Positions 1 to 64,000 of a DNA stretch of 64,000 nucleotides are shown one piece after another (within the stretch, counting starts at the first letter, position 1; every line of letters begins with the position of its first letter). The notes beneath the pieces are model-generated. The model was not told the origin of the DNA. It saw only the letters and a list, made by a program, of their open reading frames with translations, and ran no database searches. Made by a program: the position numbers and the translations under genes. Source of the stretch: Pseudomonas sp. SORT22 (GTDB lineage: Bacteria > Pseudomonadota > Gammaproteobacteria > Pseudomonadales > Pseudomonadaceae). The DNA is taken from NCBI RefSeq assembly GCF_018417635.1, contig NZ_CP071007.1, positions 1,612,501 to 1,676,500 of the forward strand, given 5' to 3'.

Positions 1-104
1 AGCAGGGTAACGAATTCGCCGCGTTCGATCTGGCAGTTGATGTCGTTGAACACCGGGCTGCCGGCATAGCTTTTTTGCAGGTTCTGTACGCTGACAAAGC
101 TCAT
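1..104 (-). CDS. ABC importer ATP-binding protein, N-terminal fragment
   Basis: Only the first 34 codons are inside the window; the gene runs off the left edge. The fragment begins MSFVSVQNLQKSYAGS and continues to ..GEFVTLL, the usual beta-strand start of an ABC ATPase leading into the Walker A loop, which lies outside. The start ATG (102-104) follows the permease stop (106-108) by one base, so it is the last visible gene of the minus-strand importer operon. It should energise the two permeases encoded upstream. The family call rests on this short N-terminus plus context. Confidence 0.75.
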   Translation of the reverse strand, partial: MSFVSVQNLQKSYAGSPVFNDINCQIERGEFVTL

Positions 105-105
105 A

Positions 106-903
106 TCAGGACTTGTCCTTGTTCAGGCGGTTGGCTGCCCAGGTCAGCGCCAGCACGAAGAGGAAATAGGAAACCACCAGGGCACTGTTGAAGTGGCCAC
201 TGCTGTTACGCATGTTGTTGAGGTACACCTGCAGGGTCTCGTAGCGGGTGCCGACCAGCAGGTTGGCGAACACGAACTCGCCGAACAGGAACGAGAACGA
301 CAGCAGCAAGGCCACCATCAGGCCCTTGCGCAGGTTTGGCAGCACCACCAGGAACGCCGCCTGGAAGGTGCTGGCGCCCAGCAACTGGGCGGCGTCCATC
401 AAGTCGCGCAGGTTGATCGCCTGCAGGTTGTTGGTGATCGCCCGGTACATGAACGGCAAGGCTACGGTGAAGTAGCAACCGATAAGGATCCACGGCGTGC
501 CGACCATGGCCATCGGCCCCGAGCCGTAGAGCTGCAGCAGGCCCACCGACGACACCACCGGCGGCACCGCGAAGGGCAGCAGGATGAGGATGTTCATCAG
601 CGCATCGAGGCGCGGGAAGTGGTAATGCACCACGAACAGCAGCGGCAATATCAACAGCACCGACAACAGCAGGGCGCCGACACACACCAGCAGCGACTGG
701 CCGAAGGCGGCGAGAAAGCGCGGGTCGCTCCATAGCGCCAGGTACCACTTGAAGGTCAGGCCGCTGGGCAGCAGGCTCGCCGACCAGCTGGTGGCCAGCG
801 AGTAGAGCAGGGTGCCGGCCAGCGGCAGCAAGAGGATGATGAACAGCAAGTAGACCACCAGGCGGTGGTACAGCGACGAGGTGCCCGGTTCAGCGCGCGA
901 CAT
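106..903 (-). CDS. ABC importer permease 2 (inner membrane)
   Basis: A 265-residue binding-protein-dependent transport permease. Six or so hydrophobic segments are visible, starting with LVVYLLFIILLLPLAGTLL near residue 16. The cytoplasmic EAA loop that contacts the ATPase lies around residues 165-195 (LMDAAQLLGAS..VVLPNLRKG). It should pair with permease 1 as a heterodimeric channel. Its start overlaps the end of permease 1 by 14 bases, which implies translational coupling. The type (spermidine/iron/phosphonate-like transporters) is clear, but the substrate cannot be read from the sequence. Confidence 0.88.
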   Translation of the reverse strand: MSRAEPGTSSLYHRLVVYLLFIILLLPLAGTLLYSLATSWSASLLPSGLTFKWYLALWSDPRFLAAFGQSLLVCVGALLLSVLLILPLLFVVHYHFPRLDALMNILILLPFAVPPVVSSVGLLQLYGSGPMAMVGTPWILIGCYFTVALPFMYRAITNNLQAINLRDLMDAAQLLGASTFQAAFLVVLPNLRKGLMVALLLSFSFLFGEFVFANLLVGTRYETLQVYLNNMRNSSGHFNSALVVSYFLFVLALTWAANRLNKDKS

Positions 904-1732
904 GGTAGCTCCGCTTCAATAGCCATTGATGGACGAAGGTCACCAGGGTCATCAGCCCGACCAGGATGACCGCCAGGGCGCTGGCCAGGTTCGGGTCCAG
1001 CGAGATGTCGCCGGCCACCAGCGCGGCGATGCGGATCGGCAGCACGTTGAAGTTGCCGGTGGTCAGCGCATAGACCGTGGCATAGGCGCCCAGGGCGTTG
1101 GCCAGGAGGATCACGAAGGTGCCCAGCAGCGCCGGGGTCAGCACCGGCAGGCCGATGTGCCGCCAGTATTGCCAGGCGCCAGCGCCGAGCAGCTCGGCGG
1201 ACTCGCGCCAGTCTTCGCGCAGGGCGTCGAAGGCCGGGTAGAGCAGCAGCACGCCGAGGGGGATCTGGAAATAGGTGTAGAGGATGATCAGCCCGGTCTT
1301 GGAGTAGAGGTTGAAGTCTTCGATGATCCCGGCCTGCTTCAGCAGCATGGTCAGCGCGCCGTTGAAGCCGAGCAGGATGATGAAGGCGAAGGCCAGCGGC
1401 ACCCCGGAGAAGTTGCTGGTCATGTTGGCGAAGGCGTTGACGAAATCGCGCAGGCGCGAGTCGACCCGGCGCAACGAGTAGCTGCCGAGGATGGCGATGA
1501 GGATGCCGAACAGGCTCGACCAGAAGCTGATCTCCAGGCTGTGCTGGATCGCCTGGCGGTAGAACCTGGAACTGAATATCTTGCTGAAATTGTCCAGGCC
1601 CCAGCTTGATTCCACCTGCACGCTGTGGAGCATGACCCAGGCCAGCGGGGCGATCTGGAAGATGATGAAAAACACCGCGAAAGGCACCAGGCAGAGCAGG
1701 GCCAGCCATTTGCCGCGCTTGATCGAATTCAC
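890..1732 (-). CDS. ABC importer permease 1 (inner membrane)
   Basis: A 280-residue permease beginning MNSIKRGKWLALLCLVPF. The GTG start at 1730-1732 is chosen because it overlaps the TGA of the upstream phosphatase-like gene in a GTGA junction and puts the first membrane segment right after a short basic N-terminus. The reading frame stays open much further upstream, but that stretch is antisense-like sequence inside the neighbouring gene. The EAA loop (DWRESAELLGAGAWQYWRHI) lies around residues 170-195. Like its partner it belongs to the Fe3+/spermidine/phosphonate permease class and should form half of the membrane channel. Confidence 0.86.
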   Translation of the reverse strand: MNSIKRGKWLALLCLVPFAVFFIIFQIAPLAWVMLHSVQVESSWGLDNFSKIFSSRFYRQAIQHSLEISFWSSLFGILIAILGSYSLRRVDSRLRDFVNAFANMTSNFSGVPLAFAFIILLGFNGALTMLLKQAGIIEDFNLYSKTGLIILYTYFQIPLGVLLLYPAFDALREDWRESAELLGAGAWQYWRHIGLPVLTPALLGTFVILLANALGAYATVYALTTGNFNVLPIRIAALVAGDISLDPNLASALAVILVGLMTLVTFVHQWLLKRSYHVAR

Positions 1733-2535
1733 TTGAGCAGCTCCCGGCATACCGGTTTGTCGTGGGGCACGCCGAGCAACTCGCAAATGGTGCCACACAG
1801 TTCGGTCTGCAGCGGCTTGGCCGCCGGGTCGAGGCTGAACGCCTGGCCAAAGACGAACAGCGGCACTTCGCGCTCTTCGGCCAGCAGGCCGTTGTGCGAG
1901 CGGTCGTTGTTCATGCCGTGGTCGGCGGTCACCAATACCTGATAGCCCTCTTCGAGCCAGGTGCGCAGGTAATCGGCCAGAAGAATATCGGCGCTGCGCG
2001 CGCTGTTGCGGTACTGGCTGCTGTCCAGGCCGTGGCGGTGGCCGGCGTCGTCGATGTTCATCGGGTGCACCAGGAGAAAATTCGGTGCATGACGGCGGCG
2101 CAGGTACTCGGCGTCGGCGAACAGGTGCGAATCGGGGTAGTGGTCGGCGTAATAGAACAGCCCGTGCTGGATCGGCAGCTTGGGGGCGTGGGTGTGGCGG
2201 TCGCGCAGCGGGTCGAAGGGCGAGCGGTTGTACAGCTCGCTCATCCAGTGATAGGCCGCCGCGGCCGTGCCCAGGCCGGCCTCGCGGGCGTAGTGGAACA
2301 CGCTGCGCTGGTTGGAGAGGCGGTTGACGTTGTTGTGGACGATGCCGCTGTCGATCGGCGCGACCCCGGTGAGGATGCATTCGTACAGCGGCCGTGACAA
2401 CGACGGCAGCTCGCATTCGACCCGGTAAAGCGCTGCACGGTCGGCTTCGACATAGGCATGCAGATGGCCCATGGCGTGGTGCGCGACCTGATGGTTGAGG
2501 CCATCGAGCAAGACCAGGATGACGTTGTGGTTCAT
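1729..2535 (-). CDS. Cytoplasmic alkaline-phosphatase-superfamily phosphodiesterase/phosphonohydrolase
   Basis: A 268-residue member of the type I phosphodiesterase/nucleotide pyrophosphatase group. Expected metal-site elements are visible: LVLLDG near residue 8-12 (Asp11), a Ser-rich nucleophile region LSRPLYE at 46-52, IDDAGHRHG at 161-169, and VTADHGMNNDRSH at 202-214. There is no signal peptide, so the enzyme is expected in the cytoplasm, acting on what the transporter brings in. It sits between the binding-protein gene and the permease genes and overlaps permease 1 by 3 bases. This suggests an imported phosphoester or phosphonate (the group includes phosphonoacetate hydrolase), but the exact substrate is unknown. 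Confidence 0.82.
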   Translation of the reverse strand: MNHNVILVLLDGLNHQVAHHAMGHLHAYVEADRAALYRVECELPSLSRPLYECILTGVAPIDSGIVHNNVNRLSNQRSVFHYAREAGLGTAAAAYHWMSELYNRSPFDPLRDRHTHAPKLPIQHGLFYYADHYPDSHLFADAEYLRRRHAPNFLLVHPMNIDDAGHRHGLDSSQYRNSARSADILLADYLRTWLEEGYQVLVTADHGMNNDRSHNGLLAEEREVPLFVFGQAFSLDPAAKPLQTELCGTICELLGVPHDKPVCRELLK

Positions 2536-2562
2536 GGTATCTCCGGGTTATGTGGTGGCCGC

Positions 2563-2650
2563 ATCGCGGGTCAAGTCGAGTCGTCGCACCGCCGCTCCCA
2601 CGGGGATCTCCGTGGGAGCGGCGGTGCGGCGATCCGACTTGACCCGCGAT
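2563..2650. repeat. REP-type long inverted repeat (long-arm form)
   Basis: An 88-base imperfect palindrome between the binding-protein gene and the phosphatase-like gene. It starts ATCGCGGGTCAAGTCG, has a GCTCCCAC/GTGGGAG inner stem around 2605-2620 and ends CGACTTGACCCGCGAT. It is nearly identical to the element at 16329 and shares its left arm with that at 12365. In an operon this hairpin may stabilise the upstream binding-protein mRNA or reduce read-through into the permease genes. Confidence 0.9.
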
Positions 2651-2654
2651 GGGT

Positions 2655-3719
2655 TCACTCCATCTCGATGATCACTTGCTCCTGCCACTTCTGCGGCAGG
2701 GCCTTGGAGGTCGCTTCCCAGGCTTCGGCATTCTTGATCGGCTGCGCGGCGCTGTACTGCTCGTTGGGCAGCAGTTTGGCCTGTACCTCAGCCGGCAGTT
2801 TCAGGTGCTCGGCACGGATCGGCCGGGCATGCCCCTTGGCCAGGTTGATCTGCCCGGCATCGCTGAAGATGTACTCGCGGGTCAGCTTGGCGGCGTTGGG
2901 GTTTTTTGCGTACTTGTTGATGATGGTGGTGTAACCGGACATCACCGAACCGTCAGACGGGATCAGCACCTCGAAGCGTTTCGGGTCGATCTGCTGGCGG
3001 TAGCTCAGGCCGTTGAAGTCCCAGACCACGCCGACTTCGATCTCGCCCTTCTCCAGGGTCTGGATGGTCGGGTTGGCCAGCGACAGGCGTTTTTGCTGGG
3101 CCAGCTTGGTGAACAGCTGCAGGCCTGGTTCGATGTTGCTCTCGTCGCCTTTATAGGCGATGGCAGCGGCCAGAACACCGTTGGCAGCCTGGGCGGCGGT
3201 GCCGACGTCACCGATGGCGACCTTGTACTTGCCCTTTTCCAGGTCATGCCAGGTTTTCGGGATGTCTGCCTCCTTCACCAGTTGCTTGTTGATGATGAAG
3301 GCAATGGTGCCGGTATAGGCCAGGGCCCAGTGGCCGTCTTTGTCCTTGGCCCAGTCCGGGACCTGCTCCCAGGTGCTTGGCTTGTACGGCTGGGTCACGC
3401 CCTTGGCCACCGCGATCGGGCCGAAGGCGGCGCCGACGTCACCGATGTCGGCGCTGGCGTTGTCTTTTTCGGCGTCGAACTTGGCCACTTCCTGGGCCGA
3501 GCTCATGTCGGTGTCCATGTGCTTGAGGCCGTATTTTGTCGCCAGGTCGTCCCAGGTGCCTTTCCAGTTGGCCCAGGCATCGGGCATGCCCACGCTGTTG
3601 ACTACGCCTTCCTTGCGGGCGGCGTCCTCGAGGGCCTTGAGGTCAGTGTCGGCGGCCATGGCCGCTGTGCACAACGCGATACTCGAGCCTAACAGTGACG
3701 CCAGAAAAAGCTTTTTCAT
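2655..3719 (-). CDS. ABC importer periplasmic substrate-binding protein
   Basis: A 354-residue extracellular solute-binding protein of the iron/polyamine/phosphonate class. The N-terminus is a clear Sec signal peptide: basic MKK, hydrophobic core, and a probable cut after AMA near residue 23. The mature part follows the two-lobe pattern, with DTDMSSAQEVAKFDAEK in lobe 1 and a conserved WDFNGLSYRQQ segment near 245. It is the first gene of the minus-strand operon and is followed by a REP hairpin, which fits the usual excess of binding protein over permease. The promoter and operator should lie in the 290-base divergent gap to the GntR gene. Ligand not identifiable from sequence. Confidence 0.88.
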   Translation of the reverse strand: MKKLFLASLLGSSIALCTAAMAADTDLKALEDAARKEGVVNSVGMPDAWANWKGTWDDLATKYGLKHMDTDMSSAQEVAKFDAEKDNASADIGDVGAAFGPIAVAKGVTQPYKPSTWEQVPDWAKDKDGHWALAYTGTIAFIINKQLVKEADIPKTWHDLEKGKYKVAIGDVGTAAQAANGVLAAAIAYKGDESNIEPGLQLFTKLAQQKRLSLANPTIQTLEKGEIEVGVVWDFNGLSYRQQIDPKRFEVLIPSDGSVMSGYTTIINKYAKNPNAAKLTREYIFSDAGQINLAKGHARPIRAEHLKLPAEVQAKLLPNEQYSAAQPIKNAEAWEATSKALPQKWQEQVIIEME

Positions 3720-3785
3720 CCGAAGCTCCTTGATGGGTGCCGTACAACACGCAAAAGGTGTTGTTGGACGTTGTTGCGGTTCGGT

Positions 3786-3797
3786 TGGTCTAGGTCA
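3786..3797. promoter_or_regulatory. Candidate HutC-type operator, imperfect
   Basis: TGGTCTAGGTCA lies 67 bases upstream of the binding-protein start. Its first eight bases match the TGGTCTAGACCA-like palindromes bound by several HutC/UTRA regulators (for example DasR and NagR sites). A related perfect palindrome sits at 3982-3995 near the divergent regulator gene. Assignment as an operator is inference. Confidence 0.4.
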
Positions 3798-3981
3798 GCA
3801 ATACCTGAGCCAAGGTAGGCCTGTTGCATGACAATTTGATGTCCAGGCATTGCCCCGGCCGGGCTTTTGCCCCTGGAAATCAAGCGTAGACCACCCTCAC
3901 TGTCATCTGGCATTCATCTGCAGTGCCTAGGCTTGCACTATTCTCATAGCCCTACGGCGCCAGATTGGGGCGCTACGGGGG

Positions 3982-3995
3982 CTGGACTAGTCCAG
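3982..3995. promoter_or_regulatory. Perfect 14-bp palindrome, candidate operator of the GntR/UTRA regulator
   Basis: CTGGACTAGTCCAG is a perfect palindrome ending 14 bases before the ATG of the regulator gene. It keeps the outer TGG..CCA and central CTAG of known HutC-family operators and differs by inversion of the flanking T/A pair. The position fits autorepression. Confidence 0.5.
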
Positions 3996-4009
3996 ATAGG
4001 TAACCTTTG

Positions 4010-4723
4010 ATGCAGCCACTGCCACCGCGAGCAGTAACAGCCATCTGTCATGCCCTGCAGGAGCAGATTGAGCATGGCCTCCTGTCGCCCGGCTGCAAGC
4101 TGCCGGCCGAGCGCAAGCTCAGCGAGGTGTTCGACACCACGCGCATCACCTTGCGTGAGGCGCTGGTGCAACTGGAGGCGCGGGGTTTGATTTACCGCGA
4201 GGAACGCCGCGGCTGGTTCGTCGCGCCCGAGCGCCTGACCTACGACCTGATCGAGCGCAGCCACTTTCATGCCATGGTCCGCGAGCAGGGCCGCGAGGCG
4301 CGTACCGAGTTGTTGTCGGCGCGCCTGCAGCCAGCAGCGGCAGCGGTGTGTGCGCGGCTGCAACTGGCGCCGCTGTCGAGCGTGATCCAGATCTGCCGGT
4401 TACGCCGGATCGATGGCCGGGCGGTGCTGTATGCCGAGCACTACCTGAACCCCGAATACTTCCCGGGCATTCTTGAGCACGACCTGAGCCGCTCGCTGAC
4501 CGAGTTGTATGCCGGCCACTACGGCATCGAGTACGGACGGGTGCGCTTCGAGATCCTGCCGACCGCCTTGCCGGTAGCGGCAGCGCTGGCGCTTAAAGTG
4601 TCGGCCGGTAGCCCCGGCCTGCACATTACCCGGGTCAACAGCGACCAGCACGGGCGGCTGATCGACTGTGACCTTGAGTACTGGCGCCATGACGCAATCC
4701 GCATCAAGGCTCAAGCCGGTTAG
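4010..4723 (+). CDS. GntR-family transcriptional regulator with UTRA ligand domain (HutC subfamily)
   Basis: A 237-residue regulator. Residues 5-75 form the winged helix-turn-helix (LPAERKLSEVFDTTRITLRE, then the wing ..YREERRGWFVAP). Residues from about 90 on match the UTRA effector-binding domain (CRLRRIDGRAVLYAEHYLNP and the closing DLEYWRHDAIRI). The ATG at 4010 is preferred over the adjacent in-frame TTG at 4007. It is divergent from the ABC importer operon, so it most likely represses that operon and itself until the transported compound or a breakdown product binds. Its 3' end overlaps the convergent channel gene by 4 bases. Confidence 0.88.
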   Translation: MQPLPPRAVTAICHALQEQIEHGLLSPGCKLPAERKLSEVFDTTRITLREALVQLEARGLIYREERRGWFVAPERLTYDLIERSHFHAMVREQGREARTELLSARLQPAAAAVCARLQLAPLSSVIQICRLRRIDGRAVLYAEHYLNPEYFPGILEHDLSRSLTELYAGHYGIEYGRVRFEILPTALPVAAALALKVSAGSPGLHITRVNSDQHGRLIDCDLEYWRHDAIRIKAQAG

Positions 4724-6879
4724 GACTTGGGCGGGCTTTCGCTGAACGGTGTGCTGGCGTCGGCGGTGATCACCTGTACGCTCAGGCGCGGGGTAGCCAG
4801 GTCCAGGCCGGATTCGTCGAGCTGGCGTTTGAGCGCCAGGTTGAAGGCCCGCGACACTTCCCACTGCTTGATCGGCGCGGTCTTGAAGCGCGCACGCAGG
4901 ATCGCCGAGCCCGACTCGAAGCTCTCCACCCCTTGCAGCTCCAGCGGCGACCAGATGTTGCGGCGCATCAGCGGGTCGTTGCGCATCTTCTGCCCGACAT
5001 CGCGGATCAGGGTGATTGCCTGGTCGATGTTCATGCTGTGCGGGATGGCCACGCGAAAGATCGCGTAGCCGAACTCGCGGGAGTAGTTCTTGATGCTCTT
5101 GATCTCGCTGAACGGGATGGTGTGGACGATGCCGTCGATATCGCGCAGGCGCACGGTACGGATGGTCAGGCCCTCGACCGTGCCCAGGTGGCCGCCGACA
5201 TCGACGTAATCATCGATGGCCAGGGAGTCTTCGATGATGATGAACAGCCCGGTGATCAGGTCGGCGACCAGCGATTGCGCGCCAAAACCGATGGCCAGGC
5301 CGATGACACCGGCACCGGCCAGCAGCGGGGTGACGTTCATGCCCATGTTGGCCAGGGCGACGATCACCGCAATGATGAAGATCGTCACGAACAGCACGTT
5401 GCGGATCAGCGGCATCATGGTTTGCGCACGAGCGTTGGCCAGGCCTTTGCGCGAGCGGGTGAGGGCGTGGTGCACGGCGGTGTCGGCGAGAATCCACACC
5501 AGCCAGGCGGCGATCAGGGTGCCGGCCAGGCCGAACAGGCGCACCGCCACCTCATGGCCTTCGCCCTCGGTGAAGGTGATCAGCGAAAAGCCCCAGACGC
5601 GCAAGCCAAGTTCGATGAACACCAGCCAGATGCCCAGGTGCACCAGGGTGTAGCCAAAGCTGCGCAAGCGCTCCGAGTACACCGCCTGGCGGCGGTTGGC
5701 CCGTTGCGGCTTGAGCCCGTGGCGACGGACCAGGCCGTTGATGACCATGCACAAGATCAGCAGCACCGTGCACATCAGTGACTGGCGCAGGGCAGTGCTG
5801 GTGTCGCCGGCGGAAATGAACGTGGCAAACAGCGAAATCGCCACCAGCACCAGCGCCGGCAGGTACCAGAAAGTGCCAAGGATTTCGATGGTGTCGCTCA
5901 AGGCCCGGCGGGTCAGCCGTCGTGACAGCGGCTGGTTGCGGATCAGGTGGGCGATGGGCCGGCGAAAGCGCAGGATGAACAACCCGGTCGACAGCCCGGC
6001 GAGGATGTTGGCCAGGGTCGCCAGGGTGTGCGAGAGGTGATCGCCCAGGGCGCTGGCCATGCGCGGGTCGTTCATGGCCTCGCCGAAGGCGGCGAAGCTG
6101 CCAATCAGCCACAGCGGGCGGAACGCCTGGTGGCGCAGGATGTGCAGGGCGCGGTGGCGGTGCGGGCCGTCAAGCAGGGAGAAGGCGATGACGCAGATTG
6201 CCGAGAAGCAGGTACCGACCACCAGCGCGTAGGCCAGGACCATGGCCATCGACTTGCCCAGTGACGAGGGCAGGGCAAAGCTCAGGTACACGGTGATCAC
6301 CAGCGCCACCAGCCAGGGCCCGAGCTTGCGCAAGGCGAAGCGCACCAGGTCCCAGGTGCGCGGGTGTTGCGGCAGTTCTTCGGTCAGGCCAAAGCGCAGC
6401 CGGACCTGGTGGCCGACCCAGTTCAGGGCGTAGGCCAGCAGGCTCCACAGGGCGATGATCGCGGCAAAGCCGAAGAGGATCGGTGGCCATTCGTGCCAGG
6501 GCACCAGGCGGGCGTCGAGCTCGATCTGCGCCAGCTCCAGCTCGCGGGTCCAGCGGTTGAACGGGCTGGCCTCACCGCTGAACTGTTTTTCCAGCTCGCC
6601 GAAGGTCGTGCCGATCAGGCCCAGTACGCCTTGTTCGGCGCTGGGTTGCGCCTGTTTGGTGCTGTCGCGCAGCTTTTTCAGGTCGGCCAGCAGCTTGGCC
6701 CGCTGCTGGTCGTTTTCCAGGCTCTTGATGACTTCGTCCAGTGACTGGCCCAGGGGTTCGCTAGCTTCGGGCTGGGCCTTGCTGCCGCCACCGAGCAGGC
6801 CCGGCAGGCCGGCGGCGTGCGCGGGCGCAACGAAGAGCAAGGGCAGGAGCAGGAGAAAAACGCGGAAAAAGACAGGCAC
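4720..6879 (-). CDS. MscS-family mechanosensitive ion channel (YbiO-like)
   Basis: A 719-residue inner-membrane channel. It has a signal-like N-terminus (MPVFFRVFLLLLPLLF..AHA), a periplasmic/coiled segment to about residue 120, many transmembrane helices from 133 on, and a C-terminal MscS module. The pore helix is recognisable as LLAGAGVIGLAIGFGAQSLV, followed by the cytoplasmic beta domain (DDYVDVGGHLGTVEGLTIRT). Size and architecture resemble E. coli YbiO rather than the 286-residue MscS. It is expected to open under hypo-osmotic membrane tension. It is convergent with the GntR gene and stands alone, since the next gene upstream is a separate small membrane protein. Confidence 0.87.
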   Translation of the reverse strand: MPVFFRVFLLLLPLLFVAPAHAAGLPGLLGGGSKAQPEASEPLGQSLDEVIKSLENDQQRAKLLADLKKLRDSTKQAQPSAEQGVLGLIGTTFGELEKQFSGEASPFNRWTRELELAQIELDARLVPWHEWPPILFGFAAIIALWSLLAYALNWVGHQVRLRFGLTEELPQHPRTWDLVRFALRKLGPWLVALVITVYLSFALPSSLGKSMAMVLAYALVVGTCFSAICVIAFSLLDGPHRHRALHILRHQAFRPLWLIGSFAAFGEAMNDPRMASALGDHLSHTLATLANILAGLSTGLFILRFRRPIAHLIRNQPLSRRLTRRALSDTIEILGTFWYLPALVLVAISLFATFISAGDTSTALRQSLMCTVLLILCMVINGLVRRHGLKPQRANRRQAVYSERLRSFGYTLVHLGIWLVFIELGLRVWGFSLITFTEGEGHEVAVRLFGLAGTLIAAWLVWILADTAVHHALTRSRKGLANARAQTMMPLIRNVLFVTIFIIAVIVALANMGMNVTPLLAGAGVIGLAIGFGAQSLVADLITGLFIIIEDSLAIDDYVDVGGHLGTVEGLTIRTVRLRDIDGIVHTIPFSEIKSIKNYSREFGYAIFRVAIPHSMNIDQAITLIRDVGQKMRNDPLMRRNIWSPLELQGVESFESGSAILRARFKTAPIKQWEVSRAFNLALKRQLDESGLDLATPRLSVQVITADASTPFSESPPKS

Positions 6880-6927
6880 CGGACAATCAACCTCAAAACG
6901 ATCAATCGCCCGAGTGTAGTGTATTTG

Positions 6928-7092
6928 TCAGTTGAGTTTCTCGAGGATCTTCCAGCACATGATGCCGATCATGCCCAGGGTGCCGACCCACATCATCAAC
7001 ACGCCGATATTGCGATCGCGCAGGTTGAAGCCTACGGTCAGCAGGATCAGGCCGGCGATGACCGGAAGGAACAGAGAGGCAAAGGCTGACAT
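6928..7092 (-). CDS. Small membrane protein of 54 residues, function unknown
   Basis: A short open frame, starting MSAFASLFLPVIAGLILLTV and ending KILEKLN. Two hydrophobic helices (about residues 5-22 and 31-47) are separated by the charged turn NLRDRNIG, a typical two-pass mini-protein. An AAGGACC ribosome binding sequence precedes the ATG by 5 bases. It lies between the MscS-type channel (48 bases downstream) and apeB. Codon use is GC-rich in third positions as in its neighbours, which supports real coding. No family is recognised. Confidence 0.7.
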   Translation of the reverse strand: MSAFASLFLPVIAGLILLTVGFNLRDRNIGVLMMWVGTLGMIGIMCWKILEKLN

Positions 7093-7179
7093 GCGGCAAG
7101 GTCCTTACTTGAGAGTTATGGCTCAAGCATAGCGGGATTCGCCGGCGAGGGGTTGATCGGGGTCAGGCTGGCGGGCCTC

Positions 7180-7204
7180 ATCGCGGGTCGACTTGACCCG
7201 CGAT
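7180..7204. repeat. Minimal REP hairpin
   Basis: ATCGCGGGTC - gactt - GACCCGCGAT, a perfect 10-bp stem with a 5-base loop just after the apeB stop codon. It is the outer part of the longer REP elements in this window, without their inner GCTCCCAC stem, and may end or protect the apeB transcript. Confidence 0.8.
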
Positions 7205-7211
7205 GCTTTCA

Positions 7212-8501
7212 TCAAGGCAAATCGCGACTGCGATAGAACGCCGTCAGCACTTTCACCAGGTGCGCCAGGTCCTGGCTGCCGCACAGCTCGCGGATCGAGT
7301 GCATGGCGAAGGTCGGCAGGCCGATGTCGACGGTGCGCACGCCCAGGTGGCTGGCGGTGATCGGGCCGATGGTCGAGCCGCAACCCATGTCGCTGCGCAC
7401 CACGAAGCTTTGCACCGGTACTTCCTCGGCCATGCACAGGTGGCGGAAGAAGCCGGCGGTTTCGCTGTTGGTGGCGTAGCGCTGGTTGTTGTTGACCTTG
7501 ATCACCGGGCCGGCATTGAGCTTGGGCCCGTGATTGCCGTCGTGCTTCTCGGCATAGTTGGGGTGCACGCCGTGGGCGTTGTCGGCCGAGACCAGCAGCG
7601 AGCGCTGGATCGCGCGGACGAAGTCGTCGCCGTCGGGCAGCAGGCGGCGCAGGGTCTGTTCGAGCATCGGCCCGTCGGCGCCACAGGCCGAGCAGGAACC
7701 CACCTCTTCGTGGTCGTTGCACACCAGCACGCAGGTTTCATCGCTGTCGGCGTTGAGCAGCGCCTGCAGGCCGGCATAGCACGACAGCAGGTTGTCCAGG
7801 CGTGCGCCGGCGATGAACTCGCCATGCAGGCCAATCAGGGCGGCGCTCTGGGTGTCGTAGAAGCTCAGTTCGTAGTCCAGCACCACATCGGCGTTCAGGC
7901 CGTGCTCGCGGGCCAGCTGGTCGGTAAGCAGGGCACGAAAATCGACGCGCTCGTCACCAGCCACCTGGGCCAGGATCGGCGGCAGCTCGGTCTGCGGGTT
8001 GATCGCCCAGCCTTCGTTGGCGGTGCGATTGAGGTGGATCGCCAGGTTCGGGATCACTGCGATCGGCAGCTTGAAATCGACCAGCTGGCTTTCGACCTTG
8101 CCGTCACGGCGGAAGGTTACCCGCCCGGCCAGCGACAGGTCACGGTCGAACCACGGCGCCAGCAGGGCGCCACCGTAGACTTCCACGCCCAGCTGCCAGA
8201 AGCCCTGGCGCTGCAGTTCGGGCTGCGGCTTGACCCGCAGGCACGGGCTGTCGGTGTGGGCACCGACCAGGCGGATGCCGTCGAGCAGCGGCGAGTGACG
8301 GCCGAGCTTGAAGGCGATGATCGAGGAATCGTTGCGGGTCAGGTAGTAGCGACCGCCGGCCACGGTGGCCCAGCTGTCGCGCTCGTCCAGGCGCTGGTAA
8401 CCGGCGGCATCGAGGCGCTGGGCCAGGGCGGCGGTGGCATGGAACGGCGTAGGGGAGGCCTTGAGGAAGTCGATCAGGCCTTGATTCAGTGCATCGCGCA
8501 T
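7212..8501 (-). CDS. apeB: M18-family aspartyl aminopeptidase ApeB
   Basis: A 429-residue cytosolic zinc aminopeptidase (M18) that removes N-terminal acidic residues from peptides. The two-metal site motifs are present: AHTDSPCLR with His82, the NDHEEVGS segment near residue 245-255, and the C-terminal MGCGSTIGP block. The length matches the bacterial M18 family (about 425-430). It is monocistronic, flanked by a minimal REP downstream and heptamer repeats upstream. ATG at 8499-8501 follows a GGAGTGACCT ribosome binding region. Confidence 0.93.
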
Positions 8502-8541
8502 AGGTCACTCCAGACAGCAGTGGCGGCATTTTAGCGGGTGA

Positions 8542-8631
8542 GCTGCAAGCTGCAAGCTGCAAGAGGCGGCGCAACTCAATGCAGGGTGACTGCTTGAAGC
8601 TTGAAGCTTGAAGCTTGAAGCTTGAAGCTTG
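8542..8631. repeat. Heptamer tandem repeats GCTGCAA x3 and CTTGAAG x5.6
   Basis: In the apeB/rluA gap, GCTGCAA is repeated three times (8542-8562) and CTTGAAG five and a half times (8593-8631), with HindIII-like AAGCTT at every junction. The two blocks are near-complements of each other and could fold into a hairpin. Related heptamer tracts occur at 21242-21326 and 28381-28460. Confidence 0.9.
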
Positions 8632-8643
8632 CCGCTGGCGCCG

Positions 8644-9279
8644 TCAAAACGGCGCCGGACACTCGAAGCGCAACCGCTCCCCGGACACCGGGTGGGTAAA
8701 GCTCAGCATGCTTGCATGCAGGCACAGCCGCTCATGGGCCGCCAGCGCCTCGGGGCAGGCATACAGGCGATCACCCAGCAACGGATGACCGATCGACAGC
8801 ATGTGCACGCGCAACTGGTGCGAGCGCCCGGTGATCGGCGTCAGCTCGACCCGGCAATGATCGCCACAGCGCTCGACGATGCGCCAGAAGGTCAGGGCAT
8901 GCTTGCCCTGCTCATGGTCGACCACGTGCCGTGGCTTGGTCGGCGGGTCGTAGCGCAGCGGCAGGTCGATGCTGCCGCTGTCGAGCTGCGGCTGGCCCCA
9001 GCACAGTGCGGTGTAGGCCTTCTCGGTTTCGCGGTCGTGGAACTGCCGGGACAGTTCGCGATGACTGTCGGCGTCGCGGGCCAGGAGGATGATCCCCGAG
9101 GTTTCCCAGTCCAGGCGGTGGACGATCAGGGCATCAGGGTAGCCGTTTTCCTGCAGGCGGGTGATCAGGCAATCCTTGTTGTCTTCGGCCCGGCCCGGTA
9201 CGGACAGCAGCAGGGTCGGCTTGTTGATCACCAGGATGGCGTCATCTTCATGCAGGATGTGTACGTTGGACAGCGGCAT
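8644..9279 (-). CDS. rluA: Dual-specificity rRNA/tRNA pseudouridine synthase RluA
   Basis: A 211-residue RluA-family pseudouridine synthase. In E. coli the enzyme makes pseudouridine 746 in 23S rRNA and 32 in some tRNAs, and length and motifs fit that branch. The catalytic motif IVHRLDWETSGI with the nucleophilic Asp is intact, followed by ITGRSHQLRVHMLSIGHPLLGD near residue 155. The start at 9277-9279 (MPLSNVHILHEDD) is chosen because the frame upstream is translated REP repeat sequence. The family lacks an S4 domain here, as expected for RluA. It is separated from minE by a REP hairpin. Confidence 0.92.
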   Translation of the reverse strand: MPLSNVHILHEDDAILVINKPTLLLSVPGRAEDNKDCLITRLQENGYPDALIVHRLDWETSGIILLARDADSHRELSRQFHDRETEKAYTALCWGQPQLDSGSIDLPLRYDPPTKPRHVVDHEQGKHALTFWRIVERCGDHCRVELTPITGRSHQLRVHMLSIGHPLLGDRLYACPEALAAHERLCLHASMLSFTHPVSGERLRFECPAPF

Positions 9280-9296
9280 TGCGTGTTCCAAAATAG

Positions 9297-9370
9297 CTGT
9301 GGGAGCGGGCTTGACCCGCGACGCGATATGACTGGCAGATCGCAATCGCGGGTCAAGCCCGCTCCCACAG
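9297..9370. repeat. REP inverted repeat, 25-bp perfect arms
   Basis: Arms 9297-9321 and 9346-9370 are perfect inverted copies (starting CTGTGGGAGCGGGCTTGACC), enclosing a 24-base spacer. The orientation is the reverse of the other elements: the GTGGGAG part is outermost. It lies between rluA and minE and may terminate or insulate minCDE transcripts. Confidence 0.92.
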
Positions 9371-9387
9371 GGTGCCCGAAAACGCTA

Positions 9388-9642
9388 TCAGCGATCGGGC
9401 AGGGTGATGTTGAGTTCGAGGATCGAGCAGCTGCCCTGGTTCTCCAGAGCGACCTGCACATCATCGGAGCCGATGTTGACGTACTTGCGGATCACTTCCA
9501 CCAGTTCCTTCTGCAGGGCTGGCAGGTAGTCCGGAGTACTGCGCTGACCGCGCTCGTGCGCCACGATGATCTGTAGACGCTCTTTCGCGACCGAGGCGGT
9601 GCTTACTTTTTTGCTGGCACGAAAGAAGTCAAAAAGGTTCAT
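9388..9642 (-). CDS. minE: Cell division topological specificity factor MinE
   Basis: An 84-residue MinE. The N-terminal membrane-targeting/anti-MinCD region ([22 protein letters not shown]) is followed by the conserved [11 protein letters not shown] contact helix and the dimerisation domain. MinE stimulates the MinD ATPase and drives pole-to-pole oscillation so that division is blocked everywhere except midcell. It lies 3 bases after the minD stop at the end of the minC-minD-minE unit. Confidence 0.96.
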
Positions 9643-9645
9643 TGG

Positions 9646-10458
9646 TTAGTTGCCTCCAAACAGGCGCTCGAAGAATCCCTTCTTCTTCACATCAAGGAAC
9701 CGATGTTCCACGTTTTTGCCCAGCAGGCGGTCAACGGTATCGCTATAGGCCTGGCCAGCATCGCTCTGGTCGTCAAGGATGACCGGTACGCCCTGGTTGG
9801 ATGCCTTGAGCACCGCCTGGGATTCAGGGATCACGCCCAGCAGGGCCACCGAGAGGATTTCCTTGACGTCTTCGACGCCGAGCATTTCGCCCTGGCTGAC
9901 GCGCTCCGGGTGGTAGCGGGTGATCAGCAGGTGTTCCTTGATCGGGTCTTCGTTGCGTTCGGCGCGGCGCGATTTGCTCGCCAGCAGGCCCAGCATACGG
10001 TCCGAGTCACGTACCGAGGAGACTTCCGGGTTGGTCACGACGATCGCTTCGTCAGCGAAGTACATGGCCAGGTGGGCGCCTTTCTCGATACCGGCCGGCG
10101 AGTCGCAGACCACGTATTCGAAGTCCTCTTTGAGCTGCATCAGGACTTTTTCCACGCCTTCCTGGGTCAGCGCGTCCTTGTCGCGGGTCTGGCTGGCGGC
10201 CAGCACGTAGAGGTTCTCAAGGCGCTTGTCCTTGATCAGCGCTTGCTGCAGGTTGGCTTCGCCGTTGACGACGTTGACGAAGTCGTACACCACGCGGCGT
10301 TCGCAGCCCATGATCAGGTCGAGGTTACGCAGGCCGACGTCGAAGTCGACGATGACAGTCTTGTGGCCGCGCAGTGCGAGGCCGGTACCAATAGCGGCGC
10401 TGGTGGTGGTCTTACCCACACCACCCTTGCCGGATGTAACCACGAGAATCTTGGCCAA
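9646..10458 (-). CDS. minD: Septum site-determining ATPase MinD
   Basis: A 270-residue ParA/MinD-type ATPase. The deviant Walker A GKGGVGKTT lies at residues 10-18, the DFDVGLRNLD switch near 38-47, and a C-terminal amphipathic membrane-binding helix at the very end (KKGFFERLFGG). MinD recruits MinC to the membrane and is displaced by MinE. The gene is 98 bases downstream of minC and directly upstream of minE. Confidence 0.97.
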   Translation of the reverse strand: MAKILVVTSGKGGVGKTTTSAAIGTGLALRGHKTVIVDFDVGLRNLDLIMGCERRVVYDFVNVVNGEANLQQALIKDKRLENLYVLAASQTRDKDALTQEGVEKVLMQLKEDFEYVVCDSPAGIEKGAHLAMYFADEAIVVTNPEVSSVRDSDRMLGLLASKSRRAERNEDPIKEHLLITRYHPERVSQGEMLGVEDVKEILSVALLGVIPESQAVLKASNQGVPVILDDQSDAGQAYSDTVDRLLGKNVEHRFLDVKKKGFFERLFGGN

Positions 10459-10556
10459 GGTGTTTCACCCCTAAAGAAAAGGACGTCGAGTCCCAAAAAA
10501 TACAAAAAACGGCAACATCGAAAAAAAGTTGCGCAGAAAATGGCGGCAAGTATCCG

Positions 10557-11306
10557 TTAAAGACGGGTGATGTTCAACACGTCACCGGACAGGCTGACCT
10601 GTACCCCGGCCCCCCACAGCGGATCGCGGCGCAGGTCTTCGGAGACCTTGTATTGCCCGGCGATCGAGACCATCTCGGCGGTCAGCTGCTGGCAGAAGAT
10701 CCGCGCCCGGGTATTGCCCTTGATCCCGGCCAGTGCCCGCCCACGCATTGCACCGTACACATGGATGTTGCCATCGGCGAGAAGTTCCGCGCCCGGGCTG
10801 ACCGACGACACTACTACCAGATCGCCACCCTGAGCGTAGATCTGCTGGCCGCCGCGTACCGGGGTGGTGATGATCTTGGTCGGGCGGATGGCCGGCTCCG
10901 GCGGCGCCACGGGGGCGGGCGCAGGCTCGGGCTTCTTCACTTCCGGCTCCGGCTCCAGCGGCCGCTCACGGGCACCGGAGGGCGGCAGCACCGGCAGGTC
11001 GATGGCGATCGCCGCGGCAATGTCTTCGATACGGCTGGCGCGGATGGCCAGGGTGCGCAGGCCGTGATGGCGGCAGACGCGCATCAGCCCGGGCAGGTCG
11101 ACCGCGCCTTCGCCGGCCGGGAGCTTGTCCAGGGCCAGTACCAGCGGGGTATTGCTGAAGAAATTCGGCGCCTGGGCGACCTTGGCCGCCAACTGCCGGT
11201 CGAGGCCTTCGAGGTTGTTCCTGGCGAGCTCGAGCACGGTAATGGCGAGCATGCTGCCCTTGAGCTGGAACACGGGGTCTTGGTCTGGCGTTTGGGTTTG
11301 GCTCAT
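10557..11306 (-). CDS. minC: Septum formation inhibitor MinC
   Basis: A 249-residue MinC, the FtsZ antagonist. The N-terminal domain begins [16 protein letters not shown] and a proline/glutamate-rich linker (about 115-145) leads to the C-terminal beta-helix domain ([35 protein letters not shown]), which binds MinD. Two in-frame ATGs are close together (11313-11315 and 11304-11306). The second (MSQTQTPDQ) is used here; neither has a strong ribosome binding site. It is the first gene of minCDE and divergent from lpxL. Confidence 0.95.
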
Positions 11307-11392
11307 GGTCTGCATTAGGGCGGCTTGTTACGAAAAAGTGCCCAGACTTATAACGAGAACACCGGTTGGCCGCAACCCGTGCCGAACCGTTG

Positions 11393-11398
11393 TAGAAT
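11393..11398 (+). promoter_or_regulatory. Candidate -10 box for lpxL
   Basis: TAGAAT at 11393-11398, 29 bases before the lpxL start, resembles a sigma-70 -10 element. A good -35 at normal spacing is not visible, so this is tentative. Confidence 0.35.
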
Positions 11399-11427
11399 GC
11401 CCGGCCCTTGTCTTTCCGGAATCTTTA

Positions 11428-12360
11428 ATGGATCGCCCGCGTTTTCGTCGTTACTTTCTGCACCCGCGCTTCTGGCCGCTGTGGCTGGGCCTGGGCCTGC
11501 TGTGGCTGATCGTGCAGCTGCCGTACCGGGCCTTGCTGGTGATCGGCCGTGCCCTGGGGGCGCTGATGTACCTGGTGGCCGGCGAACGCCGCTACATCGC
11601 GGCGCGCAACCTGGAACTGTGTTTCCCCGAGCTACCGTCCGTCGAACGGCAGCGCCTGCTCAAGGAAAATTTCGCTTCCACCGGCATCGCCTTCTTCGAA
11701 ATGGCCATGAGCTGGTGGTGGCCAAAGGCCCGGTTGGCGCGCCTGGCGCACATCGAAGGGCTCGAGCACCTGCAGGCCGCCCAGCGTGATGGCCAGGGTG
11801 CCATCCTCATGGCCCTGCACTTCACCACCCTGGAGATCGGCGCCGCGCTGCTGGGGCAGGAACACACCATCGACGGCATGTACCGCGAGCACGGCAACCC
11901 GGTGTTCGACTTCATCCAGCGCCGTGGCCGCGAGCGGCACAACCTCGATTCGCTGGCGGTAGAGCGCGAGGACGTGCGCGGCATGCTCAAGCTGCTGCGC
12001 GCCGGCCGTGCCATCTGGTACGCACCCGACCAGGACTACGGCGCCAAGCAGAGCCTGTTCGTGCCGCTGTTCGGCATCGAAGCGGCGACCGTCACCGCCA
12101 CCACCAAGTTCGCCCGCCTGGGCAAGGCACGGGTGATCCCCTTCACCCAGCAGCGCCTGGCCGATGGCAGCGGTTACCGGCTGGTGATTCATCCGCCGCT
12201 TGCGGATTTCCCTGGTGAGACCGAAGAGGCCGACTGCCTGCGCATCAACCAGTGGATCGAAACGGCGCTGCGCGAATGCCCGGAGCAGTACCTGTGGGCG
12301 CATCGGCGCTTCAAGTCGCGTCCGCCGGGGGCGCCGAAGCTCTACGAAAAACGGCGTTGA
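11428..12360 (+). CDS. lpxL: Lipid A biosynthesis late acyltransferase (LpxL/HtrB type)
   Basis: A 310-residue inner-membrane acyltransferase that transfers a secondary acyl chain (usually laurate or a hydroxylaurate in Pseudomonas) to lipid A. There is one N-terminal membrane anchor (about residues 16-45). The family's HX4(D/E) catalytic motif is HFTTLE with His131 and Glu136, and the substrate segment YAPDQDYG is near 195. The ATG at 11428 is preferred to the long upstream open frame, which runs back through the minC promoter. Acyl specificity cannot be told from sequence. It is divergent from minC and followed by a REP element. Confidence 0.9.
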   Translation: MDRPRFRRYFLHPRFWPLWLGLGLLWLIVQLPYRALLVIGRALGALMYLVAGERRYIAARNLELCFPELPSVERQRLLKENFASTGIAFFEMAMSWWWPKARLARLAHIEGLEHLQAAQRDGQGAILMALHFTTLEIGAALLGQEHTIDGMYREHGNPVFDFIQRRGRERHNLDSLAVEREDVRGMLKLLRAGRAIWYAPDQDYGAKQSLFVPLFGIEAATVTATTKFARLGKARVIPFTQQRLADGSGYRLVIHPPLADFPGETEEADCLRINQWIETALRECPEQYLWAHRRFKSRPPGAPKLYEKRR

Positions 12361-12364
12361 GGCT

Positions 12365-12435
12365 ATCGCGGGTCAAGTCGAGTCGTCGCACCGCCGCTCC
12401 CACAACTATCTGTGGGAGCGGGCTTGACCCGCGAT
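12365..12435. repeat. Hybrid REP inverted repeat
   Basis: Its left half is the long arm (ATCGCGGGTCAAGTCGAG.. to the GCTCCCAC stem) seen at 2563 and 16329, while its right half is the short arm (GTGGGAGCGGGCTTGACCCGCGAT) seen at 9297. The outer and inner stems pair, with the extra left-arm bases bulged. It sits between lpxL and the patatin-like gene; the last bases create a spurious upstream ATG. Confidence 0.88.
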
Positions 12436-12463
12436 GAATTCACCAAAAATCCAGGAAGGTAAA

Positions 12464-13621
12464 ATGGCTGAACCGATCACCGGCTTGATCCTCTCCGGCG
12501 GCGGCGCCCGCGCCGCCTACCAGGTCGGTGTGCTGGCCGGCATCGCCGACCTGCTGCCGCCCGGTGCCGCCAACCCCTTCCCGGTGATCGTCGGCACCTC
12601 GGCCGGCGCCATCAATGCCGTGACCCTGGCCAGCGGCGCCACTCATTTTGCTGACGCGATCCGCCGCCTGACCAGTTTCTGGCAGGGCTTTCGCAGCCAT
12701 CAGGTGCTGCGCAGCGACTGGCCCGGGGTGATCCGCCAGGCCAGCCGCTTCGTCGGTCACAGCCTGCTTGGTCTCGGCGCGCCGGTTCCGGTGGCGCTGC
12801 TCGACAGCTCGCCGTTGCGCAGACTGCTCAGCCAGCACCTGGACCTCAACGGCATCGGCCACGCCATCGAGCAGCAGCACCTGCGCGCGGTGGCGGTGAC
12901 GGCCTTTGGTTACGAGTCCGGCCAGGCGGTGACCTTCTACCAGGGCAAGGGCGCCATCGACCCCTGGCTGCGCCACCGGCGTATCGGCCTGCCGACCCGT
13001 CTGAGCGTCGAGCACCTGTTGGCCAGCTCGGCGATCCCCTTGCTGTTCGCTCCGGTCAAGCTCGGTGAGGAATTCTTCGGTGATGGCGCGGTGCGCCAGT
13101 CGGCGCCGATCAGCCCGGCCCTGCACCTGGGCGCCAGCCGGGTACTGGTGGTCGGGGTCAGCGGCAACCCGCAGCGGCCCCATGAAGGCGAAATGCGCCA
13201 GCGCATCTTCAGCGGCCAGCAGCCGAGCCTGGCACAGATCGGCGGGCACATGCTCAACAGCACCTTCATTGACAGCCTGGAAGACGATATCGAGCTGCTG
13301 CAGCGGCTCAACCACCTTAGCCACCTGATGCCCGAGCACCTGGAACGCCGGCGCCTGGGCCTGGCGCCGGTCGAGGTGCTGGTGGTTGCGCCCAGCCAGC
13401 CGCTGGACGAGATCGCCGCCCGCCACCGACGTGAGTTGCCGGCGGCGCTGCGGCTGTTTTTGCGCGGCCCGGGGGCGACCAAAACCAGCGGCGCCGGGGT
13501 GCTCAGCTACCTGCTGTTCGAAGCCGGCTATTGCAGCGAGCTGATTGAACTCGGGCGCCGCGACGCCCTGGCCAAGCGCCGCGAGCTGTGCGGCTTTCTT
13601 GGCCTGCCGGCGCCCAGCTGA
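12464..13621 (+). CDS. Patatin-like phospholipase (RssA/YchK-like)
   Basis: A 385-residue patatin-domain protein with the full Ser-Asp dyad set: the oxyanion loop SGGGARAAYQ at residues 11-20, the nucleophile motif GTSAG with Ser46, and DGA with Asp207. No signal peptide is present, so it is cytoplasmic or peripheral to the inner membrane, acting as a lipid acyl hydrolase. Start ATG 12464 has an AGGAAGG Shine-Dalgarno sequence 5 bases upstream; the ATG at 12434 arises from the REP repeat and is rejected. The substrate is unknown. It lies between lpxL and the convergent mlaA. Confidence 0.87.
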   Translation: MAEPITGLILSGGGARAAYQVGVLAGIADLLPPGAANPFPVIVGTSAGAINAVTLASGATHFADAIRRLTSFWQGFRSHQVLRSDWPGVIRQASRFVGHSLLGLGAPVPVALLDSSPLRRLLSQHLDLNGIGHAIEQQHLRAVAVTAFGYESGQAVTFYQGKGAIDPWLRHRRIGLPTRLSVEHLLASSAIPLLFAPVKLGEEFFGDGAVRQSAPISPALHLGASRVLVVGVSGNPQRPHEGEMRQRIFSGQQPSLAQIGGHMLNSTFIDSLEDDIELLQRLNHLSHLMPEHLERRRLGLAPVEVLVVAPSQPLDEIAARHRRELPAALRLFLRGPGATKTSGAGVLSYLLFEAGYCSELIELGRRDALAKRRELCGFLGLPAPS

Positions 13622-13627
13622 GGGCGC

Positions 13628-14431
13628 TTACTCGGCGATCTGCAGCTTGCGCGCCTCGGTGTAGACGTAGCGCACCTTCTCGTACTCGAACGGCGAGTTG
13701 AGCTGGCCATAGCGGAAGCTGGTGGTGTAGCGCTTGTCGACGGCGCGCAGTACCCAGACTTCCGGATGGTTGCTGCTGACTTCGGCGACGTTGAGGAAGT
13801 TGATCCAGTTCTCGGCGCCATAGTCCACCGCCAGGCCACCGGTATCGCGCAGGTTCGACGGGCCGATGATCGGCAGCATCAGGTATGGGCCTTCCGGCAC
13901 GCCGTAGAAGCCCAGGGTCTGGCCGAAATCCTCGCTCTGGTGCGGCAGGCCCATTTTGCTTGCCGGGTCCCACAGGCCGGCGACGCCGATGGTGGTGTTG
14001 AGCAGCAGGCGCGCGGTGATTTCCATCGAGCGCTTGCCCTTGAGCTGCAGCAGGCTGTTGAGCAGGTTCGGCACATCGCCGACATTACTGAAGAAGTTGC
14101 TCACGCCGCTGCGCACAAAGTGCGGGGTGATGTAGCGGTAGCCGTTGACCACCGGCAGGAACACCCATTGGTCGAAGCGGTAGTTGAAGTGGTAGATGCG
14201 CCGGTTCATCGATTCCAGCGGGTCGTAGACGTTCAGCGCCGCCAGGGTCGAGCGTTCGAATTCGCGCTGGTCCAGGCCGGGGTTGAACTTGAGTGCCTTG
14301 AGCGGTTCGGTGAAGCCATCGGCATCGACCGGATCGGCTTCGATGACGCTGGCGCGCGGTGCGGTTTCTTCAGCCGCCTGGGCCAGGCCGCAGGCCAGCA
14401 GCGCGCTAATGATCAGTAGGCGTTTAACCAC
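13628..14431 (-). CDS. mlaA: MlaA/VacJ outer-membrane phospholipid-removal lipoprotein
   Basis: A 267-residue MlaA. The N-terminus has a lipobox-like LLAC followed by G (Cys15), indicating a lipoprotein. The MlaA signature DPLESMNRRIYHFNYRFDQW starts near residue 70, and the amphipathic donut region RSGVSNFFSNVGDVPN follows. MlaA extracts mislocalised phospholipids from the outer leaflet of the outer membrane and passes them to MlaC. The other mla genes are not in the window. Its start overlaps the end of the upstream alpha/beta hydrolase gene by 8 bases, suggesting co-translation. Confidence 0.9.
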   Translation of the reverse strand: MVKRLLIISALLACGLAQAAEETAPRASVIEADPVDADGFTEPLKALKFNPGLDQREFERSTLAALNVYDPLESMNRRIYHFNYRFDQWVFLPVVNGYRYITPHFVRSGVSNFFSNVGDVPNLLNSLLQLKGKRSMEITARLLLNTTIGVAGLWDPASKMGLPHQSEDFGQTLGFYGVPEGPYLMLPIIGPSNLRDTGGLAVDYGAENWINFLNVAEVSSNHPEVWVLRAVDKRYTTSFRYGQLNSPFEYEKVRYVYTEARKLQIAE

Positions 14432-15722
14432 GGAAGAACTCCAGCATGGCGTCGCTGTTGACGCGATAATTGAGGTTGCCGCAATGGCCGCCGTGGGGGT
14501 ACAGGGTCAGGCGATCGCCGAAGGCGCTGCGCAGGAAGCCCAGGTCGCCAGGGCCGAGGATGACGTCGTCGGCGTTGTGCATCACGGCGATTTTCGGGCT
14601 CTGTTGCAGGTAGTCTTTGAGCGCGTAGAGGCTGACCTGGTCGACCAGTTGCAACAGGCTGCCGCCGTCGGTGCGGGCACGCCACATGGGGATCACCTGC
14701 TCGGTCAGGTAGCAGTCGAAGTCGCATTGCAACGCGCGCTTGAAGAACGGCGTGAGGCTGCTGCCTTCGGTGATCGGGTACTTGGGCGGGATGATCAGGC
14801 CGCGGCGGTTGATCAGGTCGGAGGTAAAGGCGATATCGGCCGCCGAGAAGCGGAACGAGGTGCCGATGACCATTGCCATCTGCTCGTTGGACAGGTGCTG
14901 GCGTGACTGCTGGAAGTCGTACAGCAGCGCATCGTTGAGGTCGATGTAGCCCTTCTGCTGGAAGTAGCGGGTCAGCTTGTTGAGCACCAGCTCATAGAAG
15001 GTGGTGCTGTTGTTGACGCCCTTGACCTCAGTCTGCACCAGCTTGTCGAGGTTGCTGATCGAGGTGTAGAGGTTGACCGGCGGGTTGAGCAGCAGCACGC
15101 GCTTGAAGTTGAAGCTGCGCCGGGTTTCATCCAGGTGGCTGACAAACGCCGCATCCAGGGCGCCGAGGCTGTAGCCGCTGAGGTAGTACTCGCTGACCGG
15201 CAGGCGCGGGTGCTGAGCGCGCACGCCCTGCATCACCCGGTAAAGGTCTTCGGCGTCTTCCTTGGTCACCCCGGGGGTGGCGTAGCGCGAGGCGGCGGTG
15301 ATGAAGTCGAAGCTGGTCGGCGATGACAACTGCACCACGTGGTAGCCAGCCTTGTAGTAGAGCTTTTTCAGGTACTCGTTGATGCTGCTGGAGTAGGGCG
15401 CGCCGGTGCCGGCAATCAGGAAAATCAGCGGCGCCTCGTGGTCCTGGCGGGCCAGGCGATACTTGAGCTTTTTCACCGGCCAGAAATTGTCGGGCAGGGT
15501 GAAGGCCCGTTCCGGGCGCATGTTCAGGCTGTAGTCGGACTGGGTGATGTCGTCGTCGCTAGGCAGCTCCGGGCGTAGCTCCGGCGGCGTCGTGGCGATG
15601 GTCGCCTCGAACGGGTTGGTCAACGGATAGCCGTAACTGGCCGCGTCGATGGTTTGTGCCCAAGCGCACGCACTCGAGATAAAGCCACCCAACAGGGCAG
15701 CGAGGCGCAGAGAACGAAGCAT
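14424..15722 (-). CDS. Exported alpha/beta-fold hydrolase paired with mlaA
   Basis: A 432-residue protein with an N-terminal signal peptide (MLRSLRLAALLGGFISSACAWAQ). The alpha/beta hydrolase elements are: oxyanion region FLIAGTGAPYSS near 101-112, nucleophile elbow GYSLGA with Ser185, an acidic HNADDVI segment, and HGGHCG near the C-terminus with the likely catalytic His. Start 15722 has a GGGGATCC ribosome binding sequence and puts the signal peptide at the N-terminus. It overlaps mlaA by 8 bases. Homologs are sometimes labelled serine/threonine kinase, but no kinase motif is visible. A lipase or esterase acting on envelope lipids is an inference from context. Confidence 0.7.
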   Translation of the reverse strand: MLRSLRLAALLGGFISSACAWAQTIDAASYGYPLTNPFEATIATTPPELRPELPSDDDITQSDYSLNMRPERAFTLPDNFWPVKKLKYRLARQDHEAPLIFLIAGTGAPYSSSINEYLKKLYYKAGYHVVQLSSPTSFDFITAASRYATPGVTKEDAEDLYRVMQGVRAQHPRLPVSEYYLSGYSLGALDAAFVSHLDETRRSFNFKRVLLLNPPVNLYTSISNLDKLVQTEVKGVNNSTTFYELVLNKLTRYFQQKGYIDLNDALLYDFQQSRQHLSNEQMAMVIGTSFRFSAADIAFTSDLINRRGLIIPPKYPITEGSSLTPFFKRALQCDFDCYLTEQVIPMWRARTDGGSLLQLVDQVSLYALKDYLQQSPKIAVMHNADDVILGPGDLGFLRSAFGDRLTLYPHGGHCGNLNYRVNSDAMLEFFRG

Positions 15723-15964
15723 GACGGATCCCCAAAAATGCAGCAGCAAAGTGCGTTACGCAGGCTAGGACCATGGTGGCCCCGGCAAAGTTGCCTGGCG
15801 CTCCGGCATTTATCGTCCCAGATGTTGCCGCCGTCCAATGAGGATTCGCAACAATTGGTTCCATTTATCTACAGGACAAAGTAGCTGAGGCTGGCGCTTT
15901 TGCCTTGCATAGACGCCCCGGACGATTATGCTGGGCGCCGATTTTCATGTTTCTGGAGTGTCGC

Positions 15965-16321
15965 ATGTCCCGCCGTTTACCGCTGATCGCATTGCTGGTG
16001 TTTCTGCCCTTGTGGCTGGCGGCAAGCTATGGGCTGCGTTATGTGCTGATGGAAGATGCCCACTGGGTGGCGACCTGCGCCGACCAGGCACAACTGTGGG
16101 GCTGCCAGGCGCGTTCGCTGATGGGGTTGATGATTCACTTCAGGATCGTGGCCTGGTCGGCCCTGGGCCTGGCACTGCTGGCCATGCTGGTGCCAGGGCG
16201 CGCGGGTTGGCGCCTGGCGGTGGCGGCACTGGTGTGCGGGGTGCCGGCATTGGTGCTGTACACCGCGAGCATTGCCGTGTTTGCCGTGGTGCTGGCGGGG
16301 TTGCGGCTGGTACGGCGTTAG
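15965..16321 (+). CDS. Small inner-membrane protein, function unknown
   Basis: A 118-residue hydrophobic protein, starting MSRRLPLIALLVFLPLWLAA. Three or four transmembrane helices are visible (about 6-24, 55-75, 83-100 and 98-114), with a short Cys-containing loop ATCADQAQLWGCQAR near residues 35-50 that may hold a disulfide in the periplasm. The ATG at 15965 follows a CTGGAGTG ribosome binding site and places the first helix directly after two Arg residues. No family is recognised. It stands alone between the hydrolase promoter region and a REP element. Confidence 0.7.
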   Translation: MSRRLPLIALLVFLPLWLAASYGLRYVLMEDAHWVATCADQAQLWGCQARSLMGLMIHFRIVAWSALGLALLAMLVPGRAGWRLAVAALVCGVPALVLYTASIAVFAVVLAGLRLVRR

Positions 16322-16328
16322 TTGTCTT

Positions 16329-16416
16329 ATCGCGGGTCAAGTCGAGTCGTCGCACCGCCGCTCCTACAGTGATCTCTGTGGGAGCGGCGGTGCGGCGATC
16401 CGACTTGCCCCGCGAT
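16329..16416. repeat. REP-type long inverted repeat (long-arm form)
   Basis: A second near-identical copy of the element at 2563, located between the small membrane protein gene and the convergent GH17 gene. Its outer arm is slightly degenerate (TTGCCCCGCGAT) and one inner base differs (CTCCTAC). Confidence 0.9.
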
Positions 16417-16419
16417 GGT

Positions 16420-17976
16420 TCACTGCTGAACCCGAACCCGCAAGCTACGCCACAACGCCGCCACCATCAGCACGCTCACCCCGGCCCAGACCAGCGCCTG
16501 CTGGTTGCTCAGCCCTTCACGGTACAGCTGCGGGGCGATGCCGGCGCCGATGATCAACGCCAGCAAGGCCGCTTCGCCCCGGCGTGCCGCCACCGGCCGC
16601 AGCAGGTACACCACTGCCGGCAACAGCAAGGCGGGGCTGGGGAAGCTGCGATAACGCGGGTCGAACACCAGCGCCAGCATGCTCACCGCCGCGGCAAAAC
16701 CCGCCGCCAGCAACCACCAGCCGCCACGCGCTTGGAGCCAGGCGAAGGCCCGCTGGCGCCAGCCCTGGCGTTGCGACAAGGCCAGCGCAGCATGGGCGAG
16801 CACCAGCAGGTTCAGGCCCACCAGCACAATCGCCCAGACCCACTCGCCGACAAAGCGGCTGTTGATGCGCAACTGCTCGCCCCACAGGCCCAGGCTGGCC
16901 GCAGCCAGGGCCGCCAGCAGTGGCAACAGCAAAGCGCTGCGAGTGCCGCGTACGCGCCCGGCCAGCAGCAGGGTGGCGGCGAACAGCACGACACCTGCGC
17001 CCAGCCACTGCGGCCAGAACGCCAGGTTGCTCACCGGCCCTTCAAGGATGCCCTTGTCCTGGCGGTCGGCGTCATACAGGCCCCAGTAGCCGCCCACGGC
17101 GCCTTCGCTGGCACGTTTCCAGGGCTGGTCGAAAGCTTCGATCAGGTTGTACTGCCAGCCGTGCTGTTCGGCCATGGCGACGAAGCCGCGAATGAAGCGT
17201 GCCTCGTTGACCCGGCTGGGCAGGGCGGTTTCGCGCTGGCGGCCTTCGCTCGGCCAGCCGGTTTCGCCAATGACGATCTCCTTGGGCGCGAAGCGGTTGC
17301 CGAACACCTGGCGGATCTCGCCGACGTGCACCAGGGCATCGTCGATGCTCTTCGGGTCATCTTCCCAGTAGGGCAGCAGGTGGATGGTCAGGAAGTCCAC
17401 CGCCGGAGCGATCTCGGGGTGTTGCAGCCAGAACTCCCAGACATCGGCGTAGGTCACCGGCACGCTGACCTGGCTTTTCACCTGGTTGATCAGCGCCGCC
17501 AGTTGCGGGCCGGTGACTTCCTTGCGCAGCAGGGTTTCGTTGCCGACGATCACCGCCTTGACCACATCCGGGTTGGCATTGGCCGAGGCGATCAGGGCCT
17601 TGACCTCTTTTTGCGAATCCACCGGGTTGGCGTTGATCCAGGCGCCGAGCATCACCTTCAGGCCATGCTTGCGGGCAAGGTCGGGGATGGCCTCAAGGCC
17701 GGTCATCGAGTAGGTGCGGATGCACTCGAAACGCTCGGCCAGCAAGGCCAGGTCGGCGTCCATGCGCGCCGGGCGCAGCTGGAACGGTTGGTCGAACGGC
17801 GACTGGTCCTTGTCGAACGGGGTGTAGGAGGCGCACTGCAGCTTGTGCGACGCGCTGGCCGCATCCGGCAGCACCACCGGCTTGCCCAGGCCGTACCACA
17901 GCCCTGCGAGGGCGAACAGGCCCAGCAGGCAGGCGAACAGGTAGGGTAATAGCGGGAAGCGCGCAGTCGAGGACAT
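16420..17976 (-). CDS. GH17-family beta-glucan enzyme with C-terminal membrane domain
   Basis: A 518-residue protein. A membrane anchor (about residues 10-32) precedes a periplasmic glycoside hydrolase family 17 domain (45-310). The proposed acid/base is Glu147 in IVGNETLL and the nucleophile Glu238 in IGETGWPSEG. The C-terminal 200 residues contain about eight hydrophobic helices. Pseudomonas members of this type are annotated as beta-(1,6)-glucan synthase or beta-glucan transferase and probably remodel a periplasmic or surface glucan; the exact linkage is not known here. It appears monocistronic. Confidence 0.8.
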   Translation of the reverse strand: MSSTARFPLLPYLFACLLGLFALAGLWYGLGKPVVLPDAASASHKLQCASYTPFDKDQSPFDQPFQLRPARMDADLALLAERFECIRTYSMTGLEAIPDLARKHGLKVMLGAWINANPVDSQKEVKALIASANANPDVVKAVIVGNETLLRKEVTGPQLAALINQVKSQVSVPVTYADVWEFWLQHPEIAPAVDFLTIHLLPYWEDDPKSIDDALVHVGEIRQVFGNRFAPKEIVIGETGWPSEGRQRETALPSRVNEARFIRGFVAMAEQHGWQYNLIEAFDQPWKRASEGAVGGYWGLYDADRQDKGILEGPVSNLAFWPQWLGAGVVLFAATLLLAGRVRGTRSALLLPLLAALAAASLGLWGEQLRINSRFVGEWVWAIVLVGLNLLVLAHAALALSQRQGWRQRAFAWLQARGGWWLLAAGFAAAVSMLALVFDPRYRSFPSPALLLPAVVYLLRPVAARRGEAALLALIIGAGIAPQLYREGLSNQQALVWAGVSVLMVAALWRSLRVRVQQ

Positions 17977-18124
17977 GGAACAGACCGTCTGGAAACAAAG
18001 CCGTCAATAGTACCCGCAAATGGCGCCGGCCAAAGCCTTGGGCTACAAAGATCGTCAGGGTGGGTGTTGCTTGATGTAACGATTTCAATGGCTGGCGATG
18101 TGATGTCGTTTCTCGTTGTCCCGA

Positions 18125-18151
18125 GGTCGCTACCAGAGCAGGTCAGCGACC
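18125..18151. promoter_or_regulatory. Inverted repeat upstream of the betaine-binding protein gene
   Basis: GGTCGCT (18125-18131) and AGCGACC (18145-18151) form a perfect 7-bp inverted repeat with a 13-base spacer, 50 bases before the start codon at 18201. It may be a regulator site (for example of an AraC-type betaine regulator) or a leader hairpin; no regulator is encoded nearby. Confidence 0.4.
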
Positions 18152-18200
18152 ATGCGCGGTTGATGATGCAGCTTCCGTGACGTGACGAGGGGATGCTTGG

Positions 18201-19049
18201 ATGAAAATGCGACGACTCCTGGGGGTGGGCACCGCCCTGGTACTGGCCATTGGCGCGGGGCAAGCGCTGGCCAAGGAAGTGAGCATCGGCTATGTCGATG
18301 GCTGGTCCGACAGTGTGGCGACCACCAACGTCGCCGCCGAAGTCATCAGGCAGAAGCTCGGCTATGACGTCAAACTGCAGGCCGTGGCCACCGGCATCAT
18401 GTGGCAGGGGGTGGCCACCGGCAAGCTCGACGCCATGCTCTCGGCCTGGTTGCCGGTAACCCATGGCGAATACTGGACCAAGAACAAGGACAACGTGGTC
18501 GACTACGGCCCCAACTTCAAGGATGCCAAGATCGGCCTGATCGTCCCCGAATACGTCAAGGCCAGCTCGGTGGCCGACCTCAAGACCGATGACAGCTTCA
18601 AACAGAAAATCGTCGGCATCGACGCAGGCTCCGGGGTCATGCTCAAGACCGACCAGGCCATCAAGGACTACGACCTCACCGGCTACAAACTGCAGGCAAG
18701 CTCTGGCGCGGCGATGACCGCAGAGCTTGGCCGCGCCTATGCCAAGCAGCAATCGATCGCGGTGACCGGCTGGGTGCCGCACTGGATGTTCGCCAAGTGG
18801 AAGCTCAAGTTCCTCGAAGACCCCAAAGGCGTGTATGGCGCCGCCGAAACCGTCAACAGCATCGGCAGCAAGGAACTGGACAGCAAGGCGCCGGAAGTGG
18901 CGGCGTTCCTGAAGAAATTCCAGTGGCAGTCCAAGGATGAAATCGGTGAGGTCATGTTGGCCATTCAAGAGGGCGCAAAACCTGAAGCCGCAGCCAAGGA
19001 CTGGGTGGCCAAGCACCCGGAACGCGTAGCCGAGTGGACCGGCAAATAA
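18201..19049 (+). CDS. Orphan glycine betaine-type ABC substrate-binding protein
   Basis: A 282-residue periplasmic binding protein of the OpuAC/ProX type. Signal peptide MKMRRLLGVGTALVLAIGAG..ALA is followed by VSIGYVDGWSDSVATTNVAAEV. Trp-containing segments that normally build the quaternary-amine box are visible (DGWSD, SAWLPVTH, TGWVPHWMFAKWKLKFL). No permease or ATPase gene is next to it, so it is probably one of the orphan binding proteins that Pseudomonas uses with a shared Cbc/OpuC-type transporter (CaiX/CbcX/BetX class). Which ligand it prefers, betaine, carnitine or choline, cannot be decided here. A hairpin terminator follows. Confidence 0.85.
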   Translation: MKMRRLLGVGTALVLAIGAGQALAKEVSIGYVDGWSDSVATTNVAAEVIRQKLGYDVKLQAVATGIMWQGVATGKLDAMLSAWLPVTHGEYWTKNKDNVVDYGPNFKDAKIGLIVPEYVKASSVADLKTDDSFKQKIVGIDAGSGVMLKTDQAIKDYDLTGYKLQASSGAAMTAELGRAYAKQQSIAVTGWVPHWMFAKWKLKFLEDPKGVYGAAETVNSIGSKELDSKAPEVAAFLKKFQWQSKDEIGEVMLAIQEGAKPEAAAKDWVAKHPERVAEWTGK

Positions 19050-19080
19050 TGGCTTAAAGCCTCTATCTGGCACCTTCCAG

Positions 19081-19117
19081 GGCCGCACCCGCGAAACGCC
19101 GGTGCGGCCCTTGTCGT
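19081..19117 (+). terminator. Hairpin terminator after the betaine-binding protein gene
   Basis: GGCCGCACC (19081-19089) pairs perfectly with GGTGCGGCC (19101-19109), followed by a short T-rich tail (CTTGTCGTTT), 32 bases after the stop codon. Confidence 0.75.
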
Positions 19118-19126
19118 TTCAGGCTG

Positions 19127-19141
19127 TTACCGAATCGGTAA
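19127..19141. promoter_or_regulatory. Palindrome upstream of the DUF485-actP operon
   Basis: TTACCGAATCGGTAA, a perfect 7-bp inverted repeat around a central A, about 100 bases before the first gene. The position and symmetry suggest a dimeric regulator site controlling acetate uptake; the regulator is not identified. Confidence 0.5.
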
Positions 19142-19240
19142 AAGAGTTTTGCATCTAAGACTAAGGTCGTCTGGAGTGCGTTCGAAGGCAGCATAAAGTG
19201 GAGTGGGTACTACCTAATCTGTGCTGCGAGGACAAAAACA

Positions 19241-19552
19241 ATGAACGACAGCATTTACCTCTCGATACAAAACAGCCCGCGGTTCAAGGAGCTGGTTTCA
19301 AAACGCGAACGTTTCGCCTGGATTCTCTCGGCGATCATGCTCGGTCTCTACGCCGCCTTCATCCTGTTGATTGCCTATGGCCCGCATATTCTCGGTGCCA
19401 AGCTCAGCCCTGACTCGTCGATCACCTGGGGTATTCCCCTTGGTGTCGGTCTGATCATCTCGGCTTTCATCCTCACGGCCATCTACGTGCGTCGCGCCAA
19501 TGGCGAGTTCGACGAGATGAACAAGGCGATCCTCAAGGAGGCTCAGCAATGA
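19241..19552 (+). CDS. yjcH: DUF485 membrane protein, ActP partner (YjcH)
   Basis: A 103-residue DUF485 protein with two transmembrane helices (about 25-47 and 60-82) and a conserved soluble N-terminus ([19 protein letters not shown]). It is almost always encoded directly before actP, as here, where the two overlap by 4 bases (ATGA). A role as accessory or folding partner of the acetate symporter is inferred from this linkage. The ribosome-binding region reads GAGGACAAAAACAATG; its AAAAACAA matches the AAnAAnAA motif recognised by Hfq/Crc in Pseudomonas, hinting at catabolite repression of translation. Confidence 0.92.
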
Positions 19553-21207
19553 TCCGGCGTCTACTGGCAACCCTGGCCTTCGGCGTTTTTGCACCCGCCG
19601 TCTGGGCCGCTGACGCCCTCACCGGCGCGGTGCAGAAACAACCCTTGAACGTCTCGGCGATCGTCATGTTCGTCGCCTTCGTCGGTGCCACCCTGTGCAT
19701 CACCTACTGGGCGTCCAAGCGTAACAAGTCCGCTTCCGACTACTATGCCGCCGGCGGGCGCATCACCGGTTTCCAGAACGGCCTGGCGATTGCCGGCGAC
19801 TATATGTCGGCCGCATCCTTCCTGGGTATTTCCGCCCTGGTGTTCACCTCCGGTTACGATGGCCTGATCTACTCGATCGGCTTCCTGGTCGGCTGGCCGA
19901 TCATTCTCTTCCTGATCGCCGAGCGCCTGCGCAACCTGGGTAAATACACCTTTGCCGACGTCGCCTCGTATCGCCTCGGGCAGAAGGAAATCCGCACCCT
20001 GTCGGCCTCGGGCTCGCTGGTGGTGGTGGCGTTCTACCTGATCGCGCAGATGGTCGGTGCCGGCAAGCTGATTCAGCTGCTGTTCGGCCTGGACTACCAC
20101 GTCGCGGTGATCCTGGTGGGCATCCTGATGTGCATGTATGTGCTGTTCGGCGGCATGCTCGCGACCACCTGGGTACAGATCATCAAGGCCGTGCTGTTGC
20201 TCTCCGGTGCCAGCTTCATGGCGCTGATGGTGATGAAGCACGTCAACTTCGACTTCAACGCGCTGTTCTCCGAAGCGATCAAGGTTCACCCCAAAGGTGA
20301 AGCGATCATGAGCCCGGGCGGGCTGGTCAAAGATCCGATCTCGGCGTTTTCGCTGGGCCTGGCGCTGATGTTCGGTACCGCTGGCCTGCCGCACATCCTG
20401 ATGCGCTTCTTCACTGTCAGCGACGCCAAGGAAGCGCGCAAGAGCGTGCTGTACGCCACCGGTTTCATCGGCTACTTCTACATCCTGACCTTCATCATCG
20501 GCTTCGGCGCGATCCTGCTGGTCAGCACCAACCCTGAGTTCAAGGACGCTGCCGGCGCCCTGATCGGCGGCAACAACATGGCGGCGGTGCACCTGGCCGA
20601 TGCCGTGGGTGGCAGCGTGTTCCTCGGCTTCATCTCGGCAGTGGCCTTCGCCACCATCCTGGCGGTGGTTGCCGGCCTGACCCTGGCCGGTGCCTCGGCG
20701 GTGTCCCACGACCTGTATGCCAGCGTGATCAAGAAGGGCAAAGCCAACGAGAAGGATGAGATCCGCGTCTCGAAGATCACCACCGTCGCCCTTGGCGTGT
20801 TGGCGATCGGCCTGGGCATCCTGTTTGAAAGCCAGAACATCGCCTTCATGGTCGGCCTGGCGTTCTCCATCGCTGCCAGCTGTAACTTCCCGGTACTGCT
20901 GCTGTCGATGTACTGGAAGAAACTGACCACCCGTGGCGCCATGATCGGTGGCTGGATGGGCCTGATCAGTGCCGTGGCGCTGATGATCCTCGGCCCGACC
21001 ATCTGGGTGCAGATCCTCGGCCACGAGAAGGCGATCTACCCGTACGAGTACCCGGCGCTGTTCTCGATGATCATTGCCTTTACCGGTATCTGGTTCTTCT
21101 CGATCACCGACAAGTCCAAGGCCGCCGATGACGAACGCGCGCTGTTCTTCCCGCAGTTCGTGCGCTCGCAGACTGGCCTGGGTGCCAGCGGTGCGGTGTC
21201 TCACTAA
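19549..21207 (+). CDS. actP: Cation/acetate symporter ActP
   Basis: A 552-residue sodium:solute symporter. A cleavable N-terminal segment ([20 protein letters not shown]) is followed by about 13 transmembrane helices. Family blocks are present: [20 protein letters not shown] near 64, [13 protein letters not shown] near 86 and [15 protein letters not shown] near 280. It imports acetate, and in E. coli also glycolate, for growth at low concentrations. It is translationally coupled to yjcH and followed by a strong intrinsic terminator. No acs gene lies nearby. Confidence 0.95.
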
Positions 21208-21213
21208 GTAAGC

Positions 21214-21240
21214 AAAAAGGCAGCCTTTGGCTGCCTTTTT
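21214..21240 (+). terminator. Rho-independent terminator after actP
   Basis: AAAAAGGCAGCC - TTT - GGCTGCCTTTTT: a perfect GC-rich stem flanked by A and T runs 7 bases after the actP stop codon. Confidence 0.93.
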
Positions 21241-21241
21241 G

Positions 21242-21326
21242 GCTGCAAGCTCCAAGTCACAAGCCGCAAGTTGAAGCCGTACGCGTACTGCTTTGACTTG
21301 CGGCTTGCTGCTTATGGCTTGCAGCT
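21242..21326. repeat. Heptamer-derived inverted repeat
   Basis: The block GCTGCAAGCTCCAAGTCACAAG.. is matched in reverse by CTTGCGGCTTGCTGCTTATGGCTTGCAGC at the far end, giving an imperfect long hairpin with an acGCGTac centre near 21282. It is built from the same GCTTGCA/CAAGC units as the tracts at 8542 and 28381. Confidence 0.75.
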
Positions 21327-21329
21327 TTT

Positions 21330-21482
21330 CTATATCTTGCCGAGCAACAACAGGATCAGCAGGATGATCAGCACCGTACCGATGATGCCGGATGGCCCAT
21401 AGCCCCAACTTCTGGAGTGCGGAAAGACGGGTAAGCCACCGATCAACAGCAGAATCAGGATGATGATAAGTATGGTGCCCAT
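21330..21482 (-). CDS. DUF3309-type small membrane protein (50 residues)
   Basis: A 50-residue protein: MGTILIIILILLLIGGLP, a central hydrophilic turn PHSRSWGYGPSG, then IIGTVLIILLILLLLGKI. The two hydrophobic stretches around a WGYGPSG motif match the DUF3309 family, a short two-pass membrane protein of unknown function. The AAGGAAACTGCC ribosome binding region precedes the ATG at 21480-21482. It reads towards the actP terminator and is separated from it by the heptamer hairpin. Confidence 0.85.
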   Translation of the reverse strand: MGTILIIILILLLIGGLPVFPHSRSWGYGPSGIIGTVLIILLILLLLGKI

Positions 21483-21723
21483 GGCAGTTTCCTTGTTTGG
21501 CTTGAGAAGTAGGCGTTACGCTGCAATCCATCTCTTCGGTCATGTGTTTCATGCCCGCCTGTTAATTCCGACTGCCGCCAGTGGCTAAAAGTTTTATCCC
21601 ATCTTTATTAGTCACGTTCACCGCTGTTTGCCCCGGCTATTCAGCATCCTGATACTGCGTGGGTGGCGGCCTTGGCTTCGCTACACTGGCCTGAACTTTC
21701 CAGAACAGTACAAGGCAGCTGCT

Positions 21724-22539
21724 ATGCAAAAGCGCATGATGATTACCGGTGCCGGCTCGGGGCTTGGGCGCGAAATTGCCTTGCGCTGGGCGCGCGAGGG
21801 CTGGCAACTGGCCCTGGCCGATGTCAACGAGGCCGGCCTCAAGCAAACCCTGGCGCTGGTACGCGAGGCCGGCGCCGACGGTTTCGTGCAGCGCTGCGAT
21901 GTGCGTGACTACAGTCAGCTCACCGCCCTGGCCCAGGCCTGCGAAGAAAAGTTCGGCGGCATCGATGTGATCGTCAACAACGCCGGGGTGGCCTCGGGCG
22001 GGTTTTTCGCCGAGCTGTCGCTGGAGGACTGGGACTGGCAGATCGCAATCAACCTGATGGGCGTGGTCAAGGGCTGCAAGGCTTTCCTGCCACTGCTCGA
22101 GCGCAGCAAGGGCAGGATCATCAACATCGCCTCGATGGCCGCCCTGATGCAAGGCCCGGCGATGAGTAACTACAACGTCGCCAAGGCCGGGGTGCTGGCC
22201 CTGTCGGAAAGCTTGCTGATCGAGCTGCGCCAGCAGGAGGTCGCGGTGCACGTGGTGTGCCCGTCGTTCTTCCAGACCAACTTGCTCGACTCGTTCCGTG
22301 GCCCGACCCCGGCAATGAAAGCCCAGGTCGGCAAGCTGCTGGAAAGCTCGCCGATCAGCGCCGCCGATATCGCCGACTACATCCACCAGCAAGTGGCCGC
22401 CGGCGAGTTCCTGATCCTGCCTCATGAGCAGGGCCGCGAAGCCTGGAAGCTCAAGCAGCGCAACCCGCAGATGCTCTACGACGAGATGGCCAGCATGGCC
22501 GAGAAAATGCGCGCCAAGGCGCGGCCGTCCCAGGCTTGA
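21724..22539 (+). CDS. Short-chain dehydrogenase/reductase family oxidoreductase
   Basis: A 271-residue classical SDR. The nucleotide-binding loop TGAGSGLG lies at residues 8-15, the NNAG motif near 88-91 (VIVNNAGVASGG), catalytic Ser in NIASMAAL near 136, and the YNVAK pair near 151-155. It probably uses NAD(P)H on an unknown carbonyl or alcohol. The ATG at 21724 begins MQKRMMITGAG, which puts the Rossmann strand right at the N-terminus as usual; the upstream frame extension is ignored. Followed 53 bases later by a ynfA-type gene. Confidence 0.88.
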   Translation: MQKRMMITGAGSGLGREIALRWAREGWQLALADVNEAGLKQTLALVREAGADGFVQRCDVRDYSQLTALAQACEEKFGGIDVIVNNAGVASGGFFAELSLEDWDWQIAINLMGVVKGCKAFLPLLERSKGRIINIASMAALMQGPAMSNYNVAKAGVLALSESLLIELRQQEVAVHVVCPSFFQTNLLDSFRGPTPAMKAQVGKLLESSPISAADIADYIHQQVAAGEFLILPHEQGREAWKLKQRNPQMLYDEMASMAEKMRAKARPSQA

Positions 22540-22592
22540 GCGTCGCCATCAGGTATTCTTGGCCATCCTTTGAACAGCCTTGAGTACCTGGT

Positions 22593-22925
22593 GTGATCAA
22601 TTACCTGTGGTTTTTCCTCGCGGCGATCTTCGAGATCGGCGGTTGCTATGCCTTCTACATGTGGCTGCGCCTGGGCAAGAGCGCCTGGTGGATTGCCCCG
22701 GCCTTGCTCAGCCTGACCCTGTTCGCGCTGATCCTCACCCGGGTCGAAGCGGCGTATGCCGGGCGCGCCTATGCCGCCTATGGCGGTATCTACATCGTCA
22801 CTTCGCTGTTGTGGCTGGCGCTGGTCGAGCGGGCGCGGCCGCTGGGCACTGACTGGATCGGCGCGTTGTTGTGCGTGCTGGGGGCCAGCATCATCGTCCT
22901 CGGGCCACGTTTGCAGAGTGCCTGA
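22593..22925 (+). CDS. YnfA-family (UPF0060) small membrane protein
   Basis: A 110-residue protein with four predicted transmembrane helices and the UPF0060/YnfA blocks: [19 protein letters not shown] near residue 13-31, [19 protein letters not shown] near 50-68 and [17 protein letters not shown] at the end. YnfA-type proteins resemble small multidrug-resistance exporters, but the role in Pseudomonas is not established. GTG start at 22593; an alternative GTG two bases earlier is out of frame. Confidence 0.85.
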
Positions 22926-23047
22926 AGGGTCGAAAACTCAAGAAATCTGTAGGCAAAATCGCCCAGCTAAGTGGGATGGGTCTAATTCGCCGTCGGAGCA
23001 TTGAAGGCGTCCGGCACCCCGTGCAGTCTCCGAATTCCCTGATTTGT

Positions 23048-23058
23048 GGAGGATCGGA
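23048..23058 (+). promoter_or_regulatory. Triple GGA cluster over the rsmI ribosome binding site
   Basis: GGAGGATCGGA contains three GGA triplets within 11 bases directly before the rsmI ATG at 23061. GGA is the core of CsrA/RsmA recognition sites, so the site may serve both as Shine-Dalgarno sequence and as binding target for RsmA-family proteins. Confidence 0.5.
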
Positions 23059-23060
23059 GC

Positions 23061-23243
23061 ATGTTGGTAATAGGCCGCGAAATAGGCGAAATCATCGCCA
23101 TCGACGATGACATCAAGATCAAGGTGTTGTCGGTGGACGGCAACACCGTGCGCTTCGGCATCAGCGCGCCGCGGCACATCGAGGTGCACCGGGCGGAGAT
23201 CTACAAGCGTATCGTCGAGCAACTGGCCAAGCAGGCCGGTTGA
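23061..23243 (+). CDS. rsmI: CsrA/RsmA-family RNA-binding regulator, RsmI-type paralog
   Basis: A 60-residue CsrA-fold protein starting MLVIGREIGEIIAIDDDIKI and ending ..VHRAEIYKRIVEQLAKQAG. Arg44 in VHR, essential for RNA binding in CsrA, is kept, as are Gly9-Glu10. Position 7, an Arg in CsrA/RsmA, is Glu here, which separates it from the main RsmA. In P. putida a paralog called RsmI is found near actP, as here; the symbol is assigned on that basis. It should bind GGA motifs in mRNA leaders and be titrated by RsmX/Y/Z-type sRNAs. Confidence 0.85.
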   Translation: MLVIGREIGEIIAIDDDIKIKVLSVDGNTVRFGISAPRHIEVHRAEIYKRIVEQLAKQAG

Positions 23244-23244
23244 A

Positions 23245-23472
23245 TCAGTCGAGCAGTTCCTTGGGCACGTCGTGCTTGGCCAGCAGCTGGCATTGCTGGC
23301 TTTCAAGGTCGAACAGAATGAACGCCTGTTTTTTTGCCAGCGCCTGGCGCACCCGCAGCACGCGGGTTTCCAGCGGGGTGTCGTCACCGTTGTCGGTGCC
23401 GTCGCGGGTGACGAAATCCTCGATCAAGCGGGTGAGGGTTTCGGCTTCCAGTTGGTCGTAGGGAATCAGCAT
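23245..23472 (-). CDS. UPF0270 (YheU-type) protein
   Basis: A 75-residue soluble protein of the UPF0270 family: MLIPYDQLEAETLTRLIEDF at the N-terminus and QALAKKQAFILFDLESQQC in the middle. In E. coli the family member is YheU; its function is unknown. It is convergent with rsmI, the two stop codons being one base apart. Confidence 0.9.
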   Translation of the reverse strand: MLIPYDQLEAETLTRLIEDFVTRDGTDNGDDTPLETRVLRVRQALAKKQAFILFDLESQQCQLLAKHDVPKELLD

Positions 23473-23538
23473 GAACAGGACAGGTCTGGCGAAAAGGTAG
23501 CGCCATGCTACGCCAAACCTGTCCTGGCTGTGTAGGCG

Positions 23539-24741
23539 CTAGTTTTTGTTGCCGACCAGGCTGTCGACGGCCGGCACCCGGGTATCGCTTTCCATCTGTG
23601 CATCGTGCTCAAGCTGGTGGCTGAAACTTTCCAGCGAACTGCCGGTGGCTTGCGAGTCGCTGGCAAACACCGGCGGGCTGAGCAGGTAGGCGGTCAGCAG
23701 GCGGCTCAGCGCCGCCAGGCTGTCGATGTGCGTGCGTTCGTAGCCATGGGTGGCGTCGCAACCGAAGGCCAGCAGGGCGGTGCGAATATCGTGACCGGCG
23801 GTGATCGCCGAATGCGCGTCGCTGAAGTAGTAGCGAAACACATCGCGGCGAGCCGGCAGTTCGTGTTCGCGGGCAAGTTTGAGCAAGTGGCGCGTCAGGT
23901 GATAGTCATAGGGGCCGGCCGAATCCTGCATGGCGACGCTGACCCCGTGTTCGCTTGAGTGTTGCCCGGGCGCGACCGGGGCAATGTCGATACCGACGAA
24001 CTCGCTGACGTCCCAGGGCAGGGCGGCAGCGGCGCCGGAGCCGGTCTCTTCGGTGATGGTGAACAGCGGGTGGCAGTCGATCAACGGCTGTGCGCCGCTT
24101 TCAACAATGGCCTTGAGCGACGCCAGCAGCGCCGCGACACCGGCTTTGTCATCCAGGTGGCGGGCGCTGATATGGCCGCTTTCGGTGAACTCGGGCAGTG
24201 GGTCGAAGGCGACGAAGTCACCGATGCCGATGCCCAGCGACTCGCAATCGGCGCGGGTGGTGCAGTAGGCATCCAGGCGCAACTCAATGTGCTCCCAACT
24301 GACCGGCATCTGATCGATGGCGGTGTTGAACGCGTGGCCGCTGGCCATCAGCGGCAACACGCTGCCGCGCAGCACGCCGCTGTCGGTGAACACGCTGACG
24401 CGGCTGCCTTCGGCAAAGCGGCTGGACCAGCAGCCCACCGCCGCCAGCGACAGCCGGCCGTTGTCCTGGATCGCCCGCACGCTGGCGCCGATGGTATCCA
24501 GATGGGCGGACACCGCCCGGTCGGGCGAGCTTTTGCGGCCCTTGAGGGTGGCGCGGATGGTGCCGCGACGGGTCAGTTCGAAGGGGATGCCGAGCTCCTC
24601 GAGGCGCTCGGCAACATAGCGCACGATGGTGTCGGTAAAGCCGGTGGGGCTGGGAATGGCGAGCATTTCCAGCAGGACTTTCTGCAAGTACGTGAGGTCC
24701 GGTTCGGGAAGCTGTTGGGGCATGCGAACTCCTGTGCTCAT
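23539..24741 (-). CDS. NAGGN-system M42-family peptidase
   Basis: A 400-residue metallopeptidase related to M42 glutamyl aminopeptidases. Visible metal and catalytic elements are SAHLDTIG near residue 78-85, HLDDKAGV near 195, TITEETGSG near 230 and GIDIAPV near 250. It is encoded 4 bases inside the end of the ngg gene and is the third gene of the N-acetylglutaminylglutamine amide (NAGGN) cluster. In Pseudomonas this osmolyte is made under high osmolarity, and the peptidase is thought to process or break it down; that role is not proven. Confidence 0.88.
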   Translation of the reverse strand: MSTGVRMPQQLPEPDLTYLQKVLLEMLAIPSPTGFTDTIVRYVAERLEELGIPFELTRRGTIRATLKGRKSSPDRAVSAHLDTIGASVRAIQDNGRLSLAAVGCWSSRFAEGSRVSVFTDSGVLRGSVLPLMASGHAFNTAIDQMPVSWEHIELRLDAYCTTRADCESLGIGIGDFVAFDPLPEFTESGHISARHLDDKAGVAALLASLKAIVESGAQPLIDCHPLFTITEETGSGAAAALPWDVSEFVGIDIAPVAPGQHSSEHGVSVAMQDSAGPYDYHLTRHLLKLAREHELPARRDVFRYYFSDAHSAITAGHDIRTALLAFGCDATHGYERTHIDSLAALSRLLTAYLLSPPVFASDSQATGSSLESFSHQLEHDAQMESDTRVPAVDSLVGNKN

Positions 24742-26483
24742 GGCGCGGGTCGACTGTGGGGGAACAACAGGTCGACGAAGCGCTCGGCAGTCGGTTGCGG
24801 TTCATGGTTGGCCAGGCCGACGCGTTCATTGGCTTCGATGAACACGTAGTCGGGCTGGTCGGCGGCCTTGACCATCAGGTCCAGGCCCACCACCGGGATG
24901 TCCAGGGCGCGGGCGGCGCGGATGGCAGCGTCGACCAGCACCGGGTGCAGGCGCTCGGTGACGTCCTCCAGGCAGCCGCCGGTGTGCAGGTTGGCGGTGC
25001 CGCGCACAGCCAGGCGCTGGCCGGCAGGCAGTACGCTGTCGTAATCGACCCCGGCAGCGTGCAGGGTGCGCTGGGTTTCGTGGTCCAGGGGGATGCGGCT
25101 TTCACCGCCCGTTGCCGCCTGACGCCGACGGCTCTGGGCTTCGATCAGGGCGCCGACGGCGTGCTGGCCGTCGCCGACAATCTGCGCCGGGTGGCGGATG
25201 GCGGCGGCGACCACGTCGAAACCGATGACCACGATGCGCAGGTCAAGGCCGGCATGAAAGCTTTCCAGCAGCACGCGGCTGTCGAAGCGCCGGGCGCTTT
25301 CTACCGCTGCACTGATTTCATCGAGGGTGCTGAGGTTTACCGCCACGCCGTTGCCTTGCTCACCGTCCAGCGGCTTGACCACCACCGCGCCGTGGTCTTC
25401 GAGGAAGGCCAGGTTGTCATCGGCATTGCCGGCCAGTTGCTGCGCCGGCACCTGCAAGCCTGCGGCGCTCAGTACCTTGTGGGTCAGGCTTTTGTCCTGG
25501 CACAGGGTCATGCTCACCGCCGTGGTCAGGTCGCTCAGAGACTCGCGGCAACGTACCCGCCGACCACCATGGATAAGGGTGAACAGGCCGCCATCGGCAT
25601 CGTCGACCTGCACCTCGATACCGCGCCGGTACGCCTCCTCGACGATGATCCGCGCATAGGGGTTGAGCCCGGTTTCAGGGCCTGGGCCGAGGAACAGCGG
25701 CTGGTTGATGCCGTTCTTGCGCTTGACCGCGAAGGTCGGCAGGTTGCGAAACCCCAGCTTGGCGTACAGGCGTTTGGCCTGGCGGTTGTCGTGCAGCACC
25801 GAGAGGTCGAGGCAGGTCAGGCCGCGGCTCATGAAGTGCTCGATCAAATGCCGCACCAGCACTTCGCCGACACCCGGGCGGGTGCACTGTGGGTCCACCG
25901 CCAGGCACCAGAGGCTGCTGCCGTGTTCCGGGTCGGCAAAGGCCTTGTGATGATTCAGGCCCATGACGCTGCCGATGATCGCGCCGCTGTCTTCGTCTTC
26001 GGCCAGCCAGTACACCGGCCCGCCCTGATGGCGCGGGGTCAGCAACTCGGGGTCGATCGGCAGCATGCCGCGGGCCTGGTACAGGGCGTTGATCGCCTGC
26101 CAGTCGCTGTCGCTCTGCGCCCGGCGGATACGAAAACCGCGAAACACCCGTTGCGCCGGGCGGTAGTCGCTGAACCACAGGCGCAGGGTGTCGGACGGGT
26201 CGAGGAACAATTGCTGCGGGGCCTGGGCCAGCACCTGCTGCGGCGCCGCCACGTACAGGGCAATGTCGCGCTCGCCGGGGCGTTCGTCGAGCAGGGCGCT
26301 GGCCAGGCTGGCCGGGTCGGGGTAGGTGTGGCCGATCAGCAGCCGCCCCCAGCCGCAGTGCAGCGAACGCGGCTGGTCGTGGGGCTGGCTGCCATCGCCG
26401 GCCAGTTGCGCCTGCAGTCGCTCATAGGACGGCACCTGGCCGCGCAGCAGGCGCTGGCCGTAAGGTGAGGCATGGGCTTTCAT
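24738..26483 (-). CDS. ngg: N-acetylglutaminylglutamine synthetase (GNAT + ATP-grasp)
   Basis: A 581-residue fusion. Residues about 95-260 form a GNAT acetyltransferase domain (GSSLWCLAVDPQCTRPGVGE and HDNRQAKRLYAKLGF). Residues from about 280 form an ATP-grasp domain similar to glutathione/cyanophycin synthetases (HGAVVVKPLDGEQGNGVAV, DIPVVGLDLMV, YVFIEANERVGLANHEPQ). Together they would acetylate glutamine and join it to a second glutamine, making the dipeptide that AsnO amidates. It lies between asnO (3 bases upstream) and the peptidase gene (4-base overlap), a tight operon. Confidence 0.93.
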   Translation of the reverse strand: MKAHASPYGQRLLRGQVPSYERLQAQLAGDGSQPHDQPRSLHCGWGRLLIGHTYPDPASLASALLDERPGERDIALYVAAPQQVLAQAPQQLFLDPSDTLRLWFSDYRPAQRVFRGFRIRRAQSDSDWQAINALYQARGMLPIDPELLTPRHQGGPVYWLAEDEDSGAIIGSVMGLNHHKAFADPEHGSSLWCLAVDPQCTRPGVGEVLVRHLIEHFMSRGLTCLDLSVLHDNRQAKRLYAKLGFRNLPTFAVKRKNGINQPLFLGPGPETGLNPYARIIVEEAYRRGIEVQVDDADGGLFTLIHGGRRVRCRESLSDLTTAVSMTLCQDKSLTHKVLSAAGLQVPAQQLAGNADDNLAFLEDHGAVVVKPLDGEQGNGVAVNLSTLDEISAAVESARRFDSRVLLESFHAGLDLRIVVIGFDVVAAAIRHPAQIVGDGQHAVGALIEAQSRRRQAATGGESRIPLDHETQRTLHAAGVDYDSVLPAGQRLAVRGTANLHTGGCLEDVTERLHPVLVDAAIRAARALDIPVVGLDLMVKAADQPDYVFIEANERVGLANHEPQPTAERFVDLLFPHSRPAP

Positions 26484-26486
26484 CGA

Positions 26487-28274
26487 TCAGATTCCTTGTT
26501 CGCTGAGCCACAGGTTCAAGGCAGCCAGTTGCCAGAGCTTGGAGCCGCGCAGCGGCGTCAGCTGGCCGTGGGGATCGCTGAGCAGGCGGTCGAGGGCGGC
26601 GGGGTTGAACAGGCCGCGGTCCTGGCTGGGGTCAAGCAGCAACTCACGCACCCAGTCCAGGGTTGCGCCCTGCAGGTGCTTGAGCCCCGGTACCGGGAAG
26701 TAGCCCTTCTTGCGGTCGATGACTTCACTGGGAATGACCAGCCGCGCGGCTTCCTTGAGCACCTGCTTGCCACCGTCGGGCAGCTTGAAGCGCGCCGGGA
26801 TGCGCGCCGAGAGCTCGACCAGGCGATAGTCGAGGAACGGCGTGCGCGCTTCCAGGCCCCAGGCCATGGTCATGTTGTCGACCCGTTTGACCGGGTCGTC
26901 GACCAGCATCACCGTGCTGTCCAGGCGCAGGGCTTTATCCACCGCATCGCTGGCGCCGGGCTGGGCGAAGTGCTGGCGGACAAAGTCGCCGGCGGCGTCG
27001 TGATCGAGCAGCCAAGGCGCTTGCACGGTGGCGGCATAGTCGTCGTAGCTGCGGTCGAAGAACGCCTCGCGGTAGGCTGCGAACGGATCGCGCGCGCCGT
27101 CCACCTGCGGGTACCAGTGGTAACCGGCGAACAGCTCGTCGGCGCCCTGGCCGCTTTGCACCACCTTGCAGTGCCTGGCCACTTCCCGCGACAGCAGGTA
27201 GAAGGCAATGCAGTCATGGCTGACCATCGGCTCGCTCATGGCGCGAAAGGCCGCGGGCAACTGCTCGATGATCTCCCGCTCATCGATGCGCAATTGATGA
27301 TGGCGGGTACCGTAGTGGCGGGCGATCAGGTCGGAGTACTGGAACTCGTCGCCGCGCTCGCCGCCGGCATCCTCGAAGCCGATGGAGAAGGTCGACAGGT
27401 CATCGACACCGACCTCGCGCAGCAGGCCGACGAGCAGGCTCGAGTCGACACCGCCGGACAGCAACACACCGACATCCACCGCAGCGCGTTGACGAATCGC
27501 CACCGCCTCGCGGGTGCTGTCGAGGACGCGGTCGCGCCAGTCTTCCAGGCTCAGGTCCTGTTCGTCGGTGCGCGGGCCATAGTGTAGGTGCCACCAGACT
27601 TGCTGCTCGCAGCGGCCCTGGGCATCGATGCGCATCCAGCTGGCCGGTGGCAGTTTCTCGATATTGGCCAGCAGGGTGCGTGGCGCTGGCACCACGGCGT
27701 GGAAGTTCAGGTAGTGGTTGAGCGCCACTGGGTCGAGCACCGGGTTGATGTCGCCGCCCTTGAGCAGCGCCGGCAGGCTCGAAGCGAAGCGCAGGCGTTC
27801 GCCGGTGCGCGACAGGTACAGCGGCTTGACCCCGAGGCGGTCGCGGGCGAGGAACAGCTGCTGGCTGTCACGTTCCCAGATCGCCAGGGCGAACATACCG
27901 TTCAGGCGTGGCAGCAGGTCGGCGCCCCAGGCGTGATAGCCCTTGAGCAGCACCTCGGTGTCGCCATCCGAGTAGAAGGCATAGCCGAGGCTTTCCAGCT
28001 CGCTGCGCAGCTCGGGGAAGTTGTAGATGGCGCCGTTGAAGGCCAGCGACAGGCCCAACTGGTTATCGACCATGGGCTGCGCCGAGCCGTCGGACAGGTC
28101 CATGATTTTCAGCCGGCGATGGCCCAGGGCAATCGGCCCCTGGCTATGGAAACCCCAGGCGTCAGGGCCGCGAGGTGCCAGGTGATGGGTGATCCGCTCG
28201 ACCGCGGCGAGGTCCGCCGGGCGTGGTGGGTGGGCAACAGGGGTGAAACGAAACTCTCCAGCTAATCCGCACAT
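26487..28274 (-). CDS. asnO: N-acetylglutaminylglutamine amidotransferase (asparagine-synthase-like)
   Basis: A 595-residue class II glutamine amidotransferase. Cys2 in MCGLAGEF is the glutaminase nucleophile; residues 1-200 form the Ntn domain (HRRLKIMDLSDGSAQP, NGAIYNFPELR). The synthetase half contains the pyrophosphate loop LLSGGVDSSLL near 272-282 and the later QGADELFAGYHWY block. In NAGGN synthesis it converts the terminal carboxylate to the amide. It is the first gene of the operon; a hairpin sits in the leader (28305-28323) and a GTAAGGACTT ribosome binding sequence precedes the ATG. Confidence 0.93.
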   Translation of the reverse strand: MCGLAGEFRFTPVAHPPRPADLAAVERITHHLAPRGPDAWGFHSQGPIALGHRRLKIMDLSDGSAQPMVDNQLGLSLAFNGAIYNFPELRSELESLGYAFYSDGDTEVLLKGYHAWGADLLPRLNGMFALAIWERDSQQLFLARDRLGVKPLYLSRTGERLRFASSLPALLKGGDINPVLDPVALNHYLNFHAVVPAPRTLLANIEKLPPASWMRIDAQGRCEQQVWWHLHYGPRTDEQDLSLEDWRDRVLDSTREAVAIRQRAAVDVGVLLSGGVDSSLLVGLLREVGVDDLSTFSIGFEDAGGERGDEFQYSDLIARHYGTRHHQLRIDEREIIEQLPAAFRAMSEPMVSHDCIAFYLLSREVARHCKVVQSGQGADELFAGYHWYPQVDGARDPFAAYREAFFDRSYDDYAATVQAPWLLDHDAAGDFVRQHFAQPGASDAVDKALRLDSTVMLVDDPVKRVDNMTMAWGLEARTPFLDYRLVELSARIPARFKLPDGGKQVLKEAARLVIPSEVIDRKKGYFPVPGLKHLQGATLDWVRELLLDPSQDRGLFNPAALDRLLSDPHGQLTPLRGSKLWQLAALNLWLSEQGI

Positions 28275-28304
28275 AAGTCCTTACCGGTTTTGCCGTTGGG
28301 GAAG

Positions 28305-28323
28305 GTGCCCGAAACCCGGGCAC
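28305..28323 (-). promoter_or_regulatory. Leader hairpin before asnO
   Basis: GTGCCCG and CGGGCAC form a perfect 7-bp stem with a 5-base loop, 31 bases upstream of the asnO start. There is no T-run, so it is more likely a leader structure or operator than a terminator. Confidence 0.55.
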
Positions 28324-28380
28324 ATGGAAACTGACCGGTGCGGATACCGAGAGTTTTAGATCAATCGGTTATAAGCGGTA

Positions 28381-28460
28381 GCTGCAAGCGACAAGCTTCA
28401 AGCTGCAAGAGCACGCCGGGTCAATCAGCTTTTAGTGTGTGGCTTGGCGCTTGTCGCTGC
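28381..28460. repeat. Heptamer-type repeat overlapping the 3' end of mnmC
   Basis: GCTGCAAGCGACAAGCTTCAAGCTGCAAG (28381-28409) is partly complementary to GCGCTTGTCGCTGC (28447-28460), inside the mnmC coding end. The units match the heptamer tracts at 8542 and 21242. The hairpin may serve as the mnmC terminator. Confidence 0.75.
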
Positions 28461-30440
28461 TTTTTTATTCCTGATCAATTCACGCAACATGAAGCGATTC
28501 GGGTGGCAGGCTTCGGCCACGGCGCGGGGCACCGGCAGCGGTGCGTTGTCGGCCCAGGCGGCGATCATTTCGCCCGCCAGTGGCGCGGTGATCAGCCCCC
28601 GCGAGCCATGGCCGCTGTTGATGAACAGGCCTTCTAGCCAGGGGCAGGGGGTGGCGGGAATTTGCCGGGCATCGCGGGCCAGCACGGCGTAGTCCTGGTT
28701 GAACTGCGCCTGTTCGGCCAGCGGGCCGACAATCGGCAGGTAGTCGGGGCTGGTGCAGCGAAACGCGGCGCGGCCCTGCAGCGTATGCGGGTCGAGACTG
28801 TGGGCGCCCAGGCGCTGGGCCAGGTCGCTGGAGATCGCCTCAAGCAGGCCAAGGTTGCCGACGTGCTCGCCGGGGGTGGGCGTGAGGTCGGTGCTGTGAA
28901 AGTCGAAGCTGGCGCCGAGGGTGTGCTCGCCATTGCGCGGCGGCGCGACATAGCCGTCGGCGCACACCACCGTGGTCAATGCCTGGCTTTGCGCTGTCAC
29001 GGGCAGGCGGGTGACCTGCCCGCGAATGCGCTTGAGCGGCAACCCGGCGCAAGGCTCGAAGTTGTGGATTTCGGCGGCGGTCGCCAACACCACCAGCGGC
29101 GCGCTGGCCAGCAGTTTGTCGCTTTCCCAGGCTTGCCAGAGGCCGTCGACCTTACGCAGTTGCAGTACCTGATGATGGGTCAGCAGGGTGATGTTCGGGT
29201 GCTGCAGTTGCGCCTGGCACAGCGCCGGCGGATGCACCCAGCCGCCTTCAGGGTAGAACAGCCCGCCGCTGTCCAGGGCAACCCCGGCCAGTTGTTCAGC
29301 CTGCTCACGGTCCAGGCGTTGCAGCAATTGCGGGTTGAAGGCTGCGGCCAGTTGCTGCTGGCGCTGGTCTTCCTTGGCGTCGAAGGCCAGCTGCAGCACC
29401 CCGCAGCCATCCCAGTCCTGGCCGCGCTGCAGGCGTTCGAGCAGCCGCCGGGTGTAGCCGAAACCGCTGAGGATCAGGCGCGACAACGCCGTGCCGTGTG
29501 CAGACAGCTTCAGGTACAGCACCCCTTGCGGGTTGCCCGAAGCTTCTGCTGCTGGCGTCGCATGGCGCTCCAGCACCTTTACCTGCCAGCCGCGGGCGGC
29601 CAGGCTGGCGGCGCTGGCGCACCCGGCAAGGCCAGCGCCGATCACCAGCGCCTGGCGTGGGCCGCGCAGGGCAGGCGGCTGGGCAAACCACGGCGCGCTG
29701 GCGGCCGGTTGCGGCTGCTCGGCCGGCCAGCCATTGAAGGTGCCGCGCAGCACTTCCCATTTCTTGCCGATGCCGGGAATGCGCTTCATGCTAAAGCCTA
29801 CGGCGATCAGGCCGCGGCGCACCCAGCCGGTGCTGGTGAAGGTGCCGAGGGTGGTGCCGGGCGCTGACAGCCGGCCGATCTCGGCGAACAGCTCCGGGGT
29901 CCACATTTCCGGGTTTTTGGCCGGGGCAAAGCCGTCGAGGAACCAGGCATCCACCTGTGCATCGAGCTGCGGCAGTTGCTCCAGCACGTCGCCGATCATC
30001 AGGGTCAGGCGCACCCGGCCCTGCTCGAACGCGAACGGCTGGAAGCCTTCGTGCACTGCCACGTACTGGCTCAGCAACTGGCTGCTGAACGGCGCCAGCT
30101 GCGGCCACAGGGCCAGGGCGCGACTGAGGTCGGCGCGGGACAGGGGGTATTTTTCGACGCTGATGAAGTGCAGCCGCGCATCAGCCGGGGCGCACTCGGC
30201 AAACAGCTGCCAGGCGCAGAAGAAGTTCAGGCCGGTGCCGAAGCCGGTTTCGCCGATCACCAGGCACTGGCCCGGCTGCATTGCGCTGAAACGCTGGCGC
30301 AAGTCGTTCTGGTCGATGAACACGTGACGGGTTTCCTCCAGGCTCTGCTCCTTGGAGAAATAGATGTCGTCGTATTGGCGCGAGTGCGGTCGGCCCTGGT
30401 CGTCCCAGTCGATCTGGGCGTATTGGGTTACTTCGGTCAT
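28425..30440 (-). CDS. mnmC: Bifunctional tRNA mnm5s2U34 biosynthesis protein MnmC
   Basis: A 671-residue fusion. The N-terminal methyltransferase domain (about 1-240) contains the SAM motif VIGETGFGTGLNF near 61-73 and the conserved WFLDGFAPAKNPEMW near 170-184. The C-terminal FAD oxidoreductase domain starts with VIGAGLAGCASAASLAARGW near 267. The oxidase converts cmnm5s2U34 to nm5s2U34 and the methylase makes mnm5s2U34 in the wobble position of tRNAs for Lys, Glu and Gln. The last dozen residues (AATSAKPHTKS) are encoded by a heptamer repeat tract, so the natural C-terminus seems to have been extended or replaced. Confidence 0.94.
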   Translation of the reverse strand: MTEVTQYAQIDWDDQGRPHSRQYDDIYFSKEQSLEETRHVFIDQNDLRQRFSAMQPGQCLVIGETGFGTGLNFFCAWQLFAECAPADARLHFISVEKYPLSRADLSRALALWPQLAPFSSQLLSQYVAVHEGFQPFAFEQGRVRLTLMIGDVLEQLPQLDAQVDAWFLDGFAPAKNPEMWTPELFAEIGRLSAPGTTLGTFTSTGWVRRGLIAVGFSMKRIPGIGKKWEVLRGTFNGWPAEQPQPAASAPWFAQPPALRGPRQALVIGAGLAGCASAASLAARGWQVKVLERHATPAAEASGNPQGVLYLKLSAHGTALSRLILSGFGYTRRLLERLQRGQDWDGCGVLQLAFDAKEDQRQQQLAAAFNPQLLQRLDREQAEQLAGVALDSGGLFYPEGGWVHPPALCQAQLQHPNITLLTHHQVLQLRKVDGLWQAWESDKLLASAPLVVLATAAEIHNFEPCAGLPLKRIRGQVTRLPVTAQSQALTTVVCADGYVAPPRNGEHTLGASFDFHSTDLTPTPGEHVGNLGLLEAISSDLAQRLGAHSLDPHTLQGRAAFRCTSPDYLPIVGPLAEQAQFNQDYAVLARDARQIPATPCPWLEGLFINSGHGSRGLITAPLAGEMIAAWADNAPLPVPRAVAEACHPNRFMLRELIRNKKAATSAKPHTKS

Positions 30441-30575
30441 GTTCGGCTCAGCATTGGCAAGAGGGCCATTTTAGCTGATCGGCGCCAGGCTGTTTGACTT
30501 GTGGCAGGCTTTGTTTTGTGCCGACAAAGGTTTCGACAATCCGCTAGTCTTGCTTATCCAAGTAGGGAGCCTGGT

Positions 30576-32069
30576 ATGTTCGAATCCGCTGAAATTGGTC
30601 ACGCCATCGACAAAGACACCTATGACGCCGAGGTCCCGGCGCTGCGTGAAGCGTTGCTGGAGGCGCAGTTCGAGCTCAAGCAGCAGGCGCGTTTCCCGGT
30701 GATCGTACTGATCAACGGCATCGAAGGTGCCGGCAAGGGCGAGACGGTCAAGCTGCTCAACGAATGGATGGACCCGCGCCTGATCGAGGTGCGCACCTTC
30801 GACCAGCAAACCGACGAAGAACTCGCCCGTCCACCGGCCTGGCGCTACTGGCGGGCACTGCCGGCCAAGGGGCGGATGGGCGTATTTTTTGGCAACTGGT
30901 ACAGCCAGATGCTCCAGGGCCGCGTGCATGGCCAGTTCAAGGATGCCGTGCTCGACCAGGCCATCCGCGGCGCCGAGCGCCTCGAAGAGATGCTCTGCGA
31001 TGAAGGCGCGCTGATCTTCAAGTTCTGGTTTCACCTGTCCAAGAAGCAGATGAAAGCCCGCCTCAAGGCGCTCAAGGACGATCCGCTGCACAGCTGGCGG
31101 ATCAGCCCGCTGGACTGGCAGCAGTCCGAAACCTACGACCGTTTCGTGCGCTTTGGCGAGCGGGTGCTGCGCCAGACCAGTCGCGACTACGCGCCCTGGC
31201 ATGTGATCGAGGGCGTCGATCCGCATTACCGCAGCCTGGCTGTGGGCAAGATTCTGCTCGAAGGGCTGCAGGCCGCGCTCAAGTCCGATCACGGGCCGAT
31301 CCACCAGGCCAACATCGCGCCGCTGGGTGAAAGCATCGACCAGCGTAGCCTGCTCGGCAGCCTCGACCTGAGCCTGCGCCTGGACAAGGACGACTACCAG
31401 GAACAACTGATTACCGAACAGGCGCGCCTGGCTGGCCTGCTGCGTGACAAGCGCATGCGCCGCCACGCCCTGATTGCCGTGTTCGAAGGCAACGATGCGG
31501 CGGGCAAGGGCGGTGCCATTCGCCGGGTGGCGGCAGCCCTCGACCCGCGCCAGTACCGCATCGTGCCGATCGCCGCGCCCACCGAAGAAGAGCGCGCGCA
31601 GCCGTACCTGTGGCGCTTTTGGCGGCACATTCCGGCGCGTGGCAAGTTCACCGTGTTCGACCGTTCCTGGTATGGCCGGGTACTGGTCGAGCGGATCGAA
31701 GGCTTTTGCAGCCAGGCCGACTGGATGCGCGCCTATGGCGAGATCAACGACTTCGAAGAACAACTGAGTAATGCTGGCGTGGTGGTGGTGAAGTTCTGGC
31801 TGTCGATTGACGAACAGACCCAGCTCGAGCGCTTTCAGGAGCGCGAGCAGATCCCGTTCAAGCGCTTCAAGATCACCGAGGAAGACTGGCGCAACCGCGA
31901 GAAGTGGGGGCAGTACGCGGAGGCTGTGGGCGACATGGTCGACCGTACCAGCACCGAGATTGCGCCCTGGACCCTGGTCGAGGCCAATGACAAGCGCTGG
32001 GCGCGGGTCAAGGTGTTGCGCACCATCAACCAGGCGCTGGAGGCGGCGTTCAAGAAGCACAAGAAATGA
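30576..32069 (+). CDS. pap: Polyphosphate:AMP phosphotransferase (class II PPK2)
   Basis: A 497-residue protein made of two fused PPK2 domains. The first has a Walker-A-like NGIEGAGKGE near residue 48-57, the second EGNDAAGKGG near 306-315 followed by the DRSWYGRVLVER block near 362-373. Two-domain PPK2 enzymes phosphorylate AMP to ADP using polyphosphate; the P. aeruginosa and Acinetobacter Pap proteins have this length. Start ATG 30576 begins MFESAEIGHAIDK; the upstream frame extension lacks a ribosome binding site and is dropped. Divergent from mnmC. A hairpin follows the stop codon. Confidence 0.92.
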   Translation: MFESAEIGHAIDKDTYDAEVPALREALLEAQFELKQQARFPVIVLINGIEGAGKGETVKLLNEWMDPRLIEVRTFDQQTDEELARPPAWRYWRALPAKGRMGVFFGNWYSQMLQGRVHGQFKDAVLDQAIRGAERLEEMLCDEGALIFKFWFHLSKKQMKARLKALKDDPLHSWRISPLDWQQSETYDRFVRFGERVLRQTSRDYAPWHVIEGVDPHYRSLAVGKILLEGLQAALKSDHGPIHQANIAPLGESIDQRSLLGSLDLSLRLDKDDYQEQLITEQARLAGLLRDKRMRRHALIAVFEGNDAAGKGGAIRRVAAALDPRQYRIVPIAAPTEEERAQPYLWRFWRHIPARGKFTVFDRSWYGRVLVERIEGFCSQADWMRAYGEINDFEEQLSNAGVVVVKFWLSIDEQTQLERFQEREQIPFKRFKITEEDWRNREKWGQYAEAVGDMVDRTSTEIAPWTLVEANDKRWARVKVLRTINQALEAAFKKHKK

Positions 32070-32074
32070 TAGCG

Positions 32075-32094
32075 GGGGCTGCGAAAGCAGCCCC
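32075..32094 (+). terminator. Hairpin after pap
   Basis: GGGGCTGC - gaaa - GCAGCCCC, a perfect 8-bp stem with a GNRA-type tetraloop just after the stop codon, but no T-run follows. Probable transcript end or 3' stabiliser. Confidence 0.6.
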
Positions 32095-32210
32095 AGCAGG
32101 AGCTCAGGGAATGAAGTACTGAATTCTTTTCCGCATTCTTGCCTGTCTCGCCACCAACCCAGCCCGTAGAATCCAGTTTCCCCCCCACCAAAGGGCTATC
32201 GAGGCTGGTT

Positions 32211-33167
32211 ATGCATATTTCTTCCGGACGCTGGGTCTACGGTCTGTCCTTGTCGCTGCTGACCGCCGTGCTCTGGGGCATCCTGCCGATCAAGCTCAAA
32301 CAGGTGCTGCAGGTGATGGACCCGATCACCGTGACCTGGTTTCGCCTGCTGGTGTCCGGCGGCCTGTTGCTGGCCTGGCTGGCGGCAAGCAAGCGCCTGC
32401 CCTCGTTCAATGGCCTCGGGCGCAAGGGCTGGGGCCTGGTGTTGCTGGCTACCTGCGGCCTGGTGGGCAACTATGTGCTGTACCTGGTCGGGCTCAAGCT
32501 GCTCAGCCCCGGCACCGCCCAGCTGGTGGTGCAGATGGGCCCGGTGCTGTTGCTGGTGGCCAGCGTGTTCCTGTTCAAGGAACGCTTTAGCCTGGGGCAG
32601 GGCATGGGCCTGGTGATCCTGCTGCTGGGCTTTGGCCTGTTCTTCAATCAACGCCTGGATGAGCTGCTCACCTCCCTGAGCGTCTACACCACCGGCGTGC
32701 TGACCATCCTCCTGGCGACCTCTATCTGGGTGTTCTATGCCCTGAGCCAGAAGCAGCTGCTGACGGTATGGAACTCGATGCAGGTGATGATGGTGATCTA
32801 CCTGTTTTGCGCAGCCTTGCTGACCCCTTGGGTGCATCCGTTGGAGGCGCTGCAATTGAGCCCGCTGCAAGGCTGGCTGCTGCTTGCCTGCTGTTTGAAC
32901 ACCCTGGTGGCCTACGGCGCGTTTGCCGAAGCCCTGGCGCACTGGGAAGCCTCCAAGGTCAGTGCGACCCTGGCGGTGACGCCGCTGATCACCTTTGTGG
33001 CGGTGGCCCTGGCAGCCTGGTTCTGGCCCGACTTTGTCCACGCCGAGCAGATCAACACCCTGGGCTACATCGGTGCGCTGGTGGTGGTGCTGGGCTCGGC
33101 GCTGACCGCCCTGGGCCCCTCGATCATGGCCGGCTGGCGGGCCAGGCGCGTTCGCCTGGCCCGGTGA
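32211..33167 (+). CDS. DMT-superfamily (EamA) transporter
   Basis: A 318-residue inner-membrane protein with ten predicted helices in two EamA repeats (LTAVLWGILPIKLKQVLQ in helix 1; APT-like KVSATLAVTPLITFVAV near 255-271 in the second repeat). Such transporters export amino acids or other small metabolites; the substrate cannot be told. The ATG at 32211 is chosen since hydrophobic sequence starts soon after, and the upstream extension is hydrophilic and unlike the family. It is convergent with the fumarase gene, with only one base between the stop codons. Confidence 0.82.
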   Translation: MHISSGRWVYGLSLSLLTAVLWGILPIKLKQVLQVMDPITVTWFRLLVSGGLLLAWLAASKRLPSFNGLGRKGWGLVLLATCGLVGNYVLYLVGLKLLSPGTAQLVVQMGPVLLLVASVFLFKERFSLGQGMGLVILLLGFGLFFNQRLDELLTSLSVYTTGVLTILLATSIWVFYALSQKQLLTVWNSMQVMMVIYLFCAALLTPWVHPLEALQLSPLQGWLLLACCLNTLVAYGAFAEALAHWEASKVSATLAVTPLITFVAVALAAWFWPDFVHAEQINTLGYIGALVVVLGSALTALGPSIMAGWRARRVRLAR

Positions 33168-33168
33168 T

Positions 33169-34563
<1,395 letters not shown>

Positions 34564-34719
34564 GCTGCGCTCACTCCCTTGTGGTCTGAATTCGCAGTTT
34601 AGGTCCTTATTTGGCGTAGCGGTTCCATCGCGCGTCGACCCACTTGAGCACTGTGCCACTGTCGGCGCAGAATGCTCTACTCTGGGGTACTACCTCCTCT
34701 GTCTATTGAAGGAATTCCG

Positions 34720-35244
34720 ATGACCCGTCTTCGCGCCCTCTGCACTGCTGTAGCGCTGGTCTGCGCCAGCGGCCAGGTGCTTGCAGATACCGCCAGCCAC
34801 AACGCCAGTGCTGAAAAATTCCTCATGATGGCGCATGCCGACAAGCTCGGTACTCCGGTCTACATGCAGGTGCAGCAGATGTTTGCCCAGCGTTTCGAAC
34901 AGACCAAGGCCCCAGCCTCGAAGAAATCCGTGCTCGACAGCTACCAGGCCAAGGCCAACGCCGCCCTGGACCAGGCCATCGGCTGGAACAAGCTCAAGCC
35001 GGACATGGTCAAGCTCTACACCACCACCTTCACTGAAAGCGAACTGAAAGACCTGGTCGCCTTCTACCAGTCGCCTCTGGGCAAGAAAGTCCTCGAGAAG
35101 ATGCCGCAGGTGACCCAGCAATCGGCGCAGCTGACCCAGCAGAAACTGGAAAGCGCGGTACCGGTGGTCAACAAGCTGCTGGCTGACATGACCAAGGAAC
35201 TCGACCCGAACGCCGGCAAGGCCGCCGCGCCAGCCAAGAAGTAA
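34720..35244 (+). CDS. DUF2059-domain exported protein
   Basis: A 174-residue protein with signal peptide MTRLRALCTAVALVCASGQVLA and a DUF2059 helical domain (about 95-150: TTTFTESELKDLVAFYQSPL and GKKVLEKMPQVTQQSAQL). It ends in a Lys/Ala-rich tail. Expected in the periplasm, function unknown. The ATG at 34720 follows GAAGGAATTCC. It is followed 15 bases later by a bolA-family gene, probably in one transcript. Confidence 0.87.
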   Translation: MTRLRALCTAVALVCASGQVLADTASHNASAEKFLMMAHADKLGTPVYMQVQQMFAQRFEQTKAPASKKSVLDSYQAKANAALDQAIGWNKLKPDMVKLYTTTFTESELKDLVAFYQSPLGKKVLEKMPQVTQQSAQLTQQKLESAVPVVNKLLADMTKELDPNAGKAAAPAKK

Positions 35245-35259
35245 GCAGCGGAGCCCGAC

Positions 35260-35559
35260 ATGACCATGCAGCAAAAGATCGAGCACCGCCTGCAAGCGCT
35301 GGCACCCACGCACTTGCAGGTGCTCGATGAAAGCCACATGCACAGCCGTGGGCAGCAGACCCATTACAAGGCGGTGCTGGTGAGCGAGCAGTTCGAGGGG
35401 CTGAACAGCGTCAAGCGTCACCAGAAAGTGTATGCCACCCTCGGTGAGCTGATGAGCGAGTTTCACGCCCTGGCGCTGCACACCTATACGCCGCAGGAAT
35501 GGCAGAAAATCGGTGTCGCCCCGGCGTCGCCGACCTGCGCCGGTGGCAGCAAGCACTGA
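35260..35559 (+). CDS. BolA-family protein
   Basis: A 99-residue BolA/IbaG-fold protein: MQQKIEHRLQALAPTHLQVL, the DESHMHSRGQQTHYKAVLVS core and the closing SVKRHQKVYATLGELMSE with the conserved RHQ(R)xVY helix. BolA proteins pair with monothiol glutaredoxins in iron-sulfur trafficking and can bind DNA. The conserved His residues in ESHMHS are present. It follows the DUF2059 gene and is closed by an intrinsic terminator. Confidence 0.9.
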   Translation: MTMQQKIEHRLQALAPTHLQVLDESHMHSRGQQTHYKAVLVSEQFEGLNSVKRHQKVYATLGELMSEFHALALHTYTPQEWQKIGVAPASPTCAGGSKH

Positions 35560-35589
35560 TTTCCTCGTCAGGTTTTTGCTAGAATGATC

Positions 35590-35616
35590 AACGCGCCGCT
35601 TGTCGGCGCGTTTTTA
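35590..35616 (+). terminator. Rho-independent terminator between bolA-like gene and trhO
   Basis: ACGCGCCG - cttgt - CGGCGCGT followed by TTTTATTT, 30 bases after the bolA-family stop codon. A TAGAAT box at 35580-35585 lies immediately upstream; if that is a real promoter the hairpin would be in its leader. Confidence 0.85.
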
Positions 35617-35668
35617 TTTGGCATCCGGTCCGCCCTTTGCGAGGGCGACCACCTGGAGAAGTTACTGC

Positions 35669-36607
35669 ATGTCCCAAGCTATCGTCGTTGCGGCGCTGTA
35701 CAAATTCGTCACCCTGAAAGATTACCTCGAGCTGCGCGAGCCGCTGCTCGAGAGCATGATGGCCAATGGCATCAAGGGCACCTTGTTGCTGGCCGAGGAA
35801 GGTATCAACGGCACCGTCTCCGGTACCCGTGAAGGCATCGACGGCCTGCTGGCCTGGCTGCGCAGCGATGCGCGCCTGGTGGATATCGACCACAAAGAGT
35901 CCTACTGCGACGAACAGCCGTTCTACCGCACCAAGGTCAAGCTCAAGAAAGAGATCGTCACCCTTGGCGTGGCGGGCGTTGACCCGAACTACAAGGTCGG
36001 TACCTACGTCGAGCCCCAGGACTGGAACGCGCTGATCAGCGACCCTGAAGTGCTGCTGATCGACACCCGCAACGACTACGAAGTGGCGATCGGCACCTTC
36101 GAAGGCGCGATCGACCCCAAGACCACCACCTTCCGCGAGTTCCCCGAGTACATCAAGGCCAACTTCGACCCGGCCAAGCACAAGAAAGTGGCGATGTTCT
36201 GCACCGGCGGCATTCGTTGCGAAAAAGCCTCCAGCTATATGCTCGGCGAGGGTTTCGAAGAGGTCTATCATCTTAAGGGCGGGATCCTCAAATACCTCGA
36301 AGAGGTGCCACAGGATCAAAGCCGCTGGCAGGGCGACTGCTTCGTGTTCGACAACCGGGTCACCGTGCGTCACGACCTGACCGAGGGCGATTACGACCAG
36401 TGCCATGCCTGCCGCACCCCGATCAGCGTGGAAGACCGTGCGTCCGAGCACTACTCGCCAGGCATCAGCTGCCCGCATTGCTGGGACAGCCTGAGCGAAA
36501 AGACCCGGCGCAGCGCCATTGACCGGCAGAAGCAGATCGAACTGGCCAAGGCGCGCAATCAGCCTCACCCGATCGGTCACAACTACCGCAAAGCTGCCGA
36601 GGCCTGA
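35669..36607 (+). CDS. trhO: tRNA uridine(34) hydroxylase TrhO (rhodanese family)
   Basis: A 312-residue YceA/TrhO protein. The N-terminal ferredoxin-like domain ([20 protein letters not shown]) precedes a rhodanese domain (about 115-215) with the active loop [15 protein letters not shown], and a Cys-rich C-terminus ([19 protein letters not shown]) with two CxxC pairs. In E. coli TrhO performs the oxygen-dependent 5-hydroxylation of U34 on the way to cmo5U. The ATG at 35669 ([16 protein letters not shown]) is the family start. It is followed 3 bases later by an frnE-like gene, a probable operon. Confidence 0.93.
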
Positions 36608-36610
36608 TTG

Positions 36611-37243
36611 ATGTCCGCACGCCTGCTGTATGTGATGGACCCGATGTGCTCATGGTGCTGGGGCTTTGCCCCGGTCGCCGAGGCCCTGATCGCCCAGGCA
36701 CAGGCGGCGGGCGTGCCGACCCGGGTGGTGCTCGGCGGCCTGCGTTCCGGCAGCCGTGCGCTGGATGCCTCGACCCGCGGCTACATCCTTGATCACTGGC
36801 AGGCGGTACACGACGCCACCGGGCAGGATTTTCAATTCGAAGGCGCACTGCCTGACGGTTTTGTCTACGACACCGAGCCTGCCTGTCGGGCCCTGGTCAC
36901 CGCCCGTAGCCTTGACCCGCAATACGTGGGTGCCTTGCTCAAGCTGATCCAGCAGGCCTTCTACCAGCGCGGCGAAGACGTCACTCGTGCGCCCTTGCTG
37001 GTAGAACTGGCCGAGCAGGCCGGTTACCAGCGCGCCGCCTTTGCCGAAGCCTTTACCAGCGCCGAACAGCGCGCGGCCACGGCGGCGGACTTCACCTGGG
37101 TCCAGGACCTGGGCATTGCCGGTTTCCCGACCCTGCTGGCCGAACGCAATGGCCAGCTGGCCTTGCTGACCAATGGCTATCAAGCCCTCGAATCGCTTGA
37201 GCCGCTGCTCGGCCGCTGGCTGCAGCAGGCCGCCTGTGCTTGA
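36611..37243 (+). CDS. DsbA-family (FrnE-like) thiol oxidoreductase
   Basis: A 210-residue thioredoxin-fold protein with the active-site motif CSWC at residues 13-16 (MDPMCSWCWGFAPVAEA) and the cis-Pro loop GIAGFPTLLAERN near 165-177. There is no signal peptide, so it is a cytoplasmic DsbA-like protein of the FrnE group, perhaps a disulfide isomerase or 2-hydroxychromene-2-carboxylate-isomerase-like enzyme. It starts 3 bases after trhO and its 3' end overlaps the ABC exporter gene by 8 bases. Confidence 0.87.
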   Translation: MSARLLYVMDPMCSWCWGFAPVAEALIAQAQAAGVPTRVVLGGLRSGSRALDASTRGYILDHWQAVHDATGQDFQFEGALPDGFVYDTEPACRALVTARSLDPQYVGALLKLIQQAFYQRGEDVTRAPLLVELAEQAGYQRAAFAEAFTSAEQRAATAADFTWVQDLGIAGFPTLLAERNGQLALLTNGYQALESLEPLLGRWLQQAACA

Positions 37244-39068
37244 CCTGCCGGGTTCACCCGACCCGGTACCAGGGCCAGGCCCTGTGCATGCTGATCGCTT
37301 GAGCTGGGCAGAAATCCGCCGCCTGGCCCTGCGCCATAAAAAAGCCCTGTGGATCGCCAACGGCGTGGCCGTGCTGGCGGCGTTGTGCAGTGTGCCGATC
37401 CCCTTGCTGCTGCCGTTGCTGGTTGACGAAGTGCTGCTCGGCCATGGCGATGCCGCGCTCAAATGGATGAACCAGTTCCTGCCCGGCAACTGGCAGGTTG
37501 CTGGTGGCTACATCGGCCTGATGCTGGTATTCACCCTGACCCTGCGCTGCGCCGCCCTGGCCTTCAACGTGGTGCAGGCCAAGCTGTTCGCCGGCCTTGC
37601 CAAAGACATCGTCTACCGCTTGCGCATTCGCCTGATCGAGCGCCTCAAGCACATTTCCCTGAGTGAATACGAAAGTCTGGGCAGCGGTACCGTGACCACC
37701 CACCTGGTCACCGACCTGGACACCCTCGACAAGTTCGTCGGCGAAACCCTCAGCCGCTTCCTGGTGGCCATGCTGACCCTGACCGGCACCGCCGCCATCC
37801 TTATGTGGATGCACTGGAAGCTGGCGTTGCTGATCCTGCTGTTCAACCCCTTGGTGATCTTCGCCACGGTGCAGTTGGGCAAGCGGGTCAAGCACCTGAA
37901 GAAGCTTGAGAACGACAGCACCTCGCGCTTCACCCAGGCGCTGACCGAGACCCTCGACGCGATCCAGGAAATCCGTGCCAGCAACCGCCAGGGCTATTTC
38001 CTCGGCCGCCTTGGCCTGCGCGCCCAGGAGGTACGCAACTACGCCGTCGCCTCGCAGTGGAAAAGCGACGCGAGCGGGCGTGCCAGCGGCTTGCTGTTCC
38101 AGTTCGGCATCGACATTTTCCGCGCCGCGGCGATGCTCACGGTGCTGTTCTCCGACCTCTCGATCGGGCAGATGCTGGCGGTGTTCAGCTACCTGTGGTT
38201 CATGATCGGCCCGGTCGAGCAACTGCTCAACCTGCAATACGCCTACTACGCCGCTGGCGGCGCCCTGAGCCGGCTCAACGAGCTGCTGGCGCGGGCCGAC
38301 GAGCCGCAATACCCCGGTGGCATCGACCCGTTCAAGGGCCGCGACACTGTCGGCATCGAGGTGCAGGGCCTGCGCTTTGCCTACAACGACGAGCCGGTGC
38401 TCGACCAGCTCAACCTGTCGATTGCCCCCGGCGAAAAGGTCGCCATCGTCGGCGCCAGTGGCGGTGGCAAGAGCACCCTGGTGCAACTGCTGCTGGGCCT
38501 GTACAGCGCCCAGGCCGGGACCATCCGCTTTGGTGGCTCGACCCTGCAGGAAATCGGCCTGGAAACCCTGCGCGAGCATGTTGCGGTGGTACTCCAGCAC
38601 CCGTCGCTGTTCAACGACACGGTGCGCGCCAACCTGACCATGGGCCGCGACTGCAGCGATGATGCCTGCTGGCAGGCGCTGAACATCGCCCAGCTCGACG
38701 CTACCATCGCCGCCTTGCCGCAAGGCCTGGACAGCGTGGTTGGTCGCTCCGGGGTGCGTTTGTCCGGTGGCCAGCGTCAGCGCCTGGCCATTGCGCGGAT
38801 GGTGCTGGCCGAGCCCAAGGTGGTGATTCTCGACGAGGCCACCTCGGCCCTGGATGCGGCCACCGAATACAACTTGCACCAGGCCCTGACCCGTTTTCTC
38901 AGCGCCCGCACCACGCTGATCATTGCCCACCGCCTGTCGGCGGTGAAGCAGGCCGACCGGGTGCTGGTGTTTGACGGCGGCCATGTCGCCGAGGACGGCG
39001 ATCACCAGCAATTGATCGCCGAAGGTGGCTTGTACGCCAAGCTGTACGGCCATTTGCAACAGAGTTAG
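37236..39068 (+). CDS. ABC exporter, fused membrane and ATP-binding domains
   Basis: A 610-residue half-size exporter. Six transmembrane helices lie between about 40 and 330, with the ATPase domain behind them: Walker A GASGGGKST near 409-417, signature LSGGQRQRLAIARM near 509-522, Walker B VVILDEATSALD near 529-540 and H-loop IIAHRLS near 563-569. It would work as a homodimer in the MsbA/lipid-or-peptide exporter class; the cargo is unknown. The GTG start at 37236 overlaps the frnE-like gene by 8 bases, suggesting coupled translation. Confidence 0.87.
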   Translation: MLDLPGSPDPVPGPGPVHADRLSWAEIRRLALRHKKALWIANGVAVLAALCSVPIPLLLPLLVDEVLLGHGDAALKWMNQFLPGNWQVAGGYIGLMLVFTLTLRCAALAFNVVQAKLFAGLAKDIVYRLRIRLIERLKHISLSEYESLGSGTVTTHLVTDLDTLDKFVGETLSRFLVAMLTLTGTAAILMWMHWKLALLILLFNPLVIFATVQLGKRVKHLKKLENDSTSRFTQALTETLDAIQEIRASNRQGYFLGRLGLRAQEVRNYAVASQWKSDASGRASGLLFQFGIDIFRAAAMLTVLFSDLSIGQMLAVFSYLWFMIGPVEQLLNLQYAYYAAGGALSRLNELLARADEPQYPGGIDPFKGRDTVGIEVQGLRFAYNDEPVLDQLNLSIAPGEKVAIVGASGGGKSTLVQLLLGLYSAQAGTIRFGGSTLQEIGLETLREHVAVVLQHPSLFNDTVRANLTMGRDCSDDACWQALNIAQLDATIAALPQGLDSVVGRSGVRLSGGQRQRLAIARMVLAEPKVVILDEATSALDAATEYNLHQALTRFLSARTTLIIAHRLSAVKQADRVLVFDGGHVAEDGDHQQLIAEGGLYAKLYGHLQQS

Positions 39069-39173
39069 GGCAAATTGGTTAGCAAGTGAGAAAAGCTCTG
39101 CAGGATTAATGGCAAATAGCCTAGGCTGTGCTTTGGTAGGTGGGATTCATCCGGCTCTGTTGCAAGGGACCTC

Positions 39174-41630
39174 ATGAAGCGAAAACGGACTCTCGAAGCG
39201 CCAAAGTTGTTGGGCATTATCTGGCCATTTGTTGCTGTGGTGCTGTTTCAGGCCTTGCTCGGGAGCATCAGCCTGTACGCGCTGTCGGCAGTGCGTGGTT
39301 ATGTGGCGGGCGAGAGCCTGTGGTCCAAGGGCCAGAAAGACGCCATCTATTACCTCAATCAATACGCTGACAGCCGCGACGAGGCGGTCTTCAAGAAGTA
39401 TCGCAAGGCCATCGCCGTGCCCCAGGGCGGCCATGACCTGCGTGTAGCCCTCGACTTGCCGAGCCCGGATATCGACGCCGCGCGCCGTGGCATCCTCCAG
39501 GGCGGCAACCATCCCGACGACGTTTCCAGCGTGATCTGGCTGTACCTGAACTTTCATCAGGTCAGCTATATGCAAAAGGCCATCGAGCTGTGGGCAGTCG
39601 GTGACGGATTTCTGCGCCAGCTGGACGAAGTGGCCGAGCAGATGCACAGCGGTTTTCGCACCGGCCAGGCCGACGCCCGCAGCGTTGCCGGCTGGAAGGC
39701 GCAGATTGCCGCGATCAACGATGCCGTGACCCCGGCCGCGCGGGCGTTCAGCGATGCCCTGGGCGAAGGCTCGCGGATGTTGCTGCGGGTGCTGCTGGTC
39801 ACTAACCTCGCTACTGCATTGTTTCTGATTGCCCTGGCCTGGATGCGCTCGAGCAAGCTGCTGGCCCAGCGCCAGGCCTTTGCCAATGCCCTTGAGGTGG
39901 AGAAGGAGCGGGCGCAGATCACCCTCGAATCGATCGGCGATGGCGTGATCACCACCGATGTCGAAGGCTGCATCGCCTACATGAACCCGGCCGCCGAGCA
40001 GTTGACCCACTGGCATGCCGCCCAGGCCCAGGGCCTGCCGCTGGCGGCGCTGTTCAGCCTGCTCGACGAGAACGCCGAAAAAGACAGCCTGACCCTGGTC
40101 GAGCGCGTGCTTGAAGGTGGCCTCAAGGGTGGCAGCGAACACACCAAGCTGATCCAGCGCCTGGACGGCAGCACCGTGTCAGTGACGCTGGTGGGCGCGC
40201 CGATCATGGCCGAAGGCAAGGTCAGCGGTATTGTCCTGGTGCTGCACGACATGACCCAGGAACGCCAGTACATCGCCAACCTGTCCTGGCAGGCGACTCA
40301 CGACGCCCTGACTGGCCTGGCCAACCGTCGCGAGTTCGAATATCGCCTGGAGCTGGCGCTCAACGCCATGGCGCGCAAGCCGGCACGGCATTCACTGATG
40401 TTCCTCGACCTGGACCAGTTCAAGCTGGTCAACGATACCTGCGGCCATGCCGCTGGCGATGAACTGCTGCGCCATATCTGTGCGGTGCTCCAGGCCGGCC
40501 TGCGCGAAGGCGACACCCTGGCGCGGCTGGGCGGCGACGAGTTCGGCATCCTCCTCGAAAACTGCCCGCAGGAGCAGGCCGAGCGCATTGCCGAGAGCTT
40601 GCGCCAGGCCGTGCAGAGCCTGCATTTCGTCTGGAAAGGGCGACCGTTCATGACCACCGTGAGCCTGGGCCTGGTGCATATCGCCCAGGGCCCGACCACC
40701 CTCGAAGCTTCGCTGCGGGCCGCCGACATGGCCTGCTACATGGCCAAGGAGAAGGGCCGCAACCGCGTACAGGTGTACCACGCCGACGACAGCGAGCTGT
40801 CCATGCGCTTTGGCGAGATGGCCTGGATCCAGCGCCTGCACGTGGCCCTGGAAGAAAACCGCTTCTGCCTGTATGCCCAGGAAATTGCCGCCCTCGGCCC
40901 CCATGAGGGCGCCGGGCATATCGAGATTCTGCTGCGCCTGCATGACGAGAGCGGGCGCATTATTCTGCCCGACAGCTTCATCCCCGCCGCCGAGCGCTAT
41001 GGCCTGATGACTGCGCTGGACCGCTGGGTGGTGCGCAGTGTGTTCAAGGTCATCCGCCAGTGCCTGGACGAGCAGCGCGAAGGCCCGTTGGCCATGTGCG
41101 CGATCAACCTGTCGGGCAGCAGTATTGGTGACGACAAGTTCCTTGAATACCTGCAACGGCTGTTCAGCGAGTTCGCCATTCCGCCGCACATGATTTGTTT
41201 CGAAATAACCGAAACCAGCGCCATCGCCAACCTTGGCAGCGCCATTCGCTTTATCAACGAGCTCAAGGGCCTAGGTTGCCGTTTCTCGCTGGACGACTTT
41301 TGCGCCGGTATGTCGTCGTTCGCTTATTTGAAGCATTTGCCTGTAGACTTTCTGAAAATCGACGGAAGTTTTGTCAAGGACATGCTCGATGACCCGATCA
41401 ACCGGGCCATGGTCGAGGTGATCAATCACATCGGTCACGTGATGGGCAAACGCACCATTGCCGAGTTTGTCGAAACCCCGTTGATCGAGCAGGCCCTGCA
41501 GGAAATTGGCGTCGACTACGCCCAGGGATACCTGATCGAGCGGCCACAGGTGTTCACCTGTGACAGCTTGCAGCGCAAACGGATTGCTGCAAGGCCCCTG
41601 TTGTTCAAGGCGCCGGGGACCTTTCGCTGA
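39174..41630 (+). CDS. Membrane-bound PAS-GGDEF-EAL cyclic-di-GMP enzyme
   Basis: An 818-residue protein. Two membrane helices (about 12-36 and 203-224) enclose a periplasmic sensor of about 165 residues; a PAS domain (250-365, ITLESIGDGVITTDVEGCI) is followed by GGDEF (370-530) and EAL (550-805) domains. GGDEF is intact at 453-457, with a product-inhibition site REGD at 444-447 exactly five residues upstream. The EAL signature reads EIL (584-586), but the catalytic Glu, INLSG Asn, EITET, SLDDFCAG Asp pair and YAQGYL Gln are kept, so phosphodiesterase activity is plausible. Hence synthesis and breakdown of c-di-GMP are both possible. Confidence 0.9.
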   Translation: MKRKRTLEAPKLLGIIWPFVAVVLFQALLGSISLYALSAVRGYVAGESLWSKGQKDAIYYLNQYADSRDEAVFKKYRKAIAVPQGGHDLRVALDLPSPDIDAARRGILQGGNHPDDVSSVIWLYLNFHQVSYMQKAIELWAVGDGFLRQLDEVAEQMHSGFRTGQADARSVAGWKAQIAAINDAVTPAARAFSDALGEGSRMLLRVLLVTNLATALFLIALAWMRSSKLLAQRQAFANALEVEKERAQITLESIGDGVITTDVEGCIAYMNPAAEQLTHWHAAQAQGLPLAALFSLLDENAEKDSLTLVERVLEGGLKGGSEHTKLIQRLDGSTVSVTLVGAPIMAEGKVSGIVLVLHDMTQERQYIANLSWQATHDALTGLANRREFEYRLELALNAMARKPARHSLMFLDLDQFKLVNDTCGHAAGDELLRHICAVLQAGLREGDTLARLGGDEFGILLENCPQEQAERIAESLRQAVQSLHFVWKGRPFMTTVSLGLVHIAQGPTTLEASLRAADMACYMAKEKGRNRVQVYHADDSELSMRFGEMAWIQRLHVALEENRFCLYAQEIAALGPHEGAGHIEILLRLHDESGRIILPDSFIPAAERYGLMTALDRWVVRSVFKVIRQCLDEQREGPLAMCAINLSGSSIGDDKFLEYLQRLFSEFAIPPHMICFEITETSAIANLGSAIRFINELKGLGCRFSLDDFCAGMSSFAYLKHLPVDFLKIDGSFVKDMLDDPINRAMVEVINHIGHVMGKRTIAEFVETPLIEQALQEIGVDYAQGYLIERPQVFTCDSLQRKRIAARPLLFKAPGTFR

Positions 41631-41666
41631 GATCCACCGATAATCACAAGGAACAAGGAGCTGACA

Positions 41667-42461
41667 GTGATTGACGCGTTCATACGTACTGGTCCATTGA
41701 TGGACCCCAGCAGTTACCCGCTTTGGGCCCAGCAGTTGATCAAGGACTGCAGCGAGAGCAAGCGTCGGGTGGTGGAGCACGAGCTTTATCAACGCATGCG
41801 CGATGGCCGCCTCAGTGGCCGGACCATGCGCCAGTACCTGATCGGCGGCTGGCCGGTGGTCGAGCAGTTCTCGCTGTACATGGCCAAGAACCTCACCAAG
41901 ACCCAGTACGCCCGCCACCCTGGTGAAGACATGGCGCGGCGCTGGCTGATGCGCAACATCCGTGTCGAACTCAACCACGCCGATTACTGGCGGTTCTGGG
42001 CCCAGGCCCATGGCGTCAGCCTCGAAGAGCTGCAGGCGCAGGAAGTTCCCAGCGAACTCAATGCCCTCAGCGACTGGTGCTGGCACACCTGTGCGACCGA
42101 TGCGCTGGTAGTGGCGATTGCCGCCACCAACTACGCCATCGAAGGCGCAACCGGCGAGTGGTCGGCGGTGGTGTGCTCAACCGGTGTCTATGCCCAGGGC
42201 TTCCCGGAAGAGGGTCGCAAGCGCGCCATGAAATGGCTGAAGATGCACGCCCAGTACGATGACGCGCACCCGTGGGAGGCTTTGGAGATCGTCTGCACCC
42301 TGGCCGGCAACAACCCGTCGGCGGCGCTGCAAACCGAACTGCGCCGGGCCGTCTGCAAGAGCTACGACTATATGTTCCTGTTCCTTGAACGCTGCATGCA
42401 ACAAGAACAGGAACAGCGCCAGCAGCCCGCCCGGGCCCGGGCGGAGCTGGCCGAGGGCTGA
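41667..42461 (+). CDS. TenA/PqqC-like haem-oxygenase-fold protein
   Basis: A 264-residue all-helical protein related to PqqC and TenA. Matching segments are LIKDCSESKRRVVEHELYQRM near 30-50, WPVVEQFSLYMAKNL near 62-76, and ELNHADYWRFWAQAHGV near 102-118, with conserved Glu/His residues that in some relatives bind a di-metal centre. Pseudomonas members are usually labelled TenA-family transcriptional regulator, but no DNA-binding domain is visible. The GTG start at 41667 has a strong CAAGGAG ribosome binding site. It directly follows the GGDEF/EAL gene (36-base gap), suggesting co-transcription. Confidence 0.75.
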   Translation: MIDAFIRTGPLMDPSSYPLWAQQLIKDCSESKRRVVEHELYQRMRDGRLSGRTMRQYLIGGWPVVEQFSLYMAKNLTKTQYARHPGEDMARRWLMRNIRVELNHADYWRFWAQAHGVSLEELQAQEVPSELNALSDWCWHTCATDALVVAIAATNYAIEGATGEWSAVVCSTGVYAQGFPEEGRKRAMKWLKMHAQYDDAHPWEALEIVCTLAGNNPSAALQTELRRAVCKSYDYMFLFLERCMQQEQEQRQQPARARAELAEG

Positions 42462-42463
42462 GC

Positions 42464-43204
42464 TTACTGGGCGTTGAACGCCTGGCCGTTGATGCCGGTG
42501 CTGTCCGGGCCCATCAGGTACAGGTAAACCGGCATGATCTGCTCTGGCAGCGGATTGTTTTCCGGTGTTTCTGCAGGGTAGGCCTGGGCGCGCATGCTGG
42601 TGCGGGTGGCGCCCGGGTTGACACTGTTGGCCCGCACCGGCGCCACCCCTTCAAGCTCGTCGGCGAGGGTCTGCATCAGACCCTCGGTGGCGAACTTCGA
42701 CACTCCATAGGCACCCCAGTAGGCCCGGCCTTTGCGCCCGACGCTGCTGGAGGTGAAGATCACCGAGGCATCGGCCGACAGCTTGAGCAGCGGCAGCAGG
42801 GTGCTGGTGAGCATGAACATGGCATTGACGTTGATCTGCATCACGCGCATGAAGTTGTCGCCCGAGAGCTGCTCCAGCGGCGTGCGCGGGCCGATGATCG
42901 AGGCGTTGTGCAACAGGCCGTCGATATGCCCGAACTCGGCTTCGATCATCGCCGCCAGTTCGTCGTACTGGTGCGGCAGGGCGGTTTCCAGGTTGAACGG
43001 GATGACCGCAGGCTTGGGGTGGCCGGCCGCTTCGATCTCGTCGTAGACCTGGCTCAGGTTGGCTTCGGTCTTGCCCAGCAGCAAGACGGTGGCGCCATGG
43101 GCGGCATAGCTCTTGGCCGCGGCCGCACCGATGCCGCGACCGGCACCGGTGACCAGGATGGTCCGGCCCTTGAGCAGGTCGGGGCGGGCAGAGTAATCGA
43201 ACAT
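42464..43204 (-). CDS. YciK-type short-chain dehydrogenase
   Basis: A 246-residue SDR of the YciK group. Motifs: TGAGRGIG near residues 20-27, NAS (HNASIIGP) near 100, Ser in FTSSSVGRKG near 151, and YGVSK near 165-169. Probably NADP-dependent; the natural substrate is unknown. It ends 3 bases from the convergent TenA/PqqC-like gene. Upstream lies a short REP hairpin and then mupP, so it may be the last gene of the ubiG-mupP-yciK series. Confidence 0.9.
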   Translation of the reverse strand: MFDYSARPDLLKGRTILVTGAGRGIGAAAAKSYAAHGATVLLLGKTEANLSQVYDEIEAAGHPKPAVIPFNLETALPHQYDELAAMIEAEFGHIDGLLHNASIIGPRTPLEQLSGDNFMRVMQINVNAMFMLTSTLLPLLKLSADASVIFTSSSVGRKGRAYWGAYGVSKFATEGLMQTLADELEGVAPVRANSVNPGATRTSMRAQAYPAETPENNPLPEQIMPVYLYLMGPDSTGINGQAFNAQ

Positions 43205-43235
43205 GGGGTTACCTCCTGGAAATGGGTGTGACTTA

Positions 43236-43270
43236 ATCGCGGGGCTGTGGGAGCGGGCTTGCCCCGCGAT
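43236..43270. repeat. Minimal REP hairpin variant
   Basis: ATCGCGGGGC (43236-43245) and GCCCCGCGAT (43261-43270) form a 10-bp stem; the loop contains GTGGGAGCGGG, the inner half of the REP arms. Located between mupP and the yciK-type gene. Confidence 0.85.
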
Positions 43271-43282
43271 GCGTGTCTGAAA

Positions 43283-43954
43283 TCAGCAGCCGCAAAGCGC
43301 GTTGTCGAGCACCTTGCGCAGCTCCAGCGGATGGTCGACCACCACATCCGCACCCCAGTTGTTGGGGTTGTCATCTGGATGAATATAGCCGTAGCGCACC
43401 GCAGCAGTACGGGTGCCGGCATCGCGGCCCGACTCGATGTCGCGCAGGTCGTCGCCGACGAACAGCACGCTGGCCGGGTCCAGGTTGAGGGTCTTGCAGG
43501 CGAGGATCAGCGGCTCGGGGTCTGGCTTGCTGTTCTTCACGTGGTCCGGGCAGATCAACAGCGCCGAACGCTCGCTCAGACCCAGTCGCTGCATGATTGG
43601 CTCGGCGAAGCGCACCGGCTTGTTGGTGACCACGCCCCAGATCAGCTTGCCTTTCTCGATGTCGGCCAGCAGTTCGGCCATGCCGTCGTAGAGCTTGCTA
43701 TGCACCGCGCAACCTTGCTGGTAACGCTCGAGGAATTCCAGGCGCAAGGCCTCGAAGCCTTCGTCCTCGGGGTCGAGGTTGAAGGTCACCGAGACCATGG
43801 CCTTGGCACCGCCCGAGACGACGTCGCGAATTTTCTGGTCTTCGATTGCCGGCAGGCCGCGCTCGGCGAGCATGGCCTGGCAGATGGCGATGAAGTCCGG
43901 CGCCGTGTCGAGCAGGGTGCCGTCCATGTCGAAAAGTACCGCTCGCAAACGCAT
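43283..43954 (-). CDS. mupP: HAD phosphatase MupP (N-acetylmuramic acid 6-phosphate phosphatase)
   Basis: A 223-residue HAD-superfamily phosphatase. The four motifs are intact: DMDGTLLD at residues 9-16, VVTNKP near 108-113, NSKPDPEP near 141-148 and [10 protein letters not shown] near 163-172. Earlier annotations call this a phosphoglycolate phosphatase (Gph). In Pseudomonas the gene beside ubiG is MupP, which dephosphorylates MurNAc-6-phosphate in the peptidoglycan recycling route that bypasses de novo UDP-MurNAc synthesis and affects fosfomycin and beta-lactam resistance. It starts 2 bases after the ubiG stop codon. Confidence 0.9.
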
Positions 43955-43956
43955 GC

Positions 43957-44655
43957 TTATTCCTCGCGCAGGGTCTGGATCATGTAGTTGACGTCAACAT
44001 CGTTGGCCAGCTTGTAATGCTTGGTCAGCGGGTTGTAGGTCAGGCCGGTGATGTCCTTGACGGTCAGGCCGGCGTCGCGGCTCCAGGCGCCGAGCTCGGA
44101 CGGGCGGATGAATTTCTTGAAGTCATGGGTGCCGCGCGGCAGCAGCTTCATGATGTATTCGGCGCCGATGATGGCGAACAGGTAGGCCTTGGGGTTGCGG
44201 TTGATGGTCGAGAGGAACACCTGGCCACCGGGCTTGACCATACGGAAGCACGCGCGAATTACTGAGGAAGGGTCTGGCACGTGCTCGAGCATTTCAAGGC
44301 AGGTGACCACGTCGAACTGCTCGGGCATCTCTTCGGCCAGGGCCTCGGCAGTGATCTGCCGGTACTCGACGTTGACCCCGGACTCGAGCTGATGCAGCTG
44401 GGCCACGGCCAGCGGCGCCTCACCCATGTCGATACCGGTCACAGTGGCGCCGCGCAGGGCCATCGCTTCGCTGAGGATGCCGCCGCCACAGCCGATGTCG
44501 AGGACCTTCTTGCCGGCCAGCTTGACCCGCTCGTCGATCCAGTTGACCCGCAGCGGGTTGATGTCGTGCAGTGGCTTGAACTCGCTTTCGCGGTCCCACC
44601 AGCGGTGGGCCAGGGCTTCGAACTTGGCGATTTCGGCGTGGTCGACGTTGCTCAT
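43957..44655 (-). CDS. ubiG: Ubiquinone biosynthesis O-methyltransferase UbiG
   Basis: A 232-residue SAM-dependent methyltransferase performing both O-methylations of ubiquinone synthesis. Typical start [24 protein letters not shown] motif [16 protein letters not shown] near 49-64, and [11 protein letters not shown] near 115-125 are present. The ATG at 44653-44655 is the family start; the frame stays open further upstream without homology. It lies between mtaD (61 bases upstream) and mupP (2 bases downstream). Confidence 0.95.
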
Positions 44656-44716
44656 GGAACAGTCCTCTGAAACTTGGATAATTTGCTTTTGCCCGCCAGC
44701 ACTGGCTGCCGGACGT

Positions 44717-46048
44717 TTATTCGTTGCGCGCGCCGATCCGCTGGCCCCAGGCACAGGCGGTGGCGTGCAGGGCCTGTTCGTCCAGGCGGGTCAGGCGCCG
44801 GTCGTCAAGCAGTGGCTTGCCGGCGACCCAGACATGCTTCACGCAGTCCCGGCCGCTGGTGTAGATCAATTGCGACACCGGGTCATACAGCGGTTGCTGG
44901 GCCAGGCCGGAAAGGTCGAACGCGACCAGGTCGGCGGCCTTGCCCACTTCCAGCGAACCGGTGATCGCCTCCAGGCCCAGTGCCCGGGCGCCGTTGAGGG
45001 TGGCCATGCGCAACGCCCGGTGGGCATCCAGGGCGCTGGCCGAGCCGGCCACGGCCTTGGCCAGCAGCGCCGCGGTACGGGTTTCGCCGAGCAGGTCGAG
45101 GTCATTGTTGCTGGCCGCCCCGTCGGTACCGACGGCGACGTTGACGCCGGCCTGCCACAAGCGCTCGACCGGGCAGAAACCGCTGGCCAGCTTGAGGTTG
45201 GACTCCGGGCAGTGCACCACACTGGTGTTGCTTTCTACCAGCAGGGCCAGATCCTCGTCGCTGACCTGAGTCATGTGAACCGCCTGCAGGCGCGGCCCGA
45301 GCAGGCCCAGGCGAGCCAGCCGGGCCAGCGGGCGCTCGCCGCGGGTGTGCAGCGATTGCTCGACCTCCAGGGCGGTTTCATGGATATGCATGTGGATCGG
45401 CGCGTCGAGCTCTTCGGCGATGACGCGGATCTTTTCCAGGTTGGCGTCGCTGACCGTGTACGGCGCGTGCGGGCCCAGGGCCACGGTGATGCGCGGGTGG
45501 TGGCGCAGGTCGCCGAACAGCTCGATGCCCAGCTGCAGGGCTTCTTCGGTGCTGCGCGCACCAGGGATCGGGAAATCCATCAGGGGCACGGCGATTTGCG
45601 CGCGGATGCCGCTGTGGTGCACGCGCTCGCTGGCTACCTTGGGGTAGAAGTACATGTCGCTGAAGCAGGTGATGCCGCCTTTTACCTGCTCGGCGATGGC
45701 AAGGTCGGTGCCGTCGCGGACGAAATCTTCGTCGACCCAGCGCTCTTCGGCCGGCCAGATCTGCTCCTGCAGCCAGGTCATCAACGGCAGGTCGTCGGCC
45801 AGGCCGCGAAACAGGGTCATCGCCGCATGGCCGTGGGCGTTGACCAGCCCCGGGCTGAGCAGGCAGCCCGGCAGCTCGCGGGTTTGCGCCGCGATGAACG
45901 CCTGGGCCTGGCTGCGCGGGCCGATGAACACGATCTGCCCGTCGCGCACGCCCAGGGCATGGTCCTGCAAAACCACCCCGGCAGGCTCGACCGGCACCAG
46001 CCAGGCAGGCAGGAGCAGCAGGTCGAGCGGCAAAGCGGGTTTGGGCAT
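44717..46048 (-). CDS. mtaD: Methylthioadenosine / S-adenosylhomocysteine deaminase (TRZ/ATZ family)
   Basis: A 443-residue amidohydrolase. Metal ligands fit the family: the HGH pair in [10 protein letters not shown] near residue 69-78, [12 protein letters not shown] with a later His, [12 protein letters not shown] and [14 protein letters not shown] with the final Asp. In P. aeruginosa the ortholog deaminates 5'-methylthioadenosine to methylthioinosine, the first step of a methionine salvage route that feeds MtnA after phosphorolysis. It is divergent from mtnA, with about 108 bases between the starts, consistent with a shared pathway. Confidence 0.9.
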
Positions 46049-46115
46049 GTCAGGTTTCCCTGGGCGATAGAAGGTGAGGGCGAAGTATACCCGAGCGTCC
46101 GCGCCTGGGGCTCGC

Positions 46116-46121
46116 TATAAT
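46116..46121 (+). promoter_or_regulatory. Candidate -10 box for mtnA
   Basis: TATAAT, a perfect sigma-70 -10 consensus, 35 bases before the mtnA start in the mtaD/mtnA divergent gap. The -35 region at optimal spacing is weak. Confidence 0.5.
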
Positions 46122-46156
46122 CGTCCGCTTTTGATGTCCGAATGATGGGGTGAGGC

Positions 46157-47233
46157 ATGCGCGATCGACTAATGGCAGCAGAGAAGGTGAAAGCCATCGA
46201 TTGGCGGGATGGCACCCTCTATCTGCTCGACCAGCGCGCGTTGCCGTCGGCGCAGGTCTGGCTGGCCTGCAAGGACGCCGCCGCAGTGGCCGAGGCTATC
46301 CGCACAATGGTGGTGCGCGGCGCCCCGGCCATTGGCATCAGCGCCGCCTACGGCCTGGCCATGGCGATTGCCCAGCGCCTGGCCGCCGGCGGTGACTGGG
46401 AAATGGCCCTGGAAGAGGATTTCGAGCTGCTGGTGCACGCGCGGCCGACCGCCGCCAACCTGTTCTGGGCCCTGAACCGCATGCGTGAGCGCCTGCTGCG
46501 GCTCAAGGATGGCGATGACGTGCAGGCCGTCATGGCGGCTGAGGCCGTGGCCATTCATGAAAGCGACCGTGAAGCCAACCTGACCATGGCCCAGCTGGGC
46601 GTCGACCTGATCCGCAAGCACCAGGGCAACGAACAGGCCATTCTCACCCATGGCAACACCGGGGCCCTGGCCACCGGCGGCTTCGGTACCGCCCTCGGGG
46701 TGGTGCGCGGCGCTTACCTGGAAGGCATGATCGAGCGCGTCTATGTCGATGAAACCCGCCCGTGGCTGCAGGGCTCGCGCCTGAGCGCCTGGGAGCTGGC
46801 CGGCGAGGGTATCCCGGCTACCATCACTGCCGACTCGGCGGCTGCCCACCTGATGAAAACCAAGGGCATCACCTGGGTGATCGTCGGCGCCGAGCGCATT
46901 ACTGCCAATGGCGATGTGGCGAGCAAGATCGGCACCTACCAGCTGGCGGTCAATGCCATGCACCACGGCGTGCGCTTCATGGTCGTGGCGCCGAGCTCGA
47001 GCATCGACATGAACCTTGAAAGTGGCGACGACATCCTCCTTGAAGAGCGCAGCCCCAGCGAGTTGCTGGAGCTCGGCGGCGAGTCGCTAGGCGCCGACTT
47101 CGAGGCGTTCAATCCGGTCTTTGATGTAACTCCGGCCGACCTGATCGACGTGATCATCACCGAGAAAGGCATCGTCGAGCGCCCGGACACGGTGAAGATG
47201 GCGCAACTGATGTGTCGCAAGCGTTTGCATTGA
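46157..47233 (+). CDS. mtnA: MtnA (methylthioribose-1-phosphate isomerase) homolog with altered catalytic residues
   Basis: A 358-residue MtnA/eIF2B-alpha-like protein, full length. Most family blocks are conserved: [15 protein letters not shown] near 52-66, [14 protein letters not shown] near 135-148, [11 protein letters not shown] near 199-209. However, the segment that in active MtnA reads THCN is THGN here, with Gly166 at the catalytic Cys position. The segment GADRI is GAERI, with Glu246 at the catalytic Asp position. ANKIGT is ASKIGT (Ser256). In B. subtilis MtnA the catalytic pair is Cys160 and Asp240, the same 80-residue spacing. Isomerase activity is therefore doubtful, though the frame is intact. 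Divergent from mtaD and upstream of gyrA, the usual mtnA position. Confidence 0.9.
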
Positions 47234-47423
47234 GTCTTTGCCGTCGTCTGCGGCCTGTTGTAGCGGCTAACGGGCGTTATCGACGAGCAGTAGGGTAGTA
47301 GTGCCGCAGGCTACTCCCACCCTCTGGGCGATTGTGGTAACATCCGACGGTTTCCAAGGCCGCCCTGCGGGGCTGTCTTTACTGCGCAGATCCATGGCAT
47401 AACTCGTTGATTTGTCGTAAGTC

Positions 47424-47479
47424 GTTGCAAGGAGTCACTTTGCAGCGGCGAGCTTCGTTCGTCCCATATGGATGTGACG
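47424..47479 (+). ncRNA. gyrA leader RNA (candidate structured 5' UTR)
   Basis: Two consecutive hairpins precede gyrA: GTTGCAA (47424-47430) with TTGCAGC (47440-47446), one G-T wobble, loop containing GGAGTCAC; and CGTCCCAT (47460-47467) with ATGTGACG (47472-47479), one mismatch, loop ATGG. A conserved gyrA RNA motif has been described in Pseudomonas gyrA leaders; this region is in the right place, but the match was not tested against the model. Confidence 0.55.
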
Positions 47480-47511
47480 AGGTTTCACCAGAAAAAGGAA
47501 TCAGGCTTCTC

Positions 47512-50154
47512 ATGGGCGAACTGGCCAAAGAAATCCTCCCGGTCAATATCGAAGACGAGCTGAGACAGTCCTACCTCGACTACGCGATGAGCGTCATTGT
47601 CGGGCGTGCACTGCCCGATGCGCGTGATGGCTTGAAGCCCGTGCATCGCCGCGTTCTGTATGCGATGAGCGAACTGGGTAACGACTGGAACAAACCGTAC
47701 AAGAAATCCGCCCGTGTGGTCGGTGACGTGATCGGTAAGTACCACCCGCATGGTGATACCGCCGTTTACGACACCATCGTACGTATGGCCCAGCCGTTCT
47801 CGCTGCGTTACCTGCTGGTCGACGGCCAGGGTAACTTCGGTTCGGTCGACGGCGACAATGCCGCCGCCATGCGATACACCGAAGTGCGCATGACCAAGCT
47901 GGCCCACGAGCTGCTGGCCGACCTGCATAAAGAGACGGTCGACTGGGTACCCAACTACGACGGTACCGAGCAGATCCCGGCGGTCATGCCGACCAAGATC
48001 CCCAACCTGCTGGTCAACGGTTCCAGCGGTATCGCCGTGGGCATGGCGACCAACATTCCGCCGCACAACCTCGGTGAAGTCATCGACGGTTGCCTGGCGC
48101 TGATCGACAACGCCGACATCACTGTCGACGAACTGATGCAGTTCATCCCCGGCCCGGACTTCCCGACCGCGGCGATCATCAACGGTCGCCAGGGCATCAT
48201 CGAGGCCTATCGCACCGGCCGTGGCCGTATCTACATGCGCGCCCGCTCGATGGTCGAAGACATCGACAAGGTCGGTGGCCGCCAGCAGATCGTCGTCACC
48301 GAGCTGCCGTACCAGCTGAACAAGGCGCGTCTGATCGAGAAGATCGCCGAGCTGGTCAAGGAGAAGAAGCTCGAAGGTATTACCGAGCTGCGCGACGAGT
48401 CCGACAAGGACGGTATGCGTATCGTCATCGAGCTGCGTCGTGGCGAAGTGCCTGAGGTGATCCTCAACAATCTCTACGCCCAGACCCAGCTGCAGAGCGT
48501 CTTCGGCATCAACGTGGTAGCGCTGATCGACGGCCGTCCACGGGTGCTGAACCTCAAGGAGCTGCTCGAGGCCTTCGTTCGCCACCGCCGCGAAGTGGTT
48601 ACCCGCCGTACCGTGTTCGAACTGCGCAAGGCGCGTGAGCGCGGGCACATCCTTGAAGGCCAGGCGGTTGCCCTGTCCAACATCGATCCGGTGATCGCCC
48701 TGATCAAGGCTTCGCCAACGCCTTCCGAGGCCAAGGAAGCGCTGATCAGCACGCCGTGGGAATCCAGTGCCGTGCAGGTCATGGTCGAGCGCGCCGGCGC
48801 CGACTCCTGCCGTCCGGAGAACCTTGATCCGCAGTTCGGTCTGCGCGATGGCAAGTACTTCCTGTCGCCGGAACAGGCCCAGGCCATTCTCGACCTGCGC
48901 CTGCACCGCCTGACCGGCCTGGAGCACGAGAAGCTGCTGGCTGAATACCAGGAGATCCTCAACCAGATCGGCGAGCTGATCCGCATCCTCAACAGCGCCG
49001 AGCGCCTGATGGAAGTGATCCGTGAAGAGCTGGAGCTGATCCGCGCCGAGTACGGCGACGTGCGCCGTACCGAGATCCTCGATGCGCGACTGGACCTGAC
49101 CCTGGGTGACATGATTCCGGAAGAAGACCGGGTCGTGACCATCTCCCATGGCGGCTACGCCAAGACCCAGCCACTGGCCGCCTACCAGGCCCAGCGTCGC
49201 GGTGGTAAAGGCAAGTCGGCTACCGGCGTCAAGGACGAGGACTACATCTCGCACCTGCTGGTCGCCAACAGCCACACCACCCTGCTGCTGTTCTCCAGCA
49301 AGGGCAAGGTGTACTGGCTCAAGACCTATGAAATCCCTGAAGCCTCCCGTGCCGCGCGCGGTCGACCGCTGGTCAACCTGCTGCCGCTGGATGAGGGCGA
49401 GTACATTTCGACCATGCTGCCGGTCGAGGAATACACCGAAGGTCACTTCATCTTCATGGCCACCGCCAACGGCACCGTGAAGAAGACCCCGCTGGAATCC
49501 TTCAGCCGCCAGCGCAGTGTCGGCCTGATCGCCCTGGAGCTGGACGAAGGCGACGTACTGATTTCCGCGGCCATCACCGATGGCGAGCGTGAGGTCATGC
49601 TGTTCTCCGACGCCGGCAAGGTGACCCGCTTCAAGGAGTCCGACGTTCGCGCCATGGGCCGTACTGCCCGCGGTGTACGCGGCATGCGCCTGGCCGAAGG
49701 GCAGAAGCTGATCTCCATGATCATCCCGGAAGAAGGCAGCCAGATCCTCACTGCCTCCGAGCGCGGCTACGGCAAACGTACTGCCATTAGCGAGTTCCCG
49801 GAGTACAAGCGTGGCGGTCAGGGCGTAATCGCCATGGTCAGCAACGAGCGTAACGGCCGTCTGGTCGGGGCTGTGCAGGTGCTCGACGGCGAAGAAATCA
49901 TGCTGATTTCCGACCAGGGCACCCTGGTCCGTACCCGTGTCGGTGAAGTCTCCAGCCTGGGCCGTAATACCCAGGGTGTGACCCTCATCAAACTGGCCAG
50001 CGACGAGACCCTGGTGGGTCTGGAACGGGTCCAGGAGCCATCCGAAGAGGAAGGTGACGAGGACTTCGACGCCGACGTGGATGGCACCGAAGTGGACGCC
50101 GATGCGGCGCCACAGGCCGATGCCGCTGCCGACGAAGAGGCACAGCCGGAATAA
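47512..50154 (+). CDS. gyrA: DNA gyrase subunit A
   Basis: An 880-residue GyrA, starting [20 protein letters not shown]. The breakage-reunion domain carries the catalytic Tyr122 ([11 protein letters not shown]), and the quinolone-resistance region has the sensitive wild-type residues Thr83 and Asp87 ([11 protein letters not shown]). The C-terminal DNA-wrapping domain includes the GyrA box QRRGGKG near 563-569. The tail is very acidic ([18 protein letters not shown]), as in other Pseudomonas. ATG 47512 is the homology-supported start; the preceding frame is the structured leader. Confidence 0.97.
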
Positions 50155-50193
50155 CCTATTAGTAGCGCAATCCTGGTGGGGGAGGTCGCGGCA

Positions 50194-50217
50194 GTCGGGC
50201 ACGGCTCGCTGCCCGAC
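50194..50217 (+). other. Hairpin between gyrA and serC
   Basis: GTCGGGCA and TGCCCGAC form a perfect 8-bp stem with an 8-base loop, 40 bases after the gyrA stop codon. No T-run follows, so it could be a weak terminator, an attenuator or an RNA processing site in a gyrA-serC read-through transcript. Confidence 0.55.
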
Positions 50218-50255
50218 CGGCTCCTGCGGACATCAAGAGCAGAGCGAGAGTGGAT

Positions 50256-51341
50256 GTGAGCAAACGAGCCTTTAACTTCTGCGCAGGCCCTGCTGCGCTC
50301 CCTGACGCTGTACTGCAGCGCGCCCAGGCTGAAATGCTGAACTGGCGTGGCAAAGGCCTGTCGGTGATGGAGATGAGTCACCGTAGCGACGACTACGTGG
50401 CCATTGCCGAGAAGGCCGAGCAGGATCTGCGCGACCTGATGTCCATTCCTTCCAATTACAAGGTGCTGTTCCTGCAGGGCGGTGCGAGCCAGCAGTTCGC
50501 CGAGATTCCGCTCAACCTGCTGCCTGAAGACGGCACCGCCGACTATATCGAAACCGGTATCTGGTCGAAAAAAGCCATCGAAGAAGCCCGCCGCTACGGC
50601 AACATCAACGTTGCTTCCAGCGCCAAGGCCTACGACTACCTGGCTATCCCGGGCCAGAACGAATGGAACCTGAGCGACAACGCCGCCTACGTGCACTACG
50701 CCTCGAACGAGACCATCGGTGGTCTGGAGTTCGACTGGGTGCCGCAGACCGGTGACGTGCCGTTGGTGGTCGACATGTCTTCGGACATTCTCTCGCGTCC
50801 GATCGACGTCTCCAACTTCGGCCTGATCTACGCTGGCGCCCAGAAGAACATCGGCCCGAGCGGCCTGGTGGTGGTGATTGTCCGTGAAGACCTGCTCGGC
50901 CGCGCCCGCAGCAGTTGCCCGACCATGCTCGACTATAAGGTCGCGGCCGACAACGGCTCGATGTACAACACCCCGGCAACCTATTCCTGGTACCTGTCGG
51001 GGCTGGTCTTCGAGTGGCTGAAAGAGCAGGGCGGCGTCGAGGCCATGGAGCAGCGCAACCGGGCCAAGAAAGACCGCCTGTACGGCTTCATCGACAACAG
51101 CGACTTCTACACCAACCCGATCAGCGTCAACGCCCGTTCGTGGATGAACGTGCCGTTCCGCCTGGCCGACGAGCGCCTGGACAAGGCTTTCCTCGCCGGT
51201 GCCGACGCCCGTGGCCTGCTCAACCTCAAGGGGCACCGTTCGGTCGGCGGCATGCGTGCCTCGATCTACAACGCCCTGGGCCTGGACGCGGTCGAAGCGC
51301 TGGTTGGCTACATGGCTGAATTCGAGAAGGAGCACGGCTGA
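50256..51341 (+). CDS. serC: Phosphoserine aminotransferase
   Basis: A 361-residue class V PLP aminotransferase converting 3-phosphohydroxypyruvate to phosphoserine (and acting in pyridoxal phosphate synthesis). N-terminus SKRAFNFCAGPAALP and the PLP-lysine motif YAGAQKNIGPSG near 192-203 are intact. GTG at 50256 gives the standard 361-residue protein; the GTG at 50250 would add two residues. Its stop codon overlaps the pheA start (TGATG), the first junction of a compact serC-pheA-tyrA/aroA-cmk run. Confidence 0.96.
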   Translation: MSKRAFNFCAGPAALPDAVLQRAQAEMLNWRGKGLSVMEMSHRSDDYVAIAEKAEQDLRDLMSIPSNYKVLFLQGGASQQFAEIPLNLLPEDGTADYIETGIWSKKAIEEARRYGNINVASSAKAYDYLAIPGQNEWNLSDNAAYVHYASNETIGGLEFDWVPQTGDVPLVVDMSSDILSRPIDVSNFGLIYAGAQKNIGPSGLVVVIVREDLLGRARSSCPTMLDYKVAADNGSMYNTPATYSWYLSGLVFEWLKEQGGVEAMEQRNRAKKDRLYGFIDNSDFYTNPISVNARSWMNVPFRLADERLDKAFLAGADARGLLNLKGHRSVGGMRASIYNALGLDAVEALVGYMAEFEKEHG

Positions 51342-52435
51342 TGTCGGAGCAGGAACTCAAGGCGCTGCGGGTGCGCATTGACAGCCTCGACGAGAAGATC
51401 CTCGAGCTGATCAGTGACCGTGCTCGCTGCGCGCAGGAAGTGGCGCGGGTCAAAACCGCGACCCTGGCCGAAGGCGAGACGCCGGTGTTCTACCGTCCCG
51501 AGCGCGAGGCGCAGGTGCTCAAGCGCGTCATGCAGCGCAACCAGGGGCCACTGGGCAACGAAGAGATGGCGCGGTTGTTCCGCGAAATCATGTCTTCGTG
51601 CCTGGCCCTGGAGCAACCGCTGAAGGTCGCCTACCTCGGCCCTGAGGGGACCTTCACCCAGGCCGCGGCGATGAAGCATTTCGGCCATGCGGTGATCAGC
51701 AAGCCGATGGCAGCCATCGACGAAGTGTTCCGCGAAGTGGCGGCCGGCGCCGTCAACTTCGGCGTGGTGCCGGTGGAGAACTCCACCGAGGGTGCGGTCA
51801 ATCACACCCTCGACAGCTTCCTCGAGCACGACATGGTGATCTGCGGCGAAGTCGAGCTGCGTATTCACCACCACCTGCTGGTGGGTGAGAACACCAAGAC
51901 CGACAGCATCAGCCGCATCTACTCCCACGCCCAGTCGCTGGCCCAGTGCCGCAAGTGGCTGGATGCCCATTACCCGAATGTCGAGCGCGTGGCGGTGTCG
52001 AGCAACGCCGAAGCGGCCAAGCGGGTCAAGGGTGAGTGGAACTCGGCGGCCATTGCCGGCGACATGGCGGCTGGCCTGTACGGCCTTACGCGCCTGGCCG
52101 AGAAGATCGAAGACCGTCCGGACAACTCCACGCGCTTTCTGATGATTGGTAACCAGGAAGTGCCGCCGACCGGCGACGACAAGACCTCGATCATCGTCTC
52201 CATGAGCAACAAGCCGGGTGCCTTGCACGAGCTGTTGGTGCCGTTCCACGAGAATGGTATTGACCTCACTCGTATCGAGACCCGTCCGTCGCGCAGCGGC
52301 AAATGGACCTACGTGTTCTTCATCGATTTCGTCGGCCACCACCGCGATCCGCTGATCAAGGCCGTGCTCGAGCAGATCAGTCAGGAAGCCGTGGCCCTGA
52401 AGGTGCTGGGTTCCTACCCTAAAGCGGTACTCTGA
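51341..52435 (+). CDS. pheA: Bifunctional chorismate mutase / prephenate dehydratase (P-protein)
   Basis: A 364-residue PheA. An AroQ chorismate mutase domain (1-90, RVRIDSLDEKILELISDRAR) is followed by the prephenate dehydratase domain (VAYLGPEGTFTQAAAMKHFG near 95; catalytic NSTRFLMIG near 262) and a C-terminal ACT domain for phenylalanine feedback (KPGALHELL, then LTRIETRPSRSGKWTY near 305). It makes phenylpyruvate from chorismate. Start overlaps the serC stop by one base. Confidence 0.96.
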   Translation: MSEQELKALRVRIDSLDEKILELISDRARCAQEVARVKTATLAEGETPVFYRPEREAQVLKRVMQRNQGPLGNEEMARLFREIMSSCLALEQPLKVAYLGPEGTFTQAAAMKHFGHAVISKPMAAIDEVFREVAAGAVNFGVVPVENSTEGAVNHTLDSFLEHDMVICGEVELRIHHHLLVGENTKTDSISRIYSHAQSLAQCRKWLDAHYPNVERVAVSSNAEAAKRVKGEWNSAAIAGDMAAGLYGLTRLAEKIEDRPDNSTRFLMIGNQEVPPTGDDKTSIIVSMSNKPGALHELLVPFHENGIDLTRIETRPSRSGKWTYVFFIDFVGHHRDPLIKAVLEQISQEAVALKVLGSYPKAVL

Positions 52436-52478
52436 GGTATGAATGGCGTGCATGCAGTTTTGAACAGGGTCCAGCTCC

Positions 52479-54719
52479 GTGGTTGAAGTCGTGGTAAACA
52501 AGCCTGGGCCGATCATCGGCCGGCTGGTGGTGGTCGGGTTGGGCCTGATTGGCGGGTCCTTCGCCAAGGGCTTGCGTGAAAGCGGTCTGTGCCGCGAAGT
52601 GGTCGGTGTCGACCTCGATCCGCAGTCGCGCAAGCTGGCGGTGGAGCTGGGCGTGGTCGACCGCTGCGAAGAAGACCTCGCTGCCGCCTGCGTCGGCGCT
52701 GATGTCATTCAGCTGGCCGTGCCGATCCTGGCCATGGAAAAGCTCCTCGCGCGCCTGGCTCAACTGGATCTCGGCCAGGCGGTGCTGACCGACGTCGGCA
52801 GTGCCAAGGGTAATGTCGTGCGCGCCGCCCGCGAGGCCCTCGGTGCGCGATTGCCGCGTTTTGTACCCGGGCATCCGATTGCCGGCTCCGAGCAGAGCGG
52901 GGTGGAGGCTTCCAATGCTTCGCTGTTCCGCCGCCACAAAGTCATTCTCACGCCGCTGGCTGAAACCGAGCCGGCCGCGCTGGCGCTGGTCGATCAGCTC
53001 TGGCGTGCGCTTGAGGCCGATGTCGAGCACTTGCAGGTCGAGCGTCACGACGAAGTCCTGGCCGCGACCAGCCACTTGCCGCACCTGCTGGCCTTCGGCC
53101 TGGTCGATTCCCTGGCCAAGCGCAATGAAAACCTCGATATCTTCCGTTACGCTGCCGGAGGTTTCCGCGATTTCACGAGAATCGCCGGAAGCGACCCGGT
53201 CATGTGGCACGACATCTTTCTCGCCAATCGCGAGGCTGTCCTGCGCACGCTGGATACATTTCGCAGCGACCTCGACGCCTTGCGCGACGCGGTCGATGCA
53301 GGGGATGGGCATCAACTGCTGGGCGTCTTCACGCGCGCCCGTGTTGCCCGCGAGCATTTCAGTAAAATCCTGGCCCGCCGGGCCTATGTGGACGCTATGA
53401 ACTCCAACGACCTGATTTTCCTGGCAAATCCTGGTGGCCGCGTGTCTGGCCGTATTCGTGTACCAGGTGACAAATCGATTTCCCATCGCTCGATCATGCT
53501 CGGCTCCCTGGCCGAAGGCACCACCGAAGTGGAAGGTTTCCTCGAGGGCGAAGACGCCCTGGCAACCTTGCAGGCCTTCCGCGACATGGGTGTGGTCATT
53601 GAAGGCCCGCACCATGGCCGTGTGACTATCCATGGTGTCGGCCTCAATGGCCTGAAGCCGCCACCGGGCCCGATCTACCTGGGTAACTCCGGTACCTCCA
53701 TGCGTCTGCTCTCCGGCCTGCTGGCGGCGCAGCCGTTCGACACCGTGCTGACCGGCGATGCCTCGCTGTCCAAGCGGCCGATGAATCGCGTGGCCAACCC
53801 GCTGCGGGAAATGGGCGCGGTGATCGAAACTGCCGCCGAAGGTCGTCCGCCGATGACCATCCGTGGTGGCCACACCCTCAAGGCCCTGACCTACACGCTG
53901 CCGATGGCCAGTGCCCAGGTCAAATCCTGCCTGCTGCTGGCCGGCCTGTACGCCCAAGGCAAGACCACGGTTACCGAGCCTGCGCCAACCCGCGACCACA
54001 CCGAGCGCATGCTCCGTGGCTTTGGCTACAGCGTTGACGTTGAGGGTCCTACGGCTTCGCTGGAATCTGGCGGCAAGCTGACGGCAACTCATATCGAAGT
54101 GCCGGCGGATATTTCCTCGGCGGCGTTCTTCCTGGTGGCTGCATCGATTGCCGAAGGCTCTGAACTGCTGCTCGAGCACGTCGGCATCAACCCGACCCGT
54201 ACCGGCGTCATCGATATCCTGCGCCTGATGGGCGGCGACATCACCCTGGAAAACCAGCGTGAAGTCGGCGGTGAGCCGGTGGCTGACCTGCGCGTACGCG
54301 GGGCTAAACTCAAAGGTATCGAGATCCCCGAGCACCTGGTACCGCTGGCCATCGACGAGTTCCCGGTGCTGTTCGTCGCCGCGGCCTGCGCCCAAGGCCG
54401 TACCGTGCTGCGCGGTGCCGAAGAGCTGCGGGTCAAGGAATCCGATCGCATCCAGGTCATGGCCGACGGCCTGCTGGCCCTGGGCGTAAAGTGCGAGCCA
54501 ACCCCGGACGGCATTATCATCGACGGCGGCGTGATCGGCGGCGGCGAAGTGCACGGTCATGGCGACCATCGCATCTCCATGGCCTTCAGTGTGGCCTCGT
54601 TGCGCGCCACCGCGCCGATCCGCATCCATGATTGTGCCAACGTCGCGACCTCGTTCCCGAACTTCCTCGCCCTGTGCGCCGAAGTCGGCATCCGTGTGGC
54701 AGAAGAGGGCAAGTCGTGA
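52479..54719 (+). CDS. tyrA-aroA: Fused prephenate dehydrogenase / EPSP synthase
   Basis: A 746-residue fusion. Residues 1-300 form a TyrA-type dehydrogenase (Rossmann loop [15 protein letters not shown] near 14-28; [19 protein letters not shown] near 128). From about residue 310 the protein is a complete AroA ([21 protein letters not shown] near 324-344; [24 protein letters not shown] near 650). It therefore catalyses prephenate oxidation for tyrosine and the sixth shikimate step. The fusion is characteristic of Pseudomonas. Start is GTG; another GTG at 52491 is possible. Its TGA overlaps the cmk GTG. Confidence 0.94.
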
Positions 54720-55402
54720 ATTCCAACGCACCGGTCATCACCATTGACGGGCCAAGCGGCTCGGGCAAGGGCACCGTCGCCGGCCTGCTGGCCCGCGAGC
54801 TGGGCTGGAAGCTGCTGGATTCCGGCGCGCTGTACCGCTTGCTGGCCTTCAACGCCAACAACCACGGTGTCGACCTGACCAACGAAGAATTGCTCAAGGC
54901 CCTGGCCGCACATCTGGATGTGCAGTTCATCGCCGCCGAGCCGGGCAAGCTGCAGCAGATCATTCTCGAAGGTGAGGATGTCAGCAATGTCATCCGTACC
55001 GAAACCGTGGGTGCCGGTGCTTCCATGGTCGCCTCGCTGCCGGCGGTGCGTGAAGCCTTGCTGCAGCGCCAGCGGGCGTTCCAGGAAGCGCCGGGGCTGA
55101 TTGCCGACGGCCGCGACATGGGCACCGTGGTGTTCCCGAATGCGCCTCTGAAGGTTTTTCTGACCGCCAGCGCCGAGGAGCGTGCCCGCCGTCGTTACTT
55201 GCAGTTGAAGGGCAAGGGCGAAGATGTTAGTCTGTCGAGTCTGCTAGATGAGATTCGTGCGCGCGATGAGCGCGACACCCAGCGCGCAGTGGCCCCGCTC
55301 AAGCCGGCGGCCGATGCGATCCAGCTGGATTCCACGGAGTTGTCCATCGAGCAGGTGTTGCAACGCATCAAGAGCGAGATCGCCCTGCGCGATATCGCCT
55401 GA
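54716..55402 (+). CDS. cmk: Cytidylate kinase
   Basis: A 228-residue CMP/dCMP kinase with P-loop [15 protein letters not shown] near 8-22, LLDSGALYR near 33-41 and [18 protein letters not shown] near 130-147. The GTG start (54716) overlaps the tyrA-aroA stop codon in a GTGA junction. In gammaproteobacteria cmk is typically next to rpsA, as here. Confidence 0.95.
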
Positions 55403-55467
55403 TGACCAGGAGAGCAGGCAGGGGCACCAGTCAACGTCCTGTCGGCTTTCCTTTATATGAACGAAAC

Positions 55468-55509
55468 CCACATTGTCTGGAATGTGGCTGATGGGCGTAT
55501 GTCCCGCCC
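55468..55509 (+). promoter_or_regulatory. rpsA leader with two stem-loops
   Basis: CCACATT - gtctgg - AATGTGG (55468-55487) and GGGCG - tatgtcc - CGCCC (55493-55509) lie back to back, 18 bases before the rpsA ATG. In E. coli S1 represses its own translation through stem-loops in the rpsA leader; this arrangement fits such autoregulation. Confidence 0.55.
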
Positions 55510-55527
55510 TAATCTACAGGAATTAAA

Positions 55528-57207
55528 ATGAGCGAAAGCTTTGCAGAACTCTTTGAAGAAAGCCTGAAAACCCTCAATCTTCAGCCGGGTGCGATCATCA
55601 CCGGTATCGTTGTCGACATCGACGGCGACTGGGTTACCGTACACGCTGGCCTGAAGTCCGAGGGCGTCATCCCGCTCGAGCAGTTCTACAACGAAGCTGG
55701 CGAGCTGACCATTAAGGTCGGTGACGAAGTTCACGTTGCGCTGGACGCGGTCGAAGACGGCTTTGGCGAAACCAAACTGTCCCGTGAAAAAGCCAAGCGC
55801 GCCGAGTGCTGGATTGTTCTGGAAGCAGCTTTCGCCGCCGAAGAAGTGGTCAAGGGCGTTATCAACGGTAAGGTTAAAGGCGGCTTCACTGTCGACGTTA
55901 ACGGTATCCGTGCGTTCCTGCCTGGTTCCCTGGTTGATGTCCGCCCAGTGCGCGACACCACCCACCTGGAAGGCAAAGAGCTGGAATTCAAGGTCATCAA
56001 ACTGGACCAGAAGCGCAACAACGTTGTCGTTTCCCGTCGCAGCGTCCTGGAAGCCGAGAACAGCGCCGAGCGCGAAGCTCTGCTGGAATCCCTGCAGGAA
56101 GGCCAGCAAGTCAAAGGTATCGTCAAGAACCTCACCGACTACGGCGCATTCGTTGACCTGGGCGGCGTTGATGGCCTGCTGCACATCACCGACATGGCTT
56201 GGAAACGTATCAAGCACCCATCGGAAATCGTCAACGTTGGCGACGAGATCGATGTCAAGGTTCTGAAGTACGATCGCGAGCGCAATCGTGTATCCCTGGG
56301 TCTGAAGCAACTGGGTGAAGACCCATGGGTTGCTATCAAGGCTCGTTACCCAGAAAGCACCCGCGTCATGGCGCGTGTTACCAACCTGACCGACTACGGC
56401 TGCTTCGCAGAGCTGGAAGAAGGCGTGGAAGGCCTGGTACACGTTTCCGAAATGGACTGGACCAACAAGAACATCCATCCTTCGAAAGTCGTACAAGTCG
56501 GCGACGAAGTGGAAGTCATGGTTCTGGACATCGACGAAGAGCGTCGTCGTATCTCCCTGGGCATCAAACAGTGCAAGTCCAACCCATGGGAAGACTTCTC
56601 TGGCCAGTTCAACAAGGGCGACAAGATCTCCGGCACCATCAAGTCGATCACCGATTTCGGTATCTTCATTGGTCTGGACGGCGGCATCGACGGCCTGGTT
56701 CACCTGTCGGACATCTCCTGGAACGAAGTCGGCGAAGAAGCCGTACGTCGCTTCAAGAAGGGCGACGAGCTGGACACCGTCATCCTGTCGGTTGACCCAG
56801 AGCGCGAGCGCATCTCGCTGGGTATCAAGCAACTGGAAAGCGATCCGTTCTCCGAGTACGTTGCTAGCAACGACAAGGGTGCAATCGTCAAGGGTGTTGT
56901 AAAAGAAGTTGACGCCAAAGGCGCCATCATCACCCTGGCCGACGACATCGAAGCCACTCTGAAAGCTTCCGAAATCAGCCGTGACCGCGTTGAAGACGCG
57001 CGTAACGTCCTGAAGGAAGGCGAAGAGATCGAAGCGAAGATCATCAGCGTTGACCGCAAATCGCGCGTCATCCAGCTGTCGATCAAGTCGAAAGACGACG
57101 CTGAAGAGAAAGAAGCTATCCAGAGCCTGAAAGAATCCGCTCCGGAAGCTGCTGCTGACACCACCATGGCTGCGCTGCTGCGTCAGGCAATGGCCAAACA
57201 GAACTAA
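55528..57207 (+). CDS. rpsA: 30S ribosomal protein S1
   Basis: A 559-residue S1 with six OB-fold S1 repeats. Typical repeat cores are visible: [21 protein letters not shown] near 27-47, [21 protein letters not shown] near 196-216, [22 protein letters not shown] near 369-390. S1 helps mRNAs dock on the 30S subunit. Codon usage shifts clearly to the optimal set (many GTT, ATC, CGT, GAA), marking a highly expressed gene. It is preceded by a structured leader and followed by a strong terminator. Confidence 0.98.
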
Positions 57208-57221
57208 GTTCTGCTGGTGTT

Positions 57222-57251
57222 AAAAAAGGGCGACTTCGGTCGCCCTTTTTT
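57222..57251 (+). terminator. Rho-independent terminator after rpsA
   Basis: AAAAAAGGGCGAC - ttcg - GTCGCCCTTTTTTA: a perfect stem with a UUCG tetraloop and long T-run. Confidence 0.96.
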
Positions 57252-57283
57252 ATGCCTGCGATTCTTGCTTGCGGCTGAAACCC

Positions 57284-57347
57284 TTACGCCAGTGAGCTTC
57301 GGCGTAATTAATGGCAAACAGCTATCATCCATTGCGCCAAGGCGTAT
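57284..57347. promoter_or_regulatory. Repeated TACGCC/GGCGTA units upstream of ihfB
   Basis: TTACGCC (57284-57290) and GGCGTAA (57301-57307) form a 7-bp inverted repeat, followed by a second, shorter one (TGCGCCAAGGCGTA, about 57333-57346). They lie 105-170 bases before ihfB in a 245-base gap that otherwise shows no gene; possible regulator sites. Confidence 0.4.
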
Positions 57348-57452
57348 TTCTTCAAAATCCGATTAAGTCAAGAACCGCCCTGTTCAAATCCCTCAGGTCA
57401 TGCTAAAAACAACGGAGCAATGATCTAGCTGCTTGATAAAGAAGGGAAAAAT

Positions 57453-57749
57453 ATGACGAAGTCGGAGCTGATCGAACGTATTGTCACCCATCAAGGGCTG
57501 CTCTCATCCAAGGATGTCGAGCTGGCCATCAAGACCATGCTTGAGCAAATGTCCCAGTGCCTGGCCACTGGCGACCGCATCGAAATCCGCGGCTTTGGCA
57601 GCTTCTCCCTGCACTATCGTGCCCCCCGCGTAGGTCGCAACCCAAAAACCGGTCAGTCCGTCAGCCTGGATGGCAAGTTTGTGCCACACTTCAAGCCGGG
57701 GAAGGAGCTGCGGGATCGGGTGAATGAGGAAGAGTCCCAAGAACACTAA
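57453..57749 (+). CDS. ihfB: Integration host factor subunit beta
   Basis: A 98-residue HU/IHF-family DNA-bending protein. [23 protein letters not shown], the DNA arm [27 protein letters not shown] with the tip Pro, and the C-terminal [12 protein letters not shown] are as expected. It forms a heterodimer with IhfA (not in the window). In Pseudomonas ihfB (himD) marks the left border of the O-antigen locus. Confidence 0.97.
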
Positions 57750-57769
57750 TCGGATAAAAGGAAGCCTCC

Positions 57770-58012
57770 GTGCGGAACTTCAAGCGGTTGATTTTGGTCG
57801 TATTTCTTTTGCTGCTAGCAGCGATGGTGCTGATTTTTGTGCTGGATAATCAGCAGCCGGCGTCATTGCATTTCATGGCCTGGACACTGCCTTCCCTGCC
57901 GTTGGCTGTATTTGTACTTATCGCATTGCTGGTTGGTCTGGCTGTGGGCCCCTTGTTGGTGCTGGCCGGCCGATTGCTTGGCAAAGAAGGGCGGGGGCGA
58001 GCTAAAGTTTGA
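57770..58012 (+). CDS. LapA-domain (DUF1049) inner-membrane protein
   Basis: An 80-residue protein with two hydrophobic helices (about 6-24 and 42-66) and the DUF1049 signature DNQQPASLHFMAWTLPSLPLAV. In E. coli the related LapA acts with LapB in controlling LpxC and LPS assembly; here no LapB gene follows, so that role is only possible. GTG start 20 bases after ihfB, probably in the same transcript. Confidence 0.85.
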   Translation: MRNFKRLILVVFLLLLAAMVLIFVLDNQQPASLHFMAWTLPSLPLAVFVLIALLVGLAVGPLLVLAGRLLGKEGRGRAKV

Positions 58013-58033
58013 TTTTCGTAGCCTGCTTGGCGA

Positions 58034-58046
58034 TTGCCAATGGCAA
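58034..58046. promoter_or_regulatory. Short palindrome before wzz
   Basis: TTGCCAATGGCAA, a 6-bp inverted repeat around a central A, about 75 bases upstream of the wzz start; a possible operator or overlapping promoter element. Confidence 0.3.
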
Positions 58047-58120
58047 GGGCGTGGCTGTTATAGATGTAAAAACGCTCAACGATAAGAGCGCAGCGAAACC
58101 TGATAAGGACTGAATTATAA

Positions 58121-59173
58121 ATGCGCAACACCCCCGAGAGTAATCGGTTAGATCCAGAGTTGGACGTGCTTGAGTTACTTGGAAGCCTTTGGGCGAAAAA
58201 ACTGATTATCTTGTCAGTCATGTTCCTCGCCGTCCTGGCAGCTGTGATTTATCTGTTCATCGCCAAGCCTGTTTATGAAGCCCGGGTTTTTGTCATTCCG
58301 CCGACCCAGAATGGTATCGCCGATTTCAACTACGGTCGTACTGCCGAGGCTGAGCTGAAACCGTACTCGGTCAAGGATGTGTACGAGGTTTTTTTGCGTG
58401 ATCTTCAAGCGGAATCGTTGCGCCGTAGTTTTTTTGAAGAGTTTTATCTGCCATCGCTCAGCGAGTCAGAGCGTGCGGGTTCGCAAACTCGACTTTACGA
58501 AAAATTTTCTCGTGAGTTGGTGATTTCACCCAGTGGAAAAGACTCCCCTGATCGCTATTCGTTGACAGTGCAAGGCGAGGATCCACAGCGTGTGGTCGCC
58601 TGGGCCAAGACTTACGTTATGCGCGCCGGTGATTCGGCTCGTGAAGAGATGATAAAGAACGTCACCCGCGAAGCAGAAGTTCGCGCGAGGAATCTGGCTC
58701 AACAGATTGATCGTTTGCGCGAAGGTGGGCAGAAGGTGCGCGAGGACCTTATTGTTCAGTTGCGCGAGGCGCTGAATGTTGCGCGTGCAATTGGTTTGAA
58801 AGAGCCGCCGATTATCAGTGGGAATTTGTCTACCGAAGTGTCTGCGGGTATGGATGGGCACTTGAGCTACATGCGTGGTACCAAGGCGCTGGAGGCGGAG
58901 ATTCAGAACCTCGAGCAGCGCAGGTCTGACGATCCGTTCATTACCCGTTTGCGTGACCTGCAGGCCCGGTATGCGTTCTATATGAGTGTTGAAGTCAACC
59001 CTGAGAGTGTAGCGGTTTTTCGCATCGACGGTCCTATAGAACAGCCTGACGCCCCGATCAAGCCAAGAAAATCTGTGGTGCTGGCCATGGCTGCGCTGGC
59101 TGGATTGCTCCTGGGTGTAGGCTATGTCCTGTTGGCGGCAGCGATGCGCCGGCGGCCGGTTCGACCGCAATAA
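58121..59173 (+). CDS. wzz: O-antigen chain-length determinant Wzz
   Basis: A 350-residue polysaccharide co-polymerase. An N-terminal cytoplasmic segment (DVLELLGSLWAKK) leads to TM1 (about 28-48), a periplasmic domain rich in coiled-coil-like sequence (KNVTREAEVRARNLAQQIDRL near 187-207), and TM2 (about 319-340) preceded by the proline-rich motif PDAPIKPRKSVVLA. It sets the modal length of the O-polysaccharide. It is the first gene with clearly lower GC and is closed by a strong terminator, so it is a separate unit from rffA. Confidence 0.92.
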   Translation: MRNTPESNRLDPELDVLELLGSLWAKKLIILSVMFLAVLAAVIYLFIAKPVYEARVFVIPPTQNGIADFNYGRTAEAELKPYSVKDVYEVFLRDLQAESLRRSFFEEFYLPSLSESERAGSQTRLYEKFSRELVISPSGKDSPDRYSLTVQGEDPQRVVAWAKTYVMRAGDSAREEMIKNVTREAEVRARNLAQQIDRLREGGQKVREDLIVQLREALNVARAIGLKEPPIISGNLSTEVSAGMDGHLSYMRGTKALEAEIQNLEQRRSDDPFITRLRDLQARYAFYMSVEVNPESVAVFRIDGPIEQPDAPIKPRKSVVLAMAALAGLLLGVGYVLLAAAMRRRPVRPQ

Positions 59174-59194
59174 TTAAAGTGCTCGGTCATGACT

Positions 59195-59219
59195 CCAAAA
59201 GCGGCGGCGCCGCTTTTGG
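59195..59219. terminator. Bidirectional rho-independent terminator after wzz
   Basis: CCAAAAGCGGC - ggc - GCCGCTTTTGG: perfect 11-bp stem with A and T runs inside the arms, 21 bases after the wzz stop codon. Confidence 0.85.
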
Positions 59220-59308
59220 TGTTTCCGGGGCAGGCTCTGTTTTATCGTGAGGCCCGCTTTGCTATCGTGCAGCAAGGCGGCCTGAAAGCGAATTTTCGAG
59301 GGTGTAGC

Positions 59309-60448
59309 ATGATTCCGTTCAACAAACCACCTTACACCGGTGCGGAAGATCAGTACGTTATTGCGGCGATGCGCAGCGATAAAATGTCCGGAGATGGCGA
59401 GTTTAGTCAACGCTGCCAACAGTGGTTTGAGACAAGCTTTGCTTGCTTGCGCACGTTGTTAACGCCGTCCTGTACCCAGGCGCTCGAAATGGCAGCACTG
59501 CTTCTGGATATTGGCCCTGGCGATGAAGTCATCATGCCAAGCTATACCTTTGTCAGTACCGCCAACGCCTTTGTTTTGCGCGGTGCCAAAATTGTCTTTG
59601 TTGATGTTCGGGCTGACACCATGAATATCGACGAAACCTTGGTTGAACAGGCGATTACCGAACGAACAAAAGCGATCGTTCCTGTGCACTATGCCGGTGT
59701 TGCCTGCGAAATGGACACGTTGATGGCCATTGCCGAGAAGCACGGCCTGTTCGTTGTCGAAGATGCGGCTCAAGGCATGATGTCGACCTACAAAGGACGG
59801 CCGCTGGGCACCATTGGGCATTTGGCGGCTTACAGCTTTCACGAGACCAAGAACTATACCAGCGGTGGTGAGGGGGGCTTGCTGCTGATTAATGACGAGC
59901 GCTTTGTTTTGCGTGCAGAAGTCATTCGTGAGAAAGGTACGAACCGCTCGCAGTTCTTTCGTGGGCAGGTCGACAAGTACACGTGGCGTGACATTGGCTC
60001 AAGTTTCTTGCCGGGTGAGTTGCAGGCTGCTTACCTCTATGCACAGTTGGAAAAATCGAAAGAGATCAATGCCCGTCGACTGCAAATCTGGGATATGTAT
60101 CACCAGGCCTTTGCGGCTTCGGAATTGCATGGGCTGGTTCAGCGTCCCCAGGTTCCGGAGGGCTGCGAGCACAATGGCCATATGTACTACCTGAAACTCC
60201 AGTCGCTCGACCAGCGTGCGAAGTTCATCAGCCATATGCGTCAGCGCGAAATCTTGACGCCATTCCACTATATCCCTCTGCATGCCAGCCCTGCAGGCCA
60301 GCAGTTCGGCAGGTTTGTCGGTGACGACGTAGTAACGACTCGTGACAGTGAACGACTGGTTCGCCTTCCGGTCTGGTTCAACATGACTGATGCCATGGTG
60401 GCTACCGTCATTGATGCAGCGCTCGAGGGGCTGAGTTCAATTCAATGA
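59309..60448 (+). CDS. rffA: dTDP-4-amino-4,6-dideoxygalactose transaminase
   Basis: A 379-residue DegT/DnrJ/EryC1 aminotransferase, close in size and motifs to E. coli WecE/RffA (376). PLP lysine Lys181 lies in YSFHETKNYTSGGEGG, with VVEDAAQGMMSTYKGRPLG upstream. It would convert dTDP-4-keto-6-deoxyglucose to dTDP-Fuc4N, implying a 4-amino-4,6-dideoxygalactose derivative in the O-unit. ATG 59309 (MIPFNKPPYTGAEDQYV) is the family start. The 3' end overlaps wzx by 4 bases (ATGA). Confidence 0.92.
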   Translation: MIPFNKPPYTGAEDQYVIAAMRSDKMSGDGEFSQRCQQWFETSFACLRTLLTPSCTQALEMAALLLDIGPGDEVIMPSYTFVSTANAFVLRGAKIVFVDVRADTMNIDETLVEQAITERTKAIVPVHYAGVACEMDTLMAIAEKHGLFVVEDAAQGMMSTYKGRPLGTIGHLAAYSFHETKNYTSGGEGGLLLINDERFVLRAEVIREKGTNRSQFFRGQVDKYTWRDIGSSFLPGELQAAYLYAQLEKSKEINARRLQIWDMYHQAFAASELHGLVQRPQVPEGCEHNGHMYYLKLQSLDQRAKFISHMRQREILTPFHYIPLHASPAGQQFGRFVGDDVVTTRDSERLVRLPVWFNMTDAMVATVIDAALEGLSSIQ

Positions 60449-61698
60449 GTGCTGTCCGTTCAGCCCTGTTCACGGGTGGCGCCCATGCATCGAAAGTGCT
60501 CATGGGCTTCATCCTTCTTAAGGTCATGGCTGTTTATCTTGGTCCGGAGGGCGTGGGTAAGCTCGGGCACCTGATGAGTGTTGTCAGTGTGCTGACGATT
60601 CTTTCCGGAGGCGGCATCATCAATGCGTTGGTCAAGTACTGTTCTGAGTACCACCAGACGCCCAGGAAACTGCTGCGTTTCATTTCGGCTGCGGTCACCT
60701 ATGCCCTGTTATTCTCCCTGTTGGTTTGTATTGCGGGGATAGTGCTTTCACGGCCGCTTTCACTGTTTGTATTTGGTGTCGATGACTATCAGTCGATCAT
60801 CATTCTGCTGGCCATTGCCCAGTTGGCACTGGCGTTTGCAAATGTTGTTTTCGGTGTCACCAATGGCTTGCGTGTAACCCACGTTTTCGCCTACAGCCAG
60901 ATTCTTGGCAACGTCCTGGCGGTCCCTTTGTTATGGCTCTGTATCTCCCGTTATCTGGAGTATGGGGCCGGGGTTTCCATCGTTCTGGCTTCATCCTTGT
61001 GCGCGCTACCAGCACTGTACTTTTACCGTCGCTCACCTTTTTGGGGGCGGATTCGCCTATTCAAGATTGATGGGCTGTCGTTCCGGCAATTGTTTGCCTA
61101 TACCACAATGCTGGTGGTCAGCACGCTGGCATTCCCGCTGGTAGAAATCACTGTGCGCAGCATGTTGATTTCCCAGGTGGGCTATCACGATGCGGGGATC
61201 TGGCAGGCGGCGATTCGCTTTTCTGCGGCGTACCTGGGTTTCTTTACCATGTTCCTGGCCTTCTATTTTGTGCCACGGATTTCCCCTGAACAGGACAGTA
61301 CTGTCGTGGTGAAGATGACACTCCGGCACCTGTATCTGGTTCAGGCTATTTTTGTCCTTGGTGCGGGGACGCTGTACCTGGGGCGAACGTTCTTCATAAA
61401 GCTTATTTTTTCCGAAGAGTTTAGCCCGCTGGCCGACCTGATTATTTATCAGTTGCTGGGGGACTTTTTCAAAATATCGGCCTATGTAATCGGTTTTATC
61501 GCCGTGGCGAAGGCGGCAACGAAGTTATATATTATTGCCGAGGTGCTCCAGGGCGGTTTGTTTTTGTTGGGTGCCTGGCTGATGAGTCGCGCTCAGGTGG
61601 GCGTTGAAAGTGTTATGCAAGCATACGTTGTTACTTATATCCTGTACTTCGTTATTTGCTTGATCGGTTTGCGGGTTTATATGAGGAAGCAGCGTTGA
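60445..61698 (+). CDS. wzx: O-antigen flippase Wzx (WzxE-like)
   Basis: A 417-residue polysaccharide translocase with about twelve transmembrane helices. The N-terminus GGAHASKVLMGFILLKVMAV.. and the HLMSVVSVLTILSGGGI segment resemble WzxE of the enterobacterial common antigen route, which also accompanies wecE. It should flip the undecaprenyl-linked repeat unit across the inner membrane. Overlaps both neighbours by 4 bases (ATGA at the start, TTGA at the end). Confidence 0.9.
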   Translation: MSAVRSALFTGGAHASKVLMGFILLKVMAVYLGPEGVGKLGHLMSVVSVLTILSGGGIINALVKYCSEYHQTPRKLLRFISAAVTYALLFSLLVCIAGIVLSRPLSLFVFGVDDYQSIIILLAIAQLALAFANVVFGVTNGLRVTHVFAYSQILGNVLAVPLLWLCISRYLEYGAGVSIVLASSLCALPALYFYRRSPFWGRIRLFKIDGLSFRQLFAYTTMLVVSTLAFPLVEITVRSMLISQVGYHDAGIWQAAIRFSAAYLGFFTMFLAFYFVPRISPEQDSTVVVKMTLRHLYLVQAIFVLGAGTLYLGRTFFIKLIFSEEFSPLADLIIYQLLGDFFKISAYVIGFIAVAKAATKLYIIAEVLQGGLFLLGAWLMSRAQVGVESVMQAYVVTYILYFVICLIGLRVYMRKQR

Positions 61699-63029
61699 GT
61701 CTCAAGGAAACCGGTGCGTCCGAGCGGGCGCAGCAAGCGTTCAGTGCCAGGGTCATTCACTTGTCTACCAATGATTTTGGTGGTGCCGGCAGTGCGGCTT
61801 TGCGCTTTCACGCGTCCTTGCTGGCAGCCGGGCACGACTCGCAATTGTTTGTGGCTGAATCCCGATCGTCCCATACCGTGCCGGCGGTAACGCGGGTGGT
61901 GAGCGAACTGTTCAAGGTCCGTATCAAGGCGTTTGCCAGGAAGCACTTGCCATCAAAAGTGTTCTCCAGGGTGCGGGCCCACTTTGCCGCTCGCGAGCGA
62001 TTTTCGGCAAAAAGAAAGTACCTGTTCTTTTCTGTCGGCGAGTCCGCGGTTCAAGGCATCAATCCCGAGCTGGTTCAGCGTATTACCTCGGCAGATGTGC
62101 TCTTTGTGCACTGGGTTGCGGGCTTTGCCAACAGCTTCGATGTCCTGCAGATCCAGAGAAAAACTGGTTGCAAGGTGTATTACACCTCAATGGACATGGC
62201 GCACCTGACCGGTGGCTGCCACTACTACTGGCAGTGCACGGGTTTCCAGGTCGATTGCTCTGATTGTCCGGCGCTCGATCAGCGCCAGAAAAATTATGCG
62301 GCTTATCAGTTGCGCGCCAAGTCGGTGAATATTCTGCAGATGAAGGCGACATTATTGTCGGGTAGCCAGCGCATTCATGAGGCCGGAAAGCGCTCTGCCA
62401 TTCAATATGCTGACCATCAGCTGTTGTCGCTGCCGCTGGACGCCGACCTGTTCAAGCCAGAACTGGCGCAGCGTGCTCCGGAGCGTTCGGTGCAGTTCCG
62501 GATGCTTACCAATGCCAATGATGCTGACGACCCGCGCAAGGGTTTTGAATACCTCTCCCAAGTGCTCGTCTGTCTGGAGCAGCAGTTGCTCGCGGGGGAG
62601 GAGATTGGTCTCCTGTGCCTGGCGCCGGATCGCTTCTCTCATCTGGGTCTTGAGCGTGTTAAAGTGATCCAATTCGACTACTGTCAAGGCGATGCCGCGT
62701 TGGCGGCGCTTTATCGTAAGGCTGATCTGTTTGTCAGTACGTCAATCGAAGATGCTGGCCCTATGATGTTAGGGGAAGCGCTAATGTGTGGCGTACCCGT
62801 AGTGGCATTTGATGTCGGCATCGCCACGGAGCTCGTGGAAGAAGGTCGCAATGGTTTTATCGTCGACCGGCTTGATGTCCGGCAAATGGCAGTACGTATC
62901 CTCAGTGTTTACCGGGCGCAAGCGCCTGATCTCGAGCAACCCGGCGTCATTCACGAGCGCGCAGCGCGTGTGTTCAGCCATCTGCACTGGGCTGACAGGG
63001 TTTCTGATTTGATTTCGGCTGAAATATAG
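61695..63029 (+). CDS. Family-4-type glycosyltransferase with Cys cluster
   Basis: A 444-residue GT-B enzyme. The TTG start at 61695 is chosen because it overlaps the wzx stop (TTGA) and has GAGGAAG 6 bases upstream. Residues 18-45 show the GT4 N-terminal pattern (VIHLSTNDFGGAGSAALRFH); the donor-binding region is STSIEDAGPMMLGEALMCGVP.. near 360-385. Cys175, 181, 188 and 191 (GGCHYYWQC..DCSDC) form a C-x5-C-x6-C-x2-C cluster seen in some surface-polysaccharide transferases and possibly binding metal. Donor and acceptor are unknown; an O-unit sugar is likely. Confidence 0.82.
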   Translation: MSLKETGASERAQQAFSARVIHLSTNDFGGAGSAALRFHASLLAAGHDSQLFVAESRSSHTVPAVTRVVSELFKVRIKAFARKHLPSKVFSRVRAHFAARERFSAKRKYLFFSVGESAVQGINPELVQRITSADVLFVHWVAGFANSFDVLQIQRKTGCKVYYTSMDMAHLTGGCHYYWQCTGFQVDCSDCPALDQRQKNYAAYQLRAKSVNILQMKATLLSGSQRIHEAGKRSAIQYADHQLLSLPLDADLFKPELAQRAPERSVQFRMLTNANDADDPRKGFEYLSQVLVCLEQQLLAGEEIGLLCLAPDRFSHLGLERVKVIQFDYCQGDAALAALYRKADLFVSTSIEDAGPMMLGEALMCGVPVVAFDVGIATELVEEGRNGFIVDRLDVRQMAVRILSVYRAQAPDLEQPGVIHERAARVFSHLHWADRVSDLISAEI

Positions 63030-63044
63030 AACTGGATAATTGAA

Positions 63045-64000
63045 ATGAAAAAGAAAGCTTTAATTACTGGCGTTACCGGGCAAGACGGTTCTTATCTCGC
63101 CGAATTGCTGCTGGAAAAAGGTTACGAAGTTCACGGAATCAAGCGCCGGGCTTCTTCATTCAATACCCAGCGTGTGGACCATATCTATCAGGATCCACAT
63201 GTTGCCAATCAAAATTTCGTTTTGCACTACGGTGATCTTTCCGACGCTTCCAACTTGACCCGCATCATCAAGGAAGTTCAGCCTGATGAGGTCTACAACC
63301 TGGGCGCCCAGTCTCATGTTGCGGTAAGTTTTGAGTCGCCTGAGTACACCGCGGATGTCGATGCCTTGGGTACCCTGCGGATTCTCGAAGCCATTCGCTT
63401 GCTCGGCCTGGAAAAGAAAACCCGCTTCTATCAGGCGTCGACCTCTGAGCTGTATGGCCTCGTCCAAGAGACGCCGCAGCGTGAAACCACGCCGTTCTAT
63501 CCGCGTTCGCCCTATGCGGTGGCGAAGATGTATGCCTACTGGATCACGGTCAACTACCGTGAAGCCTACGGTATGTATGCCTGTAACGGTATTCTCTTCA
63601 ACCACGAGTCGCCGCGTCGCGGCGAGACTTTCGTGACCCGCAAGATTACCCGTGCCTTGGCCAATATCAGTCAGGGGCTGGAAGATTGCCTGTACCTGGG
63701 CAACATGGACGCGCTGCGTGACTGGGGGCATGCCAAGGACTACGTTCGCATGCAGTGGATGATGCTGCAGCAGGAAGTTGCTGATGATTTCGTCATTGCT
63801 ACGGGTGTGCAGTACTCGGTTCGCCAGTTCGTCGAGTGGTCAGCAGCGGAGTTGGGTGTCTCGTTGCGCTTCGAAGGCACGGGTGTTGATGAGGTTGCGA
63901 TCGTTTCCGCCATCGAAGGTGACAAGGCGCCAGCGCTGAAGGTTGGCGATGTCATTGTGCGTGTCGACCCGCGCTACTTCCGTCCTGCGGAAGTAGAAAC
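63045..64000 (+). CDS. gmd: GDP-mannose 4,6-dehydratase, cut by the window edge
   Basis: The first 318 codons are present; the gene continues past the right edge. [19 protein letters not shown] at residues 10-28 is the NADP-binding loop, STSELYG near 131-137 carries the catalytic Thr/Ser-Glu region, YAVAK near 155-159 the Tyr-Lys pair, and [19 protein letters not shown] near 185 the substrate loop. It makes GDP-4-keto-6-deoxy-mannose, precursor of GDP-rhamnose, GDP-fucose or GDP-perosamine. The ATG at 63045 is 15 bases after the glycosyltransferase stop codon. Confidence 0.93.

Follow-up and report, generated by a model that had tools for sequence, protein, structure and literature searches.

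Why would a Pseudomonas genome keep an uninterrupted gene for methylthioribose-1-phosphate isomerase, MtnA, once the protein has lost the residues that do the chemistry? The question arises from a window of 64,000 nucleotides (the whole stretch of DNA analysed) from Pseudomonas sp. SORT22, in which a sequence-only reading had noted an mtnA with Gly166 in the place of the catalytic Cys, Glu246 in the place of the catalytic Asp, and ASKIGT where ANKIGT is expected.

The window protein lacks three active-site residues

We aligned the window protein with solved MtnA-type chains (1t9k, 6a34, 4ldq, its mutant 4ldr, and B. subtilis 2yrf/2yvk). All five alignments pair Gly166 with Cys, Glu246 with Asp and Ser256 with Asn, and the codons agreed (Table 1), confirming the three replacements; the spacing of 80 residues between the Cys and Asp positions, the clean frame and the identity of both neighbours were likewise as first described. 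The protein nonetheless scores as an MtnA, with 424.4 bits on the equivalog model TIGR00512 (cut-off 279), and falls below the cut-off of the NCBIfam IF-2B alpha model NF006210 (63.7 bits against 339). An AlphaFold model of moderate confidence (mean pLDDT 78.0, below 50 at residues 168–172) had MtnA-type entries as its top structural matches, with a TM score of 0.87 to 1t9k, so that the predicted fold is kept while the catalytic residues are gone. Compared with MtnA as known from TIGR00512 and B. subtilis 2YVK, the window protein shares its length, locus, predicted fold and most residues taken as substrate contacts, but is without the catalytic Cys, the catalytic Asp and Asn256, and neither mtnC nor a true mtnB was detected in its genome.

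Sequencing error at codons 166, 246 and 256 was rejected, because protein P0002, which differs from the window MtnA at 2 of 358 residues, has Gly, Glu and Ser at the same three positions, and because sister species carry Gly166 (with Asp246). P0002 stands for a cluster of 25 sequences at 90% identity, and the residues are known for P0002 itself. The closest species-named relative was P. wadenswilerensis (94% identical).

Table 1 Features of the mtnA locus and the lone mtnD of the same genome
Feature	Position	Strand	Remarks
mtaD, methylthioadenosine deaminase	44717..46048	−	443 aa, open frame; earlier step of the same route; name from the sequence-only reading
mtnA, MtnA-family protein without catalytic residues	46157..47233	+	358 aa, open frame; TIGR00512 score
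Codon 54, Arg retained	46316..46318	+	Taken to correspond to phosphate-contacting Arg22 of PH0208; mapped by motif
Codon 96, Arg retained	46442..46444	+	Taken to correspond to Arg65 of PH0208; mapped by motif
Codon 166, GGC (Gly), replaces catalytic Cys	46652..46654	+	Structure-chain alignments, codon read
Codon 205, Gln retained	46769..46771	+	Taken to correspond to Gln166 of PH0208; mapped by motif
Codon 246, GAG (Glu), replaces catalytic Asp	46892..46894	+	Structure-chain alignments, codon read
Codon 256, AGC (Ser), replaces Asn	46922..46924	+	By spacing, corresponds to sugar-contacting Asn214 of the R15P isomerase PH0208
Codon 257, Lys retained	46925..46927	+	Corresponds to Lys215 of PH0208; mapped by spacing
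gyrA, 3′ neighbour	47512..50154	+	Name from the sequence-only reading; start placed at MGELAKEI
Lone MtnD/ARD homologue	L373:4983-5501		172 aa; about 65 kb downstream of mtnA; H-C-R-H against H-H-E-H of true MtnD

Loss of the salvage pathway

Two of the explanations first offered for the altered residues fared differently: a second functional mtnA could be excluded for this genome, and loss of the salvage route is supported. The whole 5.80-Mb single-contig genome contains one PF01008 match and thus no second IF-2B-family gene. Searches of the same genome gave no TIGR01691 match for mtnC, and the best candidate for mtnB reached 33.9 bits against a cut-off of 137.05, with none adjoining mtnD. 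In G019, a genome with the pathway, the order is aroC–MFS–mtnB–mtnD–mtnC–ligase–ankyrin, whereas the window genome reads aroC–MFS–mtnD–ankyrin (the names aroC, MFS, ligase and ankyrin are our reading of the frames); mtnB and mtnC are therefore missing around mtnD.

The lone MtnD of the window genome sits where G019 has mtnB–mtnD–mtnC. At four metal-ligand positions, which we take to be those of Klebsiella ARD, it has H-C-R-H, against H-H-E-H in MtnD of a genome with the pathway. The fold is presumably a cupin, and we rejected the idea that the ARD match is an unrelated cupin, given 61% identity to the true MtnD of G019 and the same neighbours. Four other left-over MtnD proteins are 64–66% identical to that of G019, and three far ones 43–48%. 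None of four MtnD proteins tried, whether true or degenerate, had an NCBIfam match, and Pfam ARD matched; a structure model of MtnD was poor (mean pLDDT 67.9) and was left out of use. Near relatives of this MtnD are named acireductone dioxygenase in databases.

We then placed the pathway in a genus set of 398 genomes, one per species, assigned to Pseudomonas by way of named relatives. Matches to mtnC exceeded the cut-off in 156 of them, and an ARD homologue was present in 389, including 233 of the 242 mtnC-negative genomes. In a chosen table of 30 genomes, mtnB passed its cut-off in the three mtnC-positive ones and in no other. The 92 mtnC-negative MtnD loci that we read comprised 23 of this first table and 69 of the 78 in a second selection, whose other 9 matches were not fetched. 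Of the 92, 84 were without at least one of the four predicted ligands in a MAFFT alignment, while all four mtnC-positive loci read retain the full set. The MFS gene adjoins MtnD at 92/92 mtnC-negative loci. Four mtnC-negative genomes (G105, G058, G349 and G114; loci L376, L377, L379 and L383) still have mtnB beside mtnD, three of them with all four MtnD ligands, and are apparent early stages of dismantling. MtnD ligands are lost with the MtnA Cys kept at 28 loci, and the reverse holds at one. Together with the four mtnB-bearing genomes, this suggests a loss order of mtnC, mtnB, the MtnD ligands and then, in MtnA, usually Asn256, Cys166 to Gly and Asp246 to Glu, an order drawn from present states and not from a dated series.

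Distribution of MtnA residues across the genus

mtnA was present in 396 of the 398 genomes; the two without a match are 86% and 77% complete. We read its sequence in 256: 239 of the 242 mtnC-negative genomes (leaving out G284, G289 and G366) and 17 of the 156 mtnC-positive ones. All 17 mtnC-positive sequences were Cys-Asp-Asn at positions 166, 246 and 256. Among the 239 mtnC-negative sequences, Cys was lost in 149 (Gly in 144, Ser in 4, Ala in 1) and kept in 90. The change of catalytic residues is thus not peculiar to the window genome; it turns up repeatedly in mtnC-negative species of the genus, and the fate of MtnD is similar.

Among 255 rows, Cys and Asn256 were both lost in 139, Asn alone in 11 and Cys alone in 10. 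Asp246 had become Glu in 16 of the 255, 15 of which were also without Cys. The combination Gly-Glu-Asn occurred in three genomes (G012, G255 and G324), and position 256 beside Gly166 varied by lineage, being Ser, Gly, Ala or still Asn. Codon 166 was GGC in 133 of 256 rows and TGC in 104, with GGT, TGT, AGC, TCC, GGG and GCC accounting for the remaining 19. The position thus holds small residues only: none of the 256 rows has Arg, Tyr, Phe or Trp there, though each is one base from TGC.

A census with a Gly-motif pattern matched 106 genomes, and in 104 of these mtnA truly carries Gly; in G060 and G289 the pattern had matched outside mtnA (mtnA of G060 is elsewhere, and the stretch fetched for G289 had no mtnA match). 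Of the 144 Gly genomes known from sequence reading the pattern overlooked 40, and its lack of any match in the 139 mtnC-positive genomes with unread mtnA is therefore weak evidence about them (it finds 104 of 144 Gly genes elsewhere). A Fisher comparison of mtnC, at 1/106 pattern genomes against 155/292 others, rests on this same pattern and ignores relatedness, and we give it no weight. By counts the association of Cys loss with missing mtnC is strong, but the species are related: an independent-pairs test gave 8 pairs, about 1.2 of them informative, with the informative ones all in one direction and the result not significant.

In three mtnC-negative genomes mtnA was interrupted or short: L371 (G318) has an in-frame stop, L039 (G321) is split into two matches, and L046 (G085) gave a short match close to a contig end.

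Repeated change from Cys to Gly

A tree built from mtaD and gyrA DNA in the flanks (255 rows) required at least 20 Cys/Gly changes, and an mtnA tree built without codons 166, 246 and 256 (256 rows) at least 16. Both are FastTree trees on short DNA and uncertain, and all change counts are approximate. Rooted on Cys, the flank tree implied 9–13 changes to Gly and 7–11 back, and the mtnA tree 13 to Gly and 3 back. With reversal barred, the changes to Gly rose to 30 and 17, respectively, and with every non-Cys state counted the losses numbered 34 and 21. Parsimony calls for 3 to 11 returns from Gly to Cys, which means that the change can be reversed or that the trees lack precision; the apparent returns may be tree error. 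Cys changed to Gly at least 9 to 13 times if reversal is allowed, and 17 to 30 times otherwise.

Selection on mtnA and mtnD

We estimated dN/dS with our own Nei–Gojobori count on disjoint pairs. The median for mtnA was 0.046 in 8 mtnC-positive pairs, 0.081 in 36 mtnC-negative Cys-Asp-Asn pairs, 0.077 in 64 Gly-Asp pairs (range 0.016–0.273) and 0.180 in 6 Gly-Glu pairs; pooled values were 0.051, 0.105, 0.107 and 0.208 in the same order. Gly-Asp pairs thus resemble mtnC-negative Cys-Asp-Asn pairs, indicating that loss of the Cys alone adds nothing to the relaxation that goes with absence of mtnC. The Gly-Glu class is more relaxed. The window mtnA, itself Gly-Glu, gave 0.076 against G007, its nearest relative in the set, 0.104 against G096 and 0.261 against the far Gly-Glu genome G249, bearing out the earlier expectation that the gene is under some constraint: the protein is retained under selection, as a pseudoenzyme would be.

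These values bear on the idea that mtnA, its pathway lost, is decaying neutrally towards a pseudogene, which we consider improbable. The pathway is gone, the genomes G318, G321 and G085 carry interrupted or short copies, and dN/dS lies above that of mtnC-positive pairs, most so in the Gly-Glu class, all as neutral decay would have it. However, the Gly-Asp median of 0.077 is not above that of mtnC-negative Cys-Asp-Asn pairs, 236 of the 239 mtnC-negative sequences are intact (aligned over at least 350 of 358 residues, no stop), mtnA persists in 396 of 398 genomes, and the same Gly was picked repeatedly.

We give hardly any credence to a second idea, that what is preserved here is a DNA element, for instance a gyrA promoter, and not the protein. 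In its favour, the position of mtnA ahead of gyrA is conserved, with gyrA in the fetched mtnA flank at 243 of 256 loci, but the dN/dS values point to selection on amino acids, and the last ten residues of MtnA average 93–99% identity to the mtnC-positive consensus in all four groups, even where pocket residues are lost. At 29 loci (for example, L257 = G145 and L278 = G117) the fetched flank had no mtaD match, with gyrA in place.

Degenerate MtnD is also constrained, more weakly than MtnA: its median dN/dS was 0.188 (36 pairs, range 0.063–0.821), compared with 0.119 for intact MtnD (5 pairs).

Predicted pocket

The related ribose-1,5-bisphosphate (R15P) isomerase PH0208 binds the 1-phosphate through Arg22, Arg65, Gln166, Lys215 and a backbone amide, and its sugar contacts are Asp204, Asn214 and Lys215 (PMC5789824). 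By motif and spacing, these contacts map to Arg54, Arg96, Gln205 and Lys257 and to positions 246 and 256 of MtnA. The window protein keeps all four predicted phosphate contacts, as do 105 of the 149 rows without Cys and 102 of the 106 with it. Retention differed between the Gly classes: in the 129 Gly-Asp rows, Arg54 and Arg96 were invariant (129/129 each), with Gln205 in 118 and Lys257 in 111, and the 14 Gly-Glu rows kept Arg54 in 6, Arg96 in 7, Gln205 in 10 and Lys257 in 3. Poor retention in the Gly-Glu class would fit a scaffold better than a sensor, although the window protein keeps all four contacts. Mutants of PH0208 are described as inactive with substrate still bound (C135S and D204N) or as having lost substrate binding (C135A) (PMC5789824). 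The latter means that a pocket without its Cys need not bind, which counts against a tightly held ligand.

With all four contacts intact, the window protein could in principle be a slow methylthioribose-1-phosphate isomerase that works through another residue and feeds some other MtnA-dependent shunt. The adjoining mtaD is an open frame, 90 mtnC-negative genomes retain the Cys, and a review suggests another pathway for methylthioribulose-1-phosphate (MTRu-1-P) in an E. coli strain (PMC6302742). Residual isomerase activity is nevertheless very unlikely: replacement of the Cys or the Asp singly is reported to kill the related R15P isomerase (PMC5789824), and here both are changed, along with Asn256.

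The pocket might instead have been rebuilt around Glu246 for another sugar-phosphate reaction. Consistent with a new enzyme, constraint by dN/dS is strong and some sites shift chiefly among Gly sequences: 43% of Gly-Asp rows retain Phe176 and 23% Ala229, compared with 100% and 99% of mtnC-negative Cys rows, and Arg247 has become Cys in 115 of 129 Gly-Asp rows. However, the window protein retains Phe176, Ala229 and Arg247, we can name no reaction, and the lineage-specific states of residue 256 beside Gly166 (Ser, Gly, Ala or Asn) are expected of relaxed chemistry and not of one new reaction. We regard a new enzyme as unlikely. Arg247 lies next to the catalytic Asp, and its replacement by Cys in most Gly-Asp rows is possibly a relocated thiol.

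A probable non-catalytic role for MtnA

The explanation that we favour, with some confidence, is that the window MtnA is a pseudoenzyme kept for a second, non-catalytic role after the salvage pathway was dismantled, and that it probably binds a sugar 1-phosphate without isomerising it. The pathway would have been dismantled first, with mtnC lost, then mtnB and then the metal ligands of MtnD. In a cell without mtnB and mtnC, the product of MtnA, MTRu-1-P, would be a reactive dead end, and switching off the chemistry of MtnA would for that reason be favoured. MTRu-1-P has been described as highly reactive, such that a pathway stopping there looked impossible, and the same review proposes another sink for it in an E. 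coli strain (PMC6302742). The protein itself may have been spared deletion by a fold- or surface-dependent role already present; its retention argues for a second role. The pocket, as predicted from the four kept contacts, would still hold a sugar phosphate. Against this explanation, 90 of 239 mtnC-negative genomes retain the Cys.

Among the known relatives, MRDI ('Mediator of Rho Dependent Invasion'; 4ldq and 4ldr, presumably human MRI1) is an MtnA with a non-catalytic role in its entry title; it differs from the window protein in that the alignment shows its catalytic residues retained. The MtnD/ARD remnant of the same genomes is likewise retained at its site under purifying selection after loss of active-site residues, but has an unrelated fold and weaker constraint.

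The suggestion of the sequence-only reading that appears to fit best is a non-catalytic role like that of the eIF2B-type relatives. The closest working model, by analogy, is eIF2B-alpha, a non-catalytic, regulatory subunit of the same superfamily that senses sugar phosphates in the ancestral catalytic pocket. In eIF2B-alpha the Cys is replaced by Ala in human and by Gly in S. pombe (PMC5789824), and Ala129, Glu198 and Asn208 are among its sugar-contacting residues (PMC8187479). Residues 129, 198 and 208 equal 135, 204 and 214 minus six, so that human eIF2B-alpha has, by numbering, Glu at the Asp position. The window protein matches this pairing of a small residue at the Cys position with Glu at the Asp position (Gly166 and Glu246, with human 129 and 198 mapped by the numbering offset), but has Ser256 where eIF2B-alpha keeps Asn208. 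The two differ further in that eIF2B-alpha is part of a five-subunit eukaryotic exchange factor and binds 5′- or 6′-phosphates, the pocket of MtnA being suited to a 1-phosphate.

If the pseudoenzyme explanation is true, Pseudomonas offers a natural experiment, with several replicates, on an enzyme losing its chemistry and not its cellular place, with intermediates alive in one genus. MtnA, and MtnD with it, would have a hidden second function that outlasts the pathway, a bacterial parallel to the origin of eIF2B-alpha. The name 'isomerase' would probably be wrong in the 144 species-level genomes with Gly, which would bear on metabolic models of methionine and polyamine by-products. A bolder version, which we put forward tentatively as a possibility that we would not bet on, is that Pseudomonas re-ran the change from enzyme to sensor nine or more times, once salvage had been dismantled, with MtnA as a sugar-phosphate sensor and metal-free MtnD as its partner; much of the genus would then carry a regulatory pair whose members databases still label as salvage enzymes. 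Among titles and abstract openings in the open-licence literature, a scope that mostly excludes subscription papers, we found no report of MtnA or MtnD pseudoenzymes in Pseudomonas.

In relatives of P. argentinensis and P. flavescens that form one clade (L040–L045), MtnA is only 51–53% identical to that of the window; most of the THCNTGAL motif is altered there, and Glu246 is present.
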